A model generated the notes under the pieces. It searched no databases. It was given only the letters and a program-made list of their open reading frames with translations, and was not told where the DNA came from. From the NCBI RefSeq assembly GCF_003612125.1, contig NZ_RAWI01000060.1, positions 1 through 32,440 on the forward strand: a DNA stretch of 32,440 nucleotides, read 5' to 3'. Source of the stretch: Corallococcus praedator. Lineage in GTDB: Bacteria > Myxococcota > Myxococcia > Myxococcales > Myxococcaceae. Positions 1-32,440 of the stretch are shown one piece after another. The stretch's first letter is position 1; the number at the start of each line of letters is the position of its first letter. The position numbers and the translations under genes are program-made.

Positions 1-1
1 G

Positions 2-124
2 ACCATCGCCGGCGCCATTGGGACGGGTACGCACGGCTCCTCCCTGACCTTCGGGGCCATGCAGGACTTCGTGGCCGGCCTCCACCTCGTGGTCTCACCG
101 GAGCGGCACGTGTGGCTGGAGCGC
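2..124 (+). pseudogene. 3'-truncated FAD-linked oxidase remnant (N-terminal FAD-binding part)
   Basis: The plus-strand frame beginning at base 2 reads TIAGAIGTGTHGSS followed by FGAMQDFVAGLHLVVS and PERHVWLERA. This is the pyrophosphate-binding GTGTHG loop and following strand of FAD-linked oxidases of the VAO/PCMH family (D-arabinono-1,4-lactone oxidase and relatives). The 5' part lies outside the window. After about base 124 the frame stays open but the translation becomes Arg/His/Gln/Leu-rich and is just the antisense of the histidine kinase below. No C-terminal oxidase domain follows, so the gene appears cut off. The last 30 or so bases also encode the C-terminus of the opposing kinase. 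Seen: motif and loss of family-like sequence. Inferred: a deletion or rearrangement joined the two. Confidence 0.6.
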
Positions 125-2224
125 GCCCTCCGTCTGCTCCGCGGGAAGCGCCGGCAGCCGGATGACGAACGTGGTGCCTTCGCCCACCCTGCTCTGCACG
201 CTGATGCTGCCGCCGTGGTTCTTCACGATGCGCTGGCAGATGGCGAGCCCCAGCCCCGTGCCCTTCTGCTTCGTCGTGAAGAAGGGCACGAAGATGTGCG
301 GCTGTTGATCCACCGGGATGCCCGGGCCGTTGTCGGTGACGCGCACCTCCACGAACTCGCCGGCCGCGCTGCGGAAGTCCCCGAAGCGCTCCGGCTTCTC
401 CGTGCGCACCGTGATGCAGCCCTTCTGCGAGCCCATTGCCTGCACCGCGTTCTGCACCAGGTTGATGAGCACCTGCTTGAGCTGCTCCGCGTCGCCGTCC
501 GCGCGCGGCAGCCGCAGGTCCAGCTCCACCGCCAGCTCCGCCGAGGCCGGCATGTCGTTCTGGATGAGCCGCATCGTGCGCGTCACCACCTCGTTGAGGT
601 CGGTGGGCCCGAAGCTCTGCTTGAGCGGCCGCGAGTAGTCCAGGAAGGCCGTCACCACGCCGTTGAGCCGGTTGACCTCCTCGACAATCACGTCCAGGAA
701 CTCGCCGTCCTCGCCCGGCAGCTTCTTGGGGTCCAGGCACTGCGCCGCGCCCTTGATGGCGCCCAGCGGGTTGCGGATTTCATGCGCCAGGCCCGCCGCC
801 ATCTCACCCAGCGCCGCCAGACGGTCGCGCTCGCGGATCTTCTCGTACAGCTTGGAGTTCTCCAGCACCGTCGCCATCCGCTCGGAGACCTCCAGGATGA
901 GGGCGATCTCATCGGACGCGTACGCCTCCGGCACCCGCTCATCCCAGAGGTTCAGGAACCCGATGACCCGATCGTTGCTCATCAGGGGCACGCTGATGCC
1001 CGCGCGCATCTGGAGCAGCGCCGCGCGCGTGTCGTTGAGCCGCTTCAGCTCATCGCGGAAGCGCTTGCCCTCCACCGCCTGCACCCGCATCACGGAGATG
1101 CGGCGCTCCACGTTCTCCAGCAGCACCGCCTTCTGCCCGCTGGCCACCGCGAACAGCACGCCGCGAGCGGCCGCCGTGTCCAGGAGCGGCACTGGCAGGG
1201 GGCCGCGCGAGTCCAGCAGCCGGTAGCCGGGCCGGTCCTCCGCCATCAGGTACACCGACGCGTGCGTCACGCGCCCCGTCTCGTGCAGCGCGTCCAGCAC
1301 CACGCGGGCCAGTTCGGAGATTTCAATGACCGCCGTCATCCGCACGCGCAGGGCGCCCAGCGTGCCCAGCAGGGCGAAGCGTTCGCGGAAGAAGATGCGC
1401 ACCACCATCTCCTCCACCTTGGCGCGCAGCGGATCCAACAGGATGAGGATGACGAACGCGGCCACCACCGTGTTGAAGACGAACAGGGACGTGTTCTCGT
1501 CCACCCACGCGGTGAGCACCGTGAAGACCGCGGCCAGGATGATGGCCAGCACCGTCTGCGAGGCGATCTTCCCCAGGAGCTCGTGCAGGTCCATCAGCCG
1601 CAGCCGCAACAGCGTCTGCGCGAGGAAGAACAGGTAGAGCGTCGCGAAGACGGGGCCCAGCGTGGGGAAGGGGATGTCGTAGCGGGAGAGGTAGTCCAGG
1701 CCGGAGAACAGCACCGCCGCGCCCGCGCCGATGGCCAGGTACGCCAGCCGGAACTGCTCGATGCGCGACTCCGTCGTCCGCACCCGGTGCACCAGCAGCG
1801 ACACGGAGGTGAACAGGGCCCCCAGCACCCAGGTCCCCATCGCCACCCGCGCCCATGCTTTGTCCGCCAACGGCGTGACGGCGACGGTGAGCCCCAGCAC
1901 GGCGGACAGGAGGGCGAGCCGCCGACCGACCAGATGGGTGCCTTTGCTGACGCCCAGGAACTCGAGGAAGAAGGAGACCGCCGCCCCGGGCACCAGGGAG
2001 ACGACGAGCACCGTGGACCCGAGTGCGATGCGTGACACCCAGGGGTAGTCCTGGGCAGGAAAGATGCTGTGGAAGAAGAGGCTGAGGTAGTACCCGGCGA
2101 CCGTCAGCGTGAAGACGGAGTAGAGGGTGAGCACCCGTGGACGGCCGGGGCGCAACAACATGGACACGCCCAGCGCCAGGCCGATGATGGAAGCAAGCAG
2201 TGCGCTCTGTGTGCGGATATCCAT
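95..2224 (-). CDS. Membrane sensor histidine kinase with GAF-like domain
   Basis: A 709-residue protein. About 8 hydrophobic helices occupy residues 8-265, in the style of the 7TM/16TM histidine-kinase N-terminal region. A GAF-like domain follows at about 290-460. The HisKA dimerisation helix has the H-box LAHEIRNPLGAIKG with phospho-acceptor His481. The ATPase domain shows the N box (LINLVQNAVQAMG, Asn592), G1 (DNGPGIP, 631-637), F (FVPFFTT) and G2 (GTGLGL, 655-660). All catalytic boxes are intact, so it should autophosphorylate and pass phosphate to a response regulator, which is not encoded in the window (orphan kinase). It is divergent from the lytic transglycosylase at 2335. No Shine-Dalgarno precedes the ATG; a TAGACT element lies 12 nt upstream. 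The last ~10 residues are read through the oxidase remnant and are probably not ancestral. Confidence 0.93.
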   Translation of the reverse strand: MDIRTQSALLASIIGLALGVSMLLRPGRPRVLTLYSVFTLTVAGYYLSLFFHSIFPAQDYPWVSRIALGSTVLVVSLVPGAAVSFFLEFLGVSKGTHLVGRRLALLSAVLGLTVAVTPLADKAWARVAMGTWVLGALFTSVSLLVHRVRTTESRIEQFRLAYLAIGAGAAVLFSGLDYLSRYDIPFPTLGPVFATLYLFFLAQTLLRLRLMDLHELLGKIASQTVLAIILAAVFTVLTAWVDENTSLFVFNTVVAAFVILILLDPLRAKVEEMVVRIFFRERFALLGTLGALRVRMTAVIEISELARVVLDALHETGRVTHASVYLMAEDRPGYRLLDSRGPLPVPLLDTAAARGVLFAVASGQKAVLLENVERRISVMRVQAVEGKRFRDELKRLNDTRAALLQMRAGISVPLMSNDRVIGFLNLWDERVPEAYASDEIALILEVSERMATVLENSKLYEKIRERDRLAALGEMAAGLAHEIRNPLGAIKGAAQCLDPKKLPGEDGEFLDVIVEEVNRLNGVVTAFLDYSRPLKQSFGPTDLNEVVTRTMRLIQNDMPASAELAVELDLRLPRADGDAEQLKQVLINLVQNAVQAMGSQKGCITVRTEKPERFGDFRSAAGEFVEVRVTDNGPGIPVDQQPHIFVPFFTTKQKGTGLGLAICQRIVKNHGGSISVQSRVGEGTTFVIRLPALPAEQTEGALQPHVPLR

Positions 2225-2236
2225 GTGCAGGCGGAC

Positions 2237-2242
2237 AGTCTA
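2237..2242 (-). promoter_or_regulatory. Probable -10 element of the histidine kinase gene
   Basis: On the minus strand GGTTAGACT ends 12 nt before the kinase ATG. TAGACT fits a sigma-70-type -10 and would place the transcript start about 5 nt before the ATG. No canonical -35 is visible; the corresponding stretch (about 2260-2265) is covered by the inverted repeat at 2252-2279. The same GGTTAGA(C/G)T word precedes selA and the moxR-like gene. Confidence 0.4.
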
Positions 2243-2251
2243 ACCTCTGAC

Positions 2252-2279
2252 GGGGGCTGGAAATTTTCCATGTGCCCCC
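2252..2279. promoter_or_regulatory. Inverted repeat between divergent genes, candidate operator
   Basis: The core TGGAAATTTTCCA (2258-2270) is a perfect 6-bp inverted repeat around one central T. It is flanked by GGGGGC (2252-2257) and GCCCCC (2274-2279), which also pair. The A/T core stands out in this GC-rich DNA. It sits 28 bp before the kinase start on one side and about 56 bp before the transglycosylase start on the other, over the expected -35 region of the kinase. It could be a protein-binding site controlling one or both genes, or a cruciform/hairpin. Confidence 0.5.
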
Positions 2280-2334
2280 AGTTGTCCTCGGGCGTGCCCG
2301 AGCGCATCACCCAGGGTCCCCGAGGCCCCCGCGA

Positions 2335-4833
2335 ATGAAAGTCTCCCTCCAGCATCTCGCCCTTCTCGCCTCCGCGGCCCTCCTGTCCGCGCAGGCTCCC
2401 GCCCCCACCGTCTCCACCGCGCCCCCGGCCGCTGCGACGCAGGCCGCCACGCCGCCGGTCGTGACGCCGGCACCGGCGCAGGCTCCGGCCACGGCCCCGA
2501 CAGGGCTCGCGGGCGCGGCGTCCACGGACGACACGGATCAGGCGCCCACGACGCGCACGGACAGCGCGCCGTCGGAGGCGCAGCTCTCGCCGCCGCCTGA
2601 CGCGGACAAGGCCCCGCTGCCGGGGGGCTACGTGCAGGTGCTCAACCCGGCGTTCCCCGGCCTCGCGCCGCCCACGCCGGTGGTGCACCGGGGCCGCCGC
2701 TACGGGCTGGAGGACCTGACGCCGTACTTCGGCGAGGGCAAGAAGAAGGACGCGAAGGACGCGTTCGACAAGGGCCAGTACACCAAGGCGCGCACGCTGC
2801 TGGAGGGCGAGGGCGACAGCCCTCCGGTGCGCTACCTGCGCGCGCTGTCGGCGGTGCGTGCCGGGGATGACAAGGCCGCGGCGACGGAGATGGCGGCGCT
2901 GGCCAACGACTACCCGGCGCTGAAGGACCGCTGCCTCACGCACGCGGGCGTGGCGCTGGAGTCCCAGGGCCGGCTGGACGACGCGGCGGCCAGCTTCAAG
3001 CAGGTGCCGGCGGACTCGCGGATGTACGTGGACGCGCGCCTGGGGCTGGCCCGCGTGCTGCGCAAGAAGAAGGACTACGACGGCGCCATGGAGGCGCTGA
3101 CGCCGCTGACCCTGCGCGCGATGACGGGCTGGGGCCGCAACGTGGGCGCCGAGGCGCTCATCGCCACGGCGGACCTCGCGGTGGAGAAGAAGGACCGCAA
3201 CGCGGAGCGCGCCGCGCTCTGGCGCCTGTGGGCAAGCCAGCCTTTGTCGCCCATCGTCAAGCAGGTGGAGAAGCGCCTCAAGGGGCAGACGCCGCCGCTG
3301 GACGCGAAGGTGGGCCGCGCGGAGGCGCTCATCGAAGCGCACCGCAACAAGCAGGGCCTGGCCATCCTGGAGCCGCTCTTGCCGTCGCTGAAGCTGCCGG
3401 ACGCGCTGGCGTGCAAGGCGCACTTCGCCTTCGGCAAGGGCCAGCGCAAGGAGCGCCAGCACACGCGGGCCATCCAGGTGCTGACGCCCGTGGTGGAGCA
3501 GTGCAAGGACCGCGACCTGCTGGCGCGCGCGCTGTACGTGCTAGGCTCGTCGCGCTCCATCGTGGATCAGGCGCGCGGCACGGAGACGTACGAGCGGCTG
3601 GCGCGCGAGTTCCCGGACCACTCGTTCGCGGACGACGCGCTCTTCTACGCGGCGGACCTGTACGTGAAGACGTCCCGGCCCAAGGAGGCGATGGCGCGGC
3701 TGGACGAGCTGGCGCGGCTGTACCCCAAGGGCGACTTCCTGGGTGAAGCGCTGTTCAAGGCGTTCTGGGTGGCGCGCACGTCGAAGGCGGAGGACGGGGG
3801 CTTCTCCTTCCTGGACCGCATCGAGGCGCAGTTCGCCACCGCGGACGAGTCCTACGACGTGGAGCGCGCGCGGTACTGGCGGGCCCGCACGCTGGAGGAG
3901 CGCGGCAACATCCAGGGCGCCGCGGAGCTGATGGAGCAGCTCGCGGTGGAGCACCCGGCCACCTACTACGGGCTGATGGCGCGCTCGAAGCTGGGGGAGC
4001 TGGACAAGCCCCGGCTGGAGCGCGTGTCGGCGTCCATCTTCGAGGTGCCGGAGTCCGCCAGCCCCTGGCCGATGTTCGCCGGGCCCATGGGGGAGGATCC
4101 GCACTTCCGCGCGGGCGTGGAGCTGCTGCGCCTGGGCTTCCCGGACTCGGTGTCCTCGGAGCTGATGCTGGTCAACCGCTCCAGCCAGCCGCCGGAGTCC
4201 ATGCGCCTGTTGGTGATGGTGCTGTCGCAGTCCGGGGATGCGCGCTCGGCGCACGCCATCGCGCGGCTCGCGCTGCGCAAGGACCTGAGCGGCCGCATCA
4301 CCGCGCAGACGCGGCCGGTGTGGGAGGTGGCCTATCCCAATGCCTTCCGCGACCTCATCGAGAAGCACACCGTGCCCGCGGGCGTGGAGCCGGACCTGCT
4401 TCAGGCGCTGATGCGCGAGGAGAGCGCGTTGGACCCCAAGGCCCTCTCCTGGGCCGGCGCCATGGGCCTCACGCAGCTGATGCCGGCGACGGCGAAGGGC
4501 GTGGCGCGCGACCTGAAGGTGAAGAAGTTCACCGTGGAATCGCTGCTCCAGCCGGAGCTCAACATCCGCTTCGGCGCGCACTACCTGGGCGGGCTTATCA
4601 AACAGTTCAAAGGCCACACGCCCTACGCGGTGGGCAGCTACAACGCGGGCTCCGGCGCGGTGAACCGGTGGCGCTCGGCCAACCCCGACCTGGCGCTGGA
4701 CGCGTGGGTGGAGGAGATCCCCATCGCGGAGACGCGCGGCTACATCAAGCGCGTGCTGCGCTCCTACAACACGTACCAGCTTCTCTACGGTCGCGTGCCC
4801 AAGGTGCCGGTGATGCCCAGCGCATCGCGTTAA
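2335..4833 (+). CDS. Secreted Slt70-like lytic transglycosylase with TPR-like superhelix
   Basis: An 832-residue protein. The start at 2335 gives a clean signal peptide (MKVSLQHLALLASAALLSAQA); the frame is open upstream to 2272 without family-like sequence. A Pro/Ala/Thr-rich linker (about 22-90) is followed by a long helical region with TPR-like repeats (about 120-620), as in the ring-shaped part of soluble lytic transglycosylases. A C-terminal SLT domain begins near residue 671. It has the catalytic Glu696 in REESALDP, then GAMGLTQLMPATA, LNIRFGAHYLGGL and YAVGSYNAGSGAV, all hallmarks of family 1. It should cleave peptidoglycan glycan strands in the periplasm to give 1,6-anhydromuropeptides. 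It is longer than E. coli Slt70 because of the linker and extra repeats. It is divergent from the histidine kinase. Confidence 0.93.
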   Translation: MKVSLQHLALLASAALLSAQAPAPTVSTAPPAAATQAATPPVVTPAPAQAPATAPTGLAGAASTDDTDQAPTTRTDSAPSEAQLSPPPDADKAPLPGGYVQVLNPAFPGLAPPTPVVHRGRRYGLEDLTPYFGEGKKKDAKDAFDKGQYTKARTLLEGEGDSPPVRYLRALSAVRAGDDKAAATEMAALANDYPALKDRCLTHAGVALESQGRLDDAAASFKQVPADSRMYVDARLGLARVLRKKKDYDGAMEALTPLTLRAMTGWGRNVGAEALIATADLAVEKKDRNAERAALWRLWASQPLSPIVKQVEKRLKGQTPPLDAKVGRAEALIEAHRNKQGLAILEPLLPSLKLPDALACKAHFAFGKGQRKERQHTRAIQVLTPVVEQCKDRDLLARALYVLGSSRSIVDQARGTETYERLAREFPDHSFADDALFYAADLYVKTSRPKEAMARLDELARLYPKGDFLGEALFKAFWVARTSKAEDGGFSFLDRIEAQFATADESYDVERARYWRARTLEERGNIQGAAELMEQLAVEHPATYYGLMARSKLGELDKPRLERVSASIFEVPESASPWPMFAGPMGEDPHFRAGVELLRLGFPDSVSSELMLVNRSSQPPESMRLLVMVLSQSGDARSAHAIARLALRKDLSGRITAQTRPVWEVAYPNAFRDLIEKHTVPAGVEPDLLQALMREESALDPKALSWAGAMGLTQLMPATAKGVARDLKVKKFTVESLLQPELNIRFGAHYLGGLIKQFKGHTPYAVGSYNAGSGAVNRWRSANPDLALDAWVEEIPIAETRGYIKRVLRSYNTYQLLYGRVPKVPVMPSASR

Positions 4834-4844
4834 AGTGCGGAATC

Positions 4845-4858
4845 CAGGCTGAAGCCTG
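4845..4858 (+). terminator. Weak hairpin after the lytic transglycosylase gene
   Basis: CAGGC and GCCTG pair perfectly around a TGAA loop 12 nt after the stop codon. It is followed by a relatively A/T-rich stretch (AATTCGAGCATTCTTC) but no run of T. It is a possible but weak intrinsic terminator. Confidence 0.3.
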
Positions 4859-4914
4859 AATTCGAGCATTCTTCATGGAGGGGGATGGGCGGGCCGTGAT
4901 TTCCTCGGCCGCCC

Positions 4915-6360
4915 ATGAACCCACTTCCGAAGAGAGTCGGTCCCTTCGTCGTCCTGGCGGTGATGCTGACGGGCCTGTGCTGGCCCGCGGTGGCCGCGGC
5001 GCAGAGCTGGTCGCTGACGAAGGAGCAGCGCCAGGCGTTCCTGCGCTACTACGCGCCGCTCATCTTCAAGCGCGCGAACGCGAACGACGGCCGGCACGGC
5101 TACGACTGGCTGACGAACTTCGACTTCGACCAGGACGGGGACTTCTCCAACAACAAGCTGCACTGGAAGCAGATCCCGCAGTACGTGGACGCGTCGCGTG
5201 CGGGGCCGAGCGCTTTCGACAGGTGGCGCATCCGGCCCACGCTCTACACGTCGCTCATCGAATACATGGACGGGGGGAAGAACCTCATCCTTGTGTATCA
5301 CCTGTATCACGCGCTGGATAAGAACGCGGCGGGCGACTACCAGCTCCACGACTGGGAGCGGGTGGAGCTGCAGGTGAAGAACGTGGTGGGCAACCCGGGC
5401 AGCGGGGAGTCCGTGGCGTACGCGGTGGTGACGCAGCACAAGCGCAACGTGGTGCGCCGGAAGGGCAGCACGGACCTCCAGTTCATGCAGACGGGCACGG
5501 GCAGCCACCTGCTCATCTGGCAGGCGGAGTGGTCCGACAAGCTCTTGGCGGCGCACGGTCAGGAGCTGCGCTTCGTCACCGAGCCGTACTCCTTCTTCGC
5601 GGGCCGGATGGCGACGGGCGGGAAGGCGGAGGCGGATGTGAACAACGACGACGGCCGCAAGAAGCTGCACATCGCGTTCGTGCCGGAGGACGACGCGGCG
5701 GCGGTGGCGGCGTTCAACGCGCAGCCGGTGCGGTACGCGACGGCGGACGCGCTGGCCACCCGCTACGACAACGGGAGCACGGCCAACTGGCCCGCGGTGA
5801 AGCGGGTGACGTACGAGCTGCAGGACATCGCGGACATCCTGCCCACGCACTGGGAGCAGGGCGGCTACGCGACGCACTGGCTGCCCTCCGCGTCGGAGAC
5901 CTTCCTGCTGGAGAGCCCCATCGTGAACGAGGCGGGACTGGCGGAGGTGAGCCCGGGGCTGCAGCGCTTCTTCACGAAGACGCGCGACATCGAGAACGAG
6001 GACGACCGCGAGGGCTACCCGTCGAAGAAGTGGTTCTTCGGCACGTTCGAGCTCAACGACAAGGCGTCGGACACGGGCGGCGGCGGGTCCAGTGTCTTCC
6101 ACGACAGGTCCTGGTCCAGCACGGTGGTGGACTCGCGGGGCCAGACGCGTGCGAGCGCCAGCGGGTACGCGGCTTCGACGAATGCGTACTGGTGGCAGCA
6201 CGACTACTTCGTGCACACGGGCGTGACGGACTCGTCGGACGGCGTGGAGCAGGGCTTCTGGCTGCCCGGCGCGTGGTACCTGCCGGCCAACGGCGGGTTC
6301 GATGGCCGCTGGGTGCAGTTGTTCGACGACCGTCCGGGCGTGGAATCCGGCGTCCGCTGA
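4915..6360 (+). CDS. Secreted protein of unknown function with an NPP1/Vps62-like HDWE motif
   Basis: A 481-residue protein with a Sec signal peptide (residues 1-30, cleavage near VAAAQS). The mature part is rich in Trp, Tyr, Asp and Asn. Residues 69-81 (FDFDQDGDFSNNK) look like a Ca-binding or metal-binding acidic loop. Residues 144-150 (LHDWERV), after a hydrophobic strand with Tyr/His (VYHLYHAL), recall the GHRHDWE-type centre of NPP1-like and Vps62-like proteins. That resemblance is motif-level only and I do not assign a function. The C-terminus has several aromatic segments (YWWQHDYFVHTG, GFWLPGAWYLP). The ATG at 4915 gives the signal peptide; no strong Shine-Dalgarno is close. It stands 81 bp after the transglycosylase and may be exported or surface-associated. 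Confidence 0.72.
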   Translation: MNPLPKRVGPFVVLAVMLTGLCWPAVAAAQSWSLTKEQRQAFLRYYAPLIFKRANANDGRHGYDWLTNFDFDQDGDFSNNKLHWKQIPQYVDASRAGPSAFDRWRIRPTLYTSLIEYMDGGKNLILVYHLYHALDKNAAGDYQLHDWERVELQVKNVVGNPGSGESVAYAVVTQHKRNVVRRKGSTDLQFMQTGTGSHLLIWQAEWSDKLLAAHGQELRFVTEPYSFFAGRMATGGKAEADVNNDDGRKKLHIAFVPEDDAAAVAAFNAQPVRYATADALATRYDNGSTANWPAVKRVTYELQDIADILPTHWEQGGYATHWLPSASETFLLESPIVNEAGLAEVSPGLQRFFTKTRDIENEDDREGYPSKKWFFGTFELNDKASDTGGGGSSVFHDRSWSSTVVDSRGQTRASASGYAASTNAYWWQHDYFVHTGVTDSSDGVEQGFWLPGAWYLPANGGFDGRWVQLFDDRPGVESGVR

Positions 6361-6400
6361 AGCCGGGGGCGTGACATGGGCCTCCATGACGGGCTGGGAA

Positions 6401-6416
6401 CGGCTACGGTCCTGCA
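6401..6416 (+). promoter_or_regulatory. Weak sigma-54-like promoter of the MAPEG gene
   Basis: GG (6402-6403) and GC (6414-6415) are exactly 10 nt apart, with CTGCA at the -12 box. The -24 box is CGGC instead of TGGC. The predicted start, near 6427, lies just before the GGAGG ribosome-binding site at 6428. Only a partial match, so tentative. Confidence 0.22.
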
Positions 6417-6440
6417 CTTCTTGTCGTGGAGGAACACCCC

Positions 6441-6854
6441 TTGACGAATCCCTTGCTGGGGACGCACCTGTTCGCGGTCCCCGTGACGGCGCTCTACGCC
6501 GCCTTCAATGTCTTTCTCACGATGGGGCTCAGCATCAACGTCAGCCGGGTGCGCGGCAGGTACAACCTGTGGCGGGGTGACGGAGGACACGCCGACCTCA
6601 TCGCCGCCATCCGCGCGCACGGCAACAACGTGGAGAACGTGCCCCTGGCACTCCTGCTGCTGCTGGTGACGGAGCTGTGCGGCGGCAACTCGATGGCGCT
6701 CCATGCGTTTGGCGGCGCGCTGCTCGTCGCACGGGGAGCGCATGCGTTCGGGCTGATCGCCGCCAGCCGCGTCCAGATGGTGGGATCGCTGATGACGCTC
6801 GGGGTCCAGCTGGGACTCGCCGGGTACATGCTCTGGCTGCGGCCCTGGGGTTGA
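6441..6854 (+). CDS. MAPEG-family membrane protein
   Basis: A 137-residue protein from the TTG at 6441, chosen because GGAGG (6428-6432) lies 8 nt upstream; a GTG at 6426 in the same frame would put the ribosome site inside the gene. Four hydrophobic helices (about 8-30, 65-80, 85-107, 116-134) and the loop IRAHGNNVENVPLALL, with the family's N-x-x-E-N-x-P signature (Asn62/63, Glu65, Asn66, Pro68), identify the MAPEG family (membrane-associated proteins in eicosanoid and glutathione metabolism). Bacterial members are inner-membrane trimers, some with glutathione transferase activity; the substrate here is unknown. It is followed directly by a strong hairpin, so it is probably monocistronic. 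Confidence 0.85.
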   Translation: MTNPLLGTHLFAVPVTALYAAFNVFLTMGLSINVSRVRGRYNLWRGDGGHADLIAAIRAHGNNVENVPLALLLLLVTELCGGNSMALHAFGGALLVARGAHAFGLIAASRVQMVGSLMTLGVQLGLAGYMLWLRPWG

Positions 6855-6870
6855 GTCCTTCCTGACACGA

Positions 6871-6907
6871 CGGTCCCATGCGCCGCGCTCGCGGCGCCGT
6901 GGGACCG
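6871..6907 (+). terminator. Strong GC hairpin after the MAPEG gene
   Basis: CGGTCCCA (6871-6878) pairs with TGGGACCG (6900-6907), and inside it GCGCCGCG (6880-6887) pairs with CGCGGCGC (6890-6897). This gives 16 base pairs with only a small internal loop. It starts 16 nt after the stop codon. No T tract follows, which is common for terminators in this GC range. It also separates the MAPEG gene from the promoter of the next gene. Confidence 0.55.
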
Positions 6908-6955
6908 GCGTGAAGCGGACCGTTGTGCCAGGTCGTGGTGTCCGGCGTCGTGTCA

Positions 6956-6970
6956 TGGAACCCTGATTGC
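6956..6970 (+). promoter_or_regulatory. Sigma-54-like (-24/-12) promoter of the unknown gene at 7010
   Basis: TGGAACC, four bases, then TTGC and T: the invariant GG (6957-6958) and GC (6969-6970) are 10 nt apart, and the -12 box TTGCT is perfect. Two of seven bases in the -24 box deviate from TGGCACG. The predicted start near 6982 leaves a short leader carrying GGAGG (6996-7000) 9 nt before the ATG. Orientation and spacing fit control of the 7010 gene by RpoN and an enhancer-binding protein. Confidence 0.45.
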
Positions 6971-7009
6971 TGGTCCCGGACGTCACGCGTGGACTGGAGG
7001 CAGGGCGAC

Positions 7010-8491
7010 ATGAATCAAAGACAGAGGGCGGCGCTCCATCAATTCCTCGCGGGGCTGGGGAGGACGCTGGACCCGAACACGCCCTTGTCCAAGCAGCAAC
7101 TGGTCAGCCAGTTCAACGTCGCCCAGGCGAGCGCGAACCAGCCGCTCATCAGCGAACGTGACGCGGACATCGACATGTTGTTCCGCAAGACGGTCCAGGA
7201 CGTGGTCCGGGGCCGGAGCGCCCTGATGGGGCCCGGCGCGGAGAGCCACCACGACGTGATGATGAACTCGTGCTGGAAGGTGGCCTTCGAGAGCGCGCTC
7301 GCGGCCGTCCTGTTCCGCAACAAGGCGTTCTTCAAGGAGAACGTCCTGAGGGCGCTCGCCACCCTCAAGCCCATCGTCCTGGGAAGCCTTCGCGCGAAGG
7401 CTTCCGATACGGACAAGGCGCTCTTCCAGTGCTTCCAGGGCGATGCGAACGCCGTGCAGGCGTACAACACCCGGAAGCTGAACAATGGGCCCATCGCGTA
7501 TCCCATCGTGACGGACACGAACGTCAAGGTCATCCCGGATGCCCAGGTGGTGCCGTACTACGAGCGGGTGTTCCTGCCGGAGAACTACGAGAACTTCTTC
7601 GAGGAACAGCTCACCGCCATCTACAACTTTGGCGACTTCGTGACGCGTCCGCACAAGTTCGCGCCCAAGCCGTCCGCCTCCGCTGTTGCCCCGGTCGCGA
7701 AGCTCACGCCGGAGGGCCTCCGGTTCACGGGCAGCGATACGACCTGGCTCATCAGCCACATGATGGAGGACTGGGCGAAGTACAAGCTGGCGGGCAAGCC
7801 GGGCTGGTTCGATCCCGTCAAGGAGGGCAACCCCTCGGTTTCGCGGCAGGAGCGGCAGCACACCGGGCCTGGCCACTCGCTGACCGTGCACACCAACTAC
7901 AGCGGAAAGTACGGCGGCGTCTGGGCGGTCCAGGGCAACCGCACCATCGACGTCTCCAATCCCTACCTCGGGTATGTGGAGGACATGTTGATTCCTCCCT
8001 TCTTCAACACCACGGGTGTGGGGTTGTGGCGCCCCATGGACAGCACCGGGAATGCCCTGGATGAGGCGTCGGTGGCGATGCACCGGCTGGACATGCCGAT
8101 GATTGGCGGCATTTCCGGAGGCATGGGCACCTACCTCATCACCCTGAAGTGGGCGGGGCACAATGCGAAGCGGGAGGACCTGCTCAAGTGCTTCTACGCC
8201 GCGTACTCCGTCATGATCACCAAGGGCTATCACTCCTTCCACGAGGTCGCCGTCGTCGGGGAGAGCGTGAACCTCTGGTACAACGGCGGTGACTACCTGA
8301 GCCTGCTTCCGGATGCGTGGGTCCATGAGCTGCCCGACCTGAAGGAGCTGGTCGGCCGCTTCCAGGAGTTGCTGGGCGCGAACCAGGGCCGGAGCGAGCG
8401 GAACACCCTGGTTTTCACGAAGTATCACGACTCCGCGGAGCCCGTTCCCTTCCCGAAGCGCCACATCGGCATCTCGAAGGAAGCCCCTTGA
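7010..8491 (+). CDS. Unrecognised 493-residue protein
   Basis: The ATG at 7010 is preceded by GGAGG at 9 nt; the frame is open upstream to 6923 but without a better start. I do not recognise the family. The protein has no signal peptide or membrane helix and looks cytosolic and globular. An N-terminal helical part (1-135) contains HHDVMMNSCWKVAFESALAA (residues 80-99). The middle is a less hydrophobic region. The C-terminal part has GGISGGMGTYLITLKWAGHN (366-385), then KGYHSFHEVAVVGES (405-419) with clustered His408, His411 and Glu412, and a Trp/Tyr-rich LWYNGGDYLSLLP. These Gly-rich and HSFHE segments look like a conserved active or binding site. Third-position T and A seem somewhat more frequent than in its neighbours, by eye, which would fit an accessory gene. 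It lies behind a sigma-54-like promoter and a terminator-like hairpin. Confidence 0.82.
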   Translation: MNQRQRAALHQFLAGLGRTLDPNTPLSKQQLVSQFNVAQASANQPLISERDADIDMLFRKTVQDVVRGRSALMGPGAESHHDVMMNSCWKVAFESALAAVLFRNKAFFKENVLRALATLKPIVLGSLRAKASDTDKALFQCFQGDANAVQAYNTRKLNNGPIAYPIVTDTNVKVIPDAQVVPYYERVFLPENYENFFEEQLTAIYNFGDFVTRPHKFAPKPSASAVAPVAKLTPEGLRFTGSDTTWLISHMMEDWAKYKLAGKPGWFDPVKEGNPSVSRQERQHTGPGHSLTVHTNYSGKYGGVWAVQGNRTIDVSNPYLGYVEDMLIPPFFNTTGVGLWRPMDSTGNALDEASVAMHRLDMPMIGGISGGMGTYLITLKWAGHNAKREDLLKCFYAAYSVMITKGYHSFHEVAVVGESVNLWYNGGDYLSLLPDAWVHELPDLKELVGRFQELLGANQGRSERNTLVFTKYHDSAEPVPFPKRHIGISKEAP

Positions 8492-8622
8492 GGGCGGTCT
8501 CCGGATTGGGGACTCGTCTGGTCCTCATTGACTGAGGGGAGGGCAGCGAGAAGCGAGGCTCATGTCGCTGTCCGCTGCGCCTGGATTCAGGCAGTCGGGG
8601 TGGACGCGGGCTGATAGGCTCT

Positions 8623-8639
8623 GGGGGCAGTCCTCCCCC
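8623..8639 (+). other. G/C hairpin just upstream of the MBL gene
   Basis: GGGGG (8623-8627) and CCCCC (8635-8639) pair around a 7-nt loop in the 176-bp gap 8492-8667. A smaller hairpin, CCTCA/TGAGG at 8523-8537, lies 31 nt after the preceding stop and may help terminate it. TAGGCT (about 8616-8621) may be a -10. No gene is seen in the gap. Confidence 0.3.
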
Positions 8640-8667
8640 CTCTCGTTTGCGTGAAGGACAACACGCC

Positions 8668-9819
8668 ATGAGCCACAGCGACGTTCCCGCCCCGAATCCA
8701 CCTTCCGACCTCAACCGCACCGCCGTGGAAATCGCCCCCGAGACCTTCTGGGTCGGGAAGCGCGAGCCCGGCGGCATCTTCTTCGCCAACCCGTACCTGC
8801 GGCGCTTTCGCGGCACGGACGTGCGCACGAAGAAACCCTCCGAGTTCAACCTCCTCATCGACCCCGGGTCGAGCAGCGACTTCTCCACCATCCACACCAA
8901 GGTGGTGTCGCTGATTGGGGGCATGGACCGGCTGTCCGCGCTCTTCGTGAACCACCAGGATCCGGACGTGGGTTCGTCGGCGGCGATCATCTCCGCGCGC
9001 TATTCGCCGCGCGCGAGCATCCTGTGCTCGGAGGACACGTGGCGGCTCATCGTCCACTTCAACCTGCCGCGCAACCGCTTCATCCCCACGGAGAAGTTCT
9101 CCAACGGGTTGAGCGTGCCCACGGGGCACAAGCTGCTGCCGGTGCCGTCGCCCTTCTGCCACTTCCGGGGCGCGGTGATGCTCTATGACCCGCACACGCG
9201 CGTGCTCTTCACCGGGGACCTGTTCGGTGGGCTCACGGACTCCAAGGCGCAGGGCCTGTGGGCGGAGGAGTCCGACTGGACGGGCATCCGGGCGTTCCAT
9301 CAGATCTACATGCCGGTGAACTCGGCGCTGGTGCGCGCGGTGGCGGCCATTCGCAAGCTCACGCCCGCGGTGGAGATGATCGCCCCGCAGCACGGCCGCG
9401 TCATCCGGGGCAAGCTGGTGCAGCAGTTCCTGGAGCGCATGGAGCGGCTCCAGGTGGGCCTGGACATCATCGATGAGGCGCAGGACCGCTCGTTCCTCCA
9501 GGCCTGGAACACGGTGGTGGACCGGGTGCTGGCGGTGGCACGCGGCTACCTGGGGGACTCCGTGGAGGCCAAGCTCAACGCGAGCGACCAGCTGTCGGAC
9601 ACGGCCCGGTTCAATGGCAAGCGGCTGGAAGTGCACCGGATGGGCAAGTGGACCCTGGAGCACGTGGTGGATGTCCTCTGCCAGGGCGAGCCGCAGGAGA
9701 TTTCAGGCCCCATCCTGGTGGAGGCCACCATCGCCGCCGCTGAATACAACCTGCCCACGCCGCACCTGGACATCGAGGGCACCGGCGCGCCGGCCCCCGT
9801 CTCCCTGCTGGAATCCTGA
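8668..9819 (+). CDS. Diiron MBL-fold protein (flavodiiron/ODP-like, no flavodoxin domain)
   Basis: A 383-residue protein. The ATG at 8668 has GAAGGA upstream. A metallo-beta-lactamase fold of the flavodiiron type covers about residues 20-260. Ligand motifs are NHQDPDVGSS (His96, Asp98, Asp100; compare H-x-E-x-D-H in flavodiiron proteins, with Glu to Asp and the last His to Val), CHFRGAVMLYD (His165), LFTGDLFGG (Asp184) and IAPQHGRVIRG (His242). The flavodoxin domain of true flavodiiron NO/O2 reductases is missing; instead a ~120-residue helical C-terminal part follows. This resembles stand-alone oxygen-binding diiron proteins used as O2 sensors rather than reductases. The Ser/Thr kinase gene begins only 17 bp after the stop, so the two are probably co-transcribed. 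A diiron or redox sensor role is an inference. Confidence 0.88.
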   Translation: MSHSDVPAPNPPSDLNRTAVEIAPETFWVGKREPGGIFFANPYLRRFRGTDVRTKKPSEFNLLIDPGSSSDFSTIHTKVVSLIGGMDRLSALFVNHQDPDVGSSAAIISARYSPRASILCSEDTWRLIVHFNLPRNRFIPTEKFSNGLSVPTGHKLLPVPSPFCHFRGAVMLYDPHTRVLFTGDLFGGLTDSKAQGLWAEESDWTGIRAFHQIYMPVNSALVRAVAAIRKLTPAVEMIAPQHGRVIRGKLVQQFLERMERLQVGLDIIDEAQDRSFLQAWNTVVDRVLAVARGYLGDSVEAKLNASDQLSDTARFNGKRLEVHRMGKWTLEHVVDVLCQGEPQEISGPILVEATIAAAEYNLPTPHLDIEGTGAPAPVSLLES

Positions 9820-9836
9820 GAGGGGAGCGGGACTTG

Positions 9837-10871
9837 GTGCGTTTGAAGGATGAGGACTCCGGGGGTGTGACGTACCTGAGCGCGGAGAAGCTGGACGCGC
9901 AGGGGTATCCACGGCCCGAGAGGACGCCGGTGTCGGACGGGACGGAGGCGACGTTCCATCAGGTGACGCCGCCGATGTCCCCGATGGGCACGTTGATTCA
10001 AGGCGCGGTGACGCCGCCTGGGCCCGCGGCCCTGGGACTGGTTCCAGGGCAGGTGGTGGCGGAGCGCTACCGGGTGGAGAAGTGGCTGGGCGTGGGAGGC
10101 ACGTCGACGGTGTACCAGGCGCTGGACCTGAAGAAGGGGCAGCGTGTGGCGCTGAAGGTGCTGGCGGTGCCCCACGCGGACGAGGCGATGGTGACGCGCT
10201 TCCGGCAGGAGGTGGAGCACGCCCGGGCGCTGGAGCACGTCAACATCCTGCATGTCTTCGACGTGGGCTGGGACGGGGAGCGGCACTACCTGACGGTGGA
10301 GTTATTGGAGGGCAGGGACCTGCGGCAGATGCTGCTCGAAGGGCGTCCCACGTTGGCCAGTGCCCTGCGGTGGCTGACGCACGCCACCGTGGCGCTGGAG
10401 CATGCGCATGCGCACGGGGTGCTGCACCGGGATGTGAAGCCCGGGAACCTCTTCATCACGCGCACCGGGGTGCTGAAGCTGATGGACTTCGGGCTCGCGA
10501 AGAGCACGCATGTGGTGGGCGCCACGGCGCAGGGCGCGACGCTGGGCACGCCGGAGTACATGGCGCCGGAGCAGGTGATGGGCACGGGGGTGTCACCGGC
10601 CACGGACCTGTATGCGCTGGGCGTGGTGGCGTATGAGCTGTTCACGGGGCAGTTGCCGTTCCGCCACGCGCAGCCCGTGCCGCTGATGTTCCTGCACGTC
10701 CAGGAGGCACCGGCGCCGCTCCGGAAGCTGCGTCCGGACCTGCCGGAGTCCTTCGAACAGCTCGTGCTGCGATTGATGCAGAAGCGGCCCGAGGACCGTT
10801 TCCCCAGTGCGACGGGCCTGCGCGCCGCGTTGGCGGAGCTGTGGCCGCAGGCGCTCAAGCAGACAGGGTGA
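9837..10871 (+). CDS. Soluble Ser/Thr protein kinase
   Basis: A 344-residue Hanks-type kinase. The GTG at 9837 is 9 nt after GGGGAG (9822-9827); the adjacent TTG at 9834 is the alternative. A ~75-residue Pro/Thr-rich, possibly phosphorylatable, N-terminal tail precedes the kinase domain (about 79-340). The domain has the P-loop GVGGTSTV, Lys107 in VALKV, Glu125, the catalytic loop HRDVKPGN with Asp199, DFG (217-219) and GTPEYMAPEQ (237-246). All catalytic residues are present. There is no transmembrane helix or sensor domain, so any input must come from a partner. The closely spaced upstream diiron MBL protein is the obvious candidate. Myxobacteria encode many such kinases. Confidence 0.95.
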   Translation: MRLKDEDSGGVTYLSAEKLDAQGYPRPERTPVSDGTEATFHQVTPPMSPMGTLIQGAVTPPGPAALGLVPGQVVAERYRVEKWLGVGGTSTVYQALDLKKGQRVALKVLAVPHADEAMVTRFRQEVEHARALEHVNILHVFDVGWDGERHYLTVELLEGRDLRQMLLEGRPTLASALRWLTHATVALEHAHAHGVLHRDVKPGNLFITRTGVLKLMDFGLAKSTHVVGATAQGATLGTPEYMAPEQVMGTGVSPATDLYALGVVAYELFTGQLPFRHAQPVPLMFLHVQEAPAPLRKLRPDLPESFEQLVLRLMQKRPEDRFPSATGLRAALAELWPQALKQTG

Positions 10872-10938
10872 GTGCCCGCACTCTGGGCATCCCTTGAGAT
10901 GCGATGGTATGGATGGGGGCTCTTTGGGGGCTCCATCC

Positions 10939-11319
10939 ATGACCGTCCGTTTCAATCACACCGTTGTTGCCGCGAAGGACAAGGTGCGCTCCGCGAACTT
11001 CCTCGCGGAGCTGCTGGGGCTTCCGGAGCCTCAGCCCTTCGGGCACTTCCTGGCGGTCAAGCTGGGCGACGGAGTGGCGCTCGACTACATGCAGACCGAC
11101 GGCGACATTCCGGGCCAGCACTATGCCTTCCTTGTGTCGGACGATGTGTTCGATTCGTTGATCGCCAAGATCCGTGAGCGCGGCATCCAGCACTGGGCCG
11201 ACCCGCGTGGTCAGCGCTCCGGCGAAATCAACACCCACGATGGCGGCCGAGGGGTCTATTTCCAGGATCCTTCGGGCCACTTCATGGAGGCCATCACCGT
11301 GCCCTATGGGGGGTGGTGA
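10939..11319 (+). CDS. VOC-family (glyoxalase/bleomycin-resistance fold) protein
   Basis: A 126-residue single-module VOC protein. The fold is visible as N-terminal FNHTVVAAKDKVRSANFLAELLGL, central GQHYAFLVSDDVFDSLIAKIRERG and C-terminal GRGVYFQDPSGHFMEAITV. Likely metal ligands are His7, His61 and Glu117, which are the usual positions for a metal-dependent lyase or dioxygenase. The substrate cannot be told. The ATG at 10939 has GGGGG 8 nt upstream. GGATGG (10911-10916) and CCATCC (10933-10938) could pair and fold the ribosome site into a hairpin. It is 67 bp after the kinase gene and may be on its own transcript. Confidence 0.87.
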   Translation: MTVRFNHTVVAAKDKVRSANFLAELLGLPEPQPFGHFLAVKLGDGVALDYMQTDGDIPGQHYAFLVSDDVFDSLIAKIRERGIQHWADPRGQRSGEINTHDGGRGVYFQDPSGHFMEAITVPYGGW

Positions 11320-11321
11320 TG

Positions 11322-11338
11322 GACGCCGAAAGGGCGTC
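11322..11338 (+). terminator. Hairpin after the VOC gene
   Basis: GACGCC and GGCGTC pair around a GAAAG loop, starting 2 nt after the stop codon, with a moderately T-containing stretch (TGTCTGGCGATGACGGTTTTG) further on in two pieces. It is a likely intrinsic terminator separating the VOC gene from selA. Confidence 0.45.
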
Positions 11339-11426
11339 TGTCTGGCGATGACGGTTTTGTGATGTGATTGCTGGGAAGGGGGCTCAGACGGACGGCTGAA
11401 GGTCACGTGTCGGGCCGTGCTCCGGT

Positions 11427-11432
11427 TAGACT
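11427..11432 (+). promoter_or_regulatory. Probable -10 element of selA
   Basis: GGTTAGACT ends 8 nt before the selA ATG. TAGACT fits a -10 hexamer; transcription would start at about the ATG, so the mRNA may be leaderless. No Shine-Dalgarno or clear -35 is present. Confidence 0.4.
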
Positions 11433-11440
11433 CCGGGACC

Positions 11441-12835
11441 ATGGGCGCTGCGTCGAAACCCCCCGAAGGGAAGAACGCGCTTCTGCGCAACCTTCCCTCC
11501 ATCGAACAACTCCTGCGGCGGCCGTCGCTGGAGCCCCGGCTCGCGAACCTTCCTCATGCGCGCGCGGTGGCGGCCCTGCGGCTCGCCGTCGAACGCGTGC
11601 GTGCGCGCCTGTTGGACGGTGACGCGCGGCCCTTCGAGGACGCGGACGTGGAGGCCGCGCTCGCGTCCCTGGCCACGCCGAACCTTCGGCCGGTTCGCAA
11701 TGCCACCGGCGTCGTGCTGCACACGAACCTGGGCCGCGCGCCGCTCGCTCCCGAAGCCGTGGAGCGCGTCGTCGCCGTCGCGCGGGGCTACTCCAACCTG
11801 GAATACGACCTGGACGAAGGAGAGCGCGGCAGCCGGTACGCGCCCCTCGTGGGCCTCCTGCGCACGCTCACGGGCGCGGAGGATGCGCTCGTGGTCAACA
11901 ACTGCGCGGGCGCCGTGCTGCTCGTCCTCGCCGCGCTCGCCTCCGGCCGTGAGTGTGTCGTGTCACGCGGCGAGCTTGTCGAAATCGGCGGTGGGTTCCG
12001 CGTGCCGGACGTCATGCGCCAGTCCGGCGCGAAGCTCGTGGAGGTGGGCACCACCAACCGCACCCGCCGCGCGGACTATGCCAATGCCCTGAGCCCTGAC
12101 ACCGGCCTCATCGTGAAGGTGCACCGCTCCAACTTCGCCCTCGTCGGCTTCACGGAAGAGGCTTCCCTCGCGGAACTCACCGAGTTGGGCCGGGCCCGCG
12201 GCGTGCCCGTGTTCCAGGACCTGGGCTCTGGAGCGCTCGTGCCCCTGGTCGGGCCGGGGCTCACACCGGAGCCCACGGTGGGGCACGCCATCAGCGCCGG
12301 CGCGGATGTGGTAGCGTTCTCTGGCGACAAGCTTCTGGGTGGACCGCAGGCCGGCGTCATCGTGGGCCGGAAGGACCTGCTCCAGCGCATCAAATCCCAC
12401 CCGCTCACACGCGCATTGCGTGTCGACAAGATGACGGTCGCCGCGCTGGAAGCGACGCTCGAGCTGTACCGGGATGGCCGCCCCGAAGCGGTTCCCACGC
12501 AAAGCCTGCTCGTCCAGCAGCCAGAGGTGTTGAGCGCCCGGGCTGACCGCTTGTTGAGTTTGCTCAAAGCGCACGGTGTCACAGCACGGGCGGTGTCCGT
12601 GGATGGACAGGTGGGAGGGGGGGCCATGCCGTTGGCCCGGTTGCCTTCCTACGCTTGCAGCCTCACCGTTGGAGCGCCGGAAGTATTCCTGGAACGTCTG
12701 CGCAGCGGCGAGGTGCCGGTTATTGGCAGGATCGCGGATGGCGAGGTGGTTCTCGACGTCCGGTGTCTCTCAGAGGAGGACCTGGGTGTGGTCGCGCAAT
12801 CCGTGGCGGCCGCCCGTTCGGGAAGCCAGCCATGA
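11441..12835 (+). CDS. selA: L-seryl-tRNA(Sec) selenium transferase
   Basis: A 464-residue PLP enzyme that converts Ser-tRNA(Sec) to selenocysteinyl-tRNA(Sec) using selenophosphate. The length matches SelA. Family segments are NLPSIEQLLRRP at the N-terminus, RNATGVVLHTNLGRAPL, GYSNLEYDLDEGERGSR, NNCAGAVLL, EIGGGFRVPDVM, VHRSNFALVGFTEE, FQDLGSGAL and FSGDKLLGGPQAG with the PLP lysine Lys297. All are intact. The ATG at 11441 is used because homology starts soon after; a possible upstream TTG at 11417 adds nothing. The next gene overlaps by ATGA. selB, selD and selC are not in the window, although selB commonly follows selA. Confidence 0.96.
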   Translation: MGAASKPPEGKNALLRNLPSIEQLLRRPSLEPRLANLPHARAVAALRLAVERVRARLLDGDARPFEDADVEAALASLATPNLRPVRNATGVVLHTNLGRAPLAPEAVERVVAVARGYSNLEYDLDEGERGSRYAPLVGLLRTLTGAEDALVVNNCAGAVLLVLAALASGRECVVSRGELVEIGGGFRVPDVMRQSGAKLVEVGTTNRTRRADYANALSPDTGLIVKVHRSNFALVGFTEEASLAELTELGRARGVPVFQDLGSGALVPLVGPGLTPEPTVGHAISAGADVVAFSGDKLLGGPQAGVIVGRKDLLQRIKSHPLTRALRVDKMTVAALEATLELYRDGRPEAVPTQSLLVQQPEVLSARADRLLSLLKAHGVTARAVSVDGQVGGGAMPLARLPSYACSLTVGAPEVFLERLRSGEVPVIGRIADGEVVLDVRCLSEEDLGVVAQSVAAARSGSQP

Positions 12836-13425
12836 TCAACAGCGCCGTGCTCGTGCTCAACCGGTACTATCAACCGGTTCATGTGACGTCGGTAAAACGG
12901 GCGTTCTCACTGCTGTATCAGGGCGTCGCGAAGGCCATTGACGCGCAGTACCGCTTGTACGAGTTCGAAGATTGGGCCGCCCTGAGCGCCACGCAGGACA
13001 GCATCACCACCATCGACCGCACCATCCGCGTGCCCCGCGTGCTCGTGCTCGGCGCGTATGACCACCTGCCCCGCGCGAAGGTGCGCTTCTCGCGCCTCAA
13101 CATCTACGCGCGTGACAACGACACCTGCCAGTACTGCTCCAAGCAGCTTCCTCGCAGCGAGCTGAACCTGGACCACGTGAACCCGCGCACCCAAGGCGGA
13201 AAGACCACCTGGGAGAACGTGGTGTGCTCCTGTGTCCCCTGCAACCTGAAGAAGGGCGGTCGAACACCGGAACAGGCCGGGATGCGGTTGCTCAAGAAGC
13301 CCGTGCGCCCGCGCTGGACGCCGCTGTTCCGTGGCGCCATCCGCAAGGTCACGTACCGGGAGTGGCTGCCGTTCCTGCACCTGGCGGACATCTCGTACTG
13401 GAACGTCGAACTGCTCGACGAGTGA
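12832..13425 (+). CDS. HNH endonuclease-family protein
   Basis: A 197-residue protein whose ATG overlaps the selA stop codon (ATGA), so it is translationally coupled to selA. The N-terminal part (about 1-90) begins INSAVLVLNRYYQPVHVTSV and is typical of bacterial HNH proteins with this extension. The HNH domain (about 92-140) has CQYC (Cys99, Cys102), LNLDHVNPRTQGG (Asp114, His115), WENVVCSCVPCN (Asn129, Cys134, Cys137, Asn138). The four cysteines should hold structural zinc and His115 should act as the general base. The biological substrate is unknown. No link with selenocysteine is established. Two tandem hairpins follow. Confidence 0.92.
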   Translation: MINSAVLVLNRYYQPVHVTSVKRAFSLLYQGVAKAIDAQYRLYEFEDWAALSATQDSITTIDRTIRVPRVLVLGAYDHLPRAKVRFSRLNIYARDNDTCQYCSKQLPRSELNLDHVNPRTQGGKTTWENVVCSCVPCNLKKGGRTPEQAGMRLLKKPVRPRWTPLFRGAIRKVTYREWLPFLHLADISYWNVELLDE

Positions 13426-13428
13426 CAC

Positions 13429-13475
13429 CGACCGGCCCTCCGGTCGCCTGCCCCCCGACCCTCCGGGCGTCGGGG
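13429..13475 (+). terminator. Tandem hairpins after the selA-HNH operon
   Basis: The first hairpin pairs CGACCGG (13429-13435) with CCGGTCG (13440-13446) around CCCT. The second pairs CCCCGAC (13453-13459) with GTCGGGG (13469-13475). They start 3 nt after the stop codon. Neither is followed by a T run, but two perfect 7-bp GC stems in tandem make this a good terminator candidate. Confidence 0.55.
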
Positions 13476-13548
13476 CGCGGGCGGAGTACCGTGCTGAGAG
13501 AGGTCGCGAAATGGCGGGGTGTCGACTCGGGCGGTAGGACGGGTTTTG

Positions 13549-14613
13549 ATGCGAGCCTCCGTGAAGCCCGCCCCCTTGTCGCCCCCCGGATCCGCTCCCG
13601 CCTCGCTGGCCAGCGCGCCGGCGCGTCCCTTGAGTGCCGTGGAGCCTGACACCGTGGCTTCATCGGGCCCCGCCGGCTTGGCGCGTCGGGCCCGCTCCCG
13701 CCGGATCATCGCGGTGGGCGGCGGCAAGGGCGGCATCGGCAAGTCGATGGTGTCCGCGAACCTGGGCGTCGCGCTCGCGCAGGCCGGCCACAAGGTGCTG
13801 CTGGTGGACGCGGACCTGGGCGGGGCCAACCTGCACACGTGCCTGGGCGTCGGGCCTCCGGAGTCCACGCTGTCGGACTTCCTGCGGCGCGGGAAGGGGA
13901 ACCTGGAAGAGGTGATGGTCTCCACCGGCGTGCCGGGGCTGTCGCTCATCGCTGGCGCGCAGGACTCGCTGGACGCGGCGAACCTCAAGTACGCGCAGAA
14001 GCAGAAGCTGTTGCGCACGCTGCTCGCGCAGACGGCGGACTACCTCATCCTGGACCTGGGCGCGGGCACCAGCTTCAACACGCTGGATTTCTTCCTGCTC
14101 GCGGACCACGGCCTGCTGGTGGTGCTGCCGGAGCCCACGTCGGTGGAGAACGCGTACCGCTTCGTCAAGGCGGCCTTCTTCCGCAAGCTCCAGCAGGTGG
14201 AGGCGCAGTACGGCATCCAGGACCTGGTGGAGGGCGCGCTGTCTACCCGTGAGGGTGGGTTGCGGACGCTGCACGACGTGGTCGCGCAGGTGCGCAAGAA
14301 GGCGCCTTCGGACGCGGAGCGGCTGGAGCGGGAGCTGGCGTCGTTCCGGGTGCGGCTGGTGGTGAACCAGGCGCGCACCGACGCGGATGCCAACGTGGGC
14401 GCCGCGATGGTGGCCGCCTGGAAGAAGTTCTTTGGCATCGACATGGATGATCTGGGCGCGCTGCGATACGACGACGAAGCGTGGCGTGCGGTGCGCAAGC
14501 GCAAGCCGGTGCTCATCGAGCGTCCCGACTCGCCCGTGTCCCTGGGTCTCCAGCGCATCGCCACGCGTCTGCTGTCGCTCGACGGCCTTTCCTCCGAGTC
14601 CGCAATCCCATGA
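13549..14613 (+). CDS. MinD/FlhG-like ParA-superfamily ATPase
   Basis: A 354-residue protein; the ATG at 13549 has AGGA 9 nt upstream. A ~50-residue Ala/Pro/Ser-rich tail precedes the ATPase domain. The deviant Walker A is GGGKGGIGKS (57-66, signature Lys60 and Lys65), followed by LLVDADLGGANLHTCLG and YLILDLGAGTSFNTLDFF (Asp169). The DLGAG and the NLHTCLG region look closer to FlhG and to MinD-like orphan ATPases than to plasmid ParA. The C-terminal part carries VVNQART and LGALRYDDEAWRAVRKRKPV, typical of this family. No obvious membrane-targeting amphipathic helix ends the protein. Members of this superfamily dimerise on ATP and position partner proteins or machines. Its stop overlaps the start of the J-like/HTH gene (ATGA), so the two products are likely partners. 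Confidence 0.9.
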   Translation: MRASVKPAPLSPPGSAPASLASAPARPLSAVEPDTVASSGPAGLARRARSRRIIAVGGGKGGIGKSMVSANLGVALAQAGHKVLLVDADLGGANLHTCLGVGPPESTLSDFLRRGKGNLEEVMVSTGVPGLSLIAGAQDSLDAANLKYAQKQKLLRTLLAQTADYLILDLGAGTSFNTLDFFLLADHGLLVVLPEPTSVENAYRFVKAAFFRKLQQVEAQYGIQDLVEGALSTREGGLRTLHDVVAQVRKKAPSDAERLERELASFRVRLVVNQARTDADANVGAAMVAAWKKFFGIDMDDLGALRYDDEAWRAVRKRKPVLIERPDSPVSLGLQRIATRLLSLDGLSSESAIP

Positions 14614-16421
14614 AGCCCTTCGCGCAGCAGACCTACTACGAGCTCCTGGAGGTCCCGCCCTCGGCGTCCGACGACGACATCCGCGCGGCCCATCAGCGCC
14701 TGATGGAGCTGTATTCGCCGGACTCCATCGCGGTGTACGCGCTGGGCGACCCGGAGCAGGTGGATGCGCTGCGCGAGAAGATGACCGAAGCGATGGAGAT
14801 GCTCACGGACGCGGACCTGCGCGTCGAGTATGACCGTTCGCTGGGGCTGTCGACGGAGCGGCTCGCGAAGGCGACCGTGGCGTCGGGGGCCGTGGAGAAG
14901 GCGGACTCGGCCGCTCGGGTCGCGGAGGCCCTGGCGACGGCCGCTGCCGCGCTGGCGAAGGCCGCGGGCGCCGTGGATGCCGAAAGGGTGGAGGCGGAGT
15001 CGCGACTGAAGGCCGTGGCATCCGTGAATGAAGAGGAGGCCCCGCGCGCGAGCGGGACGCCCGGAAAGAGCGAGGAGCGGATGCGGGGTGAGGAGTCGAA
15101 GCGGCAGGAGGCCCCAGGGGAGGACGCGTCCGGCGTGACCCCCGAGCCGGTGATGGTGGGTGGCGTGGCGGTGGTGGATGCGTTCCGCGCGTCGTTCACC
15201 CGGAGCCTGTCGTTCGTCTACGTCCCCGCCGGTCCGCTGCGCGGGCAGGGCAGGGGGGCTTCGGCTCCGGTGCCCGTGGAGACGAGCCCCCGGGCTTCGT
15301 CACAAGCCGATGCGGTACTGGCCTCGGAAGCCCCGGCCGCGAACGCTGTCGAAGCCGCGCCCGCCGTCGCGAGCATTGAAGCGGGCAGCGCCGCCGCCTC
15401 GAAGCCTGATGATTCCGGTTCGGACCGTACGGACGCCGCTGCCTCGACGCCCGGTGCTTCCGGCTCTGAGCGCGCGGGCGCCGCTGCCTCGACTCCGGCT
15501 GCTCCTGAGCCGCTCCGCGAGCACGCGCCAGCGGCCCCCACGTCGGAGCAGGCGGACGGGGCTGTCTCTTCGGCCGCCGGTTCCACGGCGGATCATCCGG
15601 AGGCTGCCGTCCCAGTGACGACCGCTTCCGCTTCGGACCCTGCGGTGGCCTCCGCCACTCCGGTGTCGGACCGCCCGGAAGCCCCGGCCACGGCGGACGC
15701 GTCGTCGGTCGCCCCGGTGACGCCTCCGAACTCCGGCACGCCCACCGAAGCCAGCGCCACGCCCGCTTCGACTGATTCCACCCAGCCGGAAACCCCGGCC
15801 GGCGACAGTGCGCCCATCGCCGCCTCGGCCCCGGGGGAGTCGGATCCGAACCCCGTCCCGGACGCCCGCGCCCCGAGCACCCCCGACGCGACCCCGGAGG
15901 TCTCCTCCACCGCCCTGTCGCGGACGCCGGCCACCGGGGCCTCGCGTGCCGCCGTGCGCCCCCTCACGGCGCGCCCCATCGACGCGCGTCCCTCCGCGAA
16001 CACCCGTCCCGTCCCGGGGGCGAAGATCCCCGTCCCCCGGAAGCTGGGGGAGGCCCAGGTGCTGGCCCAGGACGCGGCCATCGCGACCGCGGAGTCCGCG
16101 CTGGCGCAGGTGGCCGCCCGGGTCAAGGAGGCCCGCCCCCGGGGTGTGGACATCCCGGCGGACGCCGAGTTCAACGGCGAACTGCTGCGCCGCGTGCGCG
16201 AGGCCCGGAGCCTGTCCATCCAGCAGCTCGCCGACCGCACCCGCATCTCCGTGCGTCACCTGGAGAACGTGGAGGCGGACCGCTACACCGCGCTGCCCCC
16301 GCCCGTGTACCTGCGCGGCATCCTGATGAACCTCGCCCGCGAGCTGGGCCTGGACCCCCTGCGCGTGTCCAAGAGCTACCTGGCGCTGTTCTCCGAGAAA
16401 CCCCCCAAGTCGGGCCGCTGA
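14610..16421 (+). CDS. J-like domain and RodZ-type HTH hybrid protein
   Basis: A 603-residue cytosolic protein. Residues 7-80 form a J-domain-like helical hairpin (TYYELLEVPPSASDDDI, then MLTDADLRVEYDRSLG). The catalytic HPD of DnaJ is SPD (residues 36-38), so it should not stimulate an Hsp70. Residues about 190-500 are a very long, low-complexity Ala/Pro/Ser/Thr/Glu linker with imprecise repeats such as AAASTP. Residues 521-590 form a HTH_25 domain as in RodZ (ELLRRVREARSLSIQQLADR, VRHLENVEADRY, LPPPVYLRGILMNLARELGLD). Unlike RodZ there is no transmembrane helix or periplasmic part. HTH_25 in RodZ binds MreB. It overlaps the MinD-like ATPase gene by 4 nt. Inference: an adaptor linking the ATPase to a cytoskeletal or other target. 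Confidence 0.85.
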   Translation: MKPFAQQTYYELLEVPPSASDDDIRAAHQRLMELYSPDSIAVYALGDPEQVDALREKMTEAMEMLTDADLRVEYDRSLGLSTERLAKATVASGAVEKADSAARVAEALATAAAALAKAAGAVDAERVEAESRLKAVASVNEEEAPRASGTPGKSEERMRGEESKRQEAPGEDASGVTPEPVMVGGVAVVDAFRASFTRSLSFVYVPAGPLRGQGRGASAPVPVETSPRASSQADAVLASEAPAANAVEAAPAVASIEAGSAAASKPDDSGSDRTDAAASTPGASGSERAGAAASTPAAPEPLREHAPAAPTSEQADGAVSSAAGSTADHPEAAVPVTTASASDPAVASATPVSDRPEAPATADASSVAPVTPPNSGTPTEASATPASTDSTQPETPAGDSAPIAASAPGESDPNPVPDARAPSTPDATPEVSSTALSRTPATGASRAAVRPLTARPIDARPSANTRPVPGAKIPVPRKLGEAQVLAQDAAIATAESALAQVAARVKEARPRGVDIPADAEFNGELLRRVREARSLSIQQLADRTRISVRHLENVEADRYTALPPPVYLRGILMNLARELGLDPLRVSKSYLALFSEKPPKSGR

Positions 16422-16424
16422 CCT

Positions 16425-16439
16425 GGAGGGCGGCCCTCC
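16425..16439 (+). terminator. Hairpin after the J-like/HTH gene
   Basis: GGAGGG and CCCTCC pair around CGG, starting 3 nt after the stop. It is short, with no T tract. It may separate the ATPase operon from the promoter at 16462. Confidence 0.35.
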
Positions 16440-16461
16440 GTCACGCCGCGCATCAGGAAAG

Positions 16462-16490
16462 TTGACTCGCAGGGGGTGGGTGCCTAAGTA
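16462..16490 (+). promoter_or_regulatory. Sigma-70-type promoter of the 87-residue gene
   Basis: TTGACT (16462-16467), a 17-bp spacer, and TAAGTA (16485-16490) match the vegetative consensus well, the best such match seen in the window. The transcript would begin near 16497, only about 2 nt before the ATG at 16499, so the message is probably leaderless. No Shine-Dalgarno lies upstream of that ATG. Confidence 0.6.
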
Positions 16491-16498
16491 ATGGCACG

Positions 16499-16762
16499 AT
16501 GACGGAAGAGGAAAAGGTCAAGGCGATGCGTCTGGCCCGCGCGATCGCCTCGGATATCTCGCTCTACAACGAGCAGAAGATCATCAAGGGCATCGAGCAG
16601 GACAACCTCTTCGAGGTCCTCAAGGAGGAGCTGGAGGAGGGGCGTGCGCTCTACAAGAGCCGCGTCAGCCAGGAGATCAGCACCCAGGCGAACTTCTTCG
16701 AGCGCGCCGTCAACGACATCGTCCTGCGCTCCAAGGCGCACGTGAAGTCGAAGATCTGGTAG
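16499..16762 (+). CDS. Small conserved helical protein of unknown function
   Basis: An 87-residue, highly charged, all-helical protein (MTEEEKVKAMRLARAIASD at the start, NEQKIIKGIEQDNLFEVLKE in the middle). Sequence is compact and lacks low complexity, and codons are less extreme than in its neighbours, suggesting strong conservation. I do not know a function. It is predicted to be cytosolic and amphipathic, so a protein-protein interaction role is possible. It has its own vegetative-type promoter and is followed after 11 bp by the pseudouridine synthase gene, with which it is likely co-transcribed. Confidence 0.85.
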   Translation: MTEEEKVKAMRLARAIASDISLYNEQKIIKGIEQDNLFEVLKEELEEGRALYKSRVSQEISTQANFFERAVNDIVLRSKAHVKSKIW

Positions 16763-16773
16763 TCACCCGCTCC

Positions 16774-17784
16774 GTGGCCTCACCCGACACGCGCGAGCAC
16801 CTCGCCCTCCCCGAAGCCCGGGGAGAGCGCCTGGATCAGTACCTGGCCCGCGCGTTCCCGGACCTCACCCGCTCCCGCCTCCAGGGCCTCATCGCCGACG
16901 GCCACGTGCTGTCCGACGGCAAGCCCGGCAAGGTGGCGCAGCGCCTGCGCGGAGGGGAACGGCTCTCCGTCCACATCCCCGCGCCCGTCGCCGCCATCCC
17001 CCAGGCCGAAGCGCTGCCCCTGTCCGTGCTGCACGAGGACCGCGACCTCGTCGTCGTGGACAAGGCCGCCGGCATGGTGGTGCACCCCGGCGCGGGCCAC
17101 GCCTCCGGCACGCTGGTCAACGCGCTCCTGCACCGCGTGAAGGACCTGGCCGGCGTGGGCGGGGAGCTGCGCCCGGGCATCGTGCACCGGCTGGACAAGG
17201 ACACCACCGGCTGCCTCGTCGTCGCCAAGCACGAGCAGGCCCTGGTGGCCCTCCAGAAGTCCTTCAAGACGCGCGAGGTCCAGAAGACGTACCTGGCGCT
17301 GGTGCACGGCGTGCCCCAGGCGGAAGGCCGCATCGAGACGCTCTACGGCCGCCACCCCATCCACCGCCAGCGCTTCACCGGCAAGGTGAAGGAGGGCAAG
17401 CCCGCCATCACCCTGTACCGCGTGATCGAGGCCTTCGAGGGCGCCGCCCTGGTGGAGGTGGACCTGCTCACCGGCCGCACGCATCAGATCCGCGTGCACC
17501 TGGCCGAAGCCGGTCACCCGCTGCTCTGTGACGCGCTCTACGGTGCGGGCCGCAAGGCCAAGGGCGCGGTGGCGGAGGCGCAGGAGCTGCTGGGCCGTCA
17601 GGCGCTGCACGCCTGGCGCCTGGCCTTCGAGCACCCGCGCACCCACAAGCCCCTGTCGCTGGAGGCCCCCCTGCCGGAGGACTTCACCAAGGCGCTGGCG
17701 CTGCTGCGGGAGGCGGGCGTTCCCGCCGGGCCCCCCACAGCGAAGAAGGCCCCGGCGAAGGCGACTAGATCCCGGAAACGCTGA
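16774..17784 (+). CDS. RluA/RluD-family pseudouridine synthase
   Basis: A 336-residue protein from a GTG start. An N-terminal S4 RNA-binding domain (about 16-70, RLDQYLARAFPDLTRSRLQGLI) is followed by the catalytic domain. This shows LVVVDKAAGMVVHPGAGH, the active-site HRLDKDTTGCLVVAK with nucleophile Asp141, KTYLALVHG, and LLTGRTHQIRVHLAEAGHPLLCD. This arrangement is that of RluD, which modifies 23S rRNA helix 69 in E. coli; the target here is inferred. A Lys/Ala-rich tail ends the protein. The final 20 nt overlap the 3' end of the opposing HD gene. Confidence 0.95.
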   Translation: MASPDTREHLALPEARGERLDQYLARAFPDLTRSRLQGLIADGHVLSDGKPGKVAQRLRGGERLSVHIPAPVAAIPQAEALPLSVLHEDRDLVVVDKAAGMVVHPGAGHASGTLVNALLHRVKDLAGVGGELRPGIVHRLDKDTTGCLVVAKHEQALVALQKSFKTREVQKTYLALVHGVPQAEGRIETLYGRHPIHRQRFTGKVKEGKPAITLYRVIEAFEGAALVEVDLLTGRTHQIRVHLAEAGHPLLCDALYGAGRKAKGAVAEAQELLGRQALHAWRLAFEHPRTHKPLSLEAPLPEDFTKALALLREAGVPAGPPTAKKAPAKATRSRKR

Positions 17785-19075
17785 TCTGCTGCTGGCGGCG
17801 GGAGAGCACCTTGATGGGCTGGATGGCCATCACCCGCATGAAGACGGACAAGAGCTCCGGGTCGAACTTCTGGCGCATCTCCGTCCACATCAGCATCAGC
17901 GCGACCTCCGGGCCGTAGGCATCCCGGTACGGCCGGCGCGAGGTGAGCGCGTCGTAGGCGTCGCAGATGGCGATGAGCTTCGCGTACACCCCCAGGTTCG
18001 TCTTGGGGATGATCATCTGGATGTTGCCGCGCGCGTCGCGCACCGCGGTGCCGTAGTCCGTCTTGTGCTCGAACGTCGTCACCACGCGCAACAGCGTGGA
18101 GCGGCTGAAGCCCTTCTCCATCAGGATGTTGCGCACGCTGATGAGGGGCGCGCGCGCCACGGTGACCTTCTCATCCGCGGTGAGCGCGCCGCGCTTGGTG
18201 GACAGCTCCTCCGGCAGCGTCGTCATGCCCGCGTCGTGGAAGAGCGCGATGTAGCCCAGGTCGCGCAGCTGCGGCTTCGTCAGGCCCAGCTCCGCGCCGA
18301 ACACGATGCACATCAGCGCGACGTTGACCTGGTGGTAGACGAGGTAGTCGTCCTCGCGCTTCTGCGTCGTCATGCCCAGGAAGTGGGTGCGCTGGTCGTA
18401 GGAGATGTCCACGAAGTCCTGCACCAGCCGCAGCGCGCGCGATGAGCCAATGGGCTTTCCCGCGCGCACCGACTCCAGGTACTTCTGCAGGAAGAACACC
18501 GCGCGGGCGTACACGGTCATGGCGTACTTCTTCCGGTCGACCTTCTGGTCGCCCGGGTTGTCCATGTCCTTGTTCAGCTTCTCCTTGAGCTTGGAGAACT
18601 TCGCCACACGCATGTTGAGCAGCTTGCGCCCCTGGAGGCCGTCCTCCTCCGCGGCGGTGGACTGCTCCTTGCTGAAGATCCAGACGAAGTTCTTCAGCTC
18701 CTGCACCGTGACGGGCTTGGTCAGCGTGATGCCGCCCACGTCCTTGGCGCGCATCTCCGACAAGAGGTAGCGCTGGTTCTCGATGGAGTTCAGGTCCACC
18801 TTCACCAGCATGCCGTTGAGGTAGAAGGAGTCCTTGACGCCCGCCAGCTCCAGCCGGCCTTCCTTGCCGATGATCTGGTTGATGATGTCCTGGAGCTGGT
18901 GCAGCGGCTTTTCGAAGACCGCGTTCTCCGGGTCATACATCTTCACGGAGCGCACGAGCATGTAGAGGCCCGCGAGCATGGAGCGCGAGAGGCCCTGGAG
19001 CTTCTCATTGTGCTCGCGGCCGTACTCGTTGACGTTCTCTTCCTGGTTGTGACTGATCTTCAGGTTGTCGGCCAT
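17765..19075 (-). CDS. Degenerate HD-GYP-type protein with N-terminal module shared with its neighbour
   Basis: A 436-residue protein. Residues about 33-137 form a module also present in the upstream HEAT protein. Residues about 240-420 form an HD domain with YHQVNVALM (His248), LFHDAGMTTLP (His280-Asp281), FEHKTDYG (His337) and AICDAYDALTSRRPYR (Asp372). The HD-GYP signature is broken: HHE/GYP is replaced by EHKTDYG, and the metal-ligand His expected near residue 309 is Ala. It may therefore bind rather than hydrolyse cyclic di-GMP, or be inactive. No membrane segment. It starts 4 bp after the HEAT gene, so the two form an operon. Its 3' end overlaps rluD by 20 nt, convergently. Confidence 0.87.
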   Translation of the reverse strand: MADNLKISHNQEENVNEYGREHNEKLQGLSRSMLAGLYMLVRSVKMYDPENAVFEKPLHQLQDIINQIIGKEGRLELAGVKDSFYLNGMLVKVDLNSIENQRYLLSEMRAKDVGGITLTKPVTVQELKNFVWIFSKEQSTAAEEDGLQGRKLLNMRVAKFSKLKEKLNKDMDNPGDQKVDRKKYAMTVYARAVFFLQKYLESVRAGKPIGSSRALRLVQDFVDISYDQRTHFLGMTTQKREDDYLVYHQVNVALMCIVFGAELGLTKPQLRDLGYIALFHDAGMTTLPEELSTKRGALTADEKVTVARAPLISVRNILMEKGFSRSTLLRVVTTFEHKTDYGTAVRDARGNIQMIIPKTNLGVYAKLIAICDAYDALTSRRPYRDAYGPEVALMLMWTEMRQKFDPELLSVFMRVMAIQPIKVLSRRQQQISVSGI

Positions 19076-19079
19076 GGCG

Positions 19080-20855
19080 TCACGTCGTCTCTTCCGGAAG
19101 CGCCGAGTCCCCGAAGAGGGCCTTGCGCGTCTGATACATCGCCTTGCGGGCGGCGGTGAGGACGTCCAGCGGCTGGGACTTGTCCTCCACCACGGCCTGC
19201 AACAACTTGTAGGACTGGATGGAGCCCGCGCCGCCCAGGCCGTGGATGGCCAGGAACTTGTCCTCCATCACCCGGCGCTTGTTGAGCAGCGACGGCTTCA
19301 CCGCCAGCAGCTGCTGCATCATGGACAGCGCGGCGGGCAGGTTGGTGGCCCCGATGGCCGCGTACACCGCCGCCTTCTCATCCGACGTCTTCTTGTCCCA
19401 GCCCGGGTCCCTCACCAGCTTCACCAGGTCCGGGAAGGCCTTGTCACGGTCGAACTCCGGCAGCAGCTTCGCGGCCAGCATGCGCACCTGGGAGACGCTG
19501 TCGTTGAGCGCGTCGTAGATGATGCGCCGTGCCTCCGCCGTGCGCCCGCGCCCGATGATCTGCAGCACCTCCAGCTTGACGACGAGGTTGGGGCTCTTGA
19601 GCACCTGGGCGAACATCTTCACCCGATCCGGGTGGTTGCTCTTCTCCAGGATGTAGACCATGTCGCGCACCGTCTGCGGCCGGTCCGACAGCAGGCGCGC
19701 CACGAAGGGCTCCGGCAGGTCGCGAGCGAAGCCGCCCAGCACGTCGCACAGGAGCGCGCGGTTCTCCGGCAGCTCAATCGTCTCCAGCACGTTGAGCAGC
19801 GGCAGCACCGAGTCCACGCCCAGCGCCTGGAGGTAGCGCGTCACGTCCTGGGGCTGCTTCGCGCGCGTCGTCTTGAGCGATTCACCCACCCGGCTCAGGC
19901 GCTGCTCCTCGCCCATCTTGTGGAGGAACGACGACAGCAGGCGCGCCAGGTCGTCGCCTCCGTCGGCGCGCTGGGACAGCGCGCGCAGCTTGAGGACGAT
20001 CTGGTTCACCGTGCCGAAGTCGTCCTGGAGCAGCAGCATGTCCAACAGCTGCAGGAAGATCTCCTCCAGCAGGACCGCGTCGTCCACGCCGCCTTCCACC
20101 ACCTGGAACACCGCGCCCACCAGCTTGGGGAACAGCCGCGCGTTCTCCTCCTCGGTGATGTCCTTCTGCAGCCGGGCCTTCAGGTCGTCCGTCGCGTGCC
20201 GGCCGCCCACGACGAGGCCGCGGATCTGCTCCACGCCGTCCAGCTTCGCGTCCAGGTCCTCCGCGGACACGCGCGCGAAGCGCAGGAAGTCATCCGAGTT
20301 CGTCTGGAGGCGGGAGTAGAGGTAGCCCACCACCTTGTCCACCTCCACCTGGACCTCGTCCTCGGAGGCGCCCTCCATGGAGAAGCCCTCCACCACCACG
20401 TACTCCACCTGCTGCATGCCCGCGCGCCACAGCTGCGCGAGCACGTCCTCCGCGCCGCGCTCCGGCTCCGACAGCGCGATGAGCGTGAGCGTGACCAACT
20501 CTTCCAGCGGCAGCCCCGGCCGGAAGATGAGCTGGCGGATGCCGTCGCGGAAGAACTTGTAGGGGAGCGACGACTCCTCGGTGAAGAGCGCCTCGTTGTG
20601 GAGCGTGAAGTTCTGCTGCTCCACCTTCAACGACAGCGGGCCGAACTTCTCCGTGTACGCGGAGATGGCCTCCTGCGCCTTGGCGAGGAACTCCGGGAAG
20701 CGCGCCTCGTTGTGGCGGTACATGCCGATCTGCTTGATGCCCTTGAGCAGGTGGAACGCGAACGTGCGCGCAAGCTCCACCTTCTCGCGGACTTCGGGGG
20801 ACTGCTCCGCCTCGGCGCTCGCGTTCGCGTCCGTGACTTTCTGGGGCTGGGCCAT
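19080..20855 (-). CDS. HEAT-repeat protein with the shared N-terminal module
   Basis: A 591-residue protein from the ATG at 20855; upstream codons are open but without family-like sequence. Residues about 29-130 (HLLKGIKQIGMYRHNEARFPEFL, LKVEQQNFTLHNEALF, FRDGIRQLIFRPGLPLEEL) match in pattern the N-terminus of the HD protein encoded downstream. The rest is all-helical with HEAT-like repeats, clearest at about 370-590 (LPLLNVLETIELPENRALLCDVLGG, LVVKLEVLQIIGRGRTAEAR, SVSQVRMLAAKLLPEFDRDKA). Such repeats are protein-binding scaffolds. It has no signal peptide. TAGGAT 11 nt before the start may be a -10 element. Confidence 0.88.
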   Translation of the reverse strand: MAQPQKVTDANASAEAEQSPEVREKVELARTFAFHLLKGIKQIGMYRHNEARFPEFLAKAQEAISAYTEKFGPLSLKVEQQNFTLHNEALFTEESSLPYKFFRDGIRQLIFRPGLPLEELVTLTLIALSEPERGAEDVLAQLWRAGMQQVEYVVVEGFSMEGASEDEVQVEVDKVVGYLYSRLQTNSDDFLRFARVSAEDLDAKLDGVEQIRGLVVGGRHATDDLKARLQKDITEEENARLFPKLVGAVFQVVEGGVDDAVLLEEIFLQLLDMLLLQDDFGTVNQIVLKLRALSQRADGGDDLARLLSSFLHKMGEEQRLSRVGESLKTTRAKQPQDVTRYLQALGVDSVLPLLNVLETIELPENRALLCDVLGGFARDLPEPFVARLLSDRPQTVRDMVYILEKSNHPDRVKMFAQVLKSPNLVVKLEVLQIIGRGRTAEARRIIYDALNDSVSQVRMLAAKLLPEFDRDKAFPDLVKLVRDPGWDKKTSDEKAAVYAAIGATNLPAALSMMQQLLAVKPSLLNKRRVMEDKFLAIHGLGGAGSIQSYKLLQAVVEDKSQPLDVLTAARKAMYQTRKALFGDSALPEETT

Positions 20856-20866
20856 GAGAGACGTCC

Positions 20867-20872
20867 ATCCTA
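20867..20872 (-). promoter_or_regulatory. Possible -10 element of the HEAT-HD operon
   Basis: On the minus strand TAGGAT ends 11 nt before the ATG, similar in placement to the elements before the kinase, selA and moxR-like genes. The AGGA inside it could also act as a distant ribosome-binding site, so the assignment is uncertain. Confidence 0.28.
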
Positions 20873-21014
20873 CTCCCGTCCCAGGCCCCGTCCCAATCCC
20901 AGAACCGTCCAGAATCCAGGGGTTTGGCGTGACACCTGGGCAACAGATGGCGGACTGGCGGGGAATCCCCGGTGTGTTACGCAAGGGCCCCCGTTTTCGC
21001 TGGAGGTGCCGCCC

Positions 21015-21344
21015 ATGAAGCGACTGGCCCTGTCCGCCCTCGTCCTGACGTCCCTGACGGGGTGCTTCCGCATGAGCGTGCGAAGCCCGGCGCCGCGCGA
21101 CGGCGCCCCCGAGGGCCGCATGGGGGCGAGCTTCGTGGCGGGCCTGACGACGTCCGACGTGGCCGCGGGCGAGTGCCGGCACGGCCTGTCGCGGGTGGAC
21201 GTGTACTGGCCGTGGTGGAGCCCCATCGTGTACGTCTTCACCTTCGGCATCGTGGCCCCGCTGCGCGCCGAGTACGTCTGCGCGCAGGGGCCGGATGCGG
21301 TGGGAGACGGGGCGGAGGTTCCTCCCTCGGTGCCCGGGCTGTAG
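21015..21344 (+). CDS. Bor/Iss-like lipoprotein
   Basis: A 109-residue lipoprotein with signal peptide MKRLALSALVLTSLTGC; the lipobox LTGC puts the acylated Cys at residue 17. The ATG at 21015 follows GGAGG (21002-21006) by 8 nt. The mature part has SFVAGLTTSDVAAGECRHG, then YVFTFGIVAPLRAEYVCA. This is the same order of segments as in phage lambda Bor and plasmid Iss (FVxGIG, xxxCGG, FITLGIYTPLEARVYC). Bor/Iss are outer-membrane lipoproteins linked with serum resistance; a role in myxobacteria is unknown. The similarity is by pattern from memory. It converges on the OPT gene. Confidence 0.83.
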   Translation: MKRLALSALVLTSLTGCFRMSVRSPAPRDGAPEGRMGASFVAGLTTSDVAAGECRHGLSRVDVYWPWWSPIVYVFTFGIVAPLRAEYVCAQGPDAVGDGAEVPPSVPGL

Positions 21345-21346
21345 CG

Positions 21347-21376
21347 GCCCTCCCGCGCGCTTTGGCGGGGGAGGGC
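21347..21376. terminator. Bidirectional terminator between the Bor-like and OPT genes
   Basis: GCCCTCCC (21347-21354) and GGGAGGGC (21369-21376) pair perfectly, with a partly paired GC-rich loop. It occupies most of the 51-bp gap between two convergent stop codons (21344 and 21396) and so can serve both genes. T-rich flanks are lacking. Confidence 0.6.
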
Positions 21377-21395
21377 ACTCAGTTCCGCGCCTGCC

Positions 21396-23864
21396 TCAGT
21401 GCGACGGGGGCGGGGCTTCCGCGCCGCTCTTGCCCTTGAGGGCGGAGCGGAACAGCACGGCGGTGAGGGCGGCGAAGAACACCAGGCCCCAGACGTTGGA
21501 CCAGGTGGGGTGCGCCAGCTCGCTTTCGCCCACGGCGTTGAGGAAGGCGCCAATGGCGTTCTCGTGGCCGAAGAGGGCGGGCAGGTTGATGGCGCGCGTC
21601 CAGGTGCCGTCGCTGGCGATTTCCAGGAAGGCGATGAGCACGCCCGCGATGGAGCCGCCCGCGATGTAGCCGGAGGACATCAGCGTGCCGGGGGAGAACT
21701 CCGACTCCGCCGCGCTGCCGCCGCGCAGCTTGTCCACGAAGTGGCGCACCATGCCGCCCACGAAGATGGGCGCGCTGCTGCTGATGGGCAGGTACACGCC
21801 CACCGCGAAGGGCAGGGACGACACGCCGCACAGCTCCAGCATCAGCGCGATGAAGACGCCCAGCAGCACCAGGTCCCAAGGCAGCCGCTGCGTGAGGATG
21901 CCGTCGATGATGAGCGCGAACAGCTGCGCCTTGGGCGCCGAGTAGCGCGTGAGCGTCTGGCCCTCGTACTCGCTGATGCGCCCGCCGATGCCCGGGTCCA
22001 CCACGTACTGGATGCTGCCCGTGTCATCCACGAGGTAACGGCCGGCGGGCACCGGCGTGTCCGCGCCGCGCACGAAGCCTTCCTTGTAGATGCGGTCCGG
22101 TCCCGCGGTGACGAGCCCCGCGTCCGACAGCCTCAGCGACGGCCCGGTGGCCGACGACAGCGTCATCCCCGCCAGCTCCGTGGCCGGGATGGGGCGCCAG
22201 CTGCGCAGCTCCAGCGCGCCCTCCGCGGGCACCGCGTCCAGGCGCTCCGCCCACAGCGAGCGCTTGAGCAGCGCGGGCGTCATGCCGCGCTGGGTGAGCG
22301 CGTCCTGGGACACGGCCCAGCGGTACGTGTGCTGGGTGCGCGTCTCCGTGGACATCTCCGTCACCTGCACGCCGGGGTGCGACTCCGGGATGACCGCGGT
22401 GGCGCCCTGGTTGAGCAGGACCAGCACCAGGCCGATGAACATCGCGCTGGTGAGCACGCCGACGAAGAGGGCGATCTGCTGCTTCTTGGGTGTGCCGCCG
22501 ACGAGGAAGGCCGTCTTCAGGTCCTGCGCGGTGGTGCCGCCGTTGGACGCCGCGATGCCCACGATGGCCGCCGTGGTGAGGGCCATGAAGCGGTCCGGCG
22601 ACGACGTCCAGCCGAACAGCAGGTACACGAGGCAGGTGACGAGCAGCGTCGCGACCACCATGCCGGAGATGGGGTTGGAGGAGCTGCCAATCTCACCCGT
22701 GATGCGCGCGCTCACCGTCACGAAGAAGAAGCCGAAGATGACGATGAGGATGGCGGAGATGAAGTTCACGTGCAGCGGGGGCGCAAGCCAGATGGCCAGG
22801 ATGAGCAGCGCGCTGCCCACCAGCACCACGGTGATGGGCAGGTCCTGATCCGTGCGCAGCACCGTGGGCAGGGGCCCCTGGGTGCGCGAGGCGCGCAGGG
22901 TCTCCACGCTGCGCTTGAAGGCGCCCACGATGGTGGGCAGGGAGCGGATGAGGCTGATGAGGCCGCCCGTCGCCACCGCGCCCGCGCCGATGTAGAGCAC
23001 GTACGCGTTGCGGATCTGATCCGGCGACATGTCCCGGATGAGCATTCCGTTGTGCACGAGCAGCGGCGTGTCCATGCCGCTGCCGAAGAAGGACACCATC
23101 GGGATGAGGATGAGGTAGCTGAGCACGCCGCCCGCGAAGGTGATGGACGCGACGCGCGGCCCGATGATGTAGCCCACGCCCAGCAGCTCCGGGGACACCT
23201 CCGTGGAGAGCGTCGCCGCCTTGAGCCCCTTGATGGGCATGCCGATGGCCTCCTTGAAGAGCTTCATCCCGGAGTAGGCGAACTTGTAGACGCCACCGAT
23301 GATGAAACCCAGGATGACCGTGCGCGCGTTGGTGCCGCCCTGCTCGCCGACGATGAGCACGTCCGCGCTCGCGGTACCCTCCGGATACGTGAGCTTTCCG
23401 TGCTCCTGGACGATGAGGCCCTGGCGCAGGGGAATCATCATCAGGACGCCCAGCACGCCGCCCAGGGCCGCGGTGAGGAACGCGTGCGTGAGGCTGATGT
23501 CGTAGCCCAGGATGAGCAGGGCGGGCAGCGCCGCCGCCACGCCGAACGCGAGCGACTCACCCGCGGAGCCCGTCGTCTGGACGATGGTGTTCTCCAGGAT
23601 GCTGGAGCGCCCCAGGGCCCGGAAGATGGCGATGGAGAGCACCGCCACCGGGATGGACGCGGACACCGTGAGGCCCACCTTGATGGCCAGGTACACGGAC
23701 GACGCGGCGAACACGATGCCCAGCACCGACCCGAGCACCAGCCCGCGGATCGTCAGCTCGGCGGGCGACTGCTCTGGCGACACATAGGGCTTGTGCGTGG
23801 CGGGGCCGTGGGCCTCCGCGAGGGGAACGCGATCATCGACGACCGGCTTTGAAGCGTGGGACAA
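21396..23864 (-). CDS. OPT-family oligopeptide/metal-chelate transporter with large soluble insertion
   Basis: An 822-residue inner-membrane protein. The TTG at 23864 is chosen because AGGAG (on the minus strand, 23872-23876) lies 7 nt upstream; an ATG at 23993 would add 43 Arg/Pro-rich residues. The OPT fold is seen as about 15 membrane helices (about 38-480 and 647-805) with SAGESLAFG, KLTYPEGTASADVL and GIAASNGGTTAQDLK. Residues about 486-645 form a soluble, periplasmic-looking insertion (from VIPESHPGVQ to SEYEGQTLTRY) between membrane helices. This explains a length above that of typical bacterial OPT proteins (about 600-700). The family imports small peptides or metal-siderophore complexes by proton symport; the substrate here is unknown. 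Confidence 0.92.
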   Translation of the reverse strand: MSHASKPVVDDRVPLAEAHGPATHKPYVSPEQSPAELTIRGLVLGSVLGIVFAASSVYLAIKVGLTVSASIPVAVLSIAIFRALGRSSILENTIVQTTGSAGESLAFGVAAALPALLILGYDISLTHAFLTAALGGVLGVLMMIPLRQGLIVQEHGKLTYPEGTASADVLIVGEQGGTNARTVILGFIIGGVYKFAYSGMKLFKEAIGMPIKGLKAATLSTEVSPELLGVGYIIGPRVASITFAGGVLSYLILIPMVSFFGSGMDTPLLVHNGMLIRDMSPDQIRNAYVLYIGAGAVATGGLISLIRSLPTIVGAFKRSVETLRASRTQGPLPTVLRTDQDLPITVVLVGSALLILAIWLAPPLHVNFISAILIVIFGFFFVTVSARITGEIGSSSNPISGMVVATLLVTCLVYLLFGWTSSPDRFMALTTAAIVGIAASNGGTTAQDLKTAFLVGGTPKKQQIALFVGVLTSAMFIGLVLVLLNQGATAVIPESHPGVQVTEMSTETRTQHTYRWAVSQDALTQRGMTPALLKRSLWAERLDAVPAEGALELRSWRPIPATELAGMTLSSATGPSLRLSDAGLVTAGPDRIYKEGFVRGADTPVPAGRYLVDDTGSIQYVVDPGIGGRISEYEGQTLTRYSAPKAQLFALIIDGILTQRLPWDLVLLGVFIALMLELCGVSSLPFAVGVYLPISSSAPIFVGGMVRHFVDKLRGGSAAESEFSPGTLMSSGYIAGGSIAGVLIAFLEIASDGTWTRAINLPALFGHENAIGAFLNAVGESELAHPTWSNVWGLVFFAALTAVLFRSALKGKSGAEAPPPSH

Positions 23865-23952
23865 GCAGGCACTCCTGACAGGGAACCAGGGGGCCTTTCT
23901 AGCAGGCTCCCCGGCCGGGCGCGAAAACACCCGTGTCCCTGAAACACGCGCA

Positions 23953-23973
23953 CCCCACACGCCCGGAGTGGGG
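23953..23973 (-). terminator. Hairpin after the RpoH-like sigma factor or in the OPT leader
   Basis: CCCCAC (23953-23958) and GTGGGG (23968-23973) pair around 9 nt in the gap between the sigma-factor stop (24006) and the OPT start (23864). On the minus strand it follows the sigma-factor gene and precedes OPT. It is weak but placed as a terminator would be. Confidence 0.3.
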
Positions 23974-24005
23974 CGGCGGGGTGGCGTGGGCACTGCCGGG
24001 ATGCG

Positions 24006-24893
<888 letters not shown>

Positions 24894-24987
24894 GGATGGA
24901 TTCTCCGAATTGGGGCCTCCTCGCGTGGGGAGGCGTTTGAAAGGTGCTCTGGGTTCAAGCCCTACAACTTGACGTGCATTGCCTTGA

Positions 24988-25002
24988 GCAACCGGGATGC
25001 CA
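24988..25002 (-). promoter_or_regulatory. Sigma-54-like promoter of the RpoH-type gene
   Basis: On the minus strand TGGCATC, four bases (CCGG), then TTGC and T: GG and GC are exactly 10 nt apart. Five of seven bases match in the -24 box (TGGCACG) and all of TTGCT in the -12 box. The predicted start near 24976 gives a leader of about 83 nt. Orientation is right for the sigma-factor gene, suggesting an RpoN-to-RpoH cascade. Confidence 0.5.
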
Positions 25003-25311
25003 ACCGCGGTCGGATGTATTCGCGTGTGTCTCCAAGGGGTTAACGGACGCAGGGAGGGGCCGGGGTAGGTCGGTCTGTAACCGTTACCCGGCCACCGGAG
25101 GAAATCCGCGGGCCTGAGTGGGTAGAAAGTGCACGTCTCTTTCGCCCCCGGGCACGCGTCGCGATGGCGCTCACGGATGAGGTTCGCAGTAACGCTTAAT
25201 GGTCGCGCAAGGCGCGGGCGTTGGCATTTCGGCTTCGCCCGGACGTCCCTGAGGTGGGCGGGCGACTGGGAGCGGAAGGCCGCTTCCTTCCGGAGGGCAC
25301 TTCCTTTCCGC
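25003..25311. other. Non-coding gap between the transglutaminase and sigma-factor genes
   Basis: No gene is supported in this stretch. It contains the inverted repeat at 25077-25087. Near the 3' end of the transglutaminase gene it holds a nested hairpin: GAGCGGAA (25270-25277) pairs with TTCCGCTC (25306-25313), and inside it GGAAG (25274-25278) pairs alternatively with CTTCC (25283-25287). This could be the terminator of the moxR-like operon. The rest looks unstructured; long open frames here are just GC-rich noise. Confidence 0.4.
25077..25087. promoter_or_regulatory. Inverted repeat upstream of the RpoH-like gene
   Basis: GTAAC and GTTAC pair around a single C. A second half, TAACGG, occurs at about 25041-25046 and its complement CCGTTA at 25081-25086, so the sites can also pair with each other. 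It lies 75-90 bp upstream of the sigma-54-like promoter, where enhancer-binding proteins act. It is a candidate activator site only. Confidence 0.28.
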
Positions 25312-27375
25312 TCAGGAGGCGCGGGCGGTAGGGCCTGCCTGCCCGGTAGGTTCCGCGGTGCGGCGGGCGGCCTCGGCCTCCAGCGCGCGGCGGAGCGTCC
25401 CCAGCAGGTGCTCGGCCTCTCCCTCGCGCAGGGCACGGCCCCCGAAGCGCGCTTCCAGGTAACGGCGCGTCAGGGGCGTGAGCGCCAGGGCCAGGGGGTG
25501 GCCCTCGCGCGCCAGCCGCGGGGTGAGGTCCTCCAGCGACTCGCCTTCAAGGCGCTGCACCTGGGCGCGGGCCAGCTGCGCGTCCACCCGGTCCAGGAAG
25601 CGCGTGGCCTCCAGGCGCAGGGCGCGGCGCGGCCAGCGGGCGACGATGCGGCCCAGGCGCCAGACGAGGAAGGCCACCACGGCGGCCGTTACCCACGCGC
25701 GCGCCGGAGGCAGGCGGCTGGAGGTGGAGGTTGCCTCCGCGGGGCGTCGGGGCGGGCGCACCAGCTTGCTCGCCAGCTCGAACTGATCGCGGAACGAGTA
25801 GTCGACGACCGACTGTCGCCAGCGCCCCTCCACGGCTTCGTAGAGGGCGAGCAGCTTCTCCAGCAGGACGGAGCCCTGGCTGGTGCGGTGCGAGGGCGGG
25901 GTGGCGTCCACCGTGACGAAGCCGCGCCCCGGCACGAACACGTGCGTCCACGCGTGGGCGTCACCGGCGCGCACCAGGTAGCCGCCGTCCATGCGCGCCC
26001 CGCCGAAGAAGCCGGTGGCCAGCCGCGCGGAGATGCCCTGCGTGCGCAGCAGCACCGTGAGCGCGGTGGCGAAGTGTTCGCAGTGCCCCGCCTTGCGCAC
26101 GAAGAGGAAGTCCGCGAGCGGATCCTCCTGGGGGCCTCCCTGCTCCAGCGTGTACGCGTAATCGCGTTGCAGGTGGCTGACGAGCTTGCGCGCCGCGGCC
26201 AGCGGTTCCTTCTCTCCGTTGAGCACCTGGGCCGCCATTTGGGCCACGCGCGGATCCAGGTGTTCGGGCAGGGCCAGGAGCTGATCCCGCTCCTCGGAGC
26301 GCAGGCCGGAGGCGGTGACCGCCTTCGCGTCCGGGGGCAGGCTGTAGGCCTCGTACGTGTACGCGGGCGCGGTGATGGTGAAGCGCACCTCGCCGCCGCC
26401 GTGCAGTTGGACGGTGCTGGCGCGCGTTCCGGTGGGCGTGAGGGCCACGGCGTTTCCCAGCCGCGACGGCGACTCCAGCGCGACCAGCGTGCGGCCTCCG
26501 TAGGCGGGCAGCAGCTCCACCCGCTGGTGGAGCAGGGTGTCGCTGGCGGGGCGCAGGGTGATCTGCCGCTCGGTGCGCAGGGCCCCGACGACGTTCGTCC
26601 ACTCCTGGCCGTCGAAGGTGTCGTAGGTGCGGCCCACCCAATAGGCGTCCAGCTCTTCGCGGCCCGGGTCGGGGGTGAGCGTGGCGCGCAGCACCACGCG
26701 CGGGTTGCTCTTGATGGTGCCCGCGCCGCCCAGCCGCACGGTGTCGGAGAAGCCCGCGCTGCTGACCGCGCCGAACCCCGGCGCCGAACGCGGGCCCACC
26801 ATGGCCCAGTTGAGGCGGGGGAAGAGGATGAAGAAGGCCATCGCGCCGGCCACCGCGAACGTCAGGCCCCCGGACAGGGGCAGCAGCACCGAGCGCACCG
26901 GCACGGGCTCGCCGTCCGGCACCGCCGCCTCCACCACGCCCAGCGCCAGCGACAGGCTGGCCAGCACCCCGAAGGCGATGAGGCACAGCGCGTACGTCAT
27001 GTCGCCGGACAGCGCCGCGCCGCCGGCCACCATCAAGAGGCCCGTCAGGTGCGTCTGGCCGTCCGCGGGGGCGTCCGGCGTGGACAGCATCCGCTGCGCG
27101 GAGATGAGGCCCGCGAAGGCACACGCGGCCACCACCGCGTTCATCGCGCCGGACGTCAGCCGCAGGCCCAGCAGGACGGCCGCGATCACCAGCAGCAGCG
27201 CGGACAGGCGTGAGTGCCGTGCCACGAGCCGCACGTCGCACAGCGCCAGCACCAGCGACAGCAGGAACACCCCCAGGACCCACAGGGGGAGCTGTCCGGA
27301 GACGGCCATGGCGCCAAACGCGGCGCCCGCCCCCAGGTCTCGCAGCACCAGTCGCAGCCGCAGGGGACGCTTCAC
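25312..27375 (-). CDS. TgpA-like membrane transglutaminase (DUF3488, transglutaminase core, DUF4129-like)
   Basis: A 687-residue protein. The GTG at 27375 overlaps the stop of the DUF58 gene (GTGA) and follows AGGAGG. The N-terminal half has about 6-7 membrane helices (14-190). A periplasmic region with the transglutaminase-like core follows; the catalytic triad is Cys432 ([20 protein letters not shown]), His474 ([10 protein letters not shown]) and Asp490 ([10 protein letters not shown]). A last membrane helix (about 560-575) precedes a cytosolic DUF4129-like tail. This is the layout of Pseudomonas TgpA, an essential envelope transglutaminase. It is the third gene of the MoxR-DUF58-Tgp operon. 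Its real substrate is unknown. Confidence 0.93.
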
Positions 27376-28349
27376 GCGGCCTCCTGCTTCGTGATGGCGT
27401 CCACGTCCTCGAAGCCCACCCACGCGAGCGCCTGGAGGATCCTCCGCTCCTGCCCCGCCCCCGCCGCCGGACGCAGCATGTGGTCCGGAAGCTGGAGACC
27501 GACTTCGTGCCCCGCTCCGAGGAGCTGGTGCGCCTGGGCGGCGACCTCCTCGCACTGGCGCTCCAGCGCGTCGCCCGTGAGCCCGGGGGCCAGCGCGAGC
27601 TTCCAGATGCGGCGCTCCTCGCGCTCGCGCTCCACCTTGAGCAGGCGCCCCGCCGCGGCGCTCTTCTTCCAGTGGATGCGGCGCGCATCCTCGCCCGGGG
27701 CCAGCTCCTTCAGGCCCGCCACGTCACCGGTGCCGTCCTGATGGCGCGGACTGCCCGACTCACCCCGGGGGCCCGTCTCGGCCTGTCCCGGCTCCCGGCA
27801 GGCGTAGCCCCGGCGCGGGTACACGAGCAGCGTGCCCTCCAGCGAGAACACCCGCGTCTTGGCGAACAGGCCCAGCGGCCACGTCGTGGTGACGCGCACG
27901 CCGGACAGCCGCACCGGGCCCCGGTGCGGCGCGGCCAGGTCCGCCCGGACAACCAGCTCCTTGCCCGCCGGCAGGTAGCCCAGCCGGCCGGTGCCGACGA
28001 GCGGCGACAGGTCCTCCGACAGCGTCAGCGCGAAGCCGTGCCCCGCCTTGCGCGACACCGCCCAGCGGTAGGCGAAGGGCTCGCGCGCGAAGGCCGCGTC
28101 GGCGCCCACACGGCGCACCGTCAGGTCGCGCAGGCAGCGCTCCGACAGCACGCCGGACACCACCACCATGCTGAGCAGCAGGCCCAACAGCAGGTACAGC
28201 AGGTTGTTGCCGGTGTTGAGCGCGCCCAGCCCCACGCCGAGCGTCACCACCAGATAGGTGCGGCCCGTCTTCGTCACCGACAGCGTGCGCGGCGGCCGCA
28301 AGAGGGCGCGAAGCCGCGCCCGGAAGGGAGGGCGGGCGGCGGCCTTCAC
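27372..28349 (-). CDS. DUF58 membrane protein
   Basis: A 325-residue protein whose GTG start (28349) overlaps the stop of the moxR-like gene (GTGA), so no gap exists. Two membrane helices (about 31-48 and 51-68) are followed by a cytosolic region. The DUF58 signature DARRIHWKKSA is at residues 221-231. DUF58 proteins are nearly always encoded with MoxR AAA+ ATPases and are thought to be the partners or substrates that MoxR remodels, often in envelope or stress functions. The stop overlaps the transglutaminase start. Confidence 0.92.
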   Translation of the reverse strand: MKAAARPPFRARLRALLRPPRTLSVTKTGRTYLVVTLGVGLGALNTGNNLLYLLLGLLLSMVVVSGVLSERCLRDLTVRRVGADAAFAREPFAYRWAVSRKAGHGFALTLSEDLSPLVGTGRLGYLPAGKELVVRADLAAPHRGPVRLSGVRVTTTWPLGLFAKTRVFSLEGTLLVYPRRGYACREPGQAETGPRGESGSPRHQDGTGDVAGLKELAPGEDARRIHWKKSAAAGRLLKVEREREERRIWKLALAPGLTGDALERQCEEVAAQAHQLLGAGHEVGLQLPDHMLRPAAGAGQERRILQALAWVGFEDVDAITKQEAA

Positions 28350-29326
28350 CGGGGGGCCGCCACCTTGCGGGACAGCTCCTCCACCAGGTGCGCCGCCTCG
28401 TCGCGCGCGGACACGCCCTGCACCGCGCTTCGCAGCAGCACCCGGTGCGCCCAGCAGGGCACGAGCATCGTGCGCACGTCGCCGGGGGTGACGAAGTCGC
28501 GCCCCTCCCACAGGGCCTGGGCCCTCGCGGCGGACCCCAGCGCCAGCACCGCTCGCGTGGAGGCGCCGCGCTCCAGGTCGCCATGCTCGCGCGTGGCCCG
28601 GGCCAGCCGCACCACGTACTCCGCCACCGACGCGTCCAGCTTCACCTCCGCGGCGAAGTCGCGCAGCGACGCCAGCTCCTCCGGCCCCGTCACCGCCTCC
28701 ACCGACGCCAGGGGCGACGCCGCGCCGCGCGTGGTGAGCAGGCGCGCCTCCACGTCCGGCGCCGGGTGGCCCAGCGACAGGCGCACGAGGAAGCGATCCA
28801 ACTGGGAGTCCGGCAGGGGATAGGTGCCGGAGAAGTCCACCGGGTTCTGGGTGGCCACCACGGTGAAGGGCGAGGGCAGCGGGTGCGTCTCACCGTCCAG
28901 CGACACCTGCCCCTGGGCCATGCCCTCCAGCAGCGCGGACTGGGTGCGCGGCGGGGCGCGGTTGAGCTCGTCCGCCAGCACCAGCTGCCGGAACAGCGGT
29001 CCGGGGCGGAAGGAGAAGGTGGCCGTCTGCGAGTGGAACACCTGTGCGCCCAGGATGTCGGCCGGCAACAGGTCCGCGGTGAACTGGATGCGGGAGAAGG
29101 ACAGGGCGCACGCGCGGGCCAGGGCCTCGGCCAGCGTCGTCTTGCCCACACCCGGCATGTCCTCCAGCAGCAGGTGCCCGCCCGCCACCACACAGGTGAC
29201 GACGCGCTGCACCTCCACGGGTTTGCCCTGCACGGCGCGGCCAAGCTGGGCGGCGAGCCGCTCCATGACCGCGCGCGCGGAAGCAGGGGTGGGAACTGGA
29301 CCGAGGACGCGGGCGGGCTGGGTCAT
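28346..29326 (-). CDS. MoxR-family AAA+ ATPase
   Basis: A 326-residue AAA+ ATPase. Walker A is GVGKTT (59-64) in LLEDMPGVGKTTLAEALA; Walker B is LVLADE (115-120) followed by LNRAPPRTQSALLEGM, the MoxR signature. Sensor 1 is VATQNP in FTVVATQNPVDFSGTYPLPDSQLDRF. The lid region ends the protein. It probably works as a hexameric chaperone on the DUF58 partner. First gene of the operon. It has no Shine-Dalgarno; TAGAGT ends 9 nt before the ATG. Confidence 0.95.
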   Translation of the reverse strand: MTQPARVLGPVPTPASARAVMERLAAQLGRAVQGKPVEVQRVVTCVVAGGHLLLEDMPGVGKTTLAEALARACALSFSRIQFTADLLPADILGAQVFHSQTATFSFRPGPLFRQLVLADELNRAPPRTQSALLEGMAQGQVSLDGETHPLPSPFTVVATQNPVDFSGTYPLPDSQLDRFLVRLSLGHPAPDVEARLLTTRGAASPLASVEAVTGPEELASLRDFAAEVKLDASVAEYVVRLARATREHGDLERGASTRAVLALGSAARAQALWEGRDFVTPGDVRTMLVPCWAHRVLLRSAVQGVSARDEAAHLVEELSRKVAAPR

Positions 29327-29335
29327 CCTGGGCGG

Positions 29336-29341
29336 ACTCTA
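29336..29341 (-). promoter_or_regulatory. Probable -10 element of the moxR-like operon
   Basis: On the minus strand GGGTTAGAGT ends 9 nt before the ATG at 29326. TAGAGT fits a -10 hexamer and would give a leader of about 2-3 nt. It is the third GGTTAGA(C/G)T word in the window at this distance from a start codon. Confidence 0.4.
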
Positions 29342-29457
29342 ACCCAGGCGACCGCGAGCCGGCACACCCTCCAGGGCGGCACCTTCGCATTCGGAGCCCG
29401 CCTGCTTGCGCGGGGGCTTCCAGGGATGCTCGGGGACCGCCCGGGGCACTGCCGCTG

Positions 29458-29781
29458 CTAGACGGAGAGGACGTCCTCGGGCGTGTACCAGGCCCGGTTC
29501 GTCGCCGGCGAGGACAGCACGCCGAAGTAGCGGAACATCCGCTCGTGGTGCGTGGCCAGGCCGCGCATCTCCACCGCGCCTTCCTTCAGGCCGTGCGTGA
29601 GCACCCCCACCGCGCTGTCCTTGAACTCGCGCAGGTGCGCGAAGTCCAGGACGACTTCGCTCTTGGCCAGGGACTGGAGCGACAGGCTCAGCTCCTGCGC
29701 CGTACGGCCGTCCAACGTTCCTTCCAGGCGCAGGGTGACCCGTCCCGCCGCCTCTTCCCGAAGAATCTGAAGCCCCGTCAT
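29458..29781 (-). CDS. STAS-domain (anti-anti-sigma-like) protein
   Basis: A 107-residue stand-alone STAS domain from the ATG at 29781, preceded by GGGAGC. The core is GRVTLRLEGTLDGRTAQELSL, VVLDFAHLREFKDSAVGVLTHGL, and MRGLATHHERMFRYFGV. Ser56 in KDSAVG is at the site phosphorylated in SpoIIAA/RsbV proteins. Such proteins act in partner-switching with a kinase/anti-sigma factor, but none is encoded nearby. It could also be a subunit of another signalling complex. A C-terminal extension (SPATNRAWYTPEDVLSV) follows. It is downstream of the transglycosylase gene but separated by 223 bp and a strong hairpin. Confidence 0.87.
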   Translation of the reverse strand: MTGLQILREEAAGRVTLRLEGTLDGRTAQELSLSLQSLAKSEVVLDFAHLREFKDSAVGVLTHGLKEGAVEMRGLATHHERMFRYFGVLSSPATNRAWYTPEDVLSV

Positions 29782-29849
29782 GTTCCGTGCTCCCGCTGAG
29801 GTGTGCACCTGTGTGCCGCCTGCGAAGGTGATGGCGGCTGAAACACATC

Positions 29850-29871
29850 CCGGACCCCGTGTGGGGTCCGG
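29850..29871 (-). terminator. Perfect 9-bp hairpin downstream of the transglycosylase gene
   Basis: CCGGACCCC (29850-29858) and GGGGTCCGG (29863-29871) pair perfectly around GTGT. It lies 134 nt after the minus-strand stop at 30005 and 69 nt before the STAS start. It may terminate the transglycosylase transcript or form a leader structure for the STAS message. On the plus strand it is followed by CTTTCCC. Confidence 0.5.
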
Positions 29872-30004
29872 CTTTCCCAAGGTGACCCGTGGGGGTGCAC
29901 AGCCGGAGACGAACACTGCACCCTTGCGGCGTTTTCGGTCAGTGGCAGGCATGCAACTTCCGCCCGAGTGTTGGCGATCAGGCGGAAGCCGTGTCACGCA
30001 GCGG

Positions 30005-30742
30005 TCAACCCTTGCGACCTTCCGTCGGCTGGGCAGCACGCAAGCTCACCGCGCGCTCCTGCTGGGCCTTCAGCTTCTGGAACTCCTTCACGACCTTGGC
30101 GGGATAGCCGGCCATGAACTTCACCCGGTTCTCCTTCTTCGCCAGGATCTTCCGGGCGGTGGTGGGGCCCGCGTTGTAGGCCACGAGCGCGCTCTCCACG
30201 GAGCCGAACCGGCCGATCAGCTCCGCGAGGTAGGCGGTGCCCAGGTTCACGTTGGTCTCGAAGTCGAACAGGTTGGTGTGCCGGCCCAGCTGGTAGCCCG
30301 CCTTGCCCGCCAGGTACTTGCCCGTGTCCGGCATCACCTGCATGAGGCCCATGGCGCCCACCCCGGACACCGCGTAGTTGTTGAAGGAGGACTCGCAGCG
30401 GATCAGCGCCACCACCAGCATCGGATCCAGGTTGTTGCGCTCCGCCTCGCGAACGATGGAGACGGCCAGCCGGCGCTGCTGCCGCTCGGGAAGGCCGGAG
30501 GCGCGCACGGCCTCGACGACGCCCATCTGTTCCGCGCGGTGGAAGTCCGCCTCGTCCTCGTACATCTGGAGCTTGGCCAGCGCCGCCTTGAGCTGCGCGT
30601 CCTTCTCCGCCAGTTCCGCCCTCAGGGCCGCCATGTCCGGCGCTTCACCCTGCGCACCCACCGGCACCTGCACCGGGAAAGCCCCTGCGCCCGTCCCCAC
30701 CAGCACCACCACCGCCGCCATCGCCACCGTCCAACCCCGCAT
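30005..30742 (-). CDS. Periplasmic lytic transglycosylase (SLT domain)
   Basis: A 245-residue protein from the ATG at 30742, chosen because GGGAGG lies just upstream and the frame then starts with a signal peptide (MRGWTVAMAAVVVLVGTGAGA). Residues about 38-68 are a short coiled coil (ALRAELAEKDAQLKAALAKLQ). The SLT domain (about 90-215) has catalytic Glu117 in RCESSF, then GVGAMGLMQVMPDTG, NVNLGTAYLAELIGRFG and ALVAYNAGP, as in MltC/Slt-type enzymes. It should cut glycan strands in the cell wall. A sigma-54 promoter lies upstream, so expression may be conditional, for example during development. Confidence 0.93.
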   Translation of the reverse strand: MRGWTVAMAAVVVLVGTGAGAFPVQVPVGAQGEAPDMAALRAELAEKDAQLKAALAKLQMYEDEADFHRAEQMGVVEAVRASGLPERQQRRLAVSIVREAERNNLDPMLVVALIRCESSFNNYAVSGVGAMGLMQVMPDTGKYLAGKAGYQLGRHTNLFDFETNVNLGTAYLAELIGRFGSVESALVAYNAGPTTARKILAKKENRVKFMAGYPAKVVKEFQKLKAQQERAVSLRAAQPTEGRKG

Positions 30743-30803
30743 CTCGCCCTCCCCTGGCGCCCGACTGCTCGCGCCCGCTGACTCGCCCACACCCTGCGAC
30801 TAA

Positions 30804-30818
30804 GCAGGCAACGTGCCA
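30804..30818 (-). promoter_or_regulatory. Sigma-54 promoter of the SLT transglycosylase
   Basis: On the minus strand TGGCACG, four bases (TTGC), then CTGC and T. The -24 box is a perfect TGGCACG; the -12 box is CTGC, one mismatch to TTGC. GG and GC are 10 nt apart. The predicted start near 30792 leaves a 50-nt leader. This is the best sigma-54 match in the window. Confidence 0.6.
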
Positions 30819-30960
30819 GCGTACGATGCGTGTGTATGCCTCCTTGGAGGATCCTTATAGAGCGCGTCCGGAACGGCCCCGCGGGCCCATGGCCGGTCTG
30901 AAAAAATGCCCGGGGAGGGAAGTTTGTTTCCCAACCTGAGGCTGCAGAAACCTCCCCCTG

Positions 30961-30989
30961 TTGCCGCGAGGGGGCCGCGTTCCTAGCTT
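30961..30989 (+). promoter_or_regulatory. Possible sigma-70-type promoter of the lmo0937-like operon
   Basis: TTGCCG (30961-30966), a 17-bp spacer and TAGCTT (30984-30989) are spaced as a vegetative promoter but match it moderately. The start would be near 30996, giving a 38-nt leader with GGGAGG. A C5/G5 hairpin (30954-30974) overlaps the -35. Confidence 0.3.
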
Positions 30990-31033
30990 GCGCCTCGTTC
31001 TATTCGTGGGCCCTGTGTGGCGGGAGGCGTGGC

Positions 31034-31192
31034 GTGTACTGGACCATGGGCATCATTCTGATGGTGTTGTGGGTGATGGGGCTGATCACCGGTTCGACGG
31101 AGGGGCAGTGGGTGCACCTCCTCCTGGTGTTCTCCATCATCGCGTTCGTGCTGGCCGTTGCTTCGCTGGGTCGCCGGCGGGGGCTGGCGTGA
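31034..31192 (+). CDS. 52-residue lmo0937-family membrane peptide
   Basis: A short gene from GTG 31034, preceded by GGGAGG (31022-31027) at 6 nt. The product starts MYWTMGIILMVLWVMGLITG, then STEGQWVHLLLVFSIIAFVL and ends LGRRRGLA. This is the two-helix pattern of the lmo0937 family (short hydrophobic proteins, I-x-x-V-L-W-L-L-G-L then G-x-x-I-H-L-L-L-V). Function is unknown; members in other bacteria are often stress-inducible. The stop overlaps the start of the next gene (GTGA), so translation is coupled. Confidence 0.8.
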   Translation: MYWTMGIILMVLWVMGLITGSTEGQWVHLLLVFSIIAFVLAVASLGRRRGLA

Positions 31193-31758
31193 ACGTGCCG
31201 GAGCTGGACATGGCGTGGCTGGAGCTGCCGCGCGACAAGGCGGGCTTCGTACGGCGCGAATGTCCCCGCTGCCAGCGCAACTTCAAGACGCGTCCGAACC
31301 GGCATGATCCGGGGATGCTGCAGCGGCTGCTGGCCGGCTACTTCCCCTTCGAGAACGTCCACGAGGCGTACACGGCGGAGGAACTGCCCGCGTGGCACTG
31401 CCTGTACTGCGGCCACCGCGCGCTGCCGGATGCGTGGCTCACGCCGGAGCAGTCCGCCCACGTGGAGCACATGGCGCGCTCGTGGGCGAACCACGTGCGC
31501 TACGAACAGCTCGCGTACGTGCAGCGCACGCTGTCGCAGAACCCGCACCCCACCTTCGTGTCGGTGGCGCCGGAGCCGCTGCCCCGGCCGCTGCCGCCGG
31601 ATGAAGAGGTGCTGCGCACGCTGCCCATGCTCTGCTGCGGCGACGAGGTGCAGGCGTCGTGGGACTGGGACGCGCCCCTCGTCTGTCCCCGCTGCGGCGC
31701 GCACCACGGCGGGCTGAGCGGACGCCGGCAGGTGACCCTGGAGTTCGTGCCCGAATAG
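31189..31758 (+). CDS. Zinc-ribbon protein of unknown function
   Basis: A 189-residue cytosolic protein; the GTG at 31189 overlaps the stop of the membrane peptide gene (ATG 31210 is an alternative). Cysteines form pairs: CPRC (25, 28), CLYC (71, 74), CC (149, 150) and CPRC (166, 169), suggesting two zinc ribbons. The first pair of motifs is separated by a Phe-rich segment (NFKTRP, YFPFENVHEAY). A proline-rich linker (about 127-138) joins the parts. No catalytic motif is seen. It could bind nucleic acid or a protein partner. The coupling to the lmo0937 peptide suggests a shared function or just a short operon. Confidence 0.85.
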   Translation: MNVPELDMAWLELPRDKAGFVRRECPRCQRNFKTRPNRHDPGMLQRLLAGYFPFENVHEAYTAEELPAWHCLYCGHRALPDAWLTPEQSAHVEHMARSWANHVRYEQLAYVQRTLSQNPHPTFVSVAPEPLPRPLPPDEEVLRTLPMLCCGDEVQASWDWDAPLVCPRCGAHHGGLSGRRQVTLEFVPE

Positions 31759-31843
31759 TGACGGCGGCGGTCGCGGCGCTTCGCCCCGTGCGGCATCCGG
31801 CAGTGGACGGCCGGGCCGCGCGGAGGGCAGGCTCGCGGTCGCG

Positions 31844-32440
31844 ATGAAGCCCGTCCCCGCCGTCCGGGTGGCGCTGATGGCCCTGGCCCTGCTGGGGTCC
31901 GGCGTCGCCCACGCCCACGAAGCGGATCTGATCTCCGTGCGGGCCGTCCGCGACGACGCGTCCCCGGCGCTCGTGCGCGAGACGCTCACGCTGTCCCCGG
32001 AAGCGCTCCGCCTGCTGCTGCCCGCATTCGATGCGGACGCGTCCGAGGCCCGGCGCGCGGAGCTGGAGGCGCGCGTCTGGAGCCGCGTGCCCCTGTTCGC
32101 GGACGGCGCTGCCTGCATCCTCCAAGCCTCGAGCGCGGCCAGGGATCCGGAAGGGGGCGTGGCGTTGCGCGCGGACTTCCGCTGTCCTCCGGGCGCGCTC
32201 CACCAGACGTTCGGCGTGCTGGACGCGCTGCCAGCGGGCTACCGGGTGATCCGCGCGGGATCCGCGGAAGGCGGCGCTCCGGCGGGCACGGACTTCGCGG
32301 ATCAGGAACACCCCTCGCTGGCGCTGGAGGGAACGGCCGGGGCGGTGGAGGGCTTCGCCAGCTGGGTGGGCCTGGGCGTGCGGCACATCCTGGAGGGCGC
32401 GGATCATCTGCTGTTCCTGGTCGCCGTGCTGCTGGTGGGC
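31844..32440 (+). CDS. HupE/UreJ-family membrane protein, 3' end beyond window
   Basis: The first 199 codons of a gene that runs off the window. A signal peptide (MKPVPAVRVALMALALLGSGVAHAHE) precedes a soluble periplasmic region of about 150 residues. The reading then enters the first membrane helix with GVRHILEGADHLLFLVAVLLVG, the signature of the HupE/UreJ family (H-x-x-x-G-x-D-H), whose members are metal (Ni/Co) permease-like proteins. The His/Asp pattern likely binds the metal. The upstream gap (31759-31843) holds no other gene; GGAGGG is 16 nt before the ATG, so the ribosome site is not ideal. The substrate is inferred. Confidence 0.85.
   Translation, partial: MKPVPAVRVALMALALLGSGVAHAHEADLISVRAVRDDASPALVRETLTLSPEALRLLLPAFDADASEARRAELEARVWSRVPLFADGAACILQASSAARDPEGGVALRADFRCPPGALHQTFGVLDALPAGYRVIRAGSAEGGAPAGTDFADQEHPSLALEGTAGAVEGFASWVGLGVRHILEGADHLLFLVAVLLVG

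What the first reader, a model, noticed from the sequence alone, without database searches (positions are those of the whole stretch)
8668..10871. Stand-alone diiron MBL protein paired with a Ser/Thr kinase that lacks any sensor
The MBL protein keeps flavodiiron metal ligands (H96, D98, D100, H165, D184, H242) but has no flavodoxin domain for electron supply. It is 17 bp ahead of a soluble Hanks kinase with no sensor domain. Established: oxygen-binding diiron proteins of this fold (ODP) act as sensors in spirochaete chemotaxis. Inference: here the diiron site may feed an O2, NO or redox signal into Ser/Thr phosphorylation.
Basis: partly seen in the sequence, partly recalled or inferred. Interest (0 to 1): 0.62.

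Follow-up and report, generated by a model that had tools for sequence, protein, structure and literature searches.

The report
Di-iron gas-sensor protein paired with kinase
A predicted iron-based oxygen-sensing protein sits next to, and in related bacteria is fused to, a signalling kinase with no recognisable sensor of its own, which makes it likely that these soil bacteria use it to switch a Ser/Thr kinase on or off with oxygen or a similar signal; this has not been tested at the bench.

Summary
ORF 8668-9819 is an ODP-family metallo-beta-lactamase-fold protein (Pfam ODP, 5e-49). It has no flavodoxin. ORF 9837-10871 is a soluble Hanks kinase with intact catalytic motifs. The pair is strongly conserved: in 63 of 64 genomes (8 genus codes) the ODP gene is followed by this kinase; the exception lies at a contig end. 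Outside Corallococcus no other tested flanking gene is kept within 6 kb. New evidence: in Polyangium, Minicystis and several Myxococcota MAGs, Ser/Thr kinases are fused to ODPs in one open frame. The fusions form three kinase clades matching three ODP clades, none grouping with the window-type kinase (AU p=1.5e-5 for the largest). Other relatives sit beside a protoglobin-histidine kinase, a GGDEF protein or response regulators. Best reading: the di-iron protein is the sensor subunit of a split Ser/Thr kinase. Metal content, ligand sensed and signalling direction are inferred. ODP recruitment to signalling is known; this kinase coupling looks like a new variant.

The parts
8668..9819 (+). ODP gene, 383 aa: predicted di-iron MBL-fold sensor protein without flavodoxin
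   Evidence: Pfam ODP PF19583 5.1e-49; PDB sequence profile hits 6qrq 2.4e-32 and 6qnm 1.3e-31; Foldseek top hits 6qwo, 6qrq, 6r9n, 6qnm
8845..9396 (+). ODP/MBL domain (residues 60-243) with HQDPDV, PFCHFRG, TGDLFGG and PQHG motifs; ligand codons at 8953-8967 (H96, D98, D100), 9160-9162 (H165), 9217-9219 (D184), 9388-9393 (Q241, H242)
9460..9762 (+). C-terminal alpha/beta-hairpin domain (residues ~265-365) of unknown family, shared by this ODP subfamily, absent from T. maritima and T. denticola ODPs
   Evidence: pLDDT mostly above 90 in the full and the isolated model; no credible Pfam match; no Foldseek PDB match at E<=0.001; present in nearly all 81 aligned rows
9799..9810 (+). Conserved ODP tail [VI]SL[LF] (residues 378-381), candidate kinase-docking motif (inference)
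   Evidence: present in all ODPs of the kinase-adjacent clade listed; not in the kinase-fused ODPs
9820..9836 (+). 17-bp intergenic gap with a purine-rich ribosome-binding-like stretch (GAGGGGAG)
   Evidence: no terminator-like site between the genes
9837..10871 (+). Soluble Hanks-type Ser/Thr kinase gene (GTG start; an in-frame TTG lies at 9834)
   Evidence: Pfam Pkinase 2.4e-48; start choice by orthologue alignment; no transmembrane-like stretch
9846..9878 (+). Conserved N-terminal peptide of the kinase (KDEDSGGVTYL) before a variable linker; candidate docking or phosphorylation motif (inference)
10068..10805 (+). Protein kinase domain with GVGGTSTVY loop, VALK, HRDVKPGN, DFG and APE motifs

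Best explanation
The two genes encode a split sensor kinase. The ODP protein binds a non-haem di-iron site and, lacking the flavodoxin that would let it turn over O2 or NO as an enzyme, uses the site to sense O2 (or NO, Fe(II) availability or redox state). Binding changes the conformation or oligomeric state of the ODP domain and its C-terminal domain, which sets the activity of the partner Ser/Thr kinase, a kinase that has no recognisable sensor of its own. Shown here by computation: family, ligands, fold, conservation of the pair, and natural fusion of the same two domain types in relatives. Inferred: iron occupancy, the ligand sensed, physical contact between the two proteins, and the direction of signalling. 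Downstream targets are unknown.
For: ODP family match and ligand set. The nearest solved structures are the chemotaxis O2 sensors ODP of T. maritima and T. denticola, including a peroxy-diiron form, 6r9n. Adjacency in 63 of 64 genomes, with the orthologous kinase found in no surveyed genome that lacks the close ODP. Flanking genes are not kept in Myxococcus, Pyxidicoccus, Hyalangium, Archangium or Citreicoccus while the pair is. Kinase-ODP fusions in three clades, with kinases not grouping with the window type. Other ODPs of the subfamily lie next to a protoglobin-histidine kinase, a GAF-GGDEF protein and response regulators, as expected of a swappable input module. Precedent: T. denticola ODP is coupled to a receptor that lacks sensing modules (PMC7666581), and ODPs were recruited to various signalling pathways (PMC7319448).
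Against: No biochemistry; conserved ligands do not prove iron. L079 is a receiver-ODP protein, where the ODP may sit on the output side, and it has lost the first histidine. Kinase and ODP could equally be enzyme and substrate. Several relatives 50-70% identical (e.g. L052, L063, L066) have no kinase nearby. No complex was modelled.
Confidence: 0.66

Rival explanations
1. The kinase acts on the ODP: the ODP is a di-iron effector (for example an O2- or NO-scavenging or redox enzyme reduced by a separate redoxin) and phosphorylation tunes it.
For: Adjacency and fusion do not fix direction. A receiver-ODP fusion places ODP where output domains usually sit. A thioredoxin-like gene lies directly upstream of the ODP in L077. 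Flavodiiron enzymes share the fold and most ligands.
Against: No flavodoxin or redoxin was found among the window genes scanned beside the pair. The nearest solved relatives are sensors, not the flavodiiron enzymes. The same subfamily pairs with several kinds of signalling output, which fits an input module better.
Confidence: 0.2
2. The MBL protein is a hydrolase or phosphatase that opposes the kinase or makes or breaks a small-molecule signal.
For: Hydrolytic MBL proteins share the fold; the MBL protein PqsE appears further down the Foldseek list.
Against: The metal motif is HQDPDV, not the HxHxDH motif of hydrolytic MBL enzymes (established knowledge). The family-level match is ODP, and generic Lactamase_B falls below its cut-off.
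Confidence: 0.06
3. Mere co-transcription of two functionally unrelated genes in a kinase-rich genome.
For: Myxobacterial genomes are rich in Ser/Thr kinases (109 matches in this genome), so chance neighbours occur.
Against: Pair kept while tested flanks are scrambled; co-occurrence in 63 of 64 genomes; separate kinase-ODP fusions.
Confidence: 0.04

Closest known systems
[quoted passage not shown] Pfam PF19583)
   Same: MBL fold, same HQDPDV / H / GD / PQHG motif set, no flavodoxin, partner protein that lacks its own sensor (a sensorless MCP there, a sensorless kinase here)
   Different: Partner is a Ser/Thr kinase instead of a chemoreceptor; an extra ~100-residue C-terminal domain; only about 28% identity in the structural alignment
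Flavodiiron proteins (ROO, FprA, flavorubredoxin)
   Same: MBL di-iron domain fold and most metal-ligand positions
   Different: No flavodoxin domain; HxDxD instead of the flavodiiron HxExDH pattern (comparison pattern from established knowledge); weaker matches
Bacterial Hanks-type kinases (PknB-like kinase domain)
   Same: Kinase domain with the catalytic motifs; best NCBIfam similarity is to the PknB/Stk1 model
   Different: Below that model's cut-off; no PASTA repeats, no transmembrane segment and no fused sensor
ODPs fused to or encoded beside signalling proteins, as summarised in the TREND paper (PMC7319448) from Muok et al. 2019
   Same: The general principle that ODPs are recruited to diverse signalling pathways by operon or fusion
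   Different: The TREND passages read do not name Ser/Thr kinases; the original paper (PMC6660769) is not held, so whether it lists them could not be checked

Membership tests
ODP family (PF19583) | Profile match above the curated cut-off | tested here: met
   167.2 bits against a cut-off of 27.2
ODP family (PF19583) | Metal motif set shared with the solved ODPs (HQDPDV, H, GD, PQHG) | tested here: met
   Aligned residue by residue with 6qrq and 6qnm; invariant or nearly so in homologues
ODP family (PF19583) | Fold of solved ODPs | tested here: met
   Model pLDDT 90; Foldseek ranks 1-10 are all ODP chains, E 3.3e-19 to 1.2e-14
ODP family (PF19583) | Binds iron and forms a stable O2 adduct | not testable with these tools
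   Needs purified protein and spectroscopy
Flavodiiron proteins | C-terminal FMN-binding flavodoxin domain | tested here: not met
   No flavodoxin match in Pfam; the C-terminal ~100 residues have no credible Pfam match and are too short for one
Hanks-type Ser/Thr kinase | Kinase domain with catalytic Lys, HRD and DFG | tested here: met
   Pkinase 2.4e-48; motifs located and conserved in orthologues
ODP-type sensor system | ODP state changes the activity of its signalling partner | not testable with these tools
   Needs in vitro kinase assays with apo, Fe(II) and oxygenated ODP
ODP-type sensor system | Stable genetic coupling of ODP to a signalling partner that lacks its own sensor | tested here: met
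   63 of 64 genomes adjacent; kinase has no other domain; fusions in relatives

The most novel reading that the evidence does not exclude
A family of Ser/Thr kinases directly gated by a non-haem di-iron gas sensor, assembled separately several times in Myxococcota (one split pair and three fusion types, plus a possible further pair in Nitrospirota), with an undescribed C-terminal transmitter domain linking the iron site to the output.
Probability: 0.5. Interest if true: 0.75.

Novelty: new variant of a known kind. Interest (0 to 1): 0.58.

Why it matters
Most of the many Ser/Thr kinases of myxobacteria have no known input (general knowledge). If the ODP is the input of this kinase, O2 or NO sensing would be tied directly to bacterial Ser/Thr phosphorylation through a non-haem di-iron site, in organisms with experimental genetics (the pair is present in a Myxococcus xanthus strain, locus L043). 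The natural fusions give a single-polypeptide test of whether the iron site gates the kinase.

Tried and rejected
Hydrolase or phosphatase reading: the metal motif is not the hydrolytic one. Flavodiiron enzyme reading: no flavodoxin domain. Chance adjacency: rejected by the co-occurrence, synteny and fusion results. One ancestral kinase-ODP fusion that later split: the window-type and Polyangium-type kinases do not group (AU p=1.5e-5), and gene order is reversed (ODP then kinase in the pair, kinase then ODP in the fusions). Identity of the C-terminal domain: Pfam gave only scattered weak hits, Foldseek against the PDB no match at E<=0.001, VIA-align only middling Z up to 5.8, to designed and unrelated proteins; this does not show that the fold is new. 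Among the fetched loci that domain was found only in ODP-like proteins. Long N-terminal extensions of L071, L087 and L097 gave no Pfam domain besides the MBL/ODP ones and were not counted as fusions. The original ODP paper could not be read.

Full report
Observation. The window lies in a Corallococcus-type myxobacterial genome (nearest named relatives are Corallococcus). ORF 8668-9819 encodes 383 residues; ORF 9834/9837-10871 encodes a kinase. Pfam gives ODP (5.1e-49, residues 60-243) and Pkinase (2.4e-48, residues 79-324) as the main matches. In a set of 81 they depart in two rows: one true change (L079, His to Glu) and one truncated row (L096). Q241, next to H242, is invariant in all 81. One caveat: the collection scan used the patterns PFCHFRGA and LF[TS]GDLFGG, so H165 and D184 are partly selected for; the others are not. 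Orthologous kinases start at a conserved GTG equivalent to 9837, giving the 17-bp gap.

Identity of the MBL protein. A profile of the family matches the solved ODPs of T. maritima and T. denticola best (6qrq 2.4e-32, 6qnm 1.3e-31), ahead of flavodiiron enzymes at 6e-12 and weaker. The AlphaFold2 model (pLDDT 90) has ODP chains in Foldseek ranks 1 to 10, including the peroxy-diiron form 6r9n. It is therefore an ODP by sequence, motif and fold. It is not a flavodiiron protein, because the flavodoxin domain is absent.

Residues about 265-365 form a separate, confidently predicted domain (long helix, short helices, beta-hairpin, two helices). It is present in nearly all members of this subfamily and absent from the two solved ODPs, whose chains are only 253-255 residues long. 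It has no credible Pfam match and no Foldseek match at E<=0.001; the second-look aligner gave only middling Z. A transmitter or dimerisation role is an inference.

Conservation of the pair. In the 16 Corallococcus-genus genomes and two other genera of the first sample every close ODP orthologue had the kinase directly downstream. In a survey of 195 Myxococcota genomes, 64 carry a close ODP (E<=1e-157) and 63 carry the orthologous kinase (E<=1e-120). These are the same genomes except G144, whose ODP lies at the end of a contig. Adjacency was checked directly for 59 of 60 loci and for the remaining four genomes. The next kinase matches (E 1e-71 to 1e-76) are in genomes without the close ODP and are only 44-48% identical. 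Outside Corallococcus, none of the flanking genes tested (the proteins encoded at 4915, 6426 MAPEG, 6923, glyoxalase, SelA, HNH, ParA) is found within 6 kb in Citreicoccus, Myxococcus, Pyxidicoccus, Hyalangium or Archangium loci, yet ODP and kinase stay together. That is conservation of the pair, not of the region.

Fusions. In Polyangium, Minicystis rosea (complete genome), other Polyangiaceae and several Myxococcota MAGs a Ser/Thr kinase domain and an ODP lie in one open frame, kinase first (confirmed by Pfam in L055, L070, L084, L090 and L108). In the kinase tree the window-type kinases are one clade (100/100) and the 14 fused kinases fall into three clades among other paralogues. Holding the window-type and Polyangium-type kinases together is rejected (delta lnL 83.7, p-AU 1.5e-5); the other two fusion clades were not put to that test. 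In the ODP tree the same three fusion groups appear apart. So ODPs of this subfamily were joined to kinases probably four times. A Nitrospirota MAG (L086) has a kinase with a cNMP-binding domain downstream of its ODP after a larger gap, a possible fifth case.

Other partners. L053, sister to the kinase-paired clade, has an ODP followed by a protoglobin-histidine kinase; L077 has a GAF-GGDEF protein downstream; L085 and L091 have response regulators upstream; L079 is a receiver-ODP fusion. This range of signalling partners resembles what is reported for ODPs in general: recruited to various signal transduction pathways as oxygen and iron sensors (PMC7319448), and in T. denticola coupled to a receptor lacking transmembrane and sensing modules (PMC7666581). 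Not every relative has a signalling neighbour: many loci showed none.

Kinase. It is soluble (no transmembrane-like stretch), has the catalytic motifs, and ends with the kinase domain. Its N-terminal ~75 residues diverge fast except for an acidic peptide ending G-V-x-Y-L and an S-P-x-G-T-L-x-Q-G-like stretch. The ODP ends in a conserved [VI]SL[LF] tail in the kinase-paired clade. These are candidate docking motifs only.

Mechanism and confidence. The most likely reading is a split sensor kinase in which the ODP is the input. Steps shown computationally: family, ligands, fold, pairing, fusions, partner swapping. Steps inferred: iron, ligand sensed, contact, direction. The main rival is that the kinase regulates the ODP; the receiver-ODP protein makes this a real alternative.

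Novelty. The idea that ODPs feed signalling is known. Coupling to Ser/Thr kinases as a split pair and as several fusions, and the extra C-terminal domain, were not found in the papers that could be read; the original ODP paper was not available, so priority is not established.

Noticed in passing
L058:2906-8411: Four ODP genes in tandem on one contig (record titled Acidimicrobiia MAG UBA2766, but the ODP used in the tree groups among Myxococcota ODPs).
   Followed up: partly
L079:5311-7089: Response-regulator receiver fused to an ODP whose first histidine ligand is replaced by Glu (SEGDPDV instead of NHQDPDV), a natural metal-site variant.
   Followed up: partly
L053:3448-5828: ODP followed 75 bp later by a protoglobin-histidine kinase, putting a non-haem and a haem gas-binding domain side by side.
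   Followed up: no
L073:7012-8184: A second ODP-like gene directly after a kinase-ODP fusion, with APHHG in place of APQHG.
   Followed up: no
window 11417-12835: SelA-type L-seryl-tRNA selenium transferase gene, suggesting selenocysteine use in this genome; no tRNA gene was found in the window, and selB or tRNA-Sec were not sought elsewhere.
   Followed up: no
window 6923-8491 and 59-2035: Large open frames (522 and 658 aa) without any Pfam match; the 522-aa one was not found beside the pair in any locus of the synteny test.
   Followed up: no
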